Shown piece by piece: positions 1 through 61,593 of a stretch of 61,593 nucleotides of DNA; position 1 is the first letter of the stretch, and every line of letters begins with the position of its first letter. Under the pieces are notes generated by a model that saw only the letters and a list, made by a program, of their open reading frames with translations, made no database searches and had not been told where the DNA came from. The DNA comes from Acidobacteriota bacterium (GTDB lineage Bacteria; Acidobacteriota; Aminicenantia; JBFLYD01). The stretch lies in assembly GCA_040756905.1 (NCBI GenBank), contig JBFLYD010000031.1:1-61593 (forward strand), written 5' to 3'. The position numbers and the translations under genes were made by a program.

Positions 1-66
1 GGCTTCAGCTTCCTGAATAACCTGAAGCTTAAATTCAGGGCTAAATACTCTTTTTTTACCAGACAC
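1..66 (-). CDS. IS3-type transposase OrfA, N-terminal 22 residues (partial)
   Basis: On the minus strand a GTG start at 66 is preceded by a strong AAGGAGG ribosome-binding site at 73-79 with 6 nt spacing. The 22 residues visible contain KKRVFSPEFKLQVIQEA, the typical opening of an IS3/IS911 OrfA helix-turn-helix (K-R-x-[FY]-[ST]-x-E-F-K). OrfA binds the element's ends and is normally joined by frameshifting to the OrfB DDE transposase. The gene runs off the left edge of the window. A TnpA-type accessory protein of another IS family is the main alternative. Confidence 0.6.
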   Translation of the reverse strand, partial: MSGKKRVFSPEFKLQVIQEAEA

Positions 67-129
67 TTGCTGCCTCCTTACATAGATAGTGTCTTATTTT
101 TTTGTCCTATGCAAGGGGTGCACTCCCCA
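1..129 (-). mobile_element. Terminus of an IS3/IS150-like insertion sequence
   Basis: The stretch holds the start of a transposase gene on the minus strand and, upstream of it, a short leader that ends near 124-129 in GGGGTGCACTCCCC. Read on the minus strand, the outer end begins GGGGAGTGCACCCC, followed by a GGAC-containing segment, which resembles the terminal inverted repeats of IS150-type IS3 elements as I remember them. The gene to the right starts in mid-protein exactly here, so the boundary is also set by the disrupted gene. The other end of the element lies outside the window, so the family cannot be confirmed. Confidence 0.6.
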
Positions 130-543
130 GTGATTTTAGGATATGATTTAAAGAAAGATTCTGAAGAAGATGTAAAAAAACCTTTTAAGATAGATCAATC
201 AAGGATATACCCTTCAATTGAAAACATATTCTCCCAAAAGGATAAACTCATCATATTCACCCAGATAAAGAAAAAAGAAGGTTATGAGGAGAATGTAAAA
301 TTAGTGCTTAAGATAGAAAACTCTGAGAAGATCCTGTGGAGAAAAGATGTAGACATCTCGGATACACCTTCTCTTTTAAACATATTTGAATCACTCTCCC
401 TTGAGAAATTCTCACCCGGAAAATACAAATTAAGTGTTTCTCTTCTTAAAGGCAAGAATCAGATTGATTCAAAGGAAAAAGAGTTTTCAATTCAAAAAGA
501 ACCTGTTCCAAGACAGTGGATTCTTTCAAAGATATGGAAATAA
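130..543 (+). pseudogene. C-terminal remnant of a GWxTD-like protein, 5' end lost to the IS
   Basis: An open frame of about 138 codons reads in phase from the IS boundary to a TAA at 541-543. It has no plausible start or ribosome site of its own, since upstream codons of the same frame are IS sequence. The C-terminus, with a beta-rich FSPGKYKLSVSLL segment and a closing PRQWILSKIWK, resembles the end of GWxTD-domain proteins that lie next to TPR genes in Acidobacteriota-type genomes. The GWxTD motif itself would be in the missing part, so the family call is tentative. It converges on and overlaps the TPR gene by 18 bp. The function is presumably lost. Confidence 0.55.
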
Positions 544-2352
544 ATCTTCAGTCTTTAAATCTTTGATTAATTTAAAAGCCTCCTCCTGATTTTTCCCACC
601 CAGGCTGATGTGCTTTTCAAGGAAGAATATAGCTTTATCATTTTCATCTCTATCATAGTAAATCTTACCTAAATCAAAGTAAGCTTCAGGGTTGTTAGGC
701 TCAAGTTCAATTGCTTCCTCAAGCTCTTCTATAGCCTTAGATATTTTGTCTTTTTTTATGTAGAGGGAGGAAAGGGAAATATGGGCTCTGTAGGATATAG
801 ATTCTTTGTGGACAATCAAAGATACACTCAGTCCTTCCTCTATGAATTTTTCTTTCATTTCTTTTTTTGAGATTTTGGGTAAATCATACTCTATCGCTTT
901 TCTCCATTCCTCCTCTGATTTATCAAACTCATTTAGAGCAAAGTATGCACATCCTAAGTTATAATGGGCCAGGGGATCTTTCTCAGAGATCTCAACTGTT
1001 TTTCTATACTCCTCTTCTGATTTAGAGAAATTTCCCTCTCTAAAGTATATGTTTCCTAAAAGGTCATGGGCCTCAAAGAAATCCTTTTTAGTTTCAATTG
1101 CAATTAAAGCATAATTTTTAGCTTTGAGGAGTTGATTCTTCATAAAATGCAACTGACCTAGGTTGTAGTTTATGTAAAAACATCCTCTATCAATTTGAGT
1201 TGAATAGGTTAAAATCTTTATAGCCTCATCTATTTTTCCCTCTCTTACTTTAAGTATTGCTCTTTCATTTAGTAAAGGGAGGAGCATAGAAGGTTTGATG
1301 TTGTAGTGTTTTAAGTTATCTAAATCTATTCCATGCTGTAGAAGTCTTTCAAAGTCTATCTCATAAATTGTTCCAAATTTTATTTTTGACTCTAAACCAA
1401 TGAAAAAAAGAGGAATTTTTTTAGGGGAGTAATCTTTTGGAGAAATCTTTATTCCTAATTTCTCAAACTCCTCTTTTGCTCTATCTACTTTTCCAAGGTG
1501 AAAGTATGCTCTTCCCATGTTTCTCTTTGAATCTAAATCATCTGGAGAAATCTTTAGAGCTTCTTCCCATGTATTTATAGATTTTTCATAATCACCTTTG
1601 TTATAAAGTATACATCCTTCATTTTTCTTTGCTTCTAAAAAATTAGGGTTTATCTTCAAAGCATCATGGAGAGAATCCAATGCTTCTTTTTCTTTTTCTG
1701 AGTAATAAAGAAGATAGCCTTCTATAAAATAATCTATTTCGTCCTTTTCTTTTTTAATTGAAGAAATTCTTTTAAAGTTTTCATAAGCTTTTTTATAATC
1801 CTTGATATATACATATATATCAAGAAGAAGATACCTTGTATCCAATTCATTGTATCCAGCTTTTAATGCTGATAAGAGTTTTTTCTCTGCTGTTTTGTAA
1901 TCTCCTTTCTTCCTTAGTGTTAATCCTCTTCCCATGTAGAGAAGAGAAATATTTTTATCAGATAAATGAAATCTTCTCTTTCTTAATTGAGGAAAACTTT
2001 CTACCCAGGATCTTCCTTCTTTATCAACATATATAGGACCTCTTAATCTTTTCTCAAGCTCAATTTCATCTTCAATCTTAAGAAACTCTTTAAAAGCTGA
2101 TTCGAAATCTTTTTTCAGATAAAATGAAATTCCTAAAAAAAGGTCAATATCATAATTCATTGGAAAAGAATCTTTTAATTTTTTTAAAATATCTATTGCT
2201 TCATCGACCATTCCAAGGTTTAGATATCCATTCACAAGGTCTAAAAGGAAATCGACATTACCTGATTCATATTTAATTCTTTGGGCACTTACAAAATCAC
2301 TTATTATAATAATTAAAAAGATGATAAAAAATAATCTTTTAATCACTTTCAA
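526..2352 (-). CDS. Secreted tetratricopeptide-repeat protein
   Basis: This 608-residue protein starts with a signal peptide (residues 1-23, hydrophobic core FFIIFLIIII, cleavage near VSA-Q). The rest is nearly all TPR helices: clear repeats lie near residues 30-70, 140-270 and 375-600, with typical motifs such as YFDLGKIYYDRDENDKAI and AHYNLGCAYFALNEFDKSE. A less regular linker lies around 290-375. TPR arrays are protein-protein scaffolds, and the signal peptide places this one in the periplasm or outside. The start is TTG at 2352 after an AAGGG site. It overlaps the truncated GWxTD-like gene at its 3' end, a pairing known for that family. No enzymatic domain is visible. Confidence 0.85.
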   Translation of the reverse strand: MKVIKRLFFIIFLIIIISDFVSAQRIKYESGNVDFLLDLVNGYLNLGMVDEAIDILKKLKDSFPMNYDIDLFLGISFYLKKDFESAFKEFLKIEDEIELEKRLRGPIYVDKEGRSWVESFPQLRKRRFHLSDKNISLLYMGRGLTLRKKGDYKTAEKKLLSALKAGYNELDTRYLLLDIYVYIKDYKKAYENFKRISSIKKEKDEIDYFIEGYLLYYSEKEKEALDSLHDALKINPNFLEAKKNEGCILYNKGDYEKSINTWEEALKISPDDLDSKRNMGRAYFHLGKVDRAKEEFEKLGIKISPKDYSPKKIPLFFIGLESKIKFGTIYEIDFERLLQHGIDLDNLKHYNIKPSMLLPLLNERAILKVREGKIDEAIKILTYSTQIDRGCFYINYNLGQLHFMKNQLLKAKNYALIAIETKKDFFEAHDLLGNIYFREGNFSKSEEEYRKTVEISEKDPLAHYNLGCAYFALNEFDKSEEEWRKAIEYDLPKISKKEMKEKFIEEGLSVSLIVHKESISYRAHISLSSLYIKKDKISKAIEELEEAIELEPNNPEAYFDLGKIYYDRDENDKAIFFLEKHISLGGKNQEEAFKLIKDLKTEDLFPYL

Positions 2353-2451
2353 ATTTTCCCTTTTTATTTTAATTATAAAAATTTTTTATATAAATTAAAA
2401 ATTTTTTATTATTGATTCTCTTCAAGAAAAAAATATTCCTTTTTAAAATTA

Positions 2452-3048
2452 TCAAGAATAAATTTGAACTAGCTTTTCCATCAATTTTATTAATTTAACC
2501 TGATCTTCTTGGATACTATGAGGACCATCAATAAACAATATGACTCCTTTAGGATCAATAAAAAATTTTAAAGGACTCCTTCTTATCTTAAATTGTTTAA
2601 ATAAATCAGGTTTTTTAATAATAGGAAAGTCTATTTTAAATTCTTGCTTAAAAAGTTTCAGTTCTTCCATATTATCAGTATGTGAAATCCCAATAACTTT
2701 TATAAATTTGTATTTCCTGTGGATTTTCTCCCATACTGAGGCTTCTTCCAAACAGGCTGGACAATCTTTTAATGTGAAAAAAATTACAAAGAGAAATTTT
2801 GAATTGGATGAGTTTGAATTTTCTTCTAATGTATCTTTTGGAAAAGATGTGCCAAGAAATTCAATTGTACTGATATCAATAGAAAATGAGTTAAATATAT
2901 CATGAGAAATTATAATCACATTATAGAGAATGGAGTATTTTTTTATATTATTCCTAAGTTCTTTATTTTTTATTAAAAGATTTATGTTTAAAATTATAAA
3001 AATTACTGAAAGAAAATAAATTATTTTTTTGAAGCTTGGGTATTTCAA
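2452..3048 (-). CDS. Membrane-anchored thioredoxin-like (TlpA/redoxin) protein
   Basis: This 198-residue protein has one N-terminal membrane helix (about residues 8-26, FKKIIYFLSVIFIILNINLL) and a periplasmic thioredoxin-fold domain. The redox motif is CPAC at residues 96-99. The cis-proline strand (RRSPLKFFIDPKG) follows about 60 residues later, as in TlpA/AhpC-TSA proteins. It begins with TTG, 11 nt after the stop of the propeller gene, so the two are co-transcribed. It is the third gene of a locus headed by a secreted peptide with eight cysteines. I infer that it may oxidise, reduce or shuffle disulfides of that peptide, but the sequence does not show the direction. Confidence 0.8.
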   Translation of the reverse strand: MKYPSFKKIIYFLSVIFIILNINLLIKNKELRNNIKKYSILYNVIIISHDIFNSFSIDISTIEFLGTSFPKDTLEENSNSSNSKFLFVIFFTLKDCPACLEEASVWEKIHRKYKFIKVIGISHTDNMEELKLFKQEFKIDFPIIKKPDLFKQFKIRRSPLKFFIDPKGVILFIDGPHSIQEDQVKLIKLMEKLVQIYS

Positions 3049-3059
3049 TTTGTTCTCTT

Positions 3060-4085
3060 TTATTTTTTTAACAAAATTTTATATTTTCCAATTTCATATT
3101 TTCTCTCATCCCTATTTGAAAATTGGTTTGAATGAAAATATAAGTTATCTTCTGTATCCTTACTCATAAGCCTATGGGAAGTCAGAATATTCTGTGCAAT
3201 AAGTTTTCCATCTTTGTCAAAAATATCGATTGAATATTTTCTTTTATCATAGAGAATAAAAGAGATTATTAATATTTTGTTTTTCAGTACTAAAATATTG
3301 TCTATGTAGCTCCATTTTTTATACCACTCTCTCATTATTGATGGAAATCTTGAATACTCAGGAAGTTTATCTGGAGGAAAAATATATTTACTGTTAGGAT
3401 TTTTTATTACATTTTGTAATTTCCCATCAGCATTGAATTTATAAATTTCATAAGTTATCGCTAACGCCGCGAATATATTTTCTTCTTTATCAAAATCAAA
3501 AAATGCATCTGCCAGTCTCATATTAAGTTTATAAAATTTTTCATTAGGGGATAAGAATGAGTTTATTAATATTCCATTATGATTGAATTTTCTTATGAAA
3601 AAACCTTCTTTTTCTTTTATATAGTGAAACCCCGCAATAAAAATTTCATTCTTAGAATTTACCTTTATATCTCTACAACTTCCTATATAAAAGCTTCTTA
3701 TAAGTTTTTTATTGTTTCGGTTAAATTTTTTAACAACCCTAAGACCTAAATCGCACACATATACATAATTCTTATCTACATAAATTCCTATAGGAAATTC
3801 AAATTCTTCAGGACCTTTTCCTCTTCTACCGAATGAGTCAGTTAAATTTCCTTTCTTGTCAAATTTTTTTATGTTTCTATTTCTAGCATCTATTATCCAA
3901 ATATTATCAGATTCATCTATTCTCAATTTTACTATTGAACTTAATTGAATTTCTCTATTCTGTTGTAAATTTATAATTTCAACTTTTTTAAAAAAATTCT
4001 TAAATAATTTATTATTGCTTTTTATATCTTTGATATTTAGAAATAATAAAAATAATAAAGAAATTAGAACTTTTATCACTTTCAT
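3060..4085 (-). CDS. Secreted six-bladed beta-propeller (NHL-like) protein
   Basis: The 341-residue protein has an N-terminal signal peptide (MKVIKVLISLLFLLFLNIK). It then shows repeated NHL/propeller strands such as IVKLRIDESDNIWIIDARN, NIKKFDKKGNLTDSFGRRG and YVYVCDLGLRVVKKF, each blade with a D/N-rich turn followed by a K-F-D/N strand. It fits the '6-bladed beta-propeller' family common in Bacteroidota and Acidobacteriota-type genomes, whose substrate is unknown. I chose ATG 4085 because the signal peptide then starts normally. A GTG at 4130 overlapping the peptide gene's stop would add 15 residues and couple translation. The middle gene of the peptide-propeller-thioredoxin set. Confidence 0.75.
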   Translation of the reverse strand: MKVIKVLISLLFLLFLNIKDIKSNNKLFKNFFKKVEIINLQQNREIQLSSIVKLRIDESDNIWIIDARNRNIKKFDKKGNLTDSFGRRGKGPEEFEFPIGIYVDKNYVYVCDLGLRVVKKFNRNNKKLIRSFYIGSCRDIKVNSKNEIFIAGFHYIKEKEGFFIRKFNHNGILINSFLSPNEKFYKLNMRLADAFFDFDKEENIFAALAITYEIYKFNADGKLQNVIKNPNSKYIFPPDKLPEYSRFPSIMREWYKKWSYIDNILVLKNKILIISFILYDKRKYSIDIFDKDGKLIAQNILTSHRLMSKDTEDNLYFHSNQFSNRDERKYEIGKYKILLKK

Positions 4086-4093
4086 ATTTTGAA

Positions 4094-4441
4094 AAAAATA
4101 AGGTGGCCTACTAACTTTTGAATTTAACACTCAAGAGCTGGATCGTAATCCGGACAACAATCGTTTCCTCCTTCAAAACAATAACACCAGCAGGTGAGCT
4201 GGTCAGGCGGACCATAATAATAACATTCCCAATGTCCTGTAGGTTGTAAATTTGGGTCTCCTCCGCACGGCATCAGAGGAACAACTTGAGCAGAAGCTGA
4301 TTTTGAACTGTTAGTGTTAAATAAAATAGAAAGATTCAATATCATCAAAGAAAAAATTGTAATCATTATTAATTGTTTTAAAAGTTTTGTCATTTTCTTC
4401 CCTCCTTTCAATTCTTAATTTTTCTTGGCCACCTTATTTTT
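4094..4441. repeat. 15-bp perfect inverted repeat flanking the cysteine-rich peptide gene
   Basis: The sequence AAAAATAAGGTGGCC at 4094-4108 is exactly complementary to GGCCACCTTATTTTT at 4427-4441. The arms enclose the whole peptide gene. One arm lies in the predicted 5' leader of the transcript, the other just upstream of the propeller gene's ATG, where a ribosome-binding site would sit. The arms could form a long-range RNA stem or could mark the ends of a small mobile cassette. No target-site duplication is obvious to me. Confidence 0.7.
4124..4393 (-). CDS. Small secreted peptide with eight cysteines
   Basis: The 89-residue precursor has a signal peptide (hydrophobic core about residues 8-24, likely cleavage after SASA at 35). 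The mature part of about 54 residues carries eight cysteines at 43, 57, 68, 70, 72, 79, 80 and 89, clustered in TCWCYC and NDCCPDY. It is acidic and rich in Pro, Gly and Tyr. I do not recognise the family; NVEALA-type peptides of Bacteroidota, encoded beside six-bladed propellers, are the closest analogy in context. ATG 4393 is chosen because AAGGAGG lies 8 nt upstream. A TTG at 4411 would put that site inside the gene. It is followed by a propeller gene and a thioredoxin-like gene. Confidence 0.7.
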   Translation of the reverse strand: MTKLLKQLIMITIFSLMILNLSILFNTNSSKSASAQVVPLMPCGGDPNLQPTGHWECYYYGPPDQLTCWCYCFEGGNDCCPDYDPALEC

Positions 4442-4451
4442 CATATTTATT

Positions 4452-4480
4452 TTTTTAGCATTAAAAAAAGATAAAGTCAA
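4452..4480 (-). promoter_or_regulatory. Possible promoter of the cysteine-rich peptide locus
   Basis: On the minus strand TTGACT (4480-4475), a 17-bp spacer and TAAAAA (4457-4452) form a sigma-70-like promoter with a moderate -10. Transcription would begin near 4445, just outside the right arm of the inverted repeat, so that arm would be the first element of the leader. Confidence 0.35.
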
Positions 4481-4616
4481 GTCATCTAAGGCTCTATGTC
4501 AAATTTTGTGATATACATAATAAGGAGACAATTGGTAGAAAAGAAACGGGAAATTATCTTTTCTTAACAGAAATCTTGTGTTATATAAAATAACATATCA
4601 TCATGGAGAGGAAAGG

Positions 4617-6056
4617 ATGGGGAAGAAAATAGAGAATAATTACAATCAAGTTGAATTTGTAAAAGGATTGGGAGTGGTGGATGCTACAAACATTGTTATA
4701 GGGTCAATGATTGGCTCTGGAATATTTATCGCTCCATCTTTAATGGCAGGGTACATACAAACACCAGGAATTCTTATTTTCTTGTGGTTGATCGGAGGTA
4801 TCCTTACTGTATTTGGTGCCTTAAGCTATGGCGAACTGGCATCATCATTTCCAAGAGCTGGAGGCCAGTATGTATTTTTAAAAGAGGCATATTCTCCTAT
4901 ATGGGGGTTTCTTTATGGATGGACCCTTTTTCTTGTAATACAGAGCGGATTTATAGCAGCTGTTGCAATTGCTTTTTCAAAATTTCTTGGAGTATTTTTA
5001 CCTTTTATCGGTGAAGAAAAAGCTATTTTTACTTTATCTCTTTTTGGTCAGAATTTTATTTTTTCTTCTGCCCAATTAGCCTCAATAATCTGTATTGGAA
5101 TATTAACTTATTTAAATATTCTTGGAGTTAAATCTGGAGCTTTGATTCAGAATGTTTTTACATTCTCAAAAGTTGGAGCAATATTACTCCTAATTTTATC
5201 AGCTTTTTTAATAGGAAAAGGTTCTTTTCAGAACTTTATTCCATTGGTGAAACCTGTTCTGCCAGGTTCAATTTCAATGGGACTTTTTGCAGCATTAGCA
5301 GTCGCCATGAGCAAAGCTCTTTTTGCCTATGATGCCTGGTATACTGTTACCTTTGTTGCTGAGGAAGTCAGGAATCCTCATAAAAATATACCACTTTCCA
5401 TGTTCTTTGGTACTGGAGCAGTTACTTTAATATATACACTCACAACAATGGCATATCTTTTTATCATCCCGATAGATAAAATGGCTATCGTTCCTGAGAA
5501 CAGAATAGGAGCATCTGTAGCAGAATCAATTTTGGCTCAACCTGGCCTTGTGTTTATAACAATTGCTATCCTTATATCTACTTTTGGATGTGTGAATGGA
5601 CTTATACTTGCTGGGCCGAGATTATACTACGCAATGGCCAGGGATGGATTATTTTTTAAAAAAGCTTCATTCCTCCATAGAGAGTATAAAACTCCTCATG
5701 TATCATTAATTTATCAGGGGATATGGTCTTCCATTCTTTCCATTTCAGGCACATACAACGACCTTCTTACTTATACAGCATTCGCCTCCCTTCTTTTTAA
5801 TTCCATGACAGTGGGAGGGCTCATAATCCTGAGATATAGAAGACCAGATCTCCAGAGACCATACAAAGTATTATTCTACCCATTCCTCCCTCTTATTTAT
5901 ATTGCAATTGCCCTATTTTTTATTGTGTATATAATCATTGGCGATCCTCTAAACTCTATAAAAGGACTTCTACTAATAGGAATTGGAATCCCGGCTTATC
6001 TCTATTGGAGGACTCGAGGAATTAAAAACCTAAAGGGAAATTATAGACAAATATAA
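4617..6056 (+). CDS. APC-family amino-acid permease
   Basis: This 479-residue integral membrane protein has about 12 hydrophobic segments. Near residue 25 it shows the first-helix signature NIVIGSMIGSGIFIAPS, whose broken GSGI helix binds the amino-acid backbone in APC/LAT-type transporters. Further motifs such as FPRAGGQYVFLKEAYSP and FAYDAWYTVTFVAEEVRNP agree with the SteT/YfnA-like branch. It takes up or exchanges amino acids across the inner membrane; the substrate cannot be read from sequence. ATG 4617 is preferred to an upstream start at 4578 because an AGGAAAGG-type site sits directly before it. It converges on the NSS transporter gene with a 10-bp gap and no visible terminator. Confidence 0.85.
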   Translation: MGKKIENNYNQVEFVKGLGVVDATNIVIGSMIGSGIFIAPSLMAGYIQTPGILIFLWLIGGILTVFGALSYGELASSFPRAGGQYVFLKEAYSPIWGFLYGWTLFLVIQSGFIAAVAIAFSKFLGVFLPFIGEEKAIFTLSLFGQNFIFSSAQLASIICIGILTYLNILGVKSGALIQNVFTFSKVGAILLLILSAFLIGKGSFQNFIPLVKPVLPGSISMGLFAALAVAMSKALFAYDAWYTVTFVAEEVRNPHKNIPLSMFFGTGAVTLIYTLTTMAYLFIIPIDKMAIVPENRIGASVAESILAQPGLVFITIAILISTFGCVNGLILAGPRLYYAMARDGLFFKKASFLHREYKTPHVSLIYQGIWSSILSISGTYNDLLTYTAFASLLFNSMTVGGLIILRYRRPDLQRPYKVLFYPFLPLIYIAIALFFIVYIIIGDPLNSIKGLLLIGIGIPAYLYWRTRGIKNLKGNYRQI

Positions 6057-6066
6057 ATAATAAGGA

Positions 6067-7608
6067 TTAAGTCTCCTTCTCCCTTCTCTTCCATACCTTC
6101 CAGACGAGGATAGAAACGACAATAATAAATATCGCAATCATCCCCCTGGCTCCCCAGAGATAGGACTTTCTTAAAGGATCCTCACCAATCATAAAGAATT
6201 TTTTATAGGCCTCTTGATAGGTCCATGCTCCCAAGAGAATAAGAAGATAGAGGGGTGTAATATATTTCATTATAAAGTAGAAAAATCTGGGAATGCGGAT
6301 ATCTGCTCCTTTGTGAATCTCATTCCATGCCTTATCCATTCCAAAGATCCAGGCAAAGATGATGATCTCTGTAACAGAAAATACCACTAAACCAAAGGTT
6401 CCTGCCCAGAAGTCCAGCTCATCTAAGAATCCATATTTGAAAAAGAAGATAACGCAAAGGGTGGAAACAAATAATACAGACATGGCTACAATCACAGCCT
6501 TGGATCTTTTCCATTTTAGCTCATCCTGGAGAAAGGCTATGGCAGGTTGGGTCAAAGCCACTGAGGAGGTGATTCCAGCAATGAAAAGGAGAAAGAACCA
6601 GAGAGCACCAAAGAGTTGGCCCAAGGGGATCTTCTGGAATATGACAGGAAGGGATTGGAATCCAAGATCAAAGGCTCCACCCTGGGCGATGATCTGGGTC
6701 TCTGCTAGTCCAAAAAAGGCTACTGCTGCAGGAATGGCAATGGTTCCTCCACAGACTATCTCTGCAAATTCATTGGTGGAGGATGTGGCCAATCCTGAAA
6801 GCACAATATCATCCTGCTCTCTGATATAACTGGCATAGGTATGGATGAGCCCCGCACCAAGACTTAAGGTGAAGAATATCTGACCTGCTGCCACTAACCA
6901 TATATTGGCCTCTGTCAGTCTGGAAAAACCAGGGTTCCAGATGAATCCCATTCCATTGGCAATGTTCCAGTCAGGGTGCTCAGGATTGGGGGTTCCTAAG
7001 GTAAGAACCCTTATAACAAGGATAAGAGCTAAAATGAACAATAAGGGCATCCCTATCTTGGCCAAAACCTCAATACCTTTGGAAATTCCTCTGTAGAGGA
7101 AGTAGAAATTTATGGCAAAGGTGATAATGAAAAATATCAGAGCAGGAAAAAGACTTGTAAAAAATTGATTCTGCTCAATACCCTGATATCCTCTTAGAAA
7201 CTGGCCCATGAGTTCTCTGGTTTGATTTCCGAAGTATTTTCCAGTGGCTGAAAAATATGCAAAGCCTAAGGTCCAGGATTCAATGAAGACATAATAGATT
7301 ACAATAGTAAAAGGAAGAATCACACCCAAGACGCCCAGATATTTGGAGATGGGGTTTCTCCATAGAACATGGAACATTCCTGGAGCTGTTCCATGGCCAT
7401 GCTTTCCGCCATAACGGCCAATCCCCCATTCAACCCACATAAGGGGAATACCTAAAAGAAGGAAGGCTGTAAAGTAGGGGATCATGAAGGCTCCTCCACC
7501 ATTGGCTGCTGCCTTTACAGGAAATCTCAAGAAATTTCCCAGTCCTATGGCATTTCCAGCCATGGCCAGTATCAATCCAATCCTCGTTCCCCACCTTTCT
7601 CTTTCCAT
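6067..7608 (-). CDS. Sodium-dependent NSS-family (SNF) amino-acid transporter
   Basis: This 513-residue membrane protein has about 12 helices. The N-terminus reads RWGTRIGLILAMAGNAIGLGNFLRFP, the helix-1 signature of neurotransmitter:sodium symporters of the LeuT/MhsT type, in which the unwound GNAIGLGN region binds Na+ and substrate. It imports an amino acid with sodium at the inner membrane; the substrate is not predictable. A ribosome site AAAGGAGAG precedes the ATG. Fourteen bases upstream ends a 39-codon gene for a MetS-type small subunit, so the two form an operon and probably a two-subunit transporter, as in methionine/alanine MetPS systems. Confidence 0.9.
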   Translation of the reverse strand: MERERWGTRIGLILAMAGNAIGLGNFLRFPVKAAANGGGAFMIPYFTAFLLLGIPLMWVEWGIGRYGGKHGHGTAPGMFHVLWRNPISKYLGVLGVILPFTIVIYYVFIESWTLGFAYFSATGKYFGNQTRELMGQFLRGYQGIEQNQFFTSLFPALIFFIITFAINFYFLYRGISKGIEVLAKIGMPLLFILALILVIRVLTLGTPNPEHPDWNIANGMGFIWNPGFSRLTEANIWLVAAGQIFFTLSLGAGLIHTYASYIREQDDIVLSGLATSSTNEFAEIVCGGTIAIPAAVAFFGLAETQIIAQGGAFDLGFQSLPVIFQKIPLGQLFGALWFFLLFIAGITSSVALTQPAIAFLQDELKWKRSKAVIVAMSVLFVSTLCVIFFFKYGFLDELDFWAGTFGLVVFSVTEIIIFAWIFGMDKAWNEIHKGADIRIPRFFYFIMKYITPLYLLILLGAWTYQEAYKKFFMIGEDPLRKSYLWGARGMIAIFIIVVSILVWKVWKRREKET

Positions 7609-7621
7609 TGTTCTCTCCTTT

Positions 7622-7741
7622 CTATTTGACTTTTTTGCCTTTTCTCAGGACATTGAAAAATGAATAGATAGATAGGAAGATTGCAATCCCCCACCCAAAG
7701 ATTAAGAATATCCATCCTCCAGCAGTAAGTCCCTTCTCCAT
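7622..7741 (-). CDS. MetS-family NSS transporter small subunit
   Basis: This 39-residue gene has a consensus AAGGAGG site (7746-7752) four bases before its ATG. The product is one membrane helix (GGWIFLIFGWGIAIFLSIY) followed by a lysine-rich tail (RKGKKVK), the pattern of MetS-type accessory peptides encoded just before NSS transporters. In Corynebacterium the MetS peptide is required for methionine uptake by MetP. Here it ends 14 bp before the NSS gene on the same strand, which supports the call better than such a short sequence alone could. Confidence 0.8.
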   Translation of the reverse strand: MEKGLTAGGWIFLIFGWGIAIFLSIYSFFNVLRKGKKVK

Positions 7742-7890
7742 ACATCCTCCTTTCTGTCTTTAAGATTATAAGAATTTAATTAACCCAGCTAAGATGATCT
7801 TCTTTTTTTCCCTCTATTCTCATTCTCCCTTTAGCTACGAGCATAAAAGTGTAATCTCAAATATCCATGTTGTCAATATTTCGATTTTCT
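7742..7890. other. Leader region of the metS-NSS operon, no gene seen
   Basis: Apart from the ribosome site of the small subunit gene, I see a possible minus-strand -10 (TATAAT around 7764-7769) without a good -35. There are no stable hairpins and no recognisable riboswitch. Traces of the adjacent IS1380-like remnant may extend into it. Confidence 0.3.
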
Positions 7891-8130
7891 TCAAAAATAA
7901 TCTACCCGAAAGAAGATAGTTTGAAGTGCAGCTTTACTTTGATCAGCAGCAATAGTAAATATAATGTTTGACTCTAAACATTCAAGGAGAAATATTACCC
8001 TACCTGAATTCATCATAGAGAGATAAACCGTTTTCAGCCAAATAAGCAACCATGGGTATATATCCTCTAAATCCATGATAGGTTCTCTCTGCTTCTTACT
8101 TTTCTGCTTCAATTGCAACAGACGGAGTTC
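7891..8130 (-). pseudogene. Decayed IS1380-like transposase fragment
   Basis: Minus-strand translation in changing frames gives pieces in the order expected of an IS1380-type DDE transposase. First comes VAIEAEK, a stop codon, then EAERTYHGFRGYIPMVAYL and AENGLSLYDEFR. After a frame change comes GNISPLN, then after another FTIAADQSKAALQTIFF. The segment TYHGFRGY-IP, followed by D-E-F-R and G-N, matches my memory of the region between the catalytic acidic residues of this family. In-frame stops and shifts show it is dead. Only about 80 codons are left and no terminal repeats are visible. The family call rests on memory of short motifs. Confidence 0.55.
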
Positions 8131-8179
8131 TCTTTTGTTTAGAGAATTTCTCTCGCGGGAATAGGGAGCCAGGTGTACC

Positions 8180-8208
8180 TTGACAATTAAAAAAATAAAT
8201 ATTATATT
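8180..8208 (+). promoter_or_regulatory. Sigma-70-type promoter for dnaG-rpoD
   Basis: TTGACA at 8180-8185, a 17-bp spacer and TATATT at 8203-8208 lie 24 bp before the dnaG ATG. Initiation would be near 8215, giving a leader of under 20 nt. It is the best match to a housekeeping promoter in this gap. Confidence 0.55.
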
Positions 8209-8231
8209 ATAAATGATATTTTCACTATTAA

Positions 8232-9971
8232 ATGGATTTAATCGAAAAAATTAAAGCGATATCCGATATAGTTGAAATAGCATCTAATTACACAACCCTA
8301 AAAAGAAGTGGAAGGAGATATGTAGGTCTTTGTCCATTTCACTCAGAAAAAACTCCTTCTTTTACAGTAGATCAGGAAAAATCTCTTTACCATTGCTTTG
8401 GATGCGGAGCAGGAGGAGATGTTTTTACTCTTATCGTTGAAAAGGAAAAACTAAGCTTTACTGAAGCTGTAGAATTTCTTGCAAAAAAATACAATATTCC
8501 ATTAGAAAAAAAAGCTGGATATTCGGGTTTGAAAAAATTAGAAGATGATATCTTAAAAATAAATTCTCAGGCACTGAAACTTTTCCAAAATACCCTTTTC
8601 AACTCAGCTGAAGGAAAAGAAGCCCTTAAATATCTTGAAAAAAGAGGTATATCAAAAAACACTATAGAAGAATTTCAGATTGGATACGCTTCAAAGAATC
8701 CTTATTTCCTGGTAAATATCTTCAAAAAAATGTCCACTCCTATGGATCTCCTTCTAAAATCAGGACTTATAGTTCCTGCGTCTAATGATTATATGGATAG
8801 GTTCAAAGGGAGGATAATATTCCCGATTAAAAATGAAATAGGAAATGTAGTAGGATTCGGAGGAAGGGCAATCTCTGAAGAAAATCCAAAATACCTTAAC
8901 TCTCCAGAAACACCTCTTTACTCAAAAAGAAGAAACCTTTTCAGGTTGGATTTAGCAAAAAAAGCTATAAAAGAGAAGGAATATGTAATATTGGTGGAAG
9001 GATATTTTGATTTAATATCGATTTACAGTAATGGATTTAAAAATGCCCTTGCATCTCTTGGAACAAGTCTTACACCTGAACAGGTTTCCTTGATAAAAAG
9101 GTTTACAGATAAGATTTATGTATGCTATGATAGGGATGAAGCCGGGGTTCAGGCGACGATAAGGGCCCTTCCGATAATATTTGAAATTGGTTTAATCCCA
9201 AGAATAATCCTAATAGAGGAAGGCACAGACCCAGATAAATTTATAAATAAATACGGAGCTGGAGAATTTAAAAAAGCCATCGAGAATTCAGTTTCATCCA
9301 TAGAATTTCTGATGAAGCATTCCTTTAATTATAAAAATTCAGATTCTCTCGAAAAAAGAATTTCAATAATAAGGAAAGTCTTAGAGATAATAGAAAAAAT
9401 CCCGGATTGGTTATTGAGGGGAGAGTACATTAAAGAGCTTAGTTCTTATTCCTCAATAGATGAAGAAACGCTTATGATGTATTTCAAGGAAAAAAGAAAT
9501 CGAGATTCTGTATTAAAAAAGCAGGATGAAATTACTTACGCGGAAAAAATAATTATTTCCACAGCTATTTTGAATAAGGATAATTCAGGCGAGATTATCA
9601 AGAAAATTTCTGAAATGAACTTAGACAATTTCAAAAGTAAAGAAATATTAAAAGCAATAATTTCTGTGTTTGAGAAAAATCGGACTTTGGATATTTCTCA
9701 AATCAACGAGTTGTTGGACAAAGATAGCAAAGATATTCTTTATAACCTTCTTCTTTCAGAGGACAAAATCGAACAGTCTGAAAATATAAATGAATGTTTT
9801 TTAATTCTCCAAAGAATGATTTTAGAAAACAATCTAAAAGAAATCCAGCGAAAAATCAAAGAATGCGAGCTGAGAAAAGATAAAAATTCATTGCTTAGCT
9901 TATTAAATTTGAAACAAGAAATAACTAAAAAAATTATAAACCTATCAAATAAAAAAGAGGTGAATCATTAA
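8232..9971 (+). CDS. dnaG: DNA primase
   Basis: The 579-residue primase makes RNA primers for the replication fork. The N-terminal CHC2 zinc finger is complete (C34-P-F-H37 and C55-F-G-C58). The core holds the TOPRIM domain around residues 250-330, with VEGYFDLIS supplying the catalytic Glu and CYDRDEAG the metal-binding Asp pair. The last 150 residues are a lysine- and glutamate-rich helical region standing in for the helicase-binding domain. Length is normal. It is followed by rpoD after 3 nt, the dnaG-rpoD core of the macromolecular-synthesis operon; rpsU is not present upstream. The start follows a good promoter but lacks a strong ribosome site. Confidence 0.97.
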   Translation: MDLIEKIKAISDIVEIASNYTTLKRSGRRYVGLCPFHSEKTPSFTVDQEKSLYHCFGCGAGGDVFTLIVEKEKLSFTEAVEFLAKKYNIPLEKKAGYSGLKKLEDDILKINSQALKLFQNTLFNSAEGKEALKYLEKRGISKNTIEEFQIGYASKNPYFLVNIFKKMSTPMDLLLKSGLIVPASNDYMDRFKGRIIFPIKNEIGNVVGFGGRAISEENPKYLNSPETPLYSKRRNLFRLDLAKKAIKEKEYVILVEGYFDLISIYSNGFKNALASLGTSLTPEQVSLIKRFTDKIYVCYDRDEAGVQATIRALPIIFEIGLIPRIILIEEGTDPDKFINKYGAGEFKKAIENSVSSIEFLMKHSFNYKNSDSLEKRISIIRKVLEIIEKIPDWLLRGEYIKELSSYSSIDEETLMMYFKEKRNRDSVLKKQDEITYAEKIIISTAILNKDNSGEIIKKISEMNLDNFKSKEILKAIISVFEKNRTLDISQINELLDKDSKDILYNLLLSEDKIEQSENINECFLILQRMILENNLKEIQRKIKECELRKDKNSLLSLLNLKQEITKKIINLSNKKEVNH

Positions 9972-9974
9972 TAC

Positions 9975-11627
9975 ATGGAACATAAGTATGAAGATGAAAT
10001 AAAACAGCTGATAGAATTAGGCAAAGAAAAAGGCTATCTTCTCTATGATGATATGAGCCATATACTTCCTTCAGAGTTCGATTCTCAGGAAGATATAGAT
10101 AGCTTAATAAGCATGATAGATTCTTACGGGATCAAGGTTTATGAAACTGAAGAGAAGTTCAGAGAATTAGAGCAGGAATCAACCGAAGAAATCCAGGAAG
10201 AACATCCAAAAGAATTTAAAAAAACTGGAGAACCTGAAGCATTGGAAAAAGTAAGTGATCCTGTAAGGCTTTATCTTAAGGAAATGGGTGGAGTTCCTTT
10301 ATTAACAAGGGAGGGAGAAGTAGAAATCGCAAAAAAAATTGAAAAGGGAGAAAAGTCAGTAATAAAAGCTCTCTCAAGGACCCCGATAATTCTAAAGGAA
10401 GTCATTAATCTTCTTGAGAAAATTACTTTAAAAAACTCACCAATAGATGAAGTAATCGATTTAAATGGAGAAGAAATTACAGAATACAAGTTGAATCAAA
10501 TAAAGAATGATATTCGATCTAAACTTAAACGGTTGAAACACCTATGGAAAGGAATCCAGGCTTTAAAGGGCAAAAAAAAGAAATTTACAGTTGGAAGACT
10601 TCTTGTTACCATTACAGATATAATAAAAGAGATTGATTTTCTGCCAGAATACAAAGATTTATTCATTGAAAAATTAAGAGATGTGGAACGAGATTTTAAA
10701 AAGATTGAAGAAAAAAAACAAAAATTAATTGAAAAAGCAGATGCTACCAGAAATAGAACAGAAAAAGATAAATTAAAAAAAGAAATAAAAAAAATAGAAA
10801 ACCAGATTAAGAAAAAAGAGAAAGAAATCGGGTTGAAAGCCAATGAACTTCGAAAAGTTATAAGAGATATAGAAAGGGGGAAGCATGTAGTAGATGAGTC
10901 AAAGAAACAATTGGTCGAATCCAACTTAAGACTTGTGGTATCAATAGCAAAAAAATACACAAATAGAGGACTCCAATTTCTTGATTTAATTCAGGAAGGA
11001 AACTTCGGATTGATGAAAGCAGTGGAAAAATTTGAATACAAAAGAGGGTACAAATTCTCAACCTATGCAACCTGGTGGATCAGACAGGCAATAACAAGAG
11101 CTATCGCTGACCAAGCAAGAACTATTAGAATACCAGTCCATATGATAGAGACAATAAATAAACTTGTGAGAGTTTCAAGGAACCTTGTTCAGGAATTAGG
11201 AAGGGAACCCTCCTGTGAAGAAATTGCAAAAAAAATGGATCTGCCCGTTAGCAAGGTAAGAAAAATTTTAAAAATTGCCCAGGAGCCCATATCTTTAGAG
11301 ACTCCAATTGGAGAGGAGGAGGACAGTCATTTAAGTGATTTTATAGAAGATCAGGCCATTCCTTCTCCTCCAGAGGCAGTAATCCAGATGAGCTTAAAAG
11401 AGCAAATAGAGCATGTTTTAAAAACTCTAACTCCAAGAGAGGCAACGGTTTTAAAAATGAGGTTTGGATTGGGAGATGGAAACGAGCACACCTTAGAAGA
11501 AGTTGGTCAAATATTTAAAGTTACGAGAGAAAGAATAAGACAGATTGAAGCAAAGGCTCTTAGAAAAATAAGACATCCTGCCAGGGCAAAAAAACTTATT
11601 TCATTCTTAGAGAGTTCAAAAGAGTAG
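9975..11627 (+). CDS. rpoD: RNA polymerase primary sigma factor
   Basis: The 550-residue protein is the housekeeping sigma-70. Region 1.1-like sequence fills residues 1-60, and region 1.2 reads [21 protein letters not shown] long lysine-rich non-conserved segment of about 150 residues follows. Region 2 ([19 protein letters not shown], then [19 protein letters not shown]) melts and binds the -10 element. Region 4.2 ([20 protein letters not shown]) binds the -35 element. An AGAGGTGA site lies before the ATG. Complete region 1.1 and 4.2 mark it as the primary factor rather than an alternative one, in keeping with the TTGACA/TATAAT-like promoters in this window. Confidence 0.97.
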
Positions 11628-11641
11628 TGAGAGAATATAAA

Positions 11642-12733
11642 ATGAAAATAACAAGGAGGTCTTTTTTTAAATTAGTCGCCGGAGGGATAACAGCCACTTA
11701 TTCCAGTCCTTTAATGATAAATAACAATATTTCTTTCTTCTTTCCCCCAAAATCTTCGTCGATTAAAAAATTTGAGAATATACCCCATCTTAAATTTGGC
11801 TTTTATCCCACCCCAATTGAAGAATTAAAAAACTTAAGAGAAGAGCTTAAATCTCCAGTAAAATTGTTCATAAAAAGGGATGATTATACTGGGATGACGA
11901 TAAGTGGAAATAAAGTAAGAAAGTTAGAATACTTAATGTACGATGTCTTAAAGAAAAAAGCTGATACTGTAATTACCATAGGTCCTTTGCAATCAAATCA
12001 TGCAAGAGCCACTGCTATGTTCTGTGCTAAACTCGGGTTGAAATGTATTTTGGTATTAAATGGAAAGCCCCAGGAAAAACCAACTGCAAATGCATTATTA
12101 AATAATATGCTGGGAGCTGAAATTCATTATGTAGATACAAGGCCTGAAAGACCAGTAAAAATGAAAGAAATTGCAGAAGAACTCCAGAGCAGAGGTAAAA
12201 ATGTATATCAAATTCCCCTCGGGGGATCGATTCCTGTTGGATCATTGGGATATGTAAAAGCAATGGGAGAGTTGGCTCACCAATTAAGAAAAATGGATTT
12301 AAAAATAGACTATATATTTTTTTCCTCCTCCTCTGGAGGGACCCATGCAGGAATGGAAGTTGGAAAATGTCTTTATAAGCTAAATAACATAAAACTGATT
12401 GGAGTTAGCCCGGATGACCCTGCAGATGAAATCAAAAGATATATAATAGATGTGGCAAATCCACTTTTTGAAGAGCTCAACATGAAACAAAAAATTTCCT
12501 CTGAAGATATTACAATTCTTGAGGAATACATAGGAGAGGGGTACGAAATTCCGACACCTGAATCAAACGAAGCTCTTTCGCTTCTTGCAAAAAAAGAAGG
12601 AATATTTCTTGACCCGGTATACACGAGCAAGGCAATGGCTGCTGTAATAGACTTGATAAGAAAAGGAAAATTTAAATCAAACGAAAACATCCTCTTCTGG
12701 CATACTGGAGGCACTATTGCATTGTTTGCTTGA
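11642..12733 (+). CDS. Tat-exported PLP enzyme of the D-cysteine desulfhydrase/ACC deaminase family
   Basis: The 363-residue protein has a fold-type II PLP domain: RDDYTGMTISGNKVRKLEYL holds the SGNK lysine that binds PLP, GPLQSNHARATA the substrate/phosphate loop, and a SSSGGTHAG glycine loop follows. Homologues split D-cysteine or deaminate 1-aminocyclopropane-1-carboxylate, and the choice cannot be made here. Unusually, the N-terminus MKITRRSFFKLVAGGITATY is a twin-arginine signal (TRRSFFK, then a short hydrophobic stretch), so the folded, cofactor-loaded enzyme may be exported. ATG 11642 is preferred to GTG 11627, which overlaps the rpoD stop. It is closely spaced with rpoD. Confidence 0.8.
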   Translation: MKITRRSFFKLVAGGITATYSSPLMINNNISFFFPPKSSSIKKFENIPHLKFGFYPTPIEELKNLREELKSPVKLFIKRDDYTGMTISGNKVRKLEYLMYDVLKKKADTVITIGPLQSNHARATAMFCAKLGLKCILVLNGKPQEKPTANALLNNMLGAEIHYVDTRPERPVKMKEIAEELQSRGKNVYQIPLGGSIPVGSLGYVKAMGELAHQLRKMDLKIDYIFFSSSSGGTHAGMEVGKCLYKLNNIKLIGVSPDDPADEIKRYIIDVANPLFEELNMKQKISSEDITILEEYIGEGYEIPTPESNEALSLLAKKEGIFLDPVYTSKAMAAVIDLIRKGKFKSNENILFWHTGGTIALFA

Positions 12734-12736
12734 GAT

Positions 12737-12920
12737 TTAAGGAAGATTGGCCTTAACCTTAAAATATTCGTTGACGATTTTTTCTATAACCTCCGAAACA
12801 GAGAGAATGCTGTCTATCATCCCAGCTGCCTGACCTGCTTCTATCTCATCCCCCTTTAATTATCGGGAATCTAATGCCAAAAAGCCCAGTTATTCGAGTC
12901 AGAATAGTAATTTCACTCAC
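12737..12920 (-). pseudogene. Deletion remnant of a nitronate monooxygenase/FabK-like gene
   Basis: From GTG 12920 the minus strand encodes TRITGLFGIRFPIIKGG, the usual first residues of nitronate monooxygenase/2-nitropropane dioxygenase proteins (TR-x-T-x-L-x-G-I-x-x-P-I-x-G-G). The frame then shifts. The next 38 codons, GQAAGMIDSILSVSEVIEKI and following, up to TAA 12737, look like the family's C-terminal helix (GQ-x-A-G-L-I). The roughly 250 residues of the TIM barrel between them are missing. The remaining DNA is therefore the two ends of a gene joined by a large internal deletion. It fills the gap between two convergent neighbours. Confidence 0.6.
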
Positions 12921-12944
12921 AGTTAAAGATTATACCACACCTCC

Positions 12945-12972
12945 TTGACACATTCTTTAAAAGAATTAAAAT
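12945..12972 (+). promoter_or_regulatory. Probable promoter of the HDAC-family gene
   Basis: TTGACA (12945-12950), a 16-bp spacer and TAAAAT (12967-12972) precede the ATG at 12989. It lies just upstream of the minus-strand pseudogene start. Confidence 0.4.
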
Positions 12973-12988
12973 ATTAAGAGACCAAAAG

Positions 12989-13933
12989 ATGGAAAACTTT
13001 TATAAGTATAAAAATAAATTGATGTTTCCACTTGTTTATTCAGAAAAATATTGGGCAGACATCGGCTCCCATGTTTTTCCTGTTCAAAAATTTAAAATGA
13101 TAAAAGAGAGGCTTATCAAAGAAGATTTAGTAAAAATCGATAATTTTATTGAGCCAGATCTGCCTTTTGATGAAGATATTCTTTTAGCTCATACTTCAGA
13201 ATGGCTGAATAAATTAAAAAATGGACTGTTAACTGTAAATGATATCATAAGATTAGAACTTCCATATGATAAATCTCTATCCGATTGGTTCTTATATACA
13301 TCTGGAGGCACGATTTTAACATCAAAATTAGCTTTAAAAAATAGAGTTGGTTTTCATATAGGAGGAGGATTCCACCATGCTTTTGCTGACCACGGTGAAG
13401 GTTTTTGTGCTTTAAATGACATTGCAATTGCTCTTCTTAAATTAAAAAAAGAAGGGTTAATCAAAAAAGGAATGGTTGTTGATTGCGATGTTCATCAGGG
13501 AAATGGAACTGCAGCCATTTTTAAAAAAGACGTAGACATTTTCACTTTTTCAATCCATCAGGGTGACAACTACCCAGCCATCAAAGAAAAAAGCGACATC
13601 GATGTTGAACTATATTCAGGGGAAGGTGATGAAAAATATTTAAACATACTCAGAAATTATTTTCCAAAACTTTATAAAGAATTAATGCCAGAAATAATAA
13701 TCTATGTTGCAGGTGCAGATCCTTACAAAGAAGATCAGCTGGGCGGATTGGAACTCACAAAGGAAGGGCTCATGGAAAGAGACAGGCTTGTAATAGGAGA
13801 GGCTTTAAAATTGAATATTCCTGTTGCTGTAGTTCTGGGAGGTGGATATGCTTTCAAAGTTGAAGATACTGTTGAAATCCATATAAATACTATAAAAATC
13901 TGTAATGAATCGATGGAAAAATTAAAAAACTAA
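12989..13933 (+). CDS. Histone-deacetylase-family zinc amidohydrolase
   Basis: The 314-residue protein has the arginase/deacetylase fold of AcuC, acetylpolyamine amidohydrolases and HDACs. GGGFHHAFADHGEGFC gives the tandem catalytic histidines, VDCDVHQGNGTA the D-x-H zinc ligands, and AGADPYKEDQLGG the second zinc Asp. LGGGYAF near the C-terminus carries the transition-state tyrosine. All key residues are present, so it should be an active deacetylase. Bacterial substrates are usually small molecules (acetylpolyamines) or acetylated lysine on enzymes, which the sequence does not decide. Its stop overlaps that of cutA by 4 bp (convergent). Confidence 0.88.
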   Translation: MENFYKYKNKLMFPLVYSEKYWADIGSHVFPVQKFKMIKERLIKEDLVKIDNFIEPDLPFDEDILLAHTSEWLNKLKNGLLTVNDIIRLELPYDKSLSDWFLYTSGGTILTSKLALKNRVGFHIGGGFHHAFADHGEGFCALNDIAIALLKLKKEGLIKKGMVVDCDVHQGNGTAAIFKKDVDIFTFSIHQGDNYPAIKEKSDIDVELYSGEGDEKYLNILRNYFPKLYKELMPEIIIYVAGADPYKEDQLGGLELTKEGLMERDRLVIGEALKLNIPVAVVLGGGYAFKVEDTVEIHINTIKICNESMEKLKN

Positions 13934-14241
13934 ATCACCTCATCAATCCATTTTAAATAATCTTTATTCCCTTTTTCTATTTTAAAAGAAATTATTTCCG
14001 GGATACTGTAAGTGTGAAGTTGTTTTATTTTGTTTTCGAGCTTTTCATACAATGAATTCTTTGTTTTAATGAAAAGAATGAATTCTTCATCTTCAGTGAT
14101 ATTTTTCTCCCACCAGTAAAAAGACTTGCATGATGAGGAAATTGTTACACAAGCAGCTAATTTACTTTCCACTATTGCTTTACTTAACCTCTCTCCCAGC
14201 TCTCTATCAGGAACAGTAGTAATTACAAATATGTATTCCAT
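13930..14241 (-). CDS. cutA: CutA-type divalent-cation tolerance protein
   Basis: The 103-residue protein matches CutA1 over its whole length: FVITTVPDRELGERLSKAIV, KLAACVTI, FYWWEKNITEDEEF and HTYSIPEIISFKI are the conserved strands and loops. CutA forms a very stable trimer with a ferredoxin-like fold. Its link to copper tolerance is weak and its cellular role is still unclear. ATG 14241 is chosen over a TTG three bases upstream because an AGGAG site sits 8 nt before it, inside the end of the M20 peptidase gene. Only 5 bp separate it from that gene, so it is translated from the same mRNA. Confidence 0.92.
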   Translation of the reverse strand: MEYIFVITTVPDRELGERLSKAIVESKLAACVTISSSCKSFYWWEKNITEDEEFILFIKTKNSLYEKLENKIKQLHTYSIPEIISFKIEKGNKDYLKWIDEVI

Positions 14242-14246
14242 CAAAT

Positions 14247-15479
14247 TTACTCCTGAAGAAAAAGGTGGGCATAGACCTTTGAATCTCCGACCATATTATC
14301 TAAAATACAATATTCATTCGGCTGATGGGCCATCTCTTCCATCTTTGACCATACAGCAACATAATGCCCTGCTTTTCTAAAATAGGCAGCAACAGTTCCA
14401 CCTCCTATACCTACAGGAAATGCATCCTTTCCATACACATCTTTTATAGCTTTTTTTAGGGCCTGAACCACAGGAGCATCTAAAGGAGTTGGTGGAGCAG
14501 ATGGCAATCTATGGACGCTGGAAAAGCTTATCTTTACTCCAAACTTTTTCTCGATTTCCTCACAATATTCCTGGACTTTCTTTTCAACATCCTCAAGGCT
14601 GAACTCAGGTAGAATTCTACAATCAAAATAAAATGCATCTTCACCAGGAATGGTGTTTACGTTAGGAACATTGGGCTCTTTCTTTGTGGGCTCAAATGTT
14701 GATACAGGTGGATCAAAAATTGGATTATTGAGTCCGAATTCTCCGTACAAATTATCCAATTTAACGATCAGGTTGGCTCCTGCTTTAAAACTGTTTATTC
14801 CAGTATGGGGTCTGCTACCATGAGTTTGTTTTCCAATTACTTTGAATTTCAACCATAAAATACTTTTTTCAGCCACTTCAATCATTGTTCCATCTGGGTT
14901 TCCAGCATCAGGAACTATTATCAGATCATCTCTTTTGAATATATCGGGAGAAGTTTTAAGCACATATATGATTCCCTTCTCGCTACCGGTTTCTTCATCG
15001 GAAACCAAAACTGCTCCCACATTACAATTTGGAGTAATTTTTTCTTCCTTAAGAGCTTTTATTGCAAAAAGGGAAGCTATCATTTCTTGTTGATTATCCT
15101 CCACTCCCCTCCCAAATATCTTACCATTCTCTATCCATGCTTTATAAGGATTCTGTGTCCATAAAGAAAGCTCTCCAGGAGGAACGATATCCATGTGCGT
15201 CATAATCCATATGGTTTTTTTGCTGCTTTTTCCCCTATACAAAGCAACGAGGTTTGGCCTTATCCCTCCATAAGCCTCAGGATCAGGAGCATTTATTTCT
15301 TTAATTTCATCAAACCCTATTTCTTTCAGGAAATTTTTTAAAAATTCTGCCTTCCTATACTCTCCTTCTCCTCCATTTGATGGAGAAAGAGCAGGAATAG
15401 CTGTTAATTTTATTTGCATATCAATCATCAATTCTTTGAATGAATCAATTCTTTTTTTTAATTTTTCAAAATCATTCAT
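14247..15479 (-). CDS. M20-family zinc peptidase (dipeptidase-like)
   Basis: This 410-residue protein is a two-zinc M20 metallopeptidase. Motifs in order are MTHMDIVPPGE (first zinc His and Asp), FGRGVEDNQQEM (bridging Asp), DEETGSEKG (general base Glu followed by a zinc Glu) and IVPDAGNPDG. A C-terminal GIGGGTVAAYF and HQPNEY supply the last ligand. It lacks a signal peptide and so acts in the cytoplasm, most likely on di- or tripeptides. ArgE/DapE-type deacylation is the alternative. GGAGG precedes the ATG. It lies between a small membrane protein gene and cutA on one strand, and suits a peptide-using metabolism together with the amino-acid transporters nearby. Confidence 0.88.
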   Translation of the reverse strand: MNDFEKLKKRIDSFKELMIDMQIKLTAIPALSPSNGGEGEYRKAEFLKNFLKEIGFDEIKEINAPDPEAYGGIRPNLVALYRGKSSKKTIWIMTHMDIVPPGELSLWTQNPYKAWIENGKIFGRGVEDNQQEMIASLFAIKALKEEKITPNCNVGAVLVSDEETGSEKGIIYVLKTSPDIFKRDDLIIVPDAGNPDGTMIEVAEKSILWLKFKVIGKQTHGSRPHTGINSFKAGANLIVKLDNLYGEFGLNNPIFDPPVSTFEPTKKEPNVPNVNTIPGEDAFYFDCRILPEFSLEDVEKKVQEYCEEIEKKFGVKISFSSVHRLPSAPPTPLDAPVVQALKKAIKDVYGKDAFPVGIGGGTVAAYFRKAGHYVAVWSKMEEMAHQPNEYCILDNMVGDSKVYAHLFLQE

Positions 15480-15504
15480 TTTGTCCTCCAGATGTTAAAT
15501 TATT

Positions 15505-15633
15505 TTAATATTCATAGTCTTCTTGAAAATTCGGGATTTTCTTTTTTTCCTTTTCTCTTCCCATCCAGAAACCTAAAAAAAATGTCGAAGAGACAAGTAG
15601 AAAAAGTAACAAAGATTTGCCGATGTTTTTCAT
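15505..15633 (-). CDS. Small single-helix membrane protein
   Basis: The 42-codon frame has a good AGGAGG site (15643-15648) 9 nt before the ATG. It encodes one hydrophobic helix (LLLFLLVSSTFFLGFWMG) followed by a charged tail REKEKKKIPNFQEDYEY. It ends 25 bp upstream of the M20 peptidase gene and is likely co-transcribed. I do not recognise a family. The helix could be an uncleaved anchor with the tail in the cytoplasm (positive-inside). Confidence 0.6.
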   Translation of the reverse strand: MKNIGKSLLLFLLVSSTFFLGFWMGREKEKKKIPNFQEDYEY

Positions 15634-15836
15634 GTGTTTTAGCCTCCTATTTATCTATTTTATAACCATACAAAAGTCAATCATTTATAAGAATTAATTA
15701 TATCAAATATTATAATTAGAGATAAAATTATTTCCTGTAGAATTTTTTGCTTTTTTAAGAGTACGTATTGACAGGGAAGAATTTTTATAATATCTTTTAC
15801 AAAAAATGATTAGCAAACATCGATGGAGAGATAACA

Positions 15837-16037
15837 ATGAATAATGAAGAAAATTTATATTACAAGTCTATAAGGATTGAAAATAAGAAATTTATCTTTA
15901 ATCTAAAAGAAAATCATCGGGGAAAATTTTTAAAAATAATAGAATTTTCAGGAGGAAAATCTTCAATAATAATCCCATTAAGCGGGATTGAAATGTTTCA
16001 ATTAGCCCTCAATGAAATAGCTCAAAAGTTAAGTTAA
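15837..16037 (+). CDS. PUR-alpha-like small nucleic-acid-binding protein
   Basis: The 66-residue protein resembles one PUR repeat (DUF3276-type, as in the Borrelia BpuR protein). It has a strand-rich start YYKSIRIENKKFIFNLKENHRGKFLKIIE, a hairpin with the SSIIIPLSG strand, and a closing helix FQLALNEIAQKL. In bacteria such proteins bind single-stranded DNA or RNA and dimerise to make a full PUR fold. It lies 14 bp before the RNase R gene on the same strand, which fits a role linked to RNA. The match is by pattern only. Confidence 0.6.
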   Translation: MNNEENLYYKSIRIENKKFIFNLKENHRGKFLKIIEFSGGKSSIIIPLSGIEMFQLALNEIAQKLS

Positions 16038-16051
16038 CCCTTCATACATAA

Positions 16052-18115
16052 ATGTATCAAGACATTATAAATTACCTAAAAAATGAGGATTTATCTTTTT
16101 CAAAACTGATAAAAAAAATTGAAAAAAATAGAAAATTTAAGGAACTTTCATACAAAAGAAAACGCGTCTTATTACGAAAAACCTTAAGGGAGATGATAAA
16201 AAATAAGGTAGTCTCTGTTTCAAGAAAAAACATTAGATTAACTGGAAAACAGAAAACTCAAAAGGGGATTTTCCTGAGTACAAACCATGGATATGGCTTT
16301 GTATCAATTGAAGACTCAAAAGAAGAAGTTTTTATTCCCAGAAAACATACAGGAAATGCTATCCATGGAGACCTGGTGGAAATATCTGTTACTAAAGGAA
16401 AAAATGGTAGTTTTGAAGGAAAAGTCATCAAGACAATTAAAAGGAAGAAAACTTCAATCCATGGGTATGTAGAAAAAATGGCTGATTCTTTCTATCTTTT
16501 TCCCATCGATAAAAAATTCCCCCCTCTCAAACTTGTTAATAAATCCATAAAAGATAATTCCTCGTTAGTTGAAGCTGAAATCATTTCAAATGAATCAGCT
16601 AAAATTAAAAGAATTATAAACATTGAAGAAAAGCAAAAAGATGTTGAAGTTGTTGTAAATGAATTTAATTTACATAAAGAGCTCAGTGAATCTGCTCTTA
16701 AAGAGCTCGATGGCATTAATTGTGAAATAAGCGATGAAGACAAGAGACAAAGGGTTGACCTGAGGGAAAAAATTATATTTACAATTGATGGGGATGATGC
16801 CAAGGATTTTGATGATGCAGTCTCTTTGGAAAAACTTAAGGATGGAAATTATCTCCTGGGCGTTCATATTGCTGATGTTTCTCATTATGTAAAAAAAGGA
16901 ACTTTTTTAGACAAAGAAGCTTTAGAGCGAGGCGTGAGCGTCTATTTCCCGGAAAAGGTGATACCCATGTTACCACCAAAACTATCCGAAAATGTCTGTA
17001 GCTTAAATCCAAATGAAGATAAATTAGCTCTATCCATTTTTTTAGAATTTAATGAAGAAGGCAAACTCCTGAAAACGAAGTTTTTCCAATCAATTATAAA
17101 AAGTAAATTCCGAATGACCTATAAAAATGTTGAAAAAATTTTGCAGGGTGATAAAAATCTCATAAAAAAATATTCAAAAATTTATAAAACAATCATATGG
17201 ATGCATGAATTGGCTGAAAAATTATGGAACAGGAGAAAGGAAGATGGGAGTCTTGATTTTGACCTTCCTGAGCCGGGCTTTTACTTAGACAATGCTGGAA
17301 AAATATTTAAAATTGACATAAATTATAGGTTGAGCAGTGAAAGAATAATTGAAGAATTTATGCTTACTGCAAATGCAACAGTTGCAACTCATCTTTCAAA
17401 AATGCAAGTCCCGATGATATATAGAATCCATGAGGAACCAGATGCTAAAAAATTAGAAAATTTGAATAATTATCTAAAGCATTTTGGAATTCCTATCATA
17501 AAAAACGGAAAACAAAGTTATGAGTTCCAGAAAGCCCTTAAAAAAGTTACTGAATGTGAGAACAGCTTGTTTTTACAATTGATGATTTTGAAGTCTTTAA
17601 AGCTTGCAAAATATTCCCATGAAAATTACGGGCACTATGGACTTGCAAAACAATATTACACGCATTTCACCTCTCCCATAAGAAGATATCCGGATTTAAT
17701 AATGCACAGGGTTTTAAAAAATTTCTTAATTTCAGAACAACAGGAATACACGCCTGAGGAATTAAAATCTATTTCCAACCTGTCTTCTTTTAACGAAAGA
17801 AATGGGGATGATGCAGAAAATTTTCTTACTAAGTGGAGAATCTTAAGATATTTAAAATCTAAACTCGGGGAAAGATTTTCTGGAACTATTTCCAAGTTTA
17901 ATTCAAGGGGAATTGAGGTTATACTTGATGAAAATTTTATTGAGGGTAAAATACCCTATTCTGATATTGATAGAGACTATTACATAATTTCAAAAAGCAA
18001 ACTTACTATAAAAGGAAAGAGGAGTGGTAGAACTTTCAAAGTGGGGCAGAAGCTGGATTTAACATTATCTTCCGTAGATCTTAAAAAAATGGAAATTCTT
18101 TTATCTTTGAATTAA
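16052..18115 (+). CDS. rnr: Ribonuclease R family 3'-5' exoribonuclease
   Basis: This 687-residue RNB nuclease degrades structured RNA. Residues 1-65 form the winged-helix region. A cold-shock domain follows (GYGFVSIEDSKEEVFIPRKH). The RNB catalytic domain starts near 230 with FTIDGDDAKDFDDAVSLEK, whose aspartates bind magnesium, and continues through GVHIADVSHYVKKGT and YTHFTSPIRRYPDLIMHR. The C-terminal 80 residues form an S1 domain. It is somewhat shorter than the E. coli protein because the basic tail is missing. The stop is 2 bp before pgi, so rnr and pgi are co-translated. It may act with the upstream PUR-like protein. Confidence 0.95.
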   Translation: MYQDIINYLKNEDLSFSKLIKKIEKNRKFKELSYKRKRVLLRKTLREMIKNKVVSVSRKNIRLTGKQKTQKGIFLSTNHGYGFVSIEDSKEEVFIPRKHTGNAIHGDLVEISVTKGKNGSFEGKVIKTIKRKKTSIHGYVEKMADSFYLFPIDKKFPPLKLVNKSIKDNSSLVEAEIISNESAKIKRIINIEEKQKDVEVVVNEFNLHKELSESALKELDGINCEISDEDKRQRVDLREKIIFTIDGDDAKDFDDAVSLEKLKDGNYLLGVHIADVSHYVKKGTFLDKEALERGVSVYFPEKVIPMLPPKLSENVCSLNPNEDKLALSIFLEFNEEGKLLKTKFFQSIIKSKFRMTYKNVEKILQGDKNLIKKYSKIYKTIIWMHELAEKLWNRRKEDGSLDFDLPEPGFYLDNAGKIFKIDINYRLSSERIIEEFMLTANATVATHLSKMQVPMIYRIHEEPDAKKLENLNNYLKHFGIPIIKNGKQSYEFQKALKKVTECENSLFLQLMILKSLKLAKYSHENYGHYGLAKQYYTHFTSPIRRYPDLIMHRVLKNFLISEQQEYTPEELKSISNLSSFNERNGDDAENFLTKWRILRYLKSKLGERFSGTISKFNSRGIEVILDENFIEGKIPYSDIDRDYYIISKSKLTIKGKRSGRTFKVGQKLDLTLSSVDLKKMEILLSLN

Positions 18116-18117
18116 AA

Positions 18118-19452
18118 ATGGAAGAAAAAATAAACATAGACATAAAATTCTGCCTTACAAACCACATAGGAAATTCAGGCTTATCCATTAATGAAATAAA
18201 AGAAAAATATAATGTTCATAGAAAAAAAATAAAAAACCTTATAAAAAATATAGAAGAAATTAAGTTTTTAGATTTCTCTTTCCTGGAGAATGAGGCAAAA
18301 AAAATCTGGGATTTTTCTCAGAGAAAAGCAAAAAAATACAACGACTTTGTTTTAGTGGGAATTGGAGGTTCTTCTTTAGGAACGGAAACAATCTTTCATG
18401 CCTTAAAACCTGCTTTCTACAACCTTCTTTCCAAAAAAGAAAGAAACCGCTATCCTCGATTCTTTATTCTTGATAATCCAGATCCAGATTATTTAAATTC
18501 TCTTTTAGATACAATAGATATCAAAAATACATTCTTCAATTTTGTGTCAAAATCAGGAAAAACTTTAGAGACAATTTCTAACTTTCTGGTTTTAATGGAG
18601 AAAATTATTAAAAAGTTTCCAGGCAAAAGCTATAGTAAAAATATTTCAATAACCTCCTGTCCCTCAGACGGGGTTCTTTTAAAAATAGCAAAAAAAGAAA
18701 AAATTTCTCTTTTTGAAATTCCTAAATGGATTCCTGGAAGATTTTCAGTTCTTTCATCTGCTAGTCTTTTGCCTGCTTCTTTCATAGGAATTAACCCCTA
18801 TGAAATTATAAATGGCGCAAGATATATATTTCCCTCCCTTATTTCTGAAAATATGAATGAAAACCTTTCGCTTCTTTCGGCAATAATCTTAATTCTATTT
18901 TATGAAAAAAATAAATTTATCCATGTGATAATGCCCTATTCAAATTCGCTGTTTTATTTAGCTGATTGGTACTCACAATTATGGGCGGAAAGCCTCGGGA
19001 AGGAGAAAAATACCAAGGGAGATATAATTAACTGGGGACAGACCCCATTAAAAGCAAAGGGGCCGCAAGATCAGCATTCGCTTCTTCAATTGTTTATCGA
19101 AGGACCTAAGGATAAAATATTCACTTTTTTAGAAATTGAAAAATTCAAAACTGATTTCAGGTTACCAGATACCTTTACGGAAGAATATTCTGAGATAGAC
19201 TATTTACAAAATAAGTTTTTGTCAGAAATAATCAAAAACGAAAAAATAGGCACAGAAATTTCCTTAAAGGAAAACCTTGTTCCATCTTTTTCGATAAGAA
19301 TTCCTTGTGTTACACCTTTTTATTTAGGTCAGCTTTTTATTCTCTTCGAATTACAGACAATTTATGCTGCCGAAATACTGGAAGTTAACCCTTTTGATCA
19401 ACCTGCTGTGGAATTGGGGAAAAAAATTACACAAAAACTTCTAACAAAGTAG
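18118..19452 (+). CDS. pgi: Glucose-6-phosphate isomerase
   Basis: The 444-residue protein interconverts glucose 6-phosphate and fructose 6-phosphate. GIGGSSLGTETIFHAL, FVSKSGKTLETISNF (the SIS-domain phosphate site) and KGPQDQHSLLQLFIEGP are PGI signatures; QDQHS includes the catalytic His. The length fits the shorter bacterial/Thermotoga-like type rather than the 550-residue enterobacterial one. It begins 2 bp after rnr. It is the only glycolytic gene in the window. Confidence 0.93.
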   Translation: MEEKINIDIKFCLTNHIGNSGLSINEIKEKYNVHRKKIKNLIKNIEEIKFLDFSFLENEAKKIWDFSQRKAKKYNDFVLVGIGGSSLGTETIFHALKPAFYNLLSKKERNRYPRFFILDNPDPDYLNSLLDTIDIKNTFFNFVSKSGKTLETISNFLVLMEKIIKKFPGKSYSKNISITSCPSDGVLLKIAKKEKISLFEIPKWIPGRFSVLSSASLLPASFIGINPYEIINGARYIFPSLISENMNENLSLLSAIILILFYEKNKFIHVIMPYSNSLFYLADWYSQLWAESLGKEKNTKGDIINWGQTPLKAKGPQDQHSLLQLFIEGPKDKIFTFLEIEKFKTDFRLPDTFTEEYSEIDYLQNKFLSEIIKNEKIGTEISLKENLVPSFSIRIPCVTPFYLGQLFILFELQTIYAAEILEVNPFDQPAVELGKKITQKLLTK

Positions 19453-19469
19453 TTCTAAATAAGAAACCC

Positions 19470-20549
19470 ATGATTTTTGACTCTGTTATTTTAAATGATT
19501 TTGACAAAATTGAATTTTTTTTCAAAAAAAATATACCCATCCAATTAGAAATTTCTGAAATTAAATTTAAAAGACATGCAAATATAAGAATAATCGATAA
19601 AGCAAACCCAATTCTGATTCGGATAAAAGTCAATAAGAAAATCAATGTTAAGTGGGGGGATGAGATCAATATTTTTTTGAATAATAATGTATTAAGAATA
19701 AAAGTATTAAATGTAAATTCAAATTTCATAAAAGGCAGCCTGAAAAAGAAATACATAAATTTTCTGAGAAGCATTTTAAACGCTGATGAAGAAACTTTAA
19801 TCTCTTGCTTATGTGAATATAAAAAAATTCATGGTGTATCTCAAAATGAAATCAGGTCTTTTTTAAGAATAAATGAAAAAGAATTGGAAAAATTATTGAC
19901 GAATTTAGAACGAAAGGGTGTAATCAAAATAATTTCTTTTTCCCCTTTTTTCATATTAAAAAATGAAGGCATAGATTTTATAAAAGAAAAGATATTCGAA
20001 AAAGTAACGAAGCTCACAAAAAAAGATTTCCATGATTTTAAAATTGCAAGGGATGTACTGAGAAAAAAAATAAGTCCAAGTATAAATGATATTATTTTAG
20101 ACCTTGCATTAAAGAAACTGGAGAAAGAAAAAAGAATATTTCTTTCAAAAGATTTTGTCCATTCAAAAATTTCAGAAATTCCTCTTTTGGAACATGAAAA
20201 AAAATTAATAGAGAAATTAGAAAAATACATCCAGGAAGGCAAAATATCCGATTTAAATAATTTGGAAGAAAAGTTTAACCTTCCCAGAAAAACAATTTTC
20301 AAATTAATTTATTTCCTTATAGAAGAAAAAAAGATTTTTAATATAAAAAAAGAGTACTTTTTAAGTTTACAATGGGTTGAAGAGATACTGAAAAAAATAA
20401 AATTAGAAGATAAAAAAATATTAACCATTGCAGACTTTAAAAAAATAACCGGGCTTTCAAGAAAATATCTGATACCTTTTCTTGAATTTCTCGATATGGC
20501 TGGAATCACAAAACGAATTGGCAATAAAAGAGAAATACTAATAAAATAA
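19470..20549 (+). CDS. SelB-like winged-helix protein without a GTPase domain
   Basis: The 359-residue protein ends with FKKITGLSRKYLIPFLEFLD followed by MAGITKRIGNKREIL, nearly the invariant end of the selenocysteine elongation factor SelB, where the fourth winged helix binds the SECIS hairpin. Residues about 100-359 would hold the four winged helices, and residues 1-95 look like the beta-barrel domain III. The G domain and domain II (about 270 residues in normal SelB) are absent. There is no room for them, since pgi ends 17 bp upstream. It cannot act as a GTPase. Whether it is a degenerate selB or a separate RNA-binding factor is unknown. No selA, selC or selD is seen here. Confidence 0.6.
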   Translation: MIFDSVILNDFDKIEFFFKKNIPIQLEISEIKFKRHANIRIIDKANPILIRIKVNKKINVKWGDEINIFLNNNVLRIKVLNVNSNFIKGSLKKKYINFLRSILNADEETLISCLCEYKKIHGVSQNEIRSFLRINEKELEKLLTNLERKGVIKIISFSPFFILKNEGIDFIKEKIFEKVTKLTKKDFHDFKIARDVLRKKISPSINDIILDLALKKLEKEKRIFLSKDFVHSKISEIPLLEHEKKLIEKLEKYIQEGKISDLNNLEEKFNLPRKTIFKLIYFLIEEKKIFNIKKEYFLSLQWVEEILKKIKLEDKKILTIADFKKITGLSRKYLIPFLEFLDMAGITKRIGNKREILIK

Positions 20550-20554
20550 ATCCG

Positions 20555-22540
20555 CTATTTTTCTTTTTTTGATAATATTTTATCGAGTTTATTGCCTAAA
20601 ATGCTTATCTTTGTATAGTCTTTAGCAGGTTTTACCACTTCCTGATCCATTCCTTTTTTAATTTCTTTAGATTGGGAAATCTCCTCTTGTGTTTTTACAT
20701 AATAATCCAATTCCTTTTCCTTTTCTTCAAGTTCTATTTTTTCTTCAATAATTCTCCTCATCCCTTTCCTCCCTCTAAAATCTCTATCAAACTTTCTGGC
20801 TTTCCTCTTCTCTTCTATTTTTTTTAACTCTTCAAGTTCTTTCAAATAAGCACCTTTTTTCCCCTCATCTTCCTTCTTCTCTTCGAGTTCTGCATATGTT
20901 TCCGGTTCTTTCCCCTCTCTCATTGTAAATATTTTTTCCTCCTCTTCTGGCTTTTCCAACTTTGATAAATCCAGGTAAAAATAACCTTTTTCTTCCTCTG
21001 AGGGGAAAAATTCTGGATTTCCGAATAAAACCAAATTTATTTTTTCTTTAGATGTTTTCCTTAACAAATCACAGATATGATAACACTTTAAAATGTGTAA
21101 TTTATAATTTTCGCTTTCTATACCAAACTTTTTAAACAAAAAATACATTAAATCTAACAGGTTATCCATCTTATCAACTTCTTTATAACATTCCTCTAAA
21201 TGCTCTAATTCATCTTCTAAAAAAATTAATTTATTTACTTCTGCATGACTCTCTATTATTTCACTGGAGACTTTAAAACTCTGAGTTTGAGCATCATAAT
21301 AAACTTTTTTTGATGTTAAAATCTTTTTTGATTTTCGAAATGAAAAAGAAAATTTATTTTTTGCCTCTTTTTCTAAAAATAGCAATGCTCCCTGAAATGG
21401 TGAATGCTCTTCGTAAGCTTGAGAAAGCCCTAAAATAAAATTATCCTCTGGATAATAAAAAACTTTATAACTTTTATTCTTATCTTTATCTAAAAAAATC
21501 AATTCCCTTTCATTTTCAAAAATAAAGGATAAATCCTTAGGTATACCAAGTCCTCCCGAAATAATTTCTCTCCAGGTCAGATAAAATCTAAAATGGGAAG
21601 CATTTTCTTTAGATTTTAATGCGGTGTAAAACCTCTTTTTTTCATTTAGAGCCTCTATCTTTGGTATTTTCAGTATTATTTTGTCAAATTCTTTTACTGC
21701 TAAAGGTATGTCTTGTTTTAATCGATTAAAATAATCTAAAGTGTTCCATTTTCCCCATCCTTCTGAAGAAACTCTAACAATTCTATTTTTTCCTTTTGAT
21801 TCAAGAAATTTGTACAAAGAGATACAATAGGAAGTGAATTTTTTATCATTTGGATTAATTTTTAATATCTTTTCAACTAAAATGTCTGTATTTTCTGACT
21901 CACCTTTCTTGTTTAAATAGTTTTCTATTTTATCGATGACATTATCAGGAATTCCTTCTATGAGCTCTTCTAAATACAGATTATTCCCGCAGGAGATGAA
22001 AACCTCTGATTTTTTGATTTTGTTTTCCAGCTCCTTCTTTAGTCTAATTAAATATTTTTTGTCCAGAGAGGGCTCCTGGACTCTTGGGTCATCTTCTTCT
22101 TTCAAATATTCAACAGGTTCAGACCTTCCTGAAAATCCACAGGGGATTAAAATCTGGGCATTGGTTTTTCTCATGTAGTCAAAATGCTGTTTAAACAACC
22201 CTCCTCCATCATACCATACTTCTATCAACTGGCATTTATATTCGGAACTATAAAATTTTCCAATAACTTGTAAAATAACGCCGCCCTGAAAATGTTCAAC
22301 CTTTTCTTTTCCAACCTTTAATTTTTCATCATAATATTTATAAATGAAATCACCAATTTCATAATCAATCTCTGGATTGAAGATCTTAACTCTTTTCCCT
22401 CTTATTAGGGACATCTTTCTATAAGCCAATTGAGATACGGCCTCTTCTAAAGGAAGAGGTGCTCCATTTTGTTTTATAAGAGATTCTACCCAATGGAGAT
22501 CTTCATCTTTTAGTTGTAACTCATCTTGAATTGCACTCAT
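20555..22540 (-). CDS. Large unknown protein with HARE-like N-terminal winged helix and charged C-terminus
   Basis: I do not recognise this 661-residue protein. Residues 8-50 (LKDEDLHWVESLIKQNGAPL, then EEAVSQLAYRKM) look like a HARE/winged-helix unit. They are followed by a beta-rich segment with EIDYEIGDFIYKYYDEKLK and VILQVIGKF, a layout I associate with large uncharacterised proteins in other phyla. The middle 400 residues are mixed alpha/beta without a known motif. From about residue 530 the chain is very rich in Glu and Lys and probably coiled coil. No signal peptide or membrane helix is present. It starts 9 bp after the argF-type gene and closes that operon; its stop is 5 bp from the SelB-like gene's stop. 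Confidence 0.6.
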   Translation of the reverse strand: MSAIQDELQLKDEDLHWVESLIKQNGAPLPLEEAVSQLAYRKMSLIRGKRVKIFNPEIDYEIGDFIYKYYDEKLKVGKEKVEHFQGGVILQVIGKFYSSEYKCQLIEVWYDGGGLFKQHFDYMRKTNAQILIPCGFSGRSEPVEYLKEEDDPRVQEPSLDKKYLIRLKKELENKIKKSEVFISCGNNLYLEELIEGIPDNVIDKIENYLNKKGESENTDILVEKILKINPNDKKFTSYCISLYKFLESKGKNRIVRVSSEGWGKWNTLDYFNRLKQDIPLAVKEFDKIILKIPKIEALNEKKRFYTALKSKENASHFRFYLTWREIISGGLGIPKDLSFIFENERELIFLDKDKNKSYKVFYYPEDNFILGLSQAYEEHSPFQGALLFLEKEAKNKFSFSFRKSKKILTSKKVYYDAQTQSFKVSSEIIESHAEVNKLIFLEDELEHLEECYKEVDKMDNLLDLMYFLFKKFGIESENYKLHILKCYHICDLLRKTSKEKINLVLFGNPEFFPSEEEKGYFYLDLSKLEKPEEEEKIFTMREGKEPETYAELEEKKEDEGKKGAYLKELEELKKIEEKRKARKFDRDFRGRKGMRRIIEEKIELEEKEKELDYYVKTQEEISQSKEIKKGMDQEVVKPAKDYTKISILGNKLDKILSKKEK

Positions 22541-22549
22541 CCTTTAAAA

Positions 22550-23470
22550 CTAACCTCTCAATAATAAATACATTATTGCTTTCTGAACATGCAACCTGTT
22601 TTCAGCCTGATCAAACACAATTGAATTTTTCGAATCTATAACCTCATCGGTTACTTCCTCTCCTCTGTGGGCTGGAAGGCAATGCATAAAATAGGCAGAT
22701 TTTTTTGCCCTTTTAAATAGACCAGAATTTACTTGATAAGGACGAAAAATTCTTTGTCTTGTTTCCTTTTCTTTTTCCTGGCCCATTGAAATCCAGGTAT
22801 CCGTGTAAACTATATCTGCATTCTCTATTGCATTCATCGGATCATTTGTAATTTCAATCTTTAAATTTTTCTTTTTTGTTTCTTTGCTTGAAATTTGAAC
22901 TATTTCTTTTTTGGGTTCATAACCTTTTGGAGTAGCAATTGACATGTTAACTCCAATTTTAACAGCTCCTAAAAGCAATGAATGACACACGTTATTACCA
23001 TCACCAATATAAGCTAATTTAATATCATCAAAAGTTTTCATTTTTTCTTTAATAGTAAAATAGTCTGTCAAAGCTTGACATGGATGCAATAAATCACTCA
23101 ATCCATTAATAACCGGGACATCAGCAAATTTTGCAAGATCTACAACATTTTGATGGTCGAAGGTTCTAATCATTATCAGATCTGCCCATCTCTCCAAGTT
23201 TTTTGCCACATCGTAGATCGATTCCCTCCTTTTTAACTGAATCTCATCTGGACCTAAATAAATTCCATGCCCCCCCATCTGAAATATACCCGTATCAAAC
23301 GTGAATCTTGTTCTGAGAGAAGGTTTCTCAAATATCATGGCAAGAATCTTATCTTTTAATGCATCTCGATATTTTCCAGGATTCTTTTTTACATCTTCAC
23401 TAATCATAAATATTTTCTCTATATCTTCTTCCGATAAATCCCCAATAGAAATCAGATCCTTATCTTTCAT
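22550..23470 (-). CDS. argF: Ornithine carbamoyltransferase
   Basis: The 306-residue protein carries the carbamoyl-phosphate site FEKPSLRTRFTFDTG (S-x-R-T-R), HPCQALTD (HPxQ), and the ornithine-side motifs DTWISMGQE (SMG loop) and HCLPAHRGEEV. The SMG and HCLP motifs favour ornithine over aspartate or acetylornithine as acceptor. It converts carbamoyl phosphate and ornithine to citrulline, or runs backwards with phosphate. Being directly downstream of carbamate kinase suggests the catabolic direction, giving carbamoyl phosphate for ATP formation. No arginine deiminase gene is present. It is the fourth gene of a five-gene operon. Confidence 0.92.
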   Translation of the reverse strand: MKDKDLISIGDLSEEDIEKIFMISEDVKKNPGKYRDALKDKILAMIFEKPSLRTRFTFDTGIFQMGGHGIYLGPDEIQLKRRESIYDVAKNLERWADLIMIRTFDHQNVVDLAKFADVPVINGLSDLLHPCQALTDYFTIKEKMKTFDDIKLAYIGDGNNVCHSLLLGAVKIGVNMSIATPKGYEPKKEIVQISSKETKKKNLKIEITNDPMNAIENADIVYTDTWISMGQEKEKETRQRIFRPYQVNSGLFKRAKKSAYFMHCLPAHRGEEVTDEVIDSKNSIVFDQAENRLHVQKAIMYLLLRG

Positions 23471-23483
23471 CTTTTTATCACCT

Positions 23484-24437
23484 TCATTGAATAATTCTCG
23501 TTCCTGCTCTGTTGATTAAGGAGGCTCGAAGTTTATTTGCAGATGTAATCAAAACTTCCTTACCTCCACCTTCTATAAATTGAATCGCAGCCCTTATTTT
23601 TGGGCCCATCGAGCCCTCTGGAAATTGCCCTTCTTCAAGATACTTCTTGGCTTCGGAGACCCTCATTATATCAATTTCTCTCTGGGTCTCCTTCCCATAA
23701 TCGAGAAAAACTTGATCGATTGAAGTTAAAATAATAAATAAATGAACTCCTACTTCTCTCGCAAGAAGAGATGCCGCATAATCTTTGTCAATCACAGCCT
23801 CCACTCCTTCAAGCATTCCCCTTTTGTTTATGAAAACCGGTATTCCTCCTCCGCCGGCAGAAATAACAATTCTTCCCTCTAAAATAAGACCTCTTATTAT
23901 TCTATGGGGTATTACATCTATTGGCATTGGTGAAGGAACTACTTTTCTCCAGCCTCTCCCTGAATCTTCTACCATAATCCACCTTTTTTCCCTCGCCAGA
24001 ATCTGCGCTCTATAGTGAGTATAGAAAGGGCCTATTGGTTTCGTAGGATTCTTAAAAGCTTCATCATCTCTATCTACTACAACCTGGGTGAGCACTGTTA
24101 CCACTTCCTTATCTATAGATTGTCTTCTCAGCTCGTTTATCAAAGCCTTCTCCAGCATATATCCCATGCTCCCTTCTGTCATTGCACCACAGAGATCCAG
24201 AGTAAAAGGTGGGATTTTATTTGATGCTTCTTCCATCTGGATTAGAATATTCCCGACCTGAGGTCCATTCCCATGAACTATAATAAGTTCATATCCTTTC
24301 TTTACTATTTCAATCATAAGCTTTGCTGCTTTAGTCGAATTTCTCATCTGCTCAATCTGTAATCCTCTCTGGTGAGATGGTAATATAGCATTTCCTCCAA
24401 AAGCAATTAAGGCAATTTTTTGTTTAATCTTCATCAA
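23484..24437 (-). CDS. arcC: Carbamate kinase
   Basis: The 317-residue protein matches carbamate kinase over its length: ALIAFGGNAILPSHQRG (nucleotide loop), VHGNGPQVGNIL, VPSPMPIDVIP, VISAGGGGIPVF and DKDYAASLLAREVG. It transfers phosphate between carbamoyl phosphate and ADP in the cytoplasm, making ATP when run catabolically. It overlaps the upstream GTPase gene by 4 bp and is followed by the ornithine carbamoyltransferase gene. This pairing is the ATP-yielding half of the arginine deiminase or agmatine/purine fermentation routes. Confidence 0.95.
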   Translation of the reverse strand: MMKIKQKIALIAFGGNAILPSHQRGLQIEQMRNSTKAAKLMIEIVKKGYELIIVHGNGPQVGNILIQMEEASNKIPPFTLDLCGAMTEGSMGYMLEKALINELRRQSIDKEVVTVLTQVVVDRDDEAFKNPTKPIGPFYTHYRAQILAREKRWIMVEDSGRGWRKVVPSPMPIDVIPHRIIRGLILEGRIVISAGGGGIPVFINKRGMLEGVEAVIDKDYAASLLAREVGVHLFIILTSIDQVFLDYGKETQREIDIMRVSEAKKYLEEGQFPEGSMGPKIRAAIQFIEGGGKEVLITSANKLRASLINRAGTRIIQ

Positions 24438-25738
24438 AAATCTTTAAGGATTTCTTCAAGAGTCGGGTATCCTATTTCCTGAAGCTCATAATAAACTCTC
24501 ATACTCGGCTTATTTATTTTAATAACTTTCCTTAGATCTATAGGAGTGGCTATTATTACTAAATCTGCCTCGGCGTTATTTATTGTTTCTTCCAGTTCAG
24601 AAATCTGTTTTTCTCCATATCCCATTGCTGGAATCAGATTAGTTATATGGGGATAATTTATAAAAACATCTTTTATCGAACCTGTTGCAAATGGTCTGGG
24701 GTCCACTATCTCTTTAGCTCCATATTTCATAGAAGCCACTATGCCAGCTCCATACCCCATCTCTCCGTGAGTTAATGTGGGACCATCTTCTACTACAATG
24801 ACTCTTTTATTTTTTATTTCTCCATTTCCCTCAACAAAAATAGGAGAGGCAGCTTCAACTATTATAGCTTCAGGGTTTATTTTTCTAATATTTTCTCTTA
24901 GAAGCATTACATTCTCGTTCAGAGCTGTATCAACTTTATTTATAATTATGACATCTGCTCTTCTAAAATTTGTTTCTCCCGGATGGTATTTTAATTCATG
25001 TCCAACTCTGTGAGGATCGCATACAACAATTTCTAAATCACTTTTCAAAAATGGAAAGTCATTGTTACCCCCCTCCCAGAGAATAATCTCTGCTTCTTTT
25101 TCCGCTTCTCTTAATATTTTTTGATAGTCCACACCAGCAAACACAACTGCTCCATTTCTCAAATGAGGCTCATATTCCTCCCTTTCTTCAATTGTACATT
25201 TATACCTGTCAAGATCCTCAAAACTGGAATATCTCTGAAATTCCTGGTCAGACAAATTACCATAAGGCATAGGATGTCTCATTACTACAAGGTTTCTTCC
25301 TTTATCCCTGAGAATCTTGCTGATTCTTCTCGATGTCTGGCTTTTACCACATCCAGTTCTAACCGCACATACTGAAATTACAGGGACTTTACTTTGAAGA
25401 GATGTAAACTTTGGCCCAAGAAAACAAAAATTTGATCCTGCTGCCAAAACTTCAGATGCTTTATGCATTACATACTCATGAGAGACATCGCTGTAAGAAA
25501 AATAAACTTGATCTATATCATATTCTCGAATGAGAGAAACTAAGTGTGACTCAGAGTAAATTGGAATTCCGTCCGGATACATCTTTCCAGCTAGTTCGGG
25601 GGGATATTTTCTTCCCTCTATATCAGGGATTTGAGTTGCGGTGAATGCTACAACTCTGTATTCTGGATTATCTCTGAAATAAACATTAAAATTATGGAAA
25701 TCTCTTCCAGCAGCGCCCATTATCAGAACTTTTTTCAT
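24434..25738 (-). CDS. Cyclic 2,3-diphosphoglycerate synthetase-like P-loop NTPase
   Basis: The 434-residue protein resembles archaeal cyclic 2,3-bisphosphoglycerate synthetase. The N-terminal 140 residues form a Rossmann-like domain (VLIMGAAGRDFHNFN). A P-loop domain follows with VCAVRTGCGKSQTSRRI, LWEGGNNDFPF and INKVDTA (an NKxD-like element). The archaeal enzyme makes the thermoprotectant cDPG with ATP. Bacterial members are untested, and the neighbours here (aminotransferase, carbamate kinase, carbamoyltransferase) suggest a role in amino-acid or carbamoyl-phosphate metabolism. ATG 25738 is chosen over an upstream start at 25807 that would overlap the aminotransferase. It overlaps arcC by 4 bp. 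Confidence 0.75.
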   Translation of the reverse strand: MKKVLIMGAAGRDFHNFNVYFRDNPEYRVVAFTATQIPDIEGRKYPPELAGKMYPDGIPIYSESHLVSLIREYDIDQVYFSYSDVSHEYVMHKASEVLAAGSNFCFLGPKFTSLQSKVPVISVCAVRTGCGKSQTSRRISKILRDKGRNLVVMRHPMPYGNLSDQEFQRYSSFEDLDRYKCTIEEREEYEPHLRNGAVVFAGVDYQKILREAEKEAEIILWEGGNNDFPFLKSDLEIVVCDPHRVGHELKYHPGETNFRRADVIIINKVDTALNENVMLLRENIRKINPEAIIVEAASPIFVEGNGEIKNKRVIVVEDGPTLTHGEMGYGAGIVASMKYGAKEIVDPRPFATGSIKDVFINYPHITNLIPAMGYGEKQISELEETINNAEADLVIIATPIDLRKVIKINKPSMRVYYELQEIGYPTLEEILKDF

Positions 25739-25739
25739 T

Positions 25740-27014
25740 TTACATCGCCTTCGATATAGACTCTTCGATAATATCCAGAGCGTAATCGAGTTCCTCTCTT
25801 TTAACAATTATAGGTGGTATGAATCTAAGAACATTTCCAAAAGTCCCACATCTTATCATCAATAAACCTCTTTCCATGCATTTCTGGAGCAATTTTGTTA
25901 ATACTTCTGGATTTGGTCTTTTCCCATCCATAACAAATTCTATCCCAATCATCAAACCCAATCCTCTTATATCTCCTATTACATCATACTTTTGTTGCAA
26001 GTCGTAAAACCTCTGCTTTGCTATATCTCCCATTGCAATAGCATGATCAAGCAAATTTTCCTCTTGAATGGTTTCAATCGTAGCTAAAGCTGCAGCACAT
26101 GAAACTGGGTTTCCTCCAAACGTTGTTCCATGAGCTCCAGGAGGCCATTTATCCATAATGTCTCTTGGTGCTCCCAACACTGAGAGAGGAAATCCTGATG
26201 CTATTGCCTTAGCAATGGTTATTATATCGGGAACTACTTCAAAATGTTCGGAAGCAAACCACTTGCCAGTTCTACCAACACCTGTCTGGATCTCATCAAA
26301 GATTAACATTATTCCATGCTTTGATGTTAATTCTCTTAATTCTTTCATAAATTTTTTAGGTGGGATTATGTATCCACCTTCTCCTTGAATTGGCTCGATA
26401 AGAATGGCGGCGACTTCATCAGGTGGGATTTGATGAAAGAATAATTCTTCAATCGAATTTATAGAATATCTTATGCATCCTTCTTCATCGGAAAAAGGAG
26501 ACCTAAAGCAATAAGGATAGGGCACTACAAAAACAGAGGGGAGCATTGGAAAATAATGTCTTCTATATTTAATGTTAGAAGTTGTAAAGCTTACTGCTCC
26601 CATTGTCCTTCCATGAAAAGCTCCCTGAAAAACTATGATTCCATGCCTTTTTGTAACATATCTTGCCAACTTAACTGCTCCCTCTATAACCTCTGTTCCT
26701 GCGTTGCTGAAAAAAAATGTATCAATTTTACCAGGAGTTATTTTTCCCAATTCTTCCGCAAGTTTAATGATGGGCTTATAGTAATAATTCCCGCCAGAAT
26801 GGATAAGATTATCTATCTGTCTTTTAGCAGCTTCAACTACTTTAGGTGGCCTGTGTCCAATGTTAAGCACTGCAGTTCCAGAAGTAAAATCAAGATATTT
26901 TCTATCTTCAGAATCCCACACAAAAACTCCCTCTCCTTTAGTTACACAGATATCGTAATCCCAGGTTAAAGCAGGAGTTAAAAATCTCTTCCCCTTTTCT
27001 ATGATGTCGTTCAT
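25740..27014 (-). CDS. Class III PLP aminotransferase (ornithine/4-aminobutyrate type)
   Basis: The 424-residue enzyme is a fold-type I, class III aminotransferase. FFSNAGTEVIEGAVKLAR binds the PLP phosphate, LIFDEIQTGVGRTGKWFA holds the Asp that pairs with the pyridine nitrogen, and IAKAIASGFPLSVLG contains the Schiff-base lysine. Members move the omega-amino group of ornithine, 4-aminobutyrate, lysine or acetylornithine to 2-oxoglutarate. The carbamoyltransferase and carbamate kinase genes in the same operon favour ornithine. It opens the operon, 31 bp after a good promoter, with a TAAGGAGG site. Confidence 0.88.
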   Translation of the reverse strand: MNDIIEKGKRFLTPALTWDYDICVTKGEGVFVWDSEDRKYLDFTSGTAVLNIGHRPPKVVEAAKRQIDNLIHSGGNYYYKPIIKLAEELGKITPGKIDTFFFSNAGTEVIEGAVKLARYVTKRHGIIVFQGAFHGRTMGAVSFTTSNIKYRRHYFPMLPSVFVVPYPYCFRSPFSDEEGCIRYSINSIEELFFHQIPPDEVAAILIEPIQGEGGYIIPPKKFMKELRELTSKHGIMLIFDEIQTGVGRTGKWFASEHFEVVPDIITIAKAIASGFPLSVLGAPRDIMDKWPPGAHGTTFGGNPVSCAAALATIETIQEENLLDHAIAMGDIAKQRFYDLQQKYDVIGDIRGLGLMIGIEFVMDGKRPNPEVLTKLLQKCMERGLLMIRCGTFGNVLRFIPPIIVKREELDYALDIIEESISKAM

Positions 27015-27044
27015 TTATAATTCCTCCTTAGGAGTAAAAAATTA

Positions 27045-27073
27045 AGTATATTATGAGTATATATTTTAGTCAA
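27045..27073 (-). promoter_or_regulatory. Promoter of the aminotransferase-arcC-argF operon
   Basis: On the minus strand TTGACT (27073-27068), a 17-bp spacer and TATACT (27050-27045) give a near-consensus sigma-70 promoter. Initiation near 27038 would leave a 23-nt leader with a TAAGGAGG site before the ATG at 27014. It is divergent from the promoter at 27095. Confidence 0.6.
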
Positions 27074-27094
27074 TAAAGGCAAAATCCCATTTGC

Positions 27095-27123
27095 TTGACA
27101 TAATATTTTTTTTTATTTATTTT
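27095..27123 (+). promoter_or_regulatory. Promoter of the TPR lipoprotein operon
   Basis: TTGACA (27095-27100), 17 bp, then TATTTA (27118-27123). Transcription would start near 27130, which rules out a start codon at 27091 for the next gene and supports GTG 27133. Confidence 0.5.
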
Positions 27124-27132
27124 AAAAATGGA

Positions 27133-27477
27133 GTGATAAAAAAAATATTTATTGTGTTGATTACTATTCCTATCTTCGGTTGCGTTTATGCAAACAATAG
27201 AATTGGTGAAAACGTAAAATTTGGAACAAAGGCAGCTCTCACTAATCTATGGAAAGAAGCTGAGTTCAGATGGCGAATGGCTTTAGAAGAAGACCCTAAC
27301 AATTTTAAAGCTATGAATAACTTGGCCGTTGCTTACGAAAGACTGGGAAAGCTGGAATTTGCAAAAGAAACCTACGAAAAAGCTTTAAAAATTTCAAAAA
27401 ACAATCCTTATGTAAAAAAAAATTATGATAGTTTTTTATTATACTATAAAAAACAGAAAAATGAAAAAAATAGATAA
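27133..27477 (+). CDS. Small TPR lipoprotein
   Basis: The 114-residue protein has a short basic N-terminus, a hydrophobic stretch and a lipobox-like ITIPIFGC, so it is probably lipid-anchored. Residues about 45-110 form one and a half TPRs (KAMNNLAVAYERLGKLEFAK and following). GTG 27133 is chosen because it lies just downstream of the predicted promoter. The gene overlaps the next lipoprotein gene by 17 bp. It forms a three-gene envelope operon with that gene and the large metallopeptidase/beta-barrel protein, and probably acts as an adaptor to one of them. Confidence 0.7.
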   Translation: MIKKIFIVLITIPIFGCVYANNRIGENVKFGTKAALTNLWKEAEFRWRMALEEDPNNFKAMNNLAVAYERLGKLEFAKETYEKALKISKNNPYVKKNYDSFLLYYKKQKNEKNR

Positions 27478-28111
27478 GCTTTTTCCTCTACTGTTAATAT
27501 TAGCTTCAATTTCATGCGTTGAGACCGCAAAAATTGAAATAGAAATTCCCTCAAAACCCAAATATGACATTCCAAAATTTAATCATTTGTGGTTTGGTGA
27601 TTTTCGTGTAAACGAGACGATTGAAAATCATAATTTAAGTGAAGAGATTACAAGCTATATGCAAAATGAAATAAAAAGCAGGTTTTCAATAGACTCAAAA
27701 AAAGGAAATAAAATCGATTGGGAGAAGGAGAAAAACCTGTTTGAAAATGATAATTTCTGGAGAAAGTATGTCCAGGATAAAGAGGATATTCTAATAATAA
27801 CTGGCTCTGCTTCTTTAAAGTTGGAAAACAGGAATATTATTCAAGATGTTTCTCCGTATATCTCTCCTACTTCCCAGGAAAAAAGGTTAGTTCCGATGAA
27901 ATTTCTTATTCTAAATTTAGATTTATACATTATAAACCCAAAAACTGGAGAAATTATATACAGAAATAATTTTAAAGAAGAAAAGGGATTCTCTGAAAAA
28001 ACCCAAAGTCCTTTATTTGGATTTTTTGATATCATGGAAAAAATCACAGAAAAATTTTTTAGTGATATATTTGAAAAAAAGATAAAAAAAGAGAGAATTC
28101 TATTCCAGTAA
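27461..28111 (+). CDS. Predicted lipoprotein of unknown function
   Basis: The 216-residue protein starts MKKIDKLFPLLLILASISC, a lipoprotein signal with lipobox ASIS-C. The mature part is mixed alpha/beta with LWFGDFRV near the start, DILIITGSASL in the middle and VPMKFLILNLDLYIINPKTG later. The last resembles strands of proteins that report on a trait 'from lipoprotein to ring' such as CsgG/LpoB-like folds, but I do not claim that family. ATG 27461 is chosen because it precedes the signal directly and overlaps the previous gene. It is the middle gene of the operon. Confidence 0.65.
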   Translation: MKKIDKLFPLLLILASISCVETAKIEIEIPSKPKYDIPKFNHLWFGDFRVNETIENHNLSEEITSYMQNEIKSRFSIDSKKGNKIDWEKEKNLFENDNFWRKYVQDKEDILIITGSASLKLENRNIIQDVSPYISPTSQEKRLVPMKFLILNLDLYIINPKTGEIIYRNNFKEEKGFSEKTQSPLFGFFDIMEKITEKFFSDIFEKKIKKERILFQ

Positions 28112-28125
28112 AAAAGGAGAAAGCT

Positions 28126-31002
28126 ATGAAAATGATGAAAAAAATTTTCTATATTATTTTTGTTTTATCTGTAAACATTTCCTTACTTAATTCTCAAACT
28201 TTCTTTTATGGAAAGAACAAAATCATCTCGAAAAAGTTTAACTGGAAATCCTATACAACAGAGCATTTCAACATATACTTTTATAAAGATGACATCGAAT
28301 ATTTAAAGCATATAATTACATTATCAGAAAAAGCTTACGATAAAATTAGCAGCATGTTGAAACATCCGATAGAAGAAAAAATCCCGATAATTTTTTATGA
28401 AGATCATGATGATTTTGAACAAACAAATCTATTTCCAGGTATTGTTCCTGAAGAAGTAATGGCTTTTGCCGAGCCAGTATTGCATAGAATAGTTCTGCCA
28501 GGAAACTTTTCTCCCGATGAACTCGACAATTTAATTACCCATGAGTTAGCCCACATCTTTGAATATTCAATTCTGTACAAGGATATCAGTGGATCGGTCT
28601 ATGACTTAAATGCCCCTCCTTTATGGGTAATGGAAGGTTTTGCAGAGTATACAACTGAAAGCTGGGACCCTATATCTTTTATGATCGTTAAAGATTCTGT
28701 TTTAAACGATAAAATTCCTGAATTGAATAACAATGGAGAAATGAGTGGAGCTTATACCTTTGCAAGAGCTCCTTATGATTACGGCCATCTAATTTTTGAA
28801 TTCCTTGAACATAAACAAGGGAAAATGGGAATAAGACAGTTCTGGTGGCAAATGAAAAAATCATCGATTCTGGGTAAAAAAATACATTTTAGAGAAACTT
28901 TTAAAATAGAGCCAAAAGAATTTAATTATGAATTAAAAAAATGGGTAAGAGAAAAATTCAAACCTTATCTGTCAAAAGAAAATCCTGAAGATTACAGTCG
29001 ACAGTACAGCCCAGACATGCCATTTTCTCATGTTTTCTCCCATGAAATATCGCCATCAGGAGAAACCGCCGCAATAATTTCAGCCCACATGCTCGACGAA
29101 GATTTAGACATATTAATTGTTTCTCTTCTCGATGGAAAAGTCCTAAAAAATCTTACCAGAGGTTATTCATCAAGATATGAATATGTAAAGGTAAACTTTG
29201 ACCCGTCCCAGGGAAAGAGCATTTCATGGAATTCAAAAGGCGATGCACTGGCCTTTTTTGCAAGAAAAGGTCAAAAAACTTATCTCTTTTTAATAAAAGC
29301 GTTAACCGGCGAGGAAATAGACCGAATTTCTCTGCCGATTGTTCAGCCATCATCTCCTTCTTTTTCGCCAGATAGTAAAAAAATAATATTCACGGGCTTT
29401 AAAAATGGAACTCCTGACATATTCCTTTTGAATTTAGAAAATAAAAATTTAGAAAATCTTACAAACGATAACCTGTTTGAAAAATCTCCATCATTTTCTC
29501 CAGATGGTAAAAAAGTCACATACTCAATCAAAGTCGATGGAAAGGATAAAATCTTCATCTCTGATTTTGATAATTTCTCTATAAAAACTCAACTAACCTT
29601 TCTAAAGGGAAATGACATAAACCCATATTTTTCAAAAGATTCAAAAGAAATTTTCTTTTCTTCTGATGAAAAAGGAGCTTTCAATTTATACTCTATAAAT
29701 CTGGAAACAGGAGAGCTTAAAAGATATACAGATGTAAGCACAGGAAACTTCTATCCTACTCCTTTCCCTGATAAACCAAGAAAAATATTGTTTTCTTCTT
29801 TTTACAAAGGGAAATTTAATCTTTACCAGAAAGAATTTTCCACTCCATTGGAAGTATTTCATTCAACACCGACTAAAGTTGCGGTAGAAGAACTTAAAAC
29901 AAAAATCGAATTTAAAGAGATTCCAATCGATGAGAAAAAAATAGTCCCATATAAAGGAATAGGGAAGCTCTATTTAATGGCAAGGCCCCCTGTAAATGTA
30001 GGATTGTTCGATGATGGAACTATTTTAGGAGGAACCTCTATAGCTCTTTCAGATATTTTTGCAGATCACCAGTTCTTCCTCGATGCTATTTCTTTAAGAG
30101 ATTTCAGGTCTTATTTTTTAGGGTATATAAACCTGAAGAACCGTCTTCAATATATGGTTAGAGGGTTTGATTTCGCCGTGTTCTATTATCCCGACTACTA
30201 CTATTTTGCTCCAGAGCTTCAACCTTATTATTCGCCAAGAGATGCTATGGCTATAAGAGAGATACTCGGTTTAGATGTTATAGGAATGTACCCAATGAGC
30301 AAATTTGAAAGAATAGAGTTTTCTCTCGGTTTCTATAGATATAAGGAAAAGTTTAGATATTTTACTTTTGATCGACCTGTTTTCCCATTCCTAATCGGGA
30401 ATATGCTCATAACTTCATTTTCTTTGGTAGGAGAAACAACAAGATTTAAATATTTTGGTCCTCTTTATGGATCGACTCATCGTTTTTCCGTTTCTCAGAC
30501 ATTACCGATAAAGAATTTTCTTTCATCTACAACTTACGAAACGGAGTTCCGAAAGTACTTTAAAGTAGGTTCTGAAACTCTGTTTGCTTTCAGATCGTAT
30601 GGCTTTCTCAGTACAGGGAAAGACCCTCTTTTAAATTATTTTGGAGGAATTAACGAAATAAGATCTATTGATTATGCGTCAATGGTTGGGAATAGGGGGT
30701 TTTTCATGAATTTTGAATTCAGGTTTCCAATAGTTAAAGCTCTTGTAACTTCAATGGGAAATTTTGGCCCTATAAGAGGAACCTTTTTCTTTGATTGGGG
30801 AGGAGCTCAATTGAAAGGCTGGCCATTTAAATTACTCTCAAAGGAAGGTGGCTTACATATGGTAGACACAATCGGTTCTTATGGCTGGGGTATTCAGCTT
30901 TTCATTTTAGGCTATCCTCTTCATATAGATTTTGTAAAACCAACAGATTTACAATGGTCTGGAAAAAGAAGAGTAATGGTGTGGATCGGATATGATTTTT
31001 AA
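28126..31002 (+). CDS. Secreted gluzincin metallopeptidase / TolB-like propeller / outer-membrane beta-barrel protein
   Basis: The 958-residue protein has a signal peptide (residues 1-24). A peptidase-MA-like domain follows: LITHELAHIFEY gives the zinc motif H139-E-L-A-H143, and WVMEGFAEY supplies the third ligand E170. From about 300 to 590 come WD40/TolB-type blades (repeats of SPDSKKIIF, SPDGKKVTYS and FSKDSKEIFFSSD). The last 350 residues are amphipathic strands ending in an aromatic residue (VMVWIGYDF), as in Omp85/BamA-type barrels. The combination suggests a surface-anchored protease or assembly factor at the outer membrane. It follows two lipoprotein genes, after a GGAGAAAG-type site. 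Confidence 0.8.
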   Translation: MKMMKKIFYIIFVLSVNISLLNSQTFFYGKNKIISKKFNWKSYTTEHFNIYFYKDDIEYLKHIITLSEKAYDKISSMLKHPIEEKIPIIFYEDHDDFEQTNLFPGIVPEEVMAFAEPVLHRIVLPGNFSPDELDNLITHELAHIFEYSILYKDISGSVYDLNAPPLWVMEGFAEYTTESWDPISFMIVKDSVLNDKIPELNNNGEMSGAYTFARAPYDYGHLIFEFLEHKQGKMGIRQFWWQMKKSSILGKKIHFRETFKIEPKEFNYELKKWVREKFKPYLSKENPEDYSRQYSPDMPFSHVFSHEISPSGETAAIISAHMLDEDLDILIVSLLDGKVLKNLTRGYSSRYEYVKVNFDPSQGKSISWNSKGDALAFFARKGQKTYLFLIKALTGEEIDRISLPIVQPSSPSFSPDSKKIIFTGFKNGTPDIFLLNLENKNLENLTNDNLFEKSPSFSPDGKKVTYSIKVDGKDKIFISDFDNFSIKTQLTFLKGNDINPYFSKDSKEIFFSSDEKGAFNLYSINLETGELKRYTDVSTGNFYPTPFPDKPRKILFSSFYKGKFNLYQKEFSTPLEVFHSTPTKVAVEELKTKIEFKEIPIDEKKIVPYKGIGKLYLMARPPVNVGLFDDGTILGGTSIALSDIFADHQFFLDAISLRDFRSYFLGYINLKNRLQYMVRGFDFAVFYYPDYYYFAPELQPYYSPRDAMAIREILGLDVIGMYPMSKFERIEFSLGFYRYKEKFRYFTFDRPVFPFLIGNMLITSFSLVGETTRFKYFGPLYGSTHRFSVSQTLPIKNFLSSTTYETEFRKYFKVGSETLFAFRSYGFLSTGKDPLLNYFGGINEIRSIDYASMVGNRGFFMNFEFRFPIVKALVTSMGNFGPIRGTFFFDWGGAQLKGWPFKLLSKEGGLHMVDTIGSYGWGIQLFILGYPLHIDFVKPTDLQWSGKRRVMVWIGYDF

Positions 31003-31018
31003 GTTTCTAATTATTTTC

Positions 31019-31047
31019 TTGAAAAAAATTTTTTATGGTAGTATCAT
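31019..31047 (+). promoter_or_regulatory. Promoter of dnaA
   Basis: TTGAAA (31019-31024), a 17-bp spacer and TATCAT (31042-31047) form a plausible sigma-70 promoter. Its transcript would carry the DnaA-box palindrome in the leader, which would allow DnaA to repress its own gene. Confidence 0.45.
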
Positions 31048-31097
31048 ACCTCAACCATGATTAAATTTATCTGGTTTAATAATTTTTGGTTATTAAC

Positions 31098-31129
31098 TTT
31101 TCCACAGCTGTGGAAAAAAATGTGGAAAT
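31098..31129. promoter_or_regulatory. DnaA-box cluster upstream of dnaA (part of a bipartite origin)
   Basis: TTTTCCACA at 31098-31106 and its complement TGTGGAAAA at 31109-31117 make a palindrome of two convergent boxes that match TTWTNCACA. A third, one-mismatch site TGTGGAAAT lies at 31121-31129. Such clusters bind DnaA for initiation and for autoregulation. Confidence 0.6.
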
Positions 31130-31170
31130 CTTTTCTATATGTTACAGACAGGAAAAAGAGTTAAAATAAA

Positions 31171-32475
31171 ATGACGAACTGGGAAAGAATAAAAGACTTT
31201 TTGAGATTAAATACAGATGAGTTAACTTACAATACATGGTTCAGTCCATTGAGTTTTATCGGCAGAGATGAAAATACAATTTATATCAAAGTTCCAAACA
31301 TAGAATTCAAAAATGCACTAGTTAAACACTTTTTAACTTCCATAAGAGAAGCTGTCTTTGAAATTTTAAAGGAGAATTTGAACTTGAAGTTTCTTTACGA
31401 AGAAGAGCTGCCCATAAAAAAACCAGGGGGTTCTCAAGAAATTTCCTTTAACCACAGGACAAACTTGAACCCAAAATATACCTTTGAATCATTCGTTGTT
31501 GGTCCGTGTAACCAATTTGCTCATGCAGCTTCGACTGCAGTAGCTGAAAATCCTGGAAAAGCATATAATCCCCTCTATATTTATGGTGGAGTTGGTCTCG
31601 GAAAGACCCACCTGATGAGTGCAATAGGTCATCATATTTTGAAAAAAAATTCCAGGACAAAACTATTTTACGTTACAACTGAAAATTTTATGAATGAGCT
31701 CATAAACTATCTTCACTATGGAAAAATAATTGAATTTAGAAAAAAGTACAGAAGTGTTGATGTGCTATTGATTGATGACATTCAATTCCTTTCTGGAAAA
31801 GACAGAACTAAAGAAGAGTTTTTTCATACTTTCAATTATCTTTATGATGCCCAGAAACAAGTTGTTATTTCATCAGATTGTCCTCCAAAAGAAATTCCTC
31901 ACCTTGAGGAGAGACTTCATTCAAGATTCGAATGGGGTTTGATAGCTGATTTAAAACCACCTGAGTTAGAAATGAAAGTAGCTATATTACAAAAAAAAGC
32001 AGGTGAAGAGAGTGTAACATTACCTGAAAATGTTGCTCTTTTTATTGCAAGTAAAATCCAATCAAATATAAGGGAATTGGAAGGATGTCTAAAAAGGATA
32101 ATCGCATTTTCATCTTTAAAGGGGGTTGAAATAGACCTCTTGTTAGCCAAAGAAGCTTTAAAAAATTTGATAGATGTATCAGAAAAAAAGATTACATCTG
32201 AAGCAATTCAAAAATTTGTTGCTGAAAAATTTAATATAAAAATTGTTGATTTAAAATCTAAGAATAATTCCCCAAAAGTTTCGTTTCCAAGACAGATCGC
32301 GATGTACCTTATAAAAGAATTAACAGAGTATTCTCTGCCTGAAATTGGAAGAAGTTTTGGTGATAAACATCACACAACGGTTTTGTATTCTATAAAGAAA
32401 ATAGAGGGATATAGAAAGAGAGATCAAGAATTCAACAGGCTAATCGCAAGTTTTGTAGACTACTTCAGACAATGA
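31171..32475 (+). CDS. dnaA: Chromosomal replication initiator DnaA
   Basis: The 434-residue AAA+ protein binds and opens the origin. Domain I is residues 1-75, with a short linker after it. Domain III has Walker A in YGGVGLGKTHLMSAIG, Walker B in VLLIDDIQFLSGKD, and a sensor/arginine-finger region around HLEERLHSRFEWG. Domain IV ends with GRSFGDKHHTTVLYSIKKIE, the helix-turn-helix that reads DnaA boxes. Length and all motifs are normal. It heads the dnaA-dnaN-gyrB-gyrA block and is flanked on both sides by DnaA boxes. Confidence 0.98.
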   Translation: MTNWERIKDFLRLNTDELTYNTWFSPLSFIGRDENTIYIKVPNIEFKNALVKHFLTSIREAVFEILKENLNLKFLYEEELPIKKPGGSQEISFNHRTNLNPKYTFESFVVGPCNQFAHAASTAVAENPGKAYNPLYIYGGVGLGKTHLMSAIGHHILKKNSRTKLFYVTTENFMNELINYLHYGKIIEFRKKYRSVDVLLIDDIQFLSGKDRTKEEFFHTFNYLYDAQKQVVISSDCPPKEIPHLEERLHSRFEWGLIADLKPPELEMKVAILQKKAGEESVTLPENVALFIASKIQSNIRELEGCLKRIIAFSSLKGVEIDLLLAKEALKNLIDVSEKKITSEAIQKFVAEKFNIKIVDLKSKNNSPKVSFPRQIAMYLIKELTEYSLPEIGRSFGDKHHTTVLYSIKKIEGYRKRDQEFNRLIASFVDYFRQ

Positions 32476-32617
32476 AAGTTATTCACATTCTTTCATCAAT
32501 CTTTTTCACATTTAGTATTATTAATTTCAATAAATATTTTAAGTATTCAACAATATTATATAGCTATTATTATTATTTAAATAAAATTTAATATATAAAT
32601 AATTAGGAAGGAAAAAA
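32476..32617. other. Probable replication origin (oriC) between dnaA and dnaN
   Basis: This 142-bp gap begins with a perfect DnaA box TTATTCACA at 32479-32487 and a second match TTTTTCACA at 32502-32510 in the same orientation. About 90 bp of almost pure A/T follow (32520-32605), suitable for a duplex-unwinding element. With the box cluster upstream of dnaA it resembles bipartite origins of the Bacillus/Helicobacter kind. The ribosome site of dnaN (AGGAAGG) lies at its right end. Confidence 0.6.
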
Positions 32618-33721
32618 ATGAAATTTAAGACTGAAAAAGATGTAATATTTGATGAGTTAAACATACTCCAAGACATTGTTGAGAAAAGAAATACAATGCC
32701 GATATTATCAAATATTCTCCTATTAACGAGGAACGGGTCTATTGAAATGATAGCAACAGATCTTGAAGTGGGATTGATAACAAAGTTCAATGCAGATGTC
32801 GAAAAAGAAGGTTCTGTTGCGCTTCCAGGAAAGAAATTTTTTGAAATTATAAAATCTTTACCAGAAGGCGAAGAAATTTATATAAAAGAAATGGAAAACA
32901 ATAAAATTGAGATCAAAAGTGCAATGACTCGTTTTGTGATGCTAAGTTCCATTGCTGAAGATTTTCCAAAAATATCCCTGCCCGATAAAAAAGAAAAAAT
33001 TGAAATTCCATTTAAACCTTTCATTGAAATGGTCAATAAAACTTTATATGTGTTAGCTTCAGAACAGAGATACACTCTAAACGGAGCTTTATTTATCTTA
33101 AAAGAAAATTCCATGGAGTTAGTTGCAACCGATGGTCATCGGCTCTCCTATAATAAGAGTAAAGTTGAAACGAAAATGGAAGGAAACGAACAGAGAATTA
33201 TAATTTCAAAAAAGACATTACAAGAGATAAAAAGAATGGATGGAATAGATAAATTCAATTTTTATTTAAACGAGAACAACTTATTTTTTGAAATGGATAA
33301 TCGAATTTTGATATCAAGAAAAATGGATTTTTCTTTTCCTCCTTATGAAAAGGTAATTCCTTTTGATAATGAAAACAGAGCCACAATAAACAGAGAAGAT
33401 TTCATTAACGCTATAAAGAGAGTTTTTATATTTTCCTCAGAGAGAAGCAGAGGAATAAAGTTCACATTTGAGGGTGATAAGGTATTTTTATTTACATCCA
33501 ATCCAGAACTTGGCGAGGCATCGGATTCAGTGGATATTGGTTATGTAGGAAATGAATTAGAAATTAGTTTTAATGCCCATTACATTTTAGATTTTCTTAA
33601 CAGCCTTGATGATGAGAAAATTATAGTTGAAATGCGGGATAGCGAGAAAGCAGTTCTTTTTAAGCCGGAAGAAACAAATAATTACACATATCTGTATGTG
33701 CTGATGCCGATGAAGATATAG
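32618..33721 (+). CDS. dnaN: DNA polymerase III beta subunit (sliding clamp)
   Basis: The 367-residue protein forms the ring clamp that tethers the polymerase. Three clamp domains are visible, with family motifs IVEKRNTMPILSNILL (first domain), GALFILKENSMELVATDGHRL (second) and NAHYILDFLNSL followed by a C-terminal YLYVLMPMKI. The closing pocket PM-x-[IL] segment binds clamp-binding peptides. AGGAAGG precedes the ATG. recF, which often lies next, is absent: gyrB follows after 63 bp. Confidence 0.97.
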   Translation: MKFKTEKDVIFDELNILQDIVEKRNTMPILSNILLLTRNGSIEMIATDLEVGLITKFNADVEKEGSVALPGKKFFEIIKSLPEGEEIYIKEMENNKIEIKSAMTRFVMLSSIAEDFPKISLPDKKEKIEIPFKPFIEMVNKTLYVLASEQRYTLNGALFILKENSMELVATDGHRLSYNKSKVETKMEGNEQRIIISKKTLQEIKRMDGIDKFNFYLNENNLFFEMDNRILISRKMDFSFPPYEKVIPFDNENRATINREDFINAIKRVFIFSSERSRGIKFTFEGDKVFLFTSNPELGEASDSVDIGYVGNELEISFNAHYILDFLNSLDDEKIIVEMRDSEKAVLFKPEETNNYTYLYVLMPMKI

Positions 33722-33759
33722 AATTTCCTTGTCTTTTTCTTTATCAATCTGTCTTTTTT

Positions 33760-33768
33760 TGATATAAT
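33760..33768 (+). promoter_or_regulatory. Extended -10 promoter of gyrB
   Basis: TGATATAAT fits an extended -10 element (TGnTATAAT), with no good -35. Initiation would be near 33775, so the gyrB leader would be only about 10 nt and has no Shine-Dalgarno sequence. Confidence 0.4.
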
Positions 33769-33772
33769 TTAA

Positions 33773-36202
<2,430 letters not shown>

Positions 36203-36204
36203 AA

Positions 36205-38631
36205 ATGGAAGAAAAAAAATCAGAATCCATCACAGTTTCATTAGAAGATGAAATGAGACGCTCATACCTGGATTATGCAATGAGCGTTATAATCGGAAGA
36301 GCTCTTCCCGATGCTTCAGACGGATTAAAACCTGTCCATCGTAGAAATTTATGGTCAATGTGGGAGTCGAGCAATACATGGGATAAACCTTTTAAAAAGT
36401 CAGCAAGAATTGTAGGAGATGTAATGGGAAAATATCATCCCCATGGAGAAGCGGCGATTTACGATACCCTTGTCAGGATGGCACAAGATTTTACTCTGAG
36501 ATACCCATTAATCGAAGGACAGGGAAATTTCGGCTCGATTGATGGAGATCCTCCTGCTGCAATGAGATACACAGAGGTCAGACTTAATAGAATTTCTAAA
36601 GAATTGATGGGAGAAATCGAAAAAGATACTGTTCCTTTTAACTCTAATTATGATGGATCATTAAAAGAGCCTGCTGTTCTTCCTGCAAGATTTCCAAACC
36701 TTTTAATCAATGGCTCTTCCGGCATTGCAGTAGGCATGGCTACAAATATCCCACCTCATAATATGAATGAAATAATAGATGGTTTAATCTATCTGATAAA
36801 CAAGGAAAATCCTTCTATGGAAGATTTAATAGATATTATAAAAGGACCTGATTTTCCCACAGGGGGTTTTATATTAGGGAAAAAGGGAATTCGAGAGGCT
36901 TACTTAAAAGGAAAAGGGCTGATTACAATCAGAGCAAAAGCAGCTGTAGAAAAAAAAGCAAAAGATAGTATTATTATAACTGAAATACCTTATCAGGTAA
37001 ACAAGGCAAGGATATTAGAAAAAATAGGCGAACTCATAAGAGAAAGAAATATAGAGGGGGTTGCAGAATTTAGAGATGAATCTGATAAAGATGGCCTTAG
37101 GATTGTCCTTGATTTAAAAAAAGATGCATCTCCTCAGGTAATTTTAAACAATCTTTATAAACACACTGCCCTTCAAACAACTTATGGAATAATATTTTTA
37201 GCCTTAGCAGATAATCAACCAAAAATGTTAAATCTGATGGAAATGTTGAACCATTTCCTTAATTTCAGAAGAGAAGTCGTAAGAAAAAGAACCGAGTTTG
37301 AACTCAGACAATCCGAGAAAAGAGAGCATGTATTAGAGGGTTTAAGAATAGCTCTGAATAATATAGAAAAAGTTGTGCAGATAATAAAAAAGTCAAAAAA
37401 GACAGAAGAGGCAATTTTTAGTTTGATGAAGGAATTTCCACTTTCTAAATTGCAAGCTCAGTCAATTTTAGACATGCAGTTAGGAAGGTTGACAGGATTG
37501 GAAAGAGAGAAGATTGAAGAGGAGCTAAACAATCTGAAGTCTTTAATCTTAAAACTTAAAGAGACATTGGCTGATCCAAAAAAAATAATGGAAATTGTCA
37601 AAAAAGAATTGATTGATGTAAAAAATGAATATGGCGATGAAAGAAGAACCTCAATTTTAGAAGATTCAGATTTTGAAATTGATGTTGAGGATACAATCCC
37701 AGAGGAAGAAATGGTTATTACCCATACAAGCTCTGGGTATGTAAAAAGATCTCCTCTCTCATCTTACAGGTTTCAGGGAAGGGGCGGAAAAGGAAAAATA
37801 GGAATTAAAATGAAAGATGAGGATGAGGTACAAGATATTTTTGTCTCAACTTCCCATAGTTATCTGCTGGTATTCACAAATAAGGGAAGAATGCACTGGA
37901 TTAAAGTGCTTGATATACCGGATGTAAGCCTTAGTGGAAGAGGGAGATCTATCATAAATTTAATAAATATTAAAGAAGATGAAAAAGTAAAAGCGATTGT
38001 CTCCTTGAGAGATTTCAGGGAAAAAGGCTTCATTGTAATGATGTCAAATAATGGCTTAATCAAAAAAACATCCATCTCCTTTTTTAAAAAGCCCAGAATC
38101 AATGGCATTATCGCAATGAGCATAGAAAAAAAAGATGAGCTTTTATTTGCAGAAAAAACTGATGGGAAAAGAGAGGTTGTTATTGGTACACATTACGGCA
38201 AGATAATAAGATTCAATGAAAAATCTATCAGGCCTATGGGAAGAAATGCGAGAGGGGTAAAAAGTATAAAAATTGTTGGAACGGATAAGATTGTAGGAAT
38301 GAGCACCATCTCAGAGAATGATAGGTATATATTTACAGTTACAGAGAAAGGGTATGGAAAGAAAACAATAATCGAAGAATATAAATCCCAAAATAGAGGG
38401 GGGGTTGGAATAAAAAATATAAAAACTACCAATAGAGTTGGAATGGTCTGCGGGATATCCACTTTAAAAGAAAAGGATACAATCCTCCTTGTATCTTCAA
38501 AGGGAAAAGTAATAAGGATTAAGACCGAAGAAATAAGACCCATGAGTAGGTATGCCCAGGGGGTGAAGCTTATCAATCTTGATGAAGATGACAGGTTGGT
38601 TTCATTGGCTAAAGTAAAAGAAGAGCTATAA
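36205..38631 (+). CDS. gyrA: DNA gyrase subunit A
   Basis: The 808-residue subunit cuts and rejoins DNA. The winged-helix region includes [19 protein letters not shown], and the catalytic tyrosine lies in [10 protein letters not shown]. The C-terminal beta-pinwheel has the GyrA box QGRGGKG (in [14 protein letters not shown]), which separates gyrase from topoisomerase IV. In the quinolone-binding loop the usual Ser83 (E. coli numbering) is Ala ([10 protein letters not shown]), a natural variant also found in mycobacteria. It is translationally coupled to gyrB. Confidence 0.97.
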
Positions 38632-38662
38632 AAAAAATTTATATATTTATTAAGGAGGAACA

Positions 38663-40450
38663 TTGATTTCAATAATAAACGATATTTTTATGAATACTAC
38701 AGAGAATTATTTAAAAGAAGATTTCATTAAGTATAAAAAAGATGGGAAATATGTAAATATTTCTACGGAAGATTATAAAAATCTTGTTAGAGCAGTATCG
38801 CTGGGACTTCTGTCTTTAGGATTGAGAAAAGGAGAAAAGGTCGTAATCCTCTCAGAAAATAGACCTGAATGGATTATATCTGATATGGCTATAATATTAG
38901 CAGAAGGTGTTGCGGTTCCTATCTATTCAACGCTGGTCCCCACTCAGATTCAATATATAATAGAAGATTCAGATGCAAAAATTGTATTCTTTTCTGATGA
39001 AATTCAGTGGGAAAAACTAAAAAAAATAAAACATGAATTGAAGCAAGTCCAGTATTTTATAACGTTTTTAATGTCTTCACCATGGGAAGGGATTATTTCG
39101 TTTGATGATTTAATGAAGAAAGGTGAAAAACTCCATCAAGAAAACCCAGGTTTATTCAATGAAAAATTAAAAAGTTCTAATCCCGAAGATTTAGTTACTA
39201 TAATATACACTTCTGGAACCACTGGAGTTCCAAAAGGAGCGATGCTCTCTCATAATAATTTTGTTAGCAACATTCTTGCAATTGATGAAATATTAAAATT
39301 TTCAGATAAGGATGTAGCACTTTCTTTTTTGCCATTATCTCATGTTCTGGAAAGAATGGTATCTTTCACATATTTATATAAAGGAATAACCGTAGGGTTT
39401 GCAGAAAACATTGAAAAGGTCGGAGAAAATCTTCTGGAGATAAAACCTACAGTTGTAGTATCAGTTCCCAGGCTATTTGAAAAAATTTATGCGAGGGTAA
39501 TGGATAACGTTCTTTCTTCTTCTAACCTTAAAAAGAAGATATTCTTCTGGGCTATCAATACAGGAAAAAAATACAGTAAGAAAATTTTAGAAAAGCCTCG
39601 CATTTCTTTTCCTCTAAAATTTAAATATTCGATGGCTAATAAATTGGTTTTCTCTAAAATCAAAGAAAAAACCGGTGGACGAATAAGATTTTTTGTTTCA
39701 GGGGGTGCACCTCTATCAAAAGAGATAGGAGAATTTTTCTTCTCAATGGGAATTAAAATCTTGGAAGGATATGGTCTAACCGAGACATCTCCAGTTATAT
39801 CTGTAAACAGAGAAGAAAATTTTAAGTTTGGGACAGTTGGCCCACCAATTCCAGGAGTTGAAGTAAAAATTGCTGAAGATGGAGAAATCCTTGTAAAGGG
39901 ACCAAATGTAATGAAAGGTTATTATAAAAAAGAAGCAGAAACTCGGGAAGCCTTTGAAGGAGGATGGTTTCATACAGGGGATCTCGGCAGAATAGATGAA
40001 GATGGATTTCTTATAATAACAGACAGAAAAAAGGATTTGATAATTACCTCCAGCGGAAAAAACATTGCTCCCCAAATGGTAGAGAATATAATTAAAACAT
40101 CTCCTTATGTTTCAAATGTTGTTTGTGTCGGGGATAAGAGAAGTTACATTTCTGCGTTGATCGTTCCTAATTTCGATAAATTAAAGGAAGTTGCAAAGGA
40201 TAAAGGGTTTTCATTTTCATCTTTATCGGAATTAGTAAAAGATGAATACATAATTAATTTTATGATGGGTGAGATTGACAGGGTATGTGTAGATCTTGCT
40301 CCTTTTGAAAAAGTAAAAAAGATAGCTTTATTGGAAAGAGATTTTTTGCTGGAAGAAAACGAAATAACCCCAACTCTTAAGGTTAAAAGAAATATAATAG
40401 AGAAAAAATATGAGGATTTAATCGATAGTCTTTATTTAGAATCCCATTAG
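38663..40450 (+). CDS. Long-chain acyl-CoA synthetase (AMP-forming)
   Basis: The 595-residue adenylate-forming enzyme activates fatty acids with ATP and CoA. The P-loop-like motif is IIYTSGTTGVPKGAMLSHNN, followed by SFLPLSHVLERM, EGYGLTETSPVIS and GWFHTGDLGRIDEDGFL, with the hinge TDRKKDLIITSSGKNIAP. It is of the FadD15/AAE15 type, with motif order and length typical. The start is TTG 38663, fixed by AAGGAGG at 38652-38658 with 4 nt spacing. It may feed exogenous or turned-over fatty acids into lipid synthesis. It stands alone behind gyrA, followed by a gap with repeated hairpins. Confidence 0.93.
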   Translation: MISIINDIFMNTTENYLKEDFIKYKKDGKYVNISTEDYKNLVRAVSLGLLSLGLRKGEKVVILSENRPEWIISDMAIILAEGVAVPIYSTLVPTQIQYIIEDSDAKIVFFSDEIQWEKLKKIKHELKQVQYFITFLMSSPWEGIISFDDLMKKGEKLHQENPGLFNEKLKSSNPEDLVTIIYTSGTTGVPKGAMLSHNNFVSNILAIDEILKFSDKDVALSFLPLSHVLERMVSFTYLYKGITVGFAENIEKVGENLLEIKPTVVVSVPRLFEKIYARVMDNVLSSSNLKKKIFFWAINTGKKYSKKILEKPRISFPLKFKYSMANKLVFSKIKEKTGGRIRFFVSGGAPLSKEIGEFFFSMGIKILEGYGLTETSPVISVNREENFKFGTVGPPIPGVEVKIAEDGEILVKGPNVMKGYYKKEAETREAFEGGWFHTGDLGRIDEDGFLIITDRKKDLIITSSGKNIAPQMVENIIKTSPYVSNVVCVGDKRSYISALIVPNFDKLKEVAKDKGFSFSSLSELVKDEYIINFMMGEIDRVCVDLAPFEKVKKIALLERDFLLEENEITPTLKVKRNIIEKKYEDLIDSLYLESH

Positions 40451-40612
40451 TGTCATGTCACTTAAATCTCTTTTGTTATTCTTTTGTGACATGGCACTTT
40501 CCCTATGGGAGAAAGATCTCCTTAGACGCTTCGCTCCCCAGGCTGGGGAAGTTACTTCCCCATATCCCTTCAGTGTTCTTTATGAGAAATTCTTTGTTTG
40601 TGAAGATATTTA
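40450..40612. repeat. GC-richer intergenic element with nested inverted repeats
   Basis: GTGTCATGTCAC (40450-40461) faces GTGACATGGCAC (40486-40497), an 11-of-12 inverted repeat with a 24-nt loop. Further right CCCC (40536-40539) can pair with GGGG (40545-40548), or GGGGAAG (40545-40551) with CTTCCCC (40555-40561), which excludes the first pairing. No U-tract follows, so it is not a standard terminator. The higher GC and the phrase GACGCTTCGCTC suggest a dispersed repeat or MITE-like remnant. A 60-codon frame covering it has no coding character. Confidence 0.45.
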
Positions 40613-41956
40613 TTGGCCAGCCCATTAGTTAATTTGAGAGAGAAAGAATACTTAGAGATAAAAAAAACTTTTCATAAACAAGGGGTTAAGTATTTCAGTT
40701 TTTTCTGCGAAGAATCAAGATATACAGCATTTGAGTTTTTTAGTGACAACTCAATTAATTTTTTAACCAAATTTATTTCAGGTCTCGGGATTACCCTTTT
40801 CCAAGACAACAGATTGGCTCATAGAGCTTATTCCAAAGATAAATTATACTTATTAGAAAGAGAATTGGGGATAAAAGAGGATTTGTTTTTTTTCGAGGGA
40901 AAAAGGGAACAGGAGGAGAAACAGGATTCATTAGATAAATATATAGATTCAGTTGGAATAGAAAAAAATAAAAGAATTAGAAATATCCGAATTTTGAAAA
41001 GGAAATTGGATCAGCAGGTCTGGGCAGGCAATATTTATGGAAATTTTGGTCATGAGAAAAGAGTATGGGTTCAGTACAAGGTTCAAGCTTTCGTTAAATA
41101 TAAAGATGATATTATTGAATTAGAGAGAGGAGGAGGGTTTAGCAAAGATAATGAATTTCATTTAAAACATTATCTTGAAGATTTAATAAAAATTTCAGAT
41201 GGGGTTATTAGTAATGCTAAAGAAATAAATTTTGGTGGCGAGATCCCAATTATTTTATCGTCTGGAGAGGGAAATGTTTTATTTCACGAAGTCCTTGGTC
41301 ATCCTCTTGAAAGCGATTATGTAATTCATAACATTTCGCCAATAAAAATGAAAATGCTCAATCAAAAAATTGCTCCAGATTTTTTAACAGTTTTTGATTT
41401 GGGCTCCATAGATCAAGAGAGGAGTTGTTTTAAACTCGATGACGAAGGCTTTATTACAAAGAGCAAAATTTTAATAGAGAATGGCGTTCTGAGAAATTTT
41501 ATAACGGATGGAATCAGTCTGCTAATTTATCAATCAGGTTCCGGAGGTAATAGTAGAAGAGAATCTTTTTTGTACCCACCTTTACCAAGAGTTTCTTCTT
41601 TAAGTATTAGGGAAGGAAAATATGACGAGCAGGAAATGATTGAGTCAATAAAAAAAGGAATTTTTATAAATAAATTAGGGAATGGTGAGATTAAAATACA
41701 GAACGGATATTTTTCTTTTCAAATTAAAGAGTCATTTTTTATTGAAAATGGAAAATTAAAATTTCCTTTGGTAGGTGGATACATAAAAGGAAATCTGTGG
41801 AGTTTACTGGAAAATATAGAAATGATAGGTAAAAATAAAAAATTTGATTCTGGGCTTGGATATTGTAGGAAGAAAGGGCAAAATCTTATTGTAAGAGTTT
41901 CAGGTCCTTCCATTAAAATAAAAAAATTATTTTATTATTCTAAAAAATGGAGTTAA
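40613..41956 (+). CDS. TldD-like metallopeptidase
   Basis: The 447-residue protein has the TldD/PmbA zinc motif in LFHEVLGHPLESD (H225-E-x-x-x-H230) and a C-terminal GLGYCRKKGQNLIVRVSGP, where TldD has its cysteine ligand. TldD works with TldE/PmbA to degrade peptides such as microcin precursors or CcdA. No partner gene lies nearby. The rest of the sequence is divergent from textbook TldD, although the ligands are kept. The start is uncertain: TTG 40613 gives the longest frame but has no ribosome site, and TTG 40634 is possible. It overlaps the zinc-ribbon gene by 4 bp (convergent). Confidence 0.75.
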   Translation: MASPLVNLREKEYLEIKKTFHKQGVKYFSFFCEESRYTAFEFFSDNSINFLTKFISGLGITLFQDNRLAHRAYSKDKLYLLERELGIKEDLFFFEGKREQEEKQDSLDKYIDSVGIEKNKRIRNIRILKRKLDQQVWAGNIYGNFGHEKRVWVQYKVQAFVKYKDDIIELERGGGFSKDNEFHLKHYLEDLIKISDGVISNAKEINFGGEIPIILSSGEGNVLFHEVLGHPLESDYVIHNISPIKMKMLNQKIAPDFLTVFDLGSIDQERSCFKLDDEGFITKSKILIENGVLRNFITDGISLLIYQSGSGGNSRRESFLYPPLPRVSSLSIREGKYDEQEMIESIKKGIFINKLGNGEIKIQNGYFSFQIKESFFIENGKLKFPLVGGYIKGNLWSLLENIEMIGKNKKFDSGLGYCRKKGQNLIVRVSGPSIKIKKLFYYSKKWS

Positions 41957-42699
41957 TCTTTTTCAAACATTTTTTGATAAGGAGGGGAATTCCAGTATAG
42001 AATTCTGTCACAATTTTCACATGTGATGACAGATATACTCTTTTTAAGCTCATTTATGACCTGAGGTCTTATCCTCATATGACATACAGAACAGAATTCA
42101 TCGTACACAGGAGATAGCACAATGCCATCCCTTTTCTTTGCGATTCTTAGATATAGATTCAAATATTGGGAGGATATTTTTGATAGAACCCCTTCTCTGA
42201 TTATCACAATTTCTTTTTGTTTTTTTTCTAAATCGGTTTTTTTTCTTTCAATCTTAGTTTTTTCCTCTTTTGCTTTTTTTTCAACCTGAGAAAGAACTTT
42301 TTCGCTTTCCCTAATTTCCTTTTCTATTTCATCAGCTAAAAGCATTTCTTCCAATATTAAATCTTCTATTTCTTCTATTTTTTCCTGATTTAATTCTATA
42401 TCTTCTTTCAGGGCAAGATATTGTTCATTTGTCAATTTTTTCTTATGCTGCTGGGTCTTTAAATTGACAATTTCATTTTTAATCGCTATAGTTTGAGATT
42501 CAAGCTCTTTACGTCTTTTCTGATTTTCATCCATTTTTGCCTCAATGAAAGAAACTTTCTGCCTTTCTTCTTCCACTGATTTATCAATTTCAGATAAGAG
42601 AACAGGTATGATATTTAATTCTTTTTCAATGTTTTTTAAATCTATATCTATCGCTTGAAGTTCAATAAGGGATTTTAAATCTATCTTATCTTCTACCAT
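41953..42699 (-). CDS. Coiled-coil protein with C4 zinc ribbon (CT398 type)
   Basis: The 248-residue protein consists of a long antiparallel coiled coil (residues about 10-180, rich in Glu and Lys heptads). A C-terminal zinc ribbon follows with CSVC in FCSVCHMRIRPQ and CENC in ITCENCDRILYW. This is the zf-RING_7/CT398 family, linked in Chlamydia to sigma-54 and secretion proteins and otherwise of unclear role. No membrane segment is visible. It is followed downstream by tldD-like on the other strand, and the tRNA gene lies 18 bp upstream. Confidence 0.85.
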   Translation of the reverse strand: MVEDKIDLKSLIELQAIDIDLKNIEKELNIIPVLLSEIDKSVEEERQKVSFIEAKMDENQKRRKELESQTIAIKNEIVNLKTQQHKKKLTNEQYLALKEDIELNQEKIEEIEDLILEEMLLADEIEKEIRESEKVLSQVEKKAKEEKTKIERKKTDLEKKQKEIVIIREGVLSKISSQYLNLYLRIAKKRDGIVLSPVYDEFCSVCHMRIRPQVINELKKSISVITCENCDRILYWNSPPYQKMFEKD

Positions 42700-42717
42700 T
42701 CCTGCCAGTTTGGTAAC

Positions 42718-42789
42718 TGGGCCTACCAGGATTCGAACCTGGGACCGACCGGTTATGAGCCGGCAGCTCTACCGCTGAGCTATAGGCCC
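42718..42789 (-). tRNA. tRNA with CAT anticodon, probably tRNA-Ile2
   Basis: The 72-nt minus-strand gene folds into a full cloverleaf: acceptor GGGCCTA/TAGGCCC with discriminator A, anticodon stem GCCGG/CCGGT with loop CTCATAA, and T-loop GGTTCGAATCC. The anticodon is CAT. The GGGCCTATAGCTCAG opening resembles tRNA-Ile2, whose C34 is changed to lysidine by TilS so that it reads AUA, rather than the initiator (which would have no 1-72 pair). Elongator tRNA-Met remains possible. The 3' CCA is not encoded. Confidence 0.9.
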
Positions 42790-42795
42790 ACAAGC

Positions 42796-42824
42796 ATATT
42801 AACAAAATTGTTTTTATTAGTCAA
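42796..42824 (-). promoter_or_regulatory. Promoter of the tRNA gene
   Basis: On the minus strand TTGACT (42824-42819), a 17-bp spacer and TAATAT (42801-42796) form a good promoter. Counting seven bases from the end of the -10 puts initiation at 42789, the first base of the mature tRNA. Confidence 0.5.
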
Positions 42825-42865
42825 TCAGACGATTTAATCCAGCGGCACGTAAAGTTTATAGGTTG

Positions 42866-42895
42866 TTGACAACAAAAAAAATATAATTTTATATT
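42866..42895 (+). promoter_or_regulatory. Promoter upstream of miaA
   Basis: TTGACA (42866-42871), an 18-bp spacer and TATATT (42890-42895). Initiation would be near 42902, eight bases before the ATG of a 27-codon frame and about 60 before the miaA start. Confidence 0.45.
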
Positions 42896-42909
42896 AATGT
42901 ATAGATGAT

Positions 42910-42993
42910 ATGAAGGAAGAATTTAAAAGAAAACAGTTATTTTCCATTTTGTTGTTCCTGACATGGATAGTAATTTTCATCTTGATAGGTTGA
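42910..42993 (+). CDS. Possible 27-residue membrane peptide ahead of miaA
   Basis: ATG 42910 opens a frame reading MKEEFKRKQLFSILLFLTW and on to IFILIG. A positive N-terminus is followed by one hydrophobic helix. It starts 8 nt after the predicted transcript start, has no ribosome site and overlaps the miaA start. It may be a leader peptide coupling translation to miaA (its TGA overlaps TTG 42990, an alternative miaA start). It may also be chance. Confidence 0.3.
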   Translation: MKEEFKRKQLFSILLFLTWIVIFILIG

Positions 42994-43928
42994 AGTATAC
43001 AGAAAAGATTTTAATTGTAGTTTTAGGGCCCACAGCGGTTGGAAAGAGTGAAATTGGCATTCAGATTGCAAAAGAGTTAAATGGTGAAATAATAAACTTT
43101 GATTCGATGCAGGTATACAAAGGATTTGATATTGGGACTGCAAAAGTACCTCCTGAGAAGCGTGAGAATATCCCTCATCATCTGATTGACATTTTGGATA
43201 AATGTGAGCAATTCTCAGCAGCAGATTTTGCAAAGCATGCTTATTCAATTTTGAAAGAAATAATCGAAAGGAATAAAATTCCAATATTAGTCGGAGGAAC
43301 TGGATTGTATCTAAGAGCACTTTTAAATGGAATTTTTCCTGGGCCTGGAAGAGATGAAGATGTGAGAGAAGAGATCATGAGGGAGATCGAGGAGTTTGGA
43401 ACAGAAAAGATGTGGGAGAATCTTAATAAAGTTGACTCCGAGTATGCAAAAAGAATTGATAAAAATGATAAAATAAGAATTATAAGAGGACTGGAAATAT
43501 TCAGACTTACAGGAATTCCAATTTCTGCCCATTTCAAAAATACTCGTTCATTAGTAGAAGATTGGAAAAAGATTAAAGTTGGGGTTATTATGAAAAAGAA
43601 AAAGCTTTATCAAAAAATAAACGAACGAAGCGAAAAGATGTTTTTTTCTGGATTACTTGAAGAGATAAAGAAATTAATGCTAAAGGGCATTGATGAAAAT
43701 TGTCCCCTATTTCAAGCTCTTGGTTACAAATGGGCTTTAAAATCTTTAAAAGGAGAAATTTCTGTGGAAGAAGCAGTCAGGTTGACCCAGAGGGATACAA
43801 GACACTATGCTAAGAGGCAATTAACCTGGTTTAAAAAAGAAAAGGGAGTGCACTGGTTTTTACCAGAAGATAAAGAGAAAATAATTGAGTTTATCAAGAA
43901 GGAGATAGAATGGAGAAAGCAATCTTAG
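42963..43928 (+). CDS. miaA: tRNA dimethylallyltransferase
   Basis: The 321-residue enzyme adds a dimethylallyl group to A37 of tRNAs that read UNN codons. It has the P-loop VVLGPTAVGKSEIGIQ, FDSMQVYKGFDIGTAK (the substrate-binding DSMQVY), HHLIDILD, and GGTGLYLRALLNGI. A C-terminal RHYAKRQLTWFK completes the family pattern. ATG 42963 lacks a ribosome site; TTG 42990 would still keep every motif. It overlaps hflX by 19 bp, the usual gene order (miaA-hflX), although hfq lies elsewhere here. Confidence 0.95.
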   Translation: MDSNFHLDRLKYTEKILIVVLGPTAVGKSEIGIQIAKELNGEIINFDSMQVYKGFDIGTAKVPPEKRENIPHHLIDILDKCEQFSAADFAKHAYSILKEIIERNKIPILVGGTGLYLRALLNGIFPGPGRDEDVREEIMREIEEFGTEKMWENLNKVDSEYAKRIDKNDKIRIIRGLEIFRLTGIPISAHFKNTRSLVEDWKKIKVGVIMKKKKLYQKINERSEKMFFSGLLEEIKKLMLKGIDENCPLFQALGYKWALKSLKGEISVEEAVRLTQRDTRHYAKRQLTWFKKEKGVHWFLPEDKEKIIEFIKKEIEWRKQS

Positions 43929-45166
43929 TAGGAATTTACAATCCTGCTAAAGAAAAAAGATTAGATTTCGAATCTTTAGAAGAACTCTATTTATTAGCCC
44001 GGAGCGCAGGTGCAATTCCTGTTGCTAAAATAATCCAAAAAAAAGAGAAAATAAGCCCAGATTTTTTTATCGGGAAGGGAAAAGTCTCAGAAATTACAGA
44101 TATGGCCAAAGGGGAAAAAGTAGACCTTATTATTTTTAATGAGAATCTTTCTGGTTCTCAGATAAGAAATTTAGAAACAGAAATTAACTGCCGAGTAATC
44201 GACAGAACACAGTTGATTCTTGATATTTTTGCTCAAAGAGCTAAATCAAAAGAGGGTAAACTGCAGGTAGAGTTGGCTCAGTATTCTTATCTCCTTCCCA
44301 GATTAACTGGAAAGGGCGTTTTGCTATCAAGATTAGGGGGAGGCATTGGGACAAGAGGTCCTGGAGAGGCAAAGTTGGAGATGGATCGAAGAATTATCAG
44401 GAAAAAAATTCATAAGATAAAAAAGGAAATCGAAAATTTAAAGAGAAGAAGAAGAATCCAGAGAAAAAGGAGAAGAACAGGTTTAAACTTAACTGTTTCT
44501 CTTGTCGGGTATACAAGCACTGGAAAGACCACTCTCTTTAATAGAATAACTCTTGAGAAAGGTACAATTTCTCCATTGTTTTTTACTACTTTAGATCCAG
44601 TTTTGAGGAGAGTTAATTTTTCTGATGGACTTTATTTCTGGCTATCTGATACAGTTGGATTTATTAAAAAATTACCTTTAGAACTGATAGAGGCTTTTAA
44701 AGCAACACTGGAAGAAGTGGTTGAATCTAGCTTGATTTTACATATGGTTGACTTAACAAACAAAGATTATTTAGGTCAAATGGAAGCGGTTGAAGAAATA
44801 ACAGATGAACTGGGAATTCCAAGGGAAAGAATAATAAGAGTAATGAATAAAATAGACCTTTTAGAACAGAAAGAGGAATTGCTAAGAAGGAATAGCTTAA
44901 ACAAGCAAGCTGTCTTTATTTCGTCTAAAACAGGCGAGGGCGTTGATTTTTTACTGAAGATGATAAGAGAGACACTGTTTCCAAATTTTTTAGTCCATAA
45001 TTTAGAGATACCAAAAGAGAGAAATGACATATTAAGATATATTTTTGTTAATGGAGTGGTTTTAAATAAGTACGAAAACGGTGATTTTATGAAGATAAAG
45101 TGTGGAATATCAAAAGAAGCCTTATATCCAATTAAAGAATTTTTACAGACAGAAGGAGTTTTATGA
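43910..45166 (+). CDS. hflX: Ribosome-associated GTPase HflX
   Basis: The 418-residue GTPase splits stalled or heat-damaged 70S ribosomes. The N-terminal domain has the glycine-rich PDFFIGKGKVSEI and GGIGTRGPGEAKLEMDRR. The G domain follows with VGYTSTGKTTLFN (G1), the SDTVGFI switch (G3) and NKIDLL (G4). A C-terminal domain follows. G1 has TSTGKT in place of the more usual TNAGKS, which still fits the P-loop rule. GAGAAAG-type context and overlap with miaA point to coupled translation. The lipoprotein gene overlaps its stop by 4 bp. Confidence 0.95.
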   Translation: MEKAILVGIYNPAKEKRLDFESLEELYLLARSAGAIPVAKIIQKKEKISPDFFIGKGKVSEITDMAKGEKVDLIIFNENLSGSQIRNLETEINCRVIDRTQLILDIFAQRAKSKEGKLQVELAQYSYLLPRLTGKGVLLSRLGGGIGTRGPGEAKLEMDRRIIRKKIHKIKKEIENLKRRRRIQRKRRRTGLNLTVSLVGYTSTGKTTLFNRITLEKGTISPLFFTTLDPVLRRVNFSDGLYFWLSDTVGFIKKLPLELIEAFKATLEEVVESSLILHMVDLTNKDYLGQMEAVEEITDELGIPRERIIRVMNKIDLLEQKEELLRRNSLNKQAVFISSKTGEGVDFLLKMIRETLFPNFLVHNLEIPKERNDILRYIFVNGVVLNKYENGDFMKIKCGISKEALYPIKEFLQTEGVL

Positions 45167-46473
45167 AAGCTAAGAGCTTGGTCTTTTTTCTCATTATCAT
45201 TGTTGGATGCGTTACTAAGACCTCAAGAGTGATATTGATTGAAAAAATTCCACCTGTATTATTGGAGGAATTCAAAAAGGTTGAAAAAGAAGAGTTTGAA
45301 AGAGCCTGGTCATTATTAGAAAAAGGCTATGGAAGAAAGGCATATTTAAAATTGAAAAGGTTTGATGTAAATAAACCTTCTGTTTTAGTAGCTATTGGTT
45401 ATTCATATCTTCTCAGAGGAAATGTAAAGAAGAGTGAAGGCTATTTTATAAGAGCATTAGAAATTAATAATGCAATTTGTTCATCTCATGTGGGATTGGC
45501 TCAACTGTATGAAATGGAAGGCAAAAATAGGGAAGCCTTTTTAGAGTGGAAAAAAACAATTGAATTAAATCCAGAAAATAACGTAGCAAAAGAAAGAATG
45601 GAATTGATAAAGAAAGAACAGACAAAGAAATATATTGGAGAAGGTAAATATCTGGTAAAGAAAGGAGATGTTGAAAATGCCCGCAAGCTTTTTATAATGG
45701 CTCTTTTTTTTACTCCAGAAAGCTACGAAGCTCATTATGAACTATTTAATATATACAAGCTGAAAAAAGATAGAAAAGGAATGATTGAAGAATTAAAAAA
45801 ATTGACTCAGTTAGAACCTGAAAATTATGATTTAAAAAAACAGCTCGGAGGAATACTTTTTGAAGATAAACAATACAAAGAAGCTTTAGAGATTTACAGA
45901 GAATTGTTCAGGAGTTTTCCCGATGATATTTCTATAAGAGAAAAGCTTGAATTAGTTGAAAAAGAATGGCAAGCCCTTACACTTCCAGCTGAATGGAGAA
46001 AAATCCCGGAAAAATCAGTAATTACGAGAGGAGAGTTGGCTTCGATAATATCAAATAAGTTTAATTATTATTTTAGCCACCTCGACAAGAAACCTCCAAT
46101 TATTACAGATATTTCTGGAACATGGTATTATTCATTTATCCTTGAAATTACCTCTTTAGGGATAATGGATGTATATCCGAATCATGCTTTTTATCCGGGA
46201 GAAATGGTTAAAAGACAGGATTTAGCAGAGATTATAGGTAGACTGATAGAATTATTTGAAAAACTTAAGCTCGGCAAGAAAAAAGAATTTATTTCTAGAA
46301 AAATGGAGATAAGGGATGTTTCCTCTGAGCACTGGCATTGGGAATCGATAAGGAAAGCAGTCTCTTATGGGTTTATGTCGCTGTTTCCCGATGGAACATT
46401 CAGACCAAACAACTTTGTCTCAGGGAAAGAAACATTGGAGGTTTTCAACAGAATAACAGAAATTTATCGATAG
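45163..46473 (+). CDS. TPR lipoprotein with C-terminal SLH repeats
   Basis: The 436-residue protein begins MKAKSLVFFLIIIVGC, a lipoprotein signal with lipobox IVG-C. Residues 30-270 hold TPRs (SSHVGLAQLYEMEGKNREAF, YEAHYELFNIYKLKKD). From about 285 to 436 lie S-layer-homology repeats: RGELASIISNKF and YPNHAFYPGEMVKRQDLAEI in one, LFPDGTFRPNN in the next. SLH repeats bind secondary cell-wall polymer or peptidoglycan, so the protein should tie the outer membrane to the wall while its TPRs hold a partner. GAAGGAG precedes ATG 45163. The neighbouring csgG-like gene may encode such a partner. Confidence 0.8.
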   Translation: MKAKSLVFFLIIIVGCVTKTSRVILIEKIPPVLLEEFKKVEKEEFERAWSLLEKGYGRKAYLKLKRFDVNKPSVLVAIGYSYLLRGNVKKSEGYFIRALEINNAICSSHVGLAQLYEMEGKNREAFLEWKKTIELNPENNVAKERMELIKKEQTKKYIGEGKYLVKKGDVENARKLFIMALFFTPESYEAHYELFNIYKLKKDRKGMIEELKKLTQLEPENYDLKKQLGGILFEDKQYKEALEIYRELFRSFPDDISIREKLELVEKEWQALTLPAEWRKIPEKSVITRGELASIISNKFNYYFSHLDKKPPIITDISGTWYYSFILEITSLGIMDVYPNHAFYPGEMVKRQDLAEIIGRLIELFEKLKLGKKKEFISRKMEIRDVSSEHWHWESIRKAVSYGFMSLFPDGTFRPNNFVSGKETLEVFNRITEIYR

Positions 46474-46544
46474 ATTTTTTAATTTGAAAAACTTGAAAAG
46501 AAGGAAATTTTTTTGATTTAATTAATTAAAAGAAGGAGGAGCTT

Positions 46545-47237
46545 ATGAAAAAAATTATTTTCTCAATTTTGATTGGGGTGATTGTACTATCTTTCTCTTT
46601 AAATTTAGAATCTGCATCCAAGAGGAAAAGAGTGGCTGTTTTCGATTTTGATTTTGCAGCAGTTCAAAAATGGTGGGAAGGAAACTGGGACATCGGGAAA
46701 GGGATAGCCGATATTCTGGTCACAAATTTAGTGGAAGATGGCACGTATTCCGTTATCGAAAGAAAAGCTTTGGAAAAGATTTTAGCTGAACAGGATTTTT
46801 CGACTTCAGATAGGGCAGATGCAACAACTGCTGCGAAAGTAGGAAAAGTACTGGGGGTTGAATACATAATCATAGGTTCCATTACTACTTTTGGTACTGA
46901 TACTCAAAAAGTTGGAGTAGGTGGTGGAGGCTGGGGTCTGAAAAAATTCGGAATAGGAGGAATTGGAACCAAGAAAACAAAAGCTAAGGTGGTCATAAAT
47001 GCAAGAATGATAGATGTGAATACGGGAGAAATTGTGGCAGTGGCAAAGGGGACAGGAGAATCAAAGAGAACAGGTCTGCTCTTAGGTGTAGGTGGTGGAG
47101 GCGCAGGAGGTGGGGGTGGCGTAGGCATTGATATGTCAAGTTCTGATTTCAGAGAAACGATTCTCGGTGAAGCAACAGAAGCTGCCGTAACTCAGGTAAA
47201 GGATAAGCTTGTTCAGGTGTATTCAAAATTAGAATAG
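46545..47237 (+). CDS. CsgG-family outer-membrane assembly protein
   Basis: The 230-residue protein has a signal peptide (MKKIIFSILIGVIVLSFSLN) and the CsgG/LpoB-like fold: RVAVFDFDFAAVQ, DILVTNLVEDGTYSVIERKA, and KVLGVEYIIIGSITTFG. CsgG itself makes a curli export pore. Paralogues act as periplasmic or outer-membrane partners. Two glycine-rich insertions (GVGGGGWGLKKFGIGGIG near residue 125 and GVGGGGAGGGGGVG near 185) flank a strand pair, in the part that forms the transmembrane hairpins in CsgG. No lipobox is present. GAAGGAGGAG precedes the ATG. No curli fibre gene is visible. Confidence 0.8.
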   Translation: MKKIIFSILIGVIVLSFSLNLESASKRKRVAVFDFDFAAVQKWWEGNWDIGKGIADILVTNLVEDGTYSVIERKALEKILAEQDFSTSDRADATTAAKVGKVLGVEYIIIGSITTFGTDTQKVGVGGGGWGLKKFGIGGIGTKKTKAKVVINARMIDVNTGEIVAVAKGTGESKRTGLLLGVGGGGAGGGGGVGIDMSSSDFRETILGEATEAAVTQVKDKLVQVYSKLE

Positions 47238-47297
47238 GAGTCTAAAAACCAACATATTTATTTGATTAATATAAGATAATAAAGTTTTATAAATAAA

Positions 47298-47861
47298 ATG
47301 AAAATTACGCTCGCCACAAAAATTACAATTCTCAGAATACTGATATTGCCATTTTTGATTGTTTCTCTTATCAATCAGAAGAGCGGAATGGCCTTGTTTC
47401 TTTTTGTTTTAGCCGGGGTAACAGATGGACTTGATGGTTTTATTGCAAGGAAGTTAAACCAGAGGTCAGACCTGGGAATGGTTTTAGATCCTTTAGCAGA
47501 TAAATTTTTGGTAAATTCCACATTTATACTTTTAACATTTTCATCTCTGGAGTTTGTTAACAGGGTTCCTTTATACTTAGGTTTAACAGTTTTAATAAGG
47601 GATGCTTCTCTTCTGTTAGGTGCCTTATTAATTAAAATATCATTCGGCAAAAAGAGGTTCTTTCCTTCGATACTGGGAAAAATATCCACATCATCTCAGA
47701 TATTGACATTATTCTTGGTTTTATTGGGTAATCATTTCCAGCAGAATTTTGGATATCTTAGATACCTTTTTTTAATTACTTTTATTTTTACCCTAATTTC
47801 TGGGCTTGATTATTTCTATAAAAGTTTTATTTCTCTGGTTAAAACATCAAGTGCAGGATAA
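47298..47861 (+). CDS. pgsA: CDP-alcohol phosphatidyltransferase (PgsA-like)
   Basis: The 187-residue membrane enzyme carries the CDP-alcohol transferase signature DGLDGFIARKLNQRSDLG and VLDPLADK, i.e. D-x2-D-G-x2-A-R-x8-G-x3-D-x3-D, with all acidic residues in place. About five or six helices follow. It most likely makes phosphatidylglycerol phosphate from CDP-diacylglycerol and glycerol 3-phosphate. Cardiolipin or inositol-type relatives cannot be excluded by sequence alone. It overlaps the following PerM-like gene and is co-transcribed with it. Confidence 0.88.
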   Translation: MKITLATKITILRILILPFLIVSLINQKSGMALFLFVLAGVTDGLDGFIARKLNQRSDLGMVLDPLADKFLVNSTFILLTFSSLEFVNRVPLYLGLTVLIRDASLLLGALLIKISFGKKRFFPSILGKISTSSQILTLFLVLLGNHFQQNFGYLRYLFLITFIFTLISGLDYFYKSFISLVKTSSAG

Positions 47862-48924
47862 AAACATTCCATATATTTTAGTAGCTATTATTTTTTCATT
47901 AATCTTTTTAATCTATTTTCTATATCATATACAGATTTTATCAATACCTTTTTTAATCTCTATATTTTTGGTTTATTTTTTAGACCCTTTAGTTTCGAGA
48001 GCCTCAAGAAGAATTTTATCAAGGGGTTTGGCTTCTTTAATTTTTCTCATCCTTTTTTTTCTCTTGATCGGTTTTATTTTATACTTGTTTATTCCTAAAT
48101 TGATAATCCAGTTTCAATCGTTATTAAATGGGCTACCCTCTTACTTTGATTATTTATTTTCTAAATTAAAAGATTTCGTCTCAAAATTAAAAATTCAAAA
48201 TCCAAAGCTTGTGGAAGAAATAGAGAATCAGCTCCTAACGGACATGAAAGCAAATTTACCGCTTTTCATAAATAAATTATCACCATTTTTATCATATTTT
48301 TTTGAAAATATTTATAATTTTTTCGTAGGTCTTTCTTATATAATTTTAATTCCAATTTTCTCTTTTTATTTGTTAAAAGATTTTGTAAATATAAAGACAA
48401 AAATTAAAAATTTAATACCTGTAAAATTTAGAGATGACACTATAAAATATTTGAAAGAAATTGATCTGGTAATTAGTTCATTTATAAGGGGTCAAATTAC
48501 AGTGAGTATTATCCTTTCAATTCTTTTCAGTGTTAGCCTTACAATTCTTGGTGTCCCTTTCTCAATTTTTATAGGTTTTTTGAGCGGTTTTGGAGATATA
48601 ATTCCTTATTTTGGTACTTTTTTAGGAATAGCTTTGTCTTTGATAGTTTCTTTCTCCAGTGGAGTCTCTCTGAAAATCATCTTGGGAATTTTTTTGGTGT
48701 ATGCTTTAATAAAGGGATTTGAACATTTCTTTTTATCACCGAAAATATTCGGCAAAGAAATAAAAGTGCATCCAGTCATCATCATTATTTCCATTATAAT
48801 ATTCGGAAAATTAATGGGGATATTTGGTATGCTTATTGCAGTTCCATTGACAGCTGTAATTAAAGTGATCTTGAAAAATTTGTATAGCCTTTATATAAAT
48901 TCTGAAGTCTTTGCCCAGAAATAA
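47851..48924 (+). CDS. AI-2E/PerM-family membrane transporter
   Basis: The protein of about 357 residues has seven or eight hydrophobic segments and the AI-2E family pattern: paired N-terminal helices (YILVAIIFSLIFLIYFL), a hydrophilic stretch (SYFDYLFSKLKDFVSK), and C-terminal GDIIPYFGTFLGIALSL and KVHPVIIIISIIIFGKLMG. Homologues export AI-2 or act as putative permeases (PerM) or Na+/H+ antiporters, so the substrate is unknown. The start is doubtful: GTG 47851 overlaps the pgsA stop, and an upstream in-phase ATT at 47806 would add 15 residues. No ribosome site is visible. Confidence 0.75.
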   Translation: MQDKNIPYILVAIIFSLIFLIYFLYHIQILSIPFLISIFLVYFLDPLVSRASRRILSRGLASLIFLILFFLLIGFILYLFIPKLIIQFQSLLNGLPSYFDYLFSKLKDFVSKLKIQNPKLVEEIENQLLTDMKANLPLFINKLSPFLSYFFENIYNFFVGLSYIILIPIFSFYLLKDFVNIKTKIKNLIPVKFRDDTIKYLKEIDLVISSFIRGQITVSIILSILFSVSLTILGVPFSIFIGFLSGFGDIIPYFGTFLGIALSLIVSFSSGVSLKIILGIFLVYALIKGFEHFFLSPKIFGKEIKVHPVIIIISIIIFGKLMGIFGMLIAVPLTAVIKVILKNLYSLYINSEVFAQK

Positions 48925-48948
48925 ATTTCTTTAATTTATTTAATATCG

Positions 48949-48977
48949 TTGCTAAACGAATAATTTTTTTATATAAT
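48949..48977 (+). promoter_or_regulatory. Promoter of hfq
   Basis: TTGCTA (48949-48954), a 17-bp spacer and a consensus TATAAT (48972-48977) lie 27 bp before the hfq ATG; the leader contains a CGGAG ribosome site. Confidence 0.55.
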
Positions 48978-49004
48978 ATAATAAAAAATAAATCGGAGAA
49001 AAAA

Positions 49005-49307
49005 ATGAGAAAATTAATAAGACCAAATTTAGCTGAGATAAAGGAGCAAATGGCAGCAAAACAGCCGAGAAAAAAAACGCCACCTCCTTATGAAACCCAT
49101 GCAGAAAATTATTATTATTTAAAACAGATGAACACAAAAACTCCAATGGTAGTTGTATTAAATAACGGTGAGGTTATAAGAGGGGTAATCGAGTGGTATG
49201 ATAAGGAATGTATAAAAATCAATAGAGTTGATGCGCCAAATTTATTGGTTTACAAACATTCAATTCATTATATTCATAAAGACATCAAAAAGACTCAAGA
49301 GGCATAA
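49005..49307 (+). CDS. hfq: RNA chaperone Hfq with an N-terminal extension
   Basis: The 100-residue protein has the Sm core in residues about 36-95: YYLKQMNTKTPMVVVLNNGE (Sm1) and the RNA-binding Sm2 strand LVYKHSIHYIHKD, which corresponds to YKHAISTI in well-studied Hfq. About 35 basic, proline-rich residues precede the core (PRKKTPPPYE), and there is almost no C-terminal tail, the reverse of the E. coli layout. It should bind sRNA and mRNA through a hexameric ring. pdxA begins 2 bp after its stop. Confidence 0.9.
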   Translation: MRKLIRPNLAEIKEQMAAKQPRKKTPPPYETHAENYYYLKQMNTKTPMVVVLNNGEVIRGVIEWYDKECIKINRVDAPNLLVYKHSIHYIHKDIKKTQEA

Positions 49308-49309
49308 AA

Positions 49310-50317
49310 TTGCTCCCAAAGGTTCCTTTTATAGGAATTACCCTTGGGGATCCAGCTGGAATTGGAAAAGAGATAATATTGAAGTCCATGTCAAAATTTG
49401 TCGGAAAATATAATTTTTTAATCATTGGATCTTCAGATGTAATTGAGAACGAGAGAAAAAAATTAAAATTAGAAATTCCACTAAAACTAATTGAAAATTT
49501 TAATAGCCCAGTTAAAAATGGATTTTATGTATTCGATGTTTTTCCAAAATATAAAATAGAAAATGGAGTTCCATCAAAAAAAAGCGGACTTCTTTCATTT
49601 ATGTACTTAAAAGAGGCTACTTCATTAATATCCAAGGGAAAAATCGACGTGCTCGTTACAGCTCCGATAAGCAAAAAAGCATGGGAAATGAATGACATTA
49701 AATACAGAGGACACACAGAGTATTTCAAGGATTATTTCAAAAAAGATAAGATAATTATGAGTTTTTGGTCAACAAATCTTAAGGTCGCTCTTTTTACAGA
49801 CCATGTAGCCTTAAAAGATATATTTAGAATGGTAAAGAAAGACCTTATACTCGAATCCCTTTTATTCCTTGATGATGAGTTAAAAAAGTTGGGATTTTCT
49901 CTTAAAATTTTTGTTTGTGCCTTAAACCCCCATGCAGGAGAAAATGGTTTTCTCGGGAACGAAGAGATAGAAGAGATAATCCCAGCTGTGCAGCTTGCGA
50001 GAAAAAAGGGAGTTAATGTAGAAGGGCCCTTTTCTTCTGATTCTCTGTTTTTTTTATTAAAGAACAGGAGAGATGTTATAGTTTTCTCTTTCTATCATGA
50101 TCAGGCTTTGGCACCGTTTAAATTAATTTCATTTCGAAGCGGAGTTAATCTTACCTTAGGATTACCTTTCATCAGAACATCTCCTGTCCATGGGACTGCG
50201 TTTGATATTGCTGGAAGAGGAATTGCGGATCCAACCAGTATGGAAATGGCGATAAAATTTGGGGCAAAATTATCTTTTAATAAATGCGTATCTAAGAATA
50301 AAAATAACTCCCAATAG
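49310..50317 (+). CDS. pdxA: 4-hydroxythreonine-4-phosphate dehydrogenase
   Basis: The 335-residue enzyme oxidises 4-phosphohydroxy-threonine in the DXP-dependent route to pyridoxal 5'-phosphate. GITLGDPAGIGKEI is the family's N-terminus. TAPISKKAWEMNDIKYRGHTEYF binds substrate, and YHDQALAPFKL and HGTAFDIAGRG hold the metal-binding histidine and the NAD-site residues. The start is TTG 49310 behind the hfq stop. Its last 48 bp overlap the convergent purine permease gene, an unusually long convergent overlap. PLP demand nearby includes two PLP enzymes in this window. Confidence 0.95.
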   Translation: MLPKVPFIGITLGDPAGIGKEIILKSMSKFVGKYNFLIIGSSDVIENERKKLKLEIPLKLIENFNSPVKNGFYVFDVFPKYKIENGVPSKKSGLLSFMYLKEATSLISKGKIDVLVTAPISKKAWEMNDIKYRGHTEYFKDYFKKDKIIMSFWSTNLKVALFTDHVALKDIFRMVKKDLILESLLFLDDELKKLGFSLKIFVCALNPHAGENGFLGNEEIEEIIPAVQLARKKGVNVEGPFSSDSLFFLLKNRRDVIVFSFYHDQALAPFKLISFRSGVNLTLGLPFIRTSPVHGTAFDIAGRGIADPTSMEMAIKFGAKLSFNKCVSKNKNNSQ

Positions 50318-51598
50318 ATAAACAAGCCAGCTTACTTCTTTGCCTTTTCCACTTAGAAGTTTTACAAGGGGATAGGAGATGAAACCAAAGGCAAGTCCAT
50401 CAGCAATACTAAAGGAAAATGGTATGCCCACAAGGGTGAGGAACGCAGGGATTCCCTCTGTGAAGTCCTCCCATTTGATATTCTTTATAGTCTGAAGCAT
50501 CAATGCTCCCACTATAATAAGAGCTGGAGCGGTGAATGGGTATAGGAATACACCTTCTGAGATCTCATATCCCCCTCCTATCATCCTGACAATGGGGTAG
50601 AAAGGAATGGATAGAAAAAAGAGAAATGCTATTACCACAGAGGCAAAACCTGTTCTTCCACCCTGGGAAACCCCTGTTGTGCTTTCAATATAGGCTGTTA
50701 CCGTGGATGTTCCAAGGAGAGCTCCAATGGATGTTCCTACTGCATCAGCCATCAATGCTCTGCTTGCCCTTGGAAGCCTTCCATCCTTCAAAAAGCCAGC
50801 TATCCCAGCAACACCTATCAATGTTCCAATGGTGTCGAACATTACCATGAAGAGAAAGACAATAGTAACAGTTATAAAGTCTAATCCAAGTGCTCCCTTT
50901 ATATCCAATTTGAGGAATGTGGAGGAAATGGAAGGAGGAAGGGAAAGGAGTCTTCCTGGATAATGAGCTATTCCCAGTAAAACACCTAACATGGTTGAAA
51001 GAAGAATCCCTCCGAGTATAGCTCCTGTTATCCTTCTTGCCATCAGGATAGCCAAAACTAATAAGCCAAATATAGAAACTAAAACTGCTTTATTTTTTAG
51101 ATCTCCCAAACTTACAACCCCACCTGGGCTCTTGACTATAATCCCTGCTTGAATAAGACCAATAAAAGCAATGAAGACGCCTATGCCACCTGCAATAGAA
51201 TCCTTGAGAGACCGTGGAACTGCATCAATTACCATCTCCCTTATCTTGAATGCGGTAAGAAGGATGAATAAAACACCTGAAAGAAATACCGCTCCGAGAG
51301 CCTTCTGCCATGGAAAACCCATCATAAGAACCACTGTAAAGGTGAAGAAGAAGTTCTCTCCCATACCAGGTGCAACCCCAATAGGATAATTGGCATAAAG
51401 ACCCATTATAAGAGTTGCGATGATGGATGAGATACAGGTTGCCATCATGACAGCACCAAAATCCATCCCTGCTTGAGATAGAACAGATGGCTGCACAAAA
51501 ATTATGTATGCCATTGTCATAAATGTGGTAGTACCTGCTACTATCTCAGTTTTTAAATTTGTTCCCATCTCTTTAAATTTGAAAAATTTTTCAATCAT
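50270..51598 (-). CDS. NCS2/AzgA-type purine permease
   Basis: The 442-residue membrane protein has about 12 to 14 segments and the AzgA-type NCS2 pattern: EIVAGTTTFMTMAYIIFVQP near the N-terminus, ANYPIGVAPGMGENFFFTF, and IGALLGTSTVTAYIESTTG in the substrate region. AzgA proteins carry adenine, guanine and hypoxanthine in symport with protons. ATG 51598 is chosen over GTG 51604 because AAAGGAG lies 5 nt before it, and GTG would lie within that site. Its 3' end overlaps pdxA by 48 bp. Confidence 0.88.
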   Translation of the reverse strand: MIEKFFKFKEMGTNLKTEIVAGTTTFMTMAYIIFVQPSVLSQAGMDFGAVMMATCISSIIATLIMGLYANYPIGVAPGMGENFFFTFTVVLMMGFPWQKALGAVFLSGVLFILLTAFKIREMVIDAVPRSLKDSIAGGIGVFIAFIGLIQAGIIVKSPGGVVSLGDLKNKAVLVSIFGLLVLAILMARRITGAILGGILLSTMLGVLLGIAHYPGRLLSLPPSISSTFLKLDIKGALGLDFITVTIVFLFMVMFDTIGTLIGVAGIAGFLKDGRLPRASRALMADAVGTSIGALLGTSTVTAYIESTTGVSQGGRTGFASVVIAFLFFLSIPFYPIVRMIGGGYEISEGVFLYPFTAPALIIVGALMLQTIKNIKWEDFTEGIPAFLTLVGIPFSFSIADGLAFGFISYPLVKLLSGKGKEVSWLVYLLGVIFILRYAFIKR

Positions 51599-51671
51599 CT
51601 TCACTCCTTTTAATTATTTTTAATCAAAATTAAAAAAATTTCAAAATTTGGAAGAAGTAAATTAAATAATC

Positions 51672-51702
51672 TTGACATAAGTTTTAAATGGATTGATATT
51701 AT
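51672..51702 (+). promoter_or_regulatory. Promoter of the rel gene
   Basis: TTGACA (51672-51677) followed by GATATT at 17 bp (51695-51700) or TATTAT at 19 bp (51697-51702). Either places the transcript start at 51707-51709, at the ATG itself, so the mRNA may be leaderless. Confidence 0.4.
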
Positions 51703-51707
51703 AAGTG

Positions 51708-53843
51708 ATGATTAGATTTGACGATATTGTGGAAAAAATTCAAGCTTATGCTCCAGATTTTAATCTTGATATATTAAGAAAAGCGTATGTTTTTGCTGCA
51801 AAGGCTCATAAAGGTCAGATAAGACGGTCTGGGGAGGCGTATTTAAGTCATCCTCTTGAGGTACTGAATGTATTAGTTGACTGGAAATTGGATGAAGTAA
51901 CTCTGACTGCGGGTATTCTTCATGATATTTTAGAGGATACAGATACTACTGTTGATGAACTTAAGGAATATTTTGGAGAAGAAATTTCAAGCATTGTTGA
52001 TAGCCTTTCGAAGATAAGTTCAATTTCTTTATCAGATTCTGAATTACAGGGAGAAAATATAAGGCGTATCTTTATGGCTATGATGAAAGATATCAGAGTC
52101 ATATTTGTGAAATTAGCTGATAGATTGCACAATATGAGAACTTTAAATTTTCTATCTGAGGATCTGCAAAAAAAAATTGCATCAGAGACTTTAGAAATAT
52201 ATGCTCCATTGGCTGACAGGCTTGGAATGGGAAAAACGAGAGAGGAGCTTGAGGATTTAGCTTTCAGATATTTAGAGCCAGAGACATATTTTAAATTAGC
52301 AGCAAAGGTTGAGGATAAAAGATCATGGGCGGAAGAAAAATTGAAGAATATGAAAGAAGAAATTCAAAAATTGTTGGATTATCAGGGTATTAAAGCTGAA
52401 ATTCAATACAGGTTAAAGAGAATTTACAGTATCTGGAGAAAAATGCAGAGAAATGACATAGACTTTGATAGAGTTTTTGACTTAATGGCCTTAAGAATAA
52501 TTACAGAATCAACGGAAGATTGTTATGCCGTATTGGGGTGGATCTCTCAGAAATGGACGCCAATTGCTTCAAGATACAGGGATTACATTGCAGTCCCGAA
52601 ACAGAACAAATATCAATCTCTTCATACAACAGTAATCACAAAAGGAGGGTTAACTTTTGAAATACAAATTAGAACAAAAGAAATGCATTGGATTGCAGAG
52701 AATGGATATGCTGCCCATCGGAAATACAAGGACAGAATTACAGACGTTCAGGATGATTTAAAGAAAAGTTTTTCTGAATTCTTGGAATTCCAGATGGATA
52801 CAAGGGATCCAAAAAGATTTCTGGAAAGCTTAAGAAGAGATTTAAAAGCTAACATGGTTTATCCATTAACTCCAAAAGGAAAAGTAATACCTCTTCCTGA
52901 AAGTTCTACTGTAGTTGATTTTGCATATCAAATCCACACTGAGATAGGAAATAAATGTAAAGGGGCTAAAGTAAATGGAAGGGATGTTTCTCTTAGATAT
53001 CAGGTAAAAACATGGGATATAGTAGAGATTGAAACTTCTCAAGATGCTTCACCAAGCAGAGACTGGCTTGGTTTCATAAAAACTCCAAGGGCAAGGAAAA
53101 AAATTAAAGAATGGTTTATTCAGCATGAGAGAGAAAGCAGTATTATAATGGGAAAAAGACTATTTGAAAAAGAGATAAAAAAATTAAAAAAACCAATCAG
53201 GCAATACCTTCAAGGAGAAAACCTCGAGAATGCTGTTGGGAAATTGGGTTATTCAAAAATTGAAGATTTTTATTCAGCTATTGGGTTCGGCAAGATTGTT
53301 TTAAATAGAAATTTTTTTGAAAGAGCCCTTCCAAGTGATGTATTTGAGCCAAAGGTAGAGACTTTCGCTCAAAAATTTCTGGATAAAATAATTAAAAAAC
53401 CAGACTACGGGGTTGTTGTAGATGGATTTGATAACATCCTGATCCATCCAGCTAAATGCTGTAATCCAATAAAAGGAGAAAAAATAGTTGGTTATATCAC
53501 AAAAGGAAAAGGAATTTCTGTTCATTCTGCCTCTTGCCCTAACATTATCAATGAGATTTTAGAAAAGAACAGATTAATAGATGCGAAGTGGGATGGAAAC
53601 ATAAAAATATCATATGATGTGAAAATTGCAATCATTTCAGAAGACAGACCTGGTATTTTAGCTAAAATCACTTCTGTTGTCTCTGGAGAAAAGAGTAATA
53701 TAAAGAAAGCAGAAGCAGTGGCTTTTCCAGATAAAACTGCTAAGATTAACTTTATCGTGGAAGTAAAGGATATAACCCAGCTTGAGAAATTGATTAAGAA
53801 TATAATGAATGTTAAGGGGGTGATTTCTGTTAAAAGAGAATGA
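51708..53843 (+). CDS. rel: Bifunctional (p)ppGpp synthetase/hydrolase
   Basis: The 711-residue RelA/SpoT protein makes and breaks (p)ppGpp. The HD hydrolase domain is intact (SGEAYLSHPLEVLNVL, GILHDILEDTDTT, KLADRLHNMRTL). The synthetase domain has RLKRIYSIWRKM, FDLMALRI and YIAVPKQNKYQSLHTTV. TGS (VYPLTPKGKVIPLPESSTVVDFAY) and a C-terminal ACT domain (AIISEDRPGILAKIT) follow. It should therefore be the bifunctional enzyme of a genome with one long RSH. No ribosome site precedes the ATG, which may be translated from a leaderless mRNA. It is followed by ridA. Confidence 0.96.
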   Translation: MIRFDDIVEKIQAYAPDFNLDILRKAYVFAAKAHKGQIRRSGEAYLSHPLEVLNVLVDWKLDEVTLTAGILHDILEDTDTTVDELKEYFGEEISSIVDSLSKISSISLSDSELQGENIRRIFMAMMKDIRVIFVKLADRLHNMRTLNFLSEDLQKKIASETLEIYAPLADRLGMGKTREELEDLAFRYLEPETYFKLAAKVEDKRSWAEEKLKNMKEEIQKLLDYQGIKAEIQYRLKRIYSIWRKMQRNDIDFDRVFDLMALRIITESTEDCYAVLGWISQKWTPIASRYRDYIAVPKQNKYQSLHTTVITKGGLTFEIQIRTKEMHWIAENGYAAHRKYKDRITDVQDDLKKSFSEFLEFQMDTRDPKRFLESLRRDLKANMVYPLTPKGKVIPLPESSTVVDFAYQIHTEIGNKCKGAKVNGRDVSLRYQVKTWDIVEIETSQDASPSRDWLGFIKTPRARKKIKEWFIQHERESSIIMGKRLFEKEIKKLKKPIRQYLQGENLENAVGKLGYSKIEDFYSAIGFGKIVLNRNFFERALPSDVFEPKVETFAQKFLDKIIKKPDYGVVVDGFDNILIHPAKCCNPIKGEKIVGYITKGKGISVHSASCPNIINEILEKNRLIDAKWDGNIKISYDVKIAIISEDRPGILAKITSVVSGEKSNIKKAEAVAFPDKTAKINFIVEVKDITQLEKLIKNIMNVKGVISVKRE

Positions 53844-53914
53844 AAAGAAAAAATTTTCTGCTCTTTATTTATTCTTTTTTAATTTTTCCAAAATCCATAA
53901 TGAGGAGGTTATTT

Positions 53915-54310
53915 TTGAAAGAAGAAATAAAATCTTTAAATGCTCCTCAGGCAATCGGACCTTATTCTCAAGGAATAAAATCCAATGGGTTTATATTTTT
54001 GTCAGGCCAGATTCCGATAGATCCAAAAACAGGTGAAATTAGAGGAGAGACAATAGAACAACAGACTGACCAAGTATTTGAAAACATTAAATCCATACTG
54101 GAAGATTCAGGAAGCTCGCTGGATAAAGTTGTAAAATCAACTGTTTTTATGACAGATCTTAATGAATTTGCTAAGATGAATGATATATATGCTAAAAAGT
54201 TTAAGAAACCGTATCCAGCTCGATCAACGGTTGAGGTTAAAAGATTGCCAAGGAATTCAAGAATTGAAATAGAAGTGATTGCCGAGATAGAAGCGATTTC
54301 TAAATTGTAG
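53915..54310 (+). CDS. ridA: RidA-family enamine/imine deaminase
   Basis: The 131-residue protein matches RidA throughout: NAPQAIGPYSQGIKSNGFIF, SGQIPIDPKTGEI, VVKSTVFMTDLNEFAKMN and YPARSTVEVKRLP with the substrate arginine. RidA hydrolyses reactive 2-aminoacrylate and related imines made by PLP enzymes such as the desulfhydrase-like protein in this window. TTG 53915 is chosen because AGGAGG at 53903-53908 lies 6 nt upstream. An in-frame ATG at 53900 would contain that site, and the ORF upstream to 53840 overlaps rel. Its end overlaps rpmB by 11 bp (convergent). Confidence 0.92.
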   Translation: MKEEIKSLNAPQAIGPYSQGIKSNGFIFLSGQIPIDPKTGEIRGETIEQQTDQVFENIKSILEDSGSSLDKVVKSTVFMTDLNEFAKMNDIYAKKFKKPYPARSTVEVKRLPRNSRIEIEVIAEIEAISKL

Positions 54311-54503
54311 ATTTATATATTTTTTGTACTTTACCCGATTTTAGACATTCAGTACAAATCCTAAGTCTTCTTGATGAACCATTTATTTTCACTTTAACTC
54401 TCTGCAAATTTGGATTCCATCTACGGGATGTAAGGCGGTGAGAATGGCTTACATTATGCCCAAAAATCGGCTCTTTTCCACATATCTCGCATCTTTTAGC
54501 CAT
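54300..54503 (-). CDS. rpmB: 50S ribosomal protein L28
   Basis: The 67-residue protein reads AKRCEICGKEPIFGHNVSHS then RWNPNLQRVKVKING and RLRICTECLKSGKV, a typical L28 with both cysteine pairs (CEIC, CTEC) that bind zinc. It sits near the E site of the large subunit. ATG 54503 follows an AGGAG site; frames beginning upstream at 54554 add residues foreign to L28. It diverges from the bc-complex operon. Confidence 0.95.
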   Translation of the reverse strand: MAKRCEICGKEPIFGHNVSHSHRLTSRRWNPNLQRVKVKINGSSRRLRICTECLKSGKVQKIYKSTI

Positions 54504-54555
54504 TTTCTTCTCCTGGAAAAATCTATATATATCAAAAAATTCAAGGATTTTCAAA

Positions 54556-54584
54556 TTGATTGAAAATCACAAATGATTTATATA
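54556..54584 (+). promoter_or_regulatory. Promoter of the Rieske/cytochrome operon
   Basis: TTGATT (54556-54561), a 17-bp spacer and TATATA (54579-54584) lie 45 bp before the first Rieske gene, with an AGGAGG site in the leader. All seven following genes run in one direction with small gaps, so this may drive the whole cluster. Confidence 0.45.
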
Positions 54585-54628
54585 AAATTAGTCATTCTTT
54601 TTTATTATCTTATAAAGGAGGTTAATAA

Positions 54629-55078
54629 TTGAATAATAATAAAGAAGTAAATATTCCAAGGAGATCATTTATTGATTATTTATTAGGAGGAAGCATACTC
54701 GCTCTCATAGCTTCTGTACTGTATCCGACCATTAAATTTATAATGCCTCCAAAGGTACCAGAAGCCTCCCAGAGCAGTGTCAAAGCAGCAAAAGTAGGAG
54801 AGTTAGCGCCGAATTCATACAAGATATTTAGAATGGGAACAAAACCAGGTATTTTGATTCACACAGAGGATGGAAAATTTATAGCGATGTCAGCAGTATG
54901 CACTCATTTAGGCTGTATAATTCAGTACAGACCCGACATGCAGCATGTTTGGTGCGCTTGCCATAATGGTCATTTTGATTTAAATGGAAAGGTTATTTCA
55001 GGTCCCCCGCCCCTTCCCTTGGAGGTTTTTCAAGTTAATATAGTGGGTGATGAAATAATTGTTTCCAAGAAAGGATAG
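54629..55078 (+). CDS. Rieske iron-sulfur protein, module 1
   Basis: The 149-residue protein has an N-terminal PRRSFIDYLLGG (twin-arginine-like) and one membrane helix. The Rieske domain has CTHLGC (C91, H93, C96) and CACHNGHFD (C109, C111, H112). C91, H93, C109 and H112 bind the 2Fe-2S cluster; C96 and C111 form the disulfide. It passes electrons from quinol to the multihaem cytochrome in the bc complex. The start is TTG 54629, fixed by AGGAGG 7 nt upstream. It lies 3 bp before cytochrome b. Confidence 0.92.
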   Translation: MNNNKEVNIPRRSFIDYLLGGSILALIASVLYPTIKFIMPPKVPEASQSSVKAAKVGELAPNSYKIFRMGTKPGILIHTEDGKFIAMSAVCTHLGCIIQYRPDMQHVWCACHNGHFDLNGKVISGPPPLPLEVFQVNIVGDEIIVSKKG

Positions 55079-55081
55079 GCA

Positions 55082-56155
55082 ATGGAGAAAAACTTTCTGT
55101 ATGAGTGGTTTTCAAAAAGAATACCTTTAAAAAATATGATTGAATTTGGAAAAAAGAAGACAGTACCAGTTCATAAATATTCTGTTTGGTATTATTTTGG
55201 AGGCATCTGTCTTTTTCTTTTTGTAGTTCAGGTTTTAACTGGAATAATGCTTCTCCTTTACTACAGGCCAACCGCTGAATCGGCTTTTGAAAGCGTCCAG
55301 TTTATAGTTACCCAAGTCAAATTTGGATGGCTTGTAAGGTCAATTCATAGCTGGGCTGCAAATATCCTAATAGCAGCATCTTTCATTCATATGTTCAGTG
55401 TTTATTTAATGAAATCTTATAGACCGCCAAGGGAGATGACCTGGCTTACAGGTTTTTTTCTGCTTTTAATTTTTTTAGCGTTTGGATTTAGCGGGTATCT
55501 ACTTCCATGGAATGAGCTGGCATTTTTTGCTACCCAGGTGGGAACGAACATGGCTGGGGCAATCCCTTTAGTAGGAGGCTACATAAAAACATTTTTAAGG
55601 GGAGGAGAAGAAGTAACAGGTGCAACCCTTATAAGATTCTTTGGATTCCATGTAGCAGTTCTACCAGGAATCACTACTGTGTTACTTGCAATTCATATCT
55701 ATCTCGTTCAGGTTCATGGTATGAGTGCTCCGATTGGAATTGAAAAGAATAAAATTAAAGAAGAGCCATTTTTCCCAAATTTTATTTTAAAAGATATGGT
55801 TGGATGGTCTTTGGTCTTAACTTTATTGGTATTTCTTTCTGTTTTCTTCCCCTGGGAGATCGGTGTCAAAGCAGACCCCTTTGCCTCTGCGCCTGTTGGA
55901 ATAAAGCCTGAATGGTATTTTATGTTTATGTTCATAACATTGAAATTTATTCCGGGAAAAGTACTCTTTTTTGAAGGTGAAGTCTTGGGTATTTTTGGGT
56001 TTATCTTTGCTGGTATCATCTGGATGTTGCTGCCTTTCTTTGATAAAAAAGCAGCTCAAGAAAAAAGAAGCACCTTTTTTACATTGATAGGAGTTTTTGT
56101 TATCTTATATATTTCTGTAATAACTATTGTAGGATATATGTTGCCTGGAAAATGA
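55082..56155 (+). CDS. Cytochrome b, module 1 (b6 and subunit IV fused)
   Basis: The 357-residue protein has about eight membrane helices. Four histidines bind the two b haems: H89 and H103 in helix B (SIHSWAANILIAASFIH, 14 apart) and H190 and H205 in helix D (15 apart, the b6-type spacing). The quinol-site motif PEWY is at 276-279, in a region like subunit IV. It is therefore a complete and probably working cytochrome b of the b6-like class. It follows the Rieske gene and precedes a nonahaem cytochrome c, which takes the place of cytochrome c1/f. Confidence 0.95.
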   Translation: MEKNFLYEWFSKRIPLKNMIEFGKKKTVPVHKYSVWYYFGGICLFLFVVQVLTGIMLLLYYRPTAESAFESVQFIVTQVKFGWLVRSIHSWAANILIAASFIHMFSVYLMKSYRPPREMTWLTGFFLLLIFLAFGFSGYLLPWNELAFFATQVGTNMAGAIPLVGGYIKTFLRGGEEVTGATLIRFFGFHVAVLPGITTVLLAIHIYLVQVHGMSAPIGIEKNKIKEEPFFPNFILKDMVGWSLVLTLLVFLSVFFPWEIGVKADPFASAPVGIKPEWYFMFMFITLKFIPGKVLFFEGEVLGIFGFIFAGIIWMLLPFFDKKAAQEKRSTFFTLIGVFVILYISVITIVGYMLPGK

Positions 56156-56179
56156 TTAGAATATTCTTAGGAGAATGAA

Positions 56180-57448
56180 ATGGTTATAAATAAAATAAAA
56201 TATTTTCTGATTTTTTTTATCTCTTTTTTTCTAATTTTTATCAATCCCATTCTTCCACAAAAAAAAGATAGTTGTGTAGATTGCCATTCTCAGTTAGAAA
56301 GGAACCTCTCTTTACCTGTAAAAGAGATGGAAGCTGATATACATAGAGAAAGGGGCTTTTCATGTTTTACCTGTCATGGAGGAGATCCTGCATTAGATGA
56401 TGAATCTTCAATGGATGAAAAAAAGGGGTTCTTGGGAAAACTTAACAAAAAAAAGATTTTAAGTTTATGCTCAGGATGTCATTCAAACCCAGATTTTATG
56501 AAAAAGTTTAACCCTTCTCTTAGAGTTGACCAGGCAGAACTCTATGCCTCCAGTCAGCACGGTAAATTGTTAGCTTCAGACGATGATAAAGTAGCTGTTT
56601 GTTCTGATTGCCATAAGCCCCATGGAATTTTACCTTCAAACAACCCAAAATCTTCCATATTTCCTGTTAACGTTCCAGAAACATGCGGAATATGTCATTC
56701 TAACTCCAAATACATGGAAGAATATAAAATTCCTGTTGACCAACTTGATACATTCAGAAAATCAGTTCATGGAGTGGCATTATTCGAAAAGAGAGATTTA
56801 GGAGCCCCTGCTTGTAATGACTGCCATGGAAATCATGGCTCAACCCCTCCTCAGGTTACTTCAGTCGCTAATGTTTGCAGGCAATGCCATGGAAGCGCTG
56901 GAGAACTTTTTTCTGAAAGCCCTCATAAGAAGGCATTTGATGAAATGGGTCTTTCTGAATGTGAAGCTTGTCATGGCAACCATGAAATATCCAAGCCTAC
57001 AGATGAGATGTTGGGGACTGGAGAAGGAGCTGTATGCGTAAAATGTCATGAAGTAAATTCAAGGGGATACAATGTAGCGTTTAAAATGAAACAGTCCATT
57101 GATGAATTGAAGAATAAAGAGAGAAAGGCAAAAGAAATTTTAAGAAAAGCCGAAAAAGCGGGGGTTGAGGTGGGTGAAGCTATTTTTTCATTAAATGATG
57201 TAAATACTTCGATTACAAAGGCCAGAAATTTAATCCACGGTTTGGATATGACAAGAATTGAAGAAACAATTAAAGATGGAAGCGCCATAGCTGACAAAGC
57301 TTATAAGGATGGAGAAAAAGCTATCGAAGAAGCAAGCTTCAGGAGAAAAGGGCTTGGAGTCTCTTTAATATTTATCATTCTATTCATAGTTTCATTGTTG
57401 TATAAAATAAGACAGATCGAGAAAAGAAAGATTCAAAGGGGAAAATGA
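56180..57448 (+). CDS. Nonahaem cytochrome c, module 1
   Basis: The 422-residue protein has an uncleaved or cleavable signal (residues 8-27), nine CxxCH motifs (CVDCH, CFTCH, CSGCH, CSDCH, CGICH, CNDCH, CRQCH, CEACH, CVKCH) and a C-terminal membrane helix (GVSLIFIILFIVSLLY). A helical segment of about 90 residues without haems links them. It should sit in the periplasm, anchored to the membrane, as electron acceptor of the Rieske/b pair in place of cytochrome c1. It is a paralogue of the 59071-60249 gene with the same motif spacing and tail. Confidence 0.9.
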   Translation: MVINKIKYFLIFFISFFLIFINPILPQKKDSCVDCHSQLERNLSLPVKEMEADIHRERGFSCFTCHGGDPALDDESSMDEKKGFLGKLNKKKILSLCSGCHSNPDFMKKFNPSLRVDQAELYASSQHGKLLASDDDKVAVCSDCHKPHGILPSNNPKSSIFPVNVPETCGICHSNSKYMEEYKIPVDQLDTFRKSVHGVALFEKRDLGAPACNDCHGNHGSTPPQVTSVANVCRQCHGSAGELFSESPHKKAFDEMGLSECEACHGNHEISKPTDEMLGTGEGAVCVKCHEVNSRGYNVAFKMKQSIDELKNKERKAKEILRKAEKAGVEVGEAIFSLNDVNTSITKARNLIHGLDMTRIEETIKDGSAIADKAYKDGEKAIEEASFRRKGLGVSLIFIILFIVSLLYKIRQIEKRKIQRGK

Positions 57449-57455
57449 ATCAAAA

Positions 57456-57881
57456 ATGAAAGAAAAAAGGAGAAACTTTCTTGAAATATTAACAAAAGGT
57501 TTTATTACCCTCTGGAGCATGGGAATAATTTGGATTTTATTTTCATACATTAAACCACCGAAAAGAAAGTTTGAAGAAAATTTAATAAAAATAGAAGATA
57601 TTTCTACTATTCCTATTAACGGTTCTTCTATCTATCATTATAAAGATAAATCTGTTATATTAATCAGAAAAGACGAAAGAGAATTTTTAGCGTTTTCTGC
57701 TATATGTACTCACTTAAGATGTATATTGAATTATCAGAAGGAGCGGGAACTCCTGATATGTCCATGTCATGCAGGGATATTTGATTTTAATGGGAATGTA
57801 ATTTCTGGCCCTCCTACAAAATCATTGATGAAATACAGGGTTGATATAAGAGGAAGCAGGCTTTACATCTATTTTGATTGA
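57456..57881 (+). CDS. Rieske iron-sulfur protein, module 2
   Basis: The 141-residue protein repeats the layout of the first Rieske protein: one N-terminal membrane helix (FITLWSMGIIWILFSYI) and a Rieske domain with CTHLRC (C84, H86, C89) and CPCHAGIFD (C102, C104, H105). All six residues of cluster and disulfide are kept, so the cluster should assemble. The N-terminal RRNFLE is a weaker twin-arginine motif than in module 1. It lies 7 bp after the nonahaem gene and 12 bp before the second cytochrome b. Confidence 0.9.
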   Translation: MKEKRRNFLEILTKGFITLWSMGIIWILFSYIKPPKRKFEENLIKIEDISTIPINGSSIYHYKDKSVILIRKDEREFLAFSAICTHLRCILNYQKERELLICPCHAGIFDFNGNVISGPPTKSLMKYRVDIRGSRLYIYFD

Positions 57882-57893
57882 AGGAGAACATAG

Positions 57894-59048
57894 ATGGAAG
57901 AGAATAAGGAAAAAAGGGGGCTCATCTCCTGGCTTGAGAAAAGAATTAATCTATTTGAATTGTTTTCAATAATTAGTTCTTTTGGTCTATTTTACAGTGA
58001 ATTGGATTCAAAAAAGCCATTAAAAGAAGCTGTAAAAGAAGTTCTTGAAAAAAGAGTGCCACCCTATGCAAGGTGGCCTCAGATTCTTGGGATCATAACA
58101 ATTATTCTTTTCTTTTTCCAAGTTTTAACGGGTATACTTCTTGCTTTTTATTATGTTCCTTCCCTAAATGAATCATACAATAGCGTTAAATTTATAATAA
58201 GAGATACACATTTTGGGTGGTTTATTCATCAAATTCATTATTGGGGAAGTAATTTATTGATAATAATATTAATAATTAGAGTGATAAGATTTTATTATCA
58301 TGGGGTGTATAAATCTCCAAGAGAATTATTGTGGATTTTTGGAATTACTCTATTAGTCCTATCTATGGTGCAGGCTTTTTTTGGAAATATCCTTATCATG
58401 GATGAAAATAAATGTTGGTCATCGATCAGGGGCATTGAGATTATTAGGAATATTCCTGGCTTAAATTGGGCATATTTGTTCTTAATGGGCAGCTATGATA
58501 TTAATCAGCAAACAATCATAAGAGCTTACTTTTTTCATATATCCTTATTACCTTTATTATTTCTTATTTTTTTATATTTAAATATTTCTGGGATAAGAAA
58601 GTTAGGGTTAAGTGAAATCCCATGGGAAACAAAAAAAAGAAAAGAAATCCCCTTTTATCCTCATCATTTTTTTAATCTGTTGATTTTGTTATTTATTATA
58701 TTCGGTATATTAGTTACCTTTTCTGTTTTATTTCCAACTCCTTTTTATAAGCCTGTTGACCCTTCATTTACTCCCCCAGGAATACTTCCTGGCTGGTTTT
58801 TTCTTCCCATATATGGTTTTTTTGAATTGTTTTTTAAAATAATTCCCAAATACATTTTAGGTCTTATCAGCGTTATAATATTTTTTCTAATTTTATTCCT
58901 TCCTTTCATTGATAGAAAAGAAGTTAGAATTTTTAAAGAAAGAATAGTCGCAATTTTTATCGGGGCTATCTTTTTGATCATGATTGGGTTGTTTACATTT
59001 TTTGGGGTACATAAAGAAATAAGTATACCATTAAGAAATATTTTTTGA
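57894..59048 (+). CDS. Divergent cytochrome b lacking both ligands of one haem, module 2
   Basis: The 384-residue protein aligns with module 1 through FGW-x3-Q-I-H-x-W (helix B) and the helix-D motif Y-F-F-H. Two ligands are kept, H115 and H215. The partners of the other haem are R129 (His in module 1) and N230 (His in module 1). These two positions bind the same haem, bH, in standard cytochrome b, so that haem should be missing. PEWY is replaced by PGWF (299-302), and the PW after helix C is lost. The N-terminal 55 residues are a hydrophilic extension. A normal Q cycle looks impossible; a single-haem or structural role is inferred. Confidence 0.85.
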   Translation: MEENKEKRGLISWLEKRINLFELFSIISSFGLFYSELDSKKPLKEAVKEVLEKRVPPYARWPQILGIITIILFFFQVLTGILLAFYYVPSLNESYNSVKFIIRDTHFGWFIHQIHYWGSNLLIIILIIRVIRFYYHGVYKSPRELLWIFGITLLVLSMVQAFFGNILIMDENKCWSSIRGIEIIRNIPGLNWAYLFLMGSYDINQQTIIRAYFFHISLLPLLFLIFLYLNISGIRKLGLSEIPWETKKRKEIPFYPHHFFNLLILLFIIFGILVTFSVLFPTPFYKPVDPSFTPPGILPGWFFLPIYGFFELFFKIIPKYILGLISVIIFFLILFLPFIDRKEVRIFKERIVAIFIGAIFLIMIGLFTFFGVHKEISIPLRNIF

Positions 59049-59070
59049 TTAGAACCAATGGAGAAATAAT

Positions 59071-60249
59071 ATGCATACCTTTTTGCTGGCTTCTTTTTTT
59101 GCTATCCAGAATTTTTGTTTAATTTGTCACAGTGACATCAGAGTTCTTTACAACGAAAGCATTCATAACAAAGAAGGCATTGAATGCATAGAATGTCATG
59201 GAGGAAATCCTTTCATTGATAATATTTATGAGGCTCATAGAAAAAATTTTAAAGGAAAGATAAAGCGCGAAGAGATTCCTTCGTTATGTTCAACATGTCA
59301 TTCTGACCCCCAGAAAATGAAACCCTATAACCTTCCCTCGGATCAATACCATCTTTACCTCAATTCACCCCATGGGAAGCTTTTGCAGAAGGGCAATAAA
59401 GATGTGGCAGTTTGTACCGATTGTCATGGCACCCATGATGTTCTATCTTCGGATAATCCCAAAAGCCCAGCCTACATAAAAAATGTTCCAAAAACCTGTG
59501 CAAATTGTCATTCAGATGCTAAATTGAAAAACAAATATAATTTCCCCTCAGATCCTTATAAGGAATATATGGAAAGCATCCATGCAAAATCTCTTTTATT
59601 ACGGGGGAATTTAAGTTCGCCCGAGTGTACTGGATGTCATGGAGCTCATGGCGCTGCTCCTCCAGGATTGGGCGATGTGAATAAAGTATGTGGACATTGT
59701 CATTCTAAGACTCGAGAGTATTTTCTGGAAAGTGCTCATAAACTATCCTTAGAAAAAGTGGATAGTCCCGAATGCTCTCATTGTCATAAAAATCATGATA
59801 TTGAACAGGCAGATATCAATATGTTTGATGGCGTTTGTAAAAATTGCCATTCATCCGATTCCCTTGCCTTTTTAGCAGGACAGAAATTAAAGACTATGTT
59901 TTTGCAATCCCAGCAAGAAATCGATAAGGCAAAAGTGTTGATTGAAAAAGCTGAGAAAATTCCTATAGCAGTAGAAGATTACAAAGCAAGGCTTGAAGAG
60001 GGAATTACTTATTTAATAGAGGCTCAGCCTGTGATGCATACTCTTTTAGAAGAAAAAGTAGAAGATTTAACAAGAAAGTCTCGTTCTATTGGAGAAGAGA
60101 TTCAACTGGAGTTGTATGGAAAATTCGCTCAATTGAGGGTGAGAAAAATAGGTCTGATATTTTTCTGGTTTTATCTTATACTTACTGTGATTTTGATTTA
60201 CCAATATAAAAGATTTTTGATTAAAAAGAGGAATGAGAAAAACATCTGA
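59071..60249 (+). CDS. Nonahaem cytochrome c, module 2
   Basis: The 392-residue protein has nine CxxCH motifs (CLICH, CIECH, CSTCH, CTDCH, CANCH, CTGCH, CGHCH, CSHCH, CKNCH). A helical region and a C-terminal membrane helix (IGLIFFWFYLILTVILIYQY) follow, as in the paralogue at 56180. Its signal is short and lacks basic residues (MHTFLLASFFAIQNFC), so the start may be imperfect, but GGAGAAA lies before ATG 59071. It should take electrons in the periplasm from the second Rieske protein. It overlaps the NapC-like gene by 17 bp. Confidence 0.88.
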   Translation: MHTFLLASFFAIQNFCLICHSDIRVLYNESIHNKEGIECIECHGGNPFIDNIYEAHRKNFKGKIKREEIPSLCSTCHSDPQKMKPYNLPSDQYHLYLNSPHGKLLQKGNKDVAVCTDCHGTHDVLSSDNPKSPAYIKNVPKTCANCHSDAKLKNKYNFPSDPYKEYMESIHAKSLLLRGNLSSPECTGCHGAHGAAPPGLGDVNKVCGHCHSKTREYFLESAHKLSLEKVDSPECSHCHKNHDIEQADINMFDGVCKNCHSSDSLAFLAGQKLKTMFLQSQQEIDKAKVLIEKAEKIPIAVEDYKARLEEGITYLIEAQPVMHTLLEEKVEDLTRKSRSIGEEIQLELYGKFAQLRVRKIGLIFFWFYLILTVILIYQYKRFLIKKRNEKNI

Positions 60250-61483
60250 TAAGATTTTAAGACTAATAAGAGAAAAAAAGTTAAGAGTTTACTCCCTTTA
60301 CACAGCTATTTTATTTGCTCTTGTATTTTTATTTTTTCTCCTTTCAATGCAGGTAACCTCAACGCCTAAATTCTGTGGAACTTGCCATTACATGAAACCT
60401 TATTTTGCATCATGGCAAACCTCATCCCACAATAAAGTTGCCTGCGTAGAATGTCATATTCCTCCGGGTATTACTTCAGAATTTAGAAAAAAATACGAAG
60501 CTTTAGCGATGGTGGCCCGGTATATCACAAGAACTTATAGCACAAACCCATGGGCTGAAGTTGACGATGAGAGCTGTTTAAGATGCCATGAAAAACGGTT
60601 GTTATTCGGAAAGGAAATATTCAGGGGAGTGCTGTTTGATCATGCGCCACATCTTACAGAATTCAGGAAAGGAAAAAAGCTCAGATGCACTTCGTGCCAT
60701 TCCCAGATTGTTCAGGGCCTCCACATAGCTGTAACTGTCTCAACCTGTAATCTTTGTCATTTCAAAAATGAAATATTGGGGGAGGGAAAGAGTAATTGCA
60801 CTTTGTGTCACAGAGTTCCTGAAAAAATTATCACAAAAGGAAATCTCGATTTTAATCATGGTGATGTAGAAAGATTTGGTATGCAATGCTCATGGTGTCA
60901 TTCCCATGTCATTAAAGGTGATGGGGATGTTTTAAGAGATAGATGTTTCACATGTCATAATGAGCCTGTAAGATTATCAAAATTTGAAGATACTGATCTT
61001 CTTCACAAGGTTCATATTACTGAGCACAAAGTGGAATGTCTCAGCTGTCATCTTGAAATTCAACATAAAGCTCAAGAAGAGTTAGAAGTAGCGATGAGTA
61101 GTTGCGAGACTTGTCACAAAACTGGTCATTCTCCTCAAAGAGATCTGTATGTTGGAATCGGAGGAAAGGGAGTCGAACCGACTCCAAGTGTAATGTATTT
61201 AGCAGGGGTTAGATGTGAGGGTTGCCATTTTATCCCTAAAGGAGATGTCCATAAAGCAACAGAGGTAAGCTGCATGGCCTGTCACGGAACTGGCTATTAT
61301 AAAATATATTTAAACTGGAAAGAGATTGTGTCAAAGAGGTTGTCTTTTGTTGAAGGGGAATTTGAGAAAGCTAAAAAATTACTGGAAAGCCAGCCGATCC
61401 CTCAGAGTTTTATCGATGCTGAAAAAAATATAGATTTAGTATCAAGGGGAATTGGAATTCATAATGTGTGCATATTCCGATGA
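60233..61483 (+). CDS. NapC/NrfH-like 12-haem cytochrome c, 3' end cut by an IS
   Basis: The frame of 416 codons has an N-terminal membrane anchor (residues 19-39, then FCGTCHYMKPY). A NapC/NrfH-like tetrahaem head follows, and in all there are twelve CxxCH motifs to residue 360. Proteins of this kind take electrons from quinol and pass them to periplasmic partners. Near residue 405 it reads RGIGIHNV, a motif that in relatives is followed by more helix, but here the next codons CIFR and the stop come from the IS-like terminus that starts at about 61465. The native C-terminus is therefore missing. Whether the shortened protein works is unknown. Confidence 0.85.
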   Translation: MRKTSDKILRLIREKKLRVYSLYTAILFALVFLFFLLSMQVTSTPKFCGTCHYMKPYFASWQTSSHNKVACVECHIPPGITSEFRKKYEALAMVARYITRTYSTNPWAEVDDESCLRCHEKRLLFGKEIFRGVLFDHAPHLTEFRKGKKLRCTSCHSQIVQGLHIAVTVSTCNLCHFKNEILGEGKSNCTLCHRVPEKIITKGNLDFNHGDVERFGMQCSWCHSHVIKGDGDVLRDRCFTCHNEPVRLSKFEDTDLLHKVHITEHKVECLSCHLEIQHKAQEELEVAMSSCETCHKTGHSPQRDLYVGIGGKGVEPTPSVMYLAGVRCEGCHFIPKGDVHKATEVSCMACHGTGYYKIYLNWKEIVSKRLSFVEGEFEKAKKLLESQPIPQSFIDAEKNIDLVSRGIGIHNVCIFR

Positions 61484-61593
61484 ATCTGGCCACTGATTCT
61501 GATTGAAACCGGCCACCTGTCGGAGCGAAGTGACGCTGAATTTTCATTATACCTCAGAGTGGCTGGATTGAGTCAAGGATGACTTTCTTTTCC
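61465..61593. mobile_element. Terminus of an IS21-like element
   Basis: From 61465 the sequence changes to TGTGTGCATATTCC and then holds repeated units: GATGAATCTGGCCAC, GATTGAAACCGGCCAC and, inverted, GTGGCTGGATTGAGTC. Repeated GGCCAC units with GATT-x-AA are the multiple terminal repeats I know from IS21-family ends. The cytochrome gene is broken exactly at its start. No open frame of a transposase lies in the 129 bp visible, and the rest of the element is outside the window. Confidence 0.55.

Follow-up and report, generated by a model that had tools for sequence, protein, structure and literature searches.

In quinone-based energy conservation the pair of stacked b haems is regarded as a fixture, and a cytochrome b gene that has an open frame while both ligand positions of one haem hold residues other than histidine (cytochrome b2) raises the question of whether a Rieske/cytochrome b complex can give up that haem site, and of what such a complex would do. 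The gene lies in the window, the whole stretch of 61,593 nucleotides that was analysed, which is the entire contig C31 of a 2.56 Mb genome in 69 contigs. Here it is part of a head-to-tail series in the order Rieske1-b1-mhcA-Rieske2-b2-mhcB-mhcC (Table 1); the genes are 3-24 bases apart or overlapping, and 54629-61468 is probably a single operon. Elsewhere in the window, the minus strand carries a row of carbamoyltransferase-like, carbamate kinase-like, GTPase-like and aminotransferase-like genes (22550-27014), named from their translations only.

Table 1. Features of the two Rieske/cytochrome b gene sets and of residues in cytochrome b2 (window coordinates).
Feature	Position	Strand	Remarks
Rieske protein 1 of the canonical complex, CTHLGC...CACH	54629..55078	+	Pfam Rieske 1.1e-13; orthologues sit before the HHHH cytochrome b in relatives
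Cytochrome b1, intact comparison protein: H89, H103, H190, H205; PEWY; KD pair	55082..56155	+	
mhcA, 9-CXXCH-type cytochrome c of the canonical complex	56180..57448	+	
Rieske protein 2, CTHLRC...CPCH, RR N-terminus, 4 cluster ligands and both disulfide cysteines	57456..57881	+	conserved in 8/8 orthologues
Cytochrome b2, bH-less cytochrome b, 384 aa, open frame	57894..59048	+	
His115 codon, bL ligand retained (bovine H83)	58236..58238	+	
Arg129 codon AGA, bH ligand position (bovine H97)	58278..58280	+	Arg in 8/8 orthologues, His in 59/59 others
His215 codon, bL ligand retained (bovine H182)	58536..58538	+	
Asn230 codon, second bH ligand position (bovine H196; R. capsulatus H212)	58581..58583	+	clade: Asn 3, His 4, masked 1
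Asn261-Leu262 codons where the Qi-site Lys/Asp pair is expected (bovine K227/D228)	58674..58679	+	acid gone in 8/8; PMC5001787
PGWF replacing PEWY, Qo motif, P299-G-W-F302	58788..58799	+	Glu missing in 8/8
mhcB, 9-CXXCH cytochrome c, C-terminal membrane anchor	59071..60249	+	
mhcC, NapC/NirT-type N-terminus and multihaem domains, first 12 of 18 haem motifs, interrupted	60233..61468	+	
IS21-like element end inside mhcC, terminal TGCATATTCCGAT, apparent 6-bp target duplication AATGTG	61469..61593	.	

Cytochrome b2 matches the Pfam families Cytochrome_B (PF00033, E 2.7e-33) and Cytochrom_B_C (PF00032), both above cut-off, and its closest solved relatives in the PDB are b6 and bc1 cytochromes b; together these place a four-helix haem domain at the N-terminus and a Qo domain at the C-terminus. 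The haem-binding stretches align gapless with b6, with cytochrome b1 of the window and with bovine cytochrome b. The four ligands and the KD pair in bovine numbering are consistent with the gapless alignment to solved b6 (for the ligands) and to b1. As the sequence-only reading had proposed, H115 and H215 correspond to the bL histidines (bovine H83/H182) and R129 and N230 fall on the bH histidine positions (bovine H97/H196), with PGWF in place of PEWY; the codons at 115, 129, 215 and 230 (CAT, AGA, CAT and AAT) agree. Cytochrome b2 thus reads H-R-H-N at the positions where two bis-His b haems take four histidines. An AlphaFold model built from three sequences was too poor for use (pLDDT 45.7). 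A sequencing error at Arg129 was considered and rejected, because arginine occurs in eight independent genomes and AGA is more than one step away from any His codon.

A search of whole genomes, covering one phylum, identified six genomes encoding close relatives of cytochrome b2 at E 1e-79 to 1e-99, followed by a sharp drop to 1e-53. One further orthologue, L042, came from a separate collection by a contig scan with single-sequence patterns, a method of low sensitivity, giving a clade of eight with the window sequence. These orthologues are 33-54% identical pairwise, form a monophyletic group with support of 100 in two trees, and are spread over five classes of the phylum, in addition to L042, whose group is not given. 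The clade is rare (7 of the ~490 genomes searched in the phylum), and a second sampling of the phylum returned identical members. No relative of cytochrome b2 was found among viral contigs.

Within this clade, position 129 is arginine in all eight members, whereas the 59 other cytochromes b that the alignment holds from this phylum all have histidine there and are HHHH at the four ligand positions, indicating that R129 is neither chance nor a peculiarity of the window sequence. Position 230 is asparagine in the window, L043 and L045, histidine in L042, L044, L047 and L048, and masked in L046. The bH ligand of helix B is therefore lost clade-wide and that of helix D in part of the clade. Asn230 requires at least three changes on the tree. 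The helix-B change from His to Arg happened once, at the base of the clade, and the helix-D change from His to Asn is most simply placed later, as a repeated event. The expectation that both substituted residues would be conserved among orthologues thus holds for Arg129 and breaks down for Asn230, and the proposed joint loss of both ligands gives way to losses that were not simultaneous, since Arg129 is ancestral to the clade. Arginine followed by asparagine is the order that would be expected if the second ligand had lost its purpose.

A substitute for the bH ligand was sought in the transmembrane part of the eight orthologues, where no further conserved His, Met, Lys or Cys was found; the only columns with one of these residues in at least six of the eight rows are H115 and H215. 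H112 and H136, the histidines whose presence at the bH ligand positions would have overturned the sequence-only reading, were rejected as alternative ligands, neither being conserved among the eight. There is likewise no cysteine of the b6f haem ci type on helix A of cytochrome b2, and no cysteine is conserved clade-wide. A protein with a single b haem is therefore supported in part: the bL site is kept, bH coordination is lost and no other conserved ligand is present, while its origin in a joint loss is not supported.

The surroundings of the ligands differ between the two faces of the membrane. Contacts of the bL, bH, Qo and Qi pockets other than the axial ligands are assigned by bovine numbering and are presumptive. 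On the inner side, the Qi Lys/Asp pair is Asn/Leu-like in the clade, with the acid replaced by Leu or Ile in 8/8 sequences against Asp or Glu in 58 of the 59 others, so that a Qi site with a protonable pair of the Lys/Asp type is missing; in Rhodobacter capsulatus, double mutants of the corresponding K251/D252 are non-functional in vivo (PMC5001787). The helix-C glycine on the bH side (bovine G116) is relaxed to G/S/A/T, compared with Gly in 59/59 others, and the inner-face N-terminus of the clade has both an insertion and new residues that are conserved across its members. The helix-A glycine (bovine G34) and the bL-side glycines (bovine G48 and G130) are kept in 8/8. The bL pocket is itself altered, as the equivalent of bovine R80 is lost in 7/8 and that of Y131 is Arg, Lys or Asn, and bL function is therefore not certain.

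The outer half of cytochrome b2 appears, by these residues, to have been remodelled and not lost. The Glu of PEWY is replaced by Pro, Gly or Ala in 8/8; PGWF is confined to the window sequence, most of the clade reads PPWY, and PAWY and MPWY also occur. HHHH cytochromes b encoded near other Rieske proteins in clade-host genomes (L134, L136 and L139) read APWY. The change of PEWY, which the sequence-only reading had counted as part of the haem loss, is accordingly not diagnostic of it, because paralogues with all four histidines in the same genomes can share it. Near Qo, R179 and E182 of cytochrome b2 (58428-58439) are a newly clade-invariant Arg and Glu, and Glu182 might substitute for the lost PEWY Glu.

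The genes around cytochrome b2 recur with it. In every clade genome, to the contig limit, the order is Rieske protein, bH-less cytochrome b, 9-haem mhcB and 18-haem mhcC; the mhcC N-terminus is of NapC/NirT type across the clade, and the two Cys and two His that ligate the Rieske cluster are intact in 8/8. Canonical sets in relatives consist of a 17-haem NapC-type cytochrome, a Rieske protein, an HHHH cytochrome b and a 9-haem cytochrome, and an HHHH paralogue occurs in seven of the eight clade hosts, the window genome among them; in G453, no canonical HHHH cytochrome b was found. The canonical complex therefore has the same four kinds of subunit as the b2 module, but it retains the four haem-b histidines, PEWY and a Qi pair of the Lys/Asp type, and its b and 9-haem subunits fall in separate groups from those of the module. 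mhcA and mhcB are homologous, and the 9-haem subunits split into two groups with modest support (92/88) in a tree whose row L116_A is a wrongly chosen ORF. This split is consistent with duplication of the entire module. A further locus of the window genome, L119 (G000:C60, 3-2481), encodes a 16-haem cytochrome of NapC type next to a membrane protein resembling cytochrome b561 and is likely another quinol-to-multihaem route. The altered cytochrome b recurs in relatives together with an otherwise intact and conserved four-gene set, and the group thus has the look of a genuine lineage of complexes that dispense with the standard proton-pumping Q cycle.

We give about an even chance to the reading that cytochrome b2 serves as membrane subunit in a conserved Rieske2-b2-mhcB-mhcC complex lacking the inner-face branch of the Q cycle, which would act as a non-bifurcating quinol:multihaem-cytochrome c oxidoreductase on the outer face only. 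Menaquinol would be oxidised at the Qo-like site and both electrons would exit on the outer face, the first by way of the Rieske cluster and the second by way of bL, from which it could either move on to a haem of mhcC or, as a second step, return to the Rieske cluster, both electrons ending in the multihaem chain. Such a reaction would follow a linear course without being electrogenic across the membrane, and would therefore experience no back-pressure from the proton-motive force. The b2 complex would then serve acceptors for which the driving force is too small for the co-resident canonical b1 complex. We speculate that this freedom from back-pressure at low driving force is the benefit of the b2 complex, and that the cell turns to the canonical complex when energy is more plentiful. 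Published work provides precedent for parts of this scheme. The R. capsulatus H212N mutant, which carries the substitution seen at N230, is a bH knockout in which bL is still reducible and there is no functional connection to Qi (PMC4807273, PMC4330944). Given an intact Rieske protein, linear flow is considered possible in principle for an enzyme that lacks bH ligands (PMC10715153), and a b6 mutant lacking one bH ligand partly sustains photosynthetic electron flow (as cited in PMC10715153).

Counting against an emptied bH site, four of the eight orthologues retain His230, and position 230 holds only His or Asn, tighter than expected. Together with the strict conservation of Arg129, this restriction suggests that the bH site retains some role despite the loss of its ligand. 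One unlikely form of that role is a haem still bound there, five-coordinate through His230 where it is present, with Arg129 holding a propionate or water; such a haem would be high-spin and somewhat like haem ci of b6f. The four retained histidines, the invariant arginine and the helix-A glycine kept throughout all agree with it, and haem ci works at the same face without an axial ligand from the protein (PMC9162462). However, the three members with Asn230, the window sequence included, are left with no plausible ligand, the G116 equivalent is relaxed, the Qi Lys/Asp pair is lost, and H212N has been described as a bH knockout.

The direction and routing of electrons could also differ from the linear oxidation of quinol that we favour. 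Flow in reverse, in which electrons from an outside donor enter through mhcC and mhcB and quinone is reduced at the Qo-like site, is improbable. A one-sided chain with many c haems fits either direction, and the canonical paralogue is still present for quinol oxidation, but no sequence feature that sets the direction was found, and quinol oxidation is what the families of the Rieske protein, of cytochrome b and of the NapC-type domain are best known for. We attach an equally low probability to a one-sided bifurcation, in which quinol would be split at Qo, one electron taking the Rieske cluster while bL hands the low-potential one to the NapC-type haem in the 18-haem mhcC. Both branches would then finish at the outer face, so that strongly reducing electrons would be released outside the membrane.

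The window genome shows one sign of damage to the module. mhcC is split at 61469 by a repeated IS21-like end, present in ~20 near-identical copies in the genome, and the remainder of mhcC, with six more haem motifs, continues on contig G000:C9 from about base 115, behind the other end of the element. A copy of AATGTG on either side of the insertion is an apparent target duplication, and the two ends have matching terminal repeats. Many contigs of this genome end in near-identical copies, which are probably the reason for the breaks between contigs. The insertion in mhcC seems recent and may not be fixed; as it cuts mhcC, the b2 complex could be impaired in this genome. Adjoining the mhcC remainder and convergent with it, L111 (G000:C9, 627-5420, minus strand) encodes a 12-haem cytochrome c, a Tat-type molybdopterin oxidoreductase-like protein, an NrfD-like membrane protein and an FeS protein, a cluster that is a possible acceptor system for the b2 module.

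Decay of the b2 complex, or a purely structural role comparable to that in acidophilic Acetobacteraceae, would accommodate this insertion and has a published precedent for the loss of bH ligands (PMC10715153), yet we assign it a very low probability. In the precedent, the Rieske protein is degraded or absent, whereas the cluster ligands are intact in all eight members here; five classes share the gene order, the open frame and the haem counts of 9 and 18 at ~40% identity, the module stands alone elsewhere, and the insertion itself seems to be of recent date. A plain pseudogene was accordingly rejected for cytochrome b2, though not for mhcC in this genome, and the earlier judgement that the open frame argues against random decay is upheld by a frame under selection. 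Other genomes carry the b2 module by itself, which weakens the suggestion that the protein is a structural partner for the intact one. A b2-b1 heterodimer, in which the bL electron crosses the bL-bL bridge to b1 for the Qi work, would suit the adjoining gene sets of the window genome, probably one operon, and the bL-bL transfer measured in bc1 (PMC4330944), but is highly improbable: wherever the contigs of other clade genomes permit the check, the b2 module and the canonical set lie apart, and G453 shows no canonical b1.

The b2 complex appears to use the parts of a Rieske/cytochrome b enzyme while departing from two of its defining features, the two bis-His b haems and the Qi pair. A search of the largely open-access literature found no conserved bH-less clade with an intact Rieske protein and dedicated multihaem partners. 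If the preferred reading is true, it would suggest that cells keep energy-conserving and non-conserving versions of one complex side by side, and Qo turnover without inward electron transfer from bL would become directly testable.

Several known systems share parts of this arrangement. The bc-type cluster GSU2930-2937 of Geobacter, compared by description only, likewise encodes a Rieske protein and cytochrome b with several multihaem c-type cytochromes, but its partners carry 2, 10, 12 and 5 haems, and the portion of the account consulted reports no loss of bH ligands (PMC2825233). Rieske/cytochrome b complexes of anammox bacteria also combine multihaem c subunits with proposed non-standard electron routes; these complexes gain a proposed extra b haem and send electrons to the inside, whereas the b2 module loses its inside branch (PMC12954380). 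The 'deranged' bc1 of Acidiphilium and Acidocella resembles b2 in its natural loss of bH histidines, but it is encoded in a petABC operon, has also lost the Rieske ligands or gene, and is read as non-functional (PMC10715153). In those acidophilic Acetobacteraceae, loss of bH ligands always comes with Rieske damage, which prevents linear flow there (PMC10715153); this combined loss is not seen in the b2 clade. R. capsulatus H212N shares with b2 both the substitution at N230 and the remaining bL, but it is a laboratory mutant of a two-haem enzyme, impaired in function and without arginine at the other ligand position (PMC4807273, PMC4330944). The b2 complex would, if our reading is true, be a natural counterpart of this bH knockout that retains its Rieske protein, bL and dedicated cytochromes.
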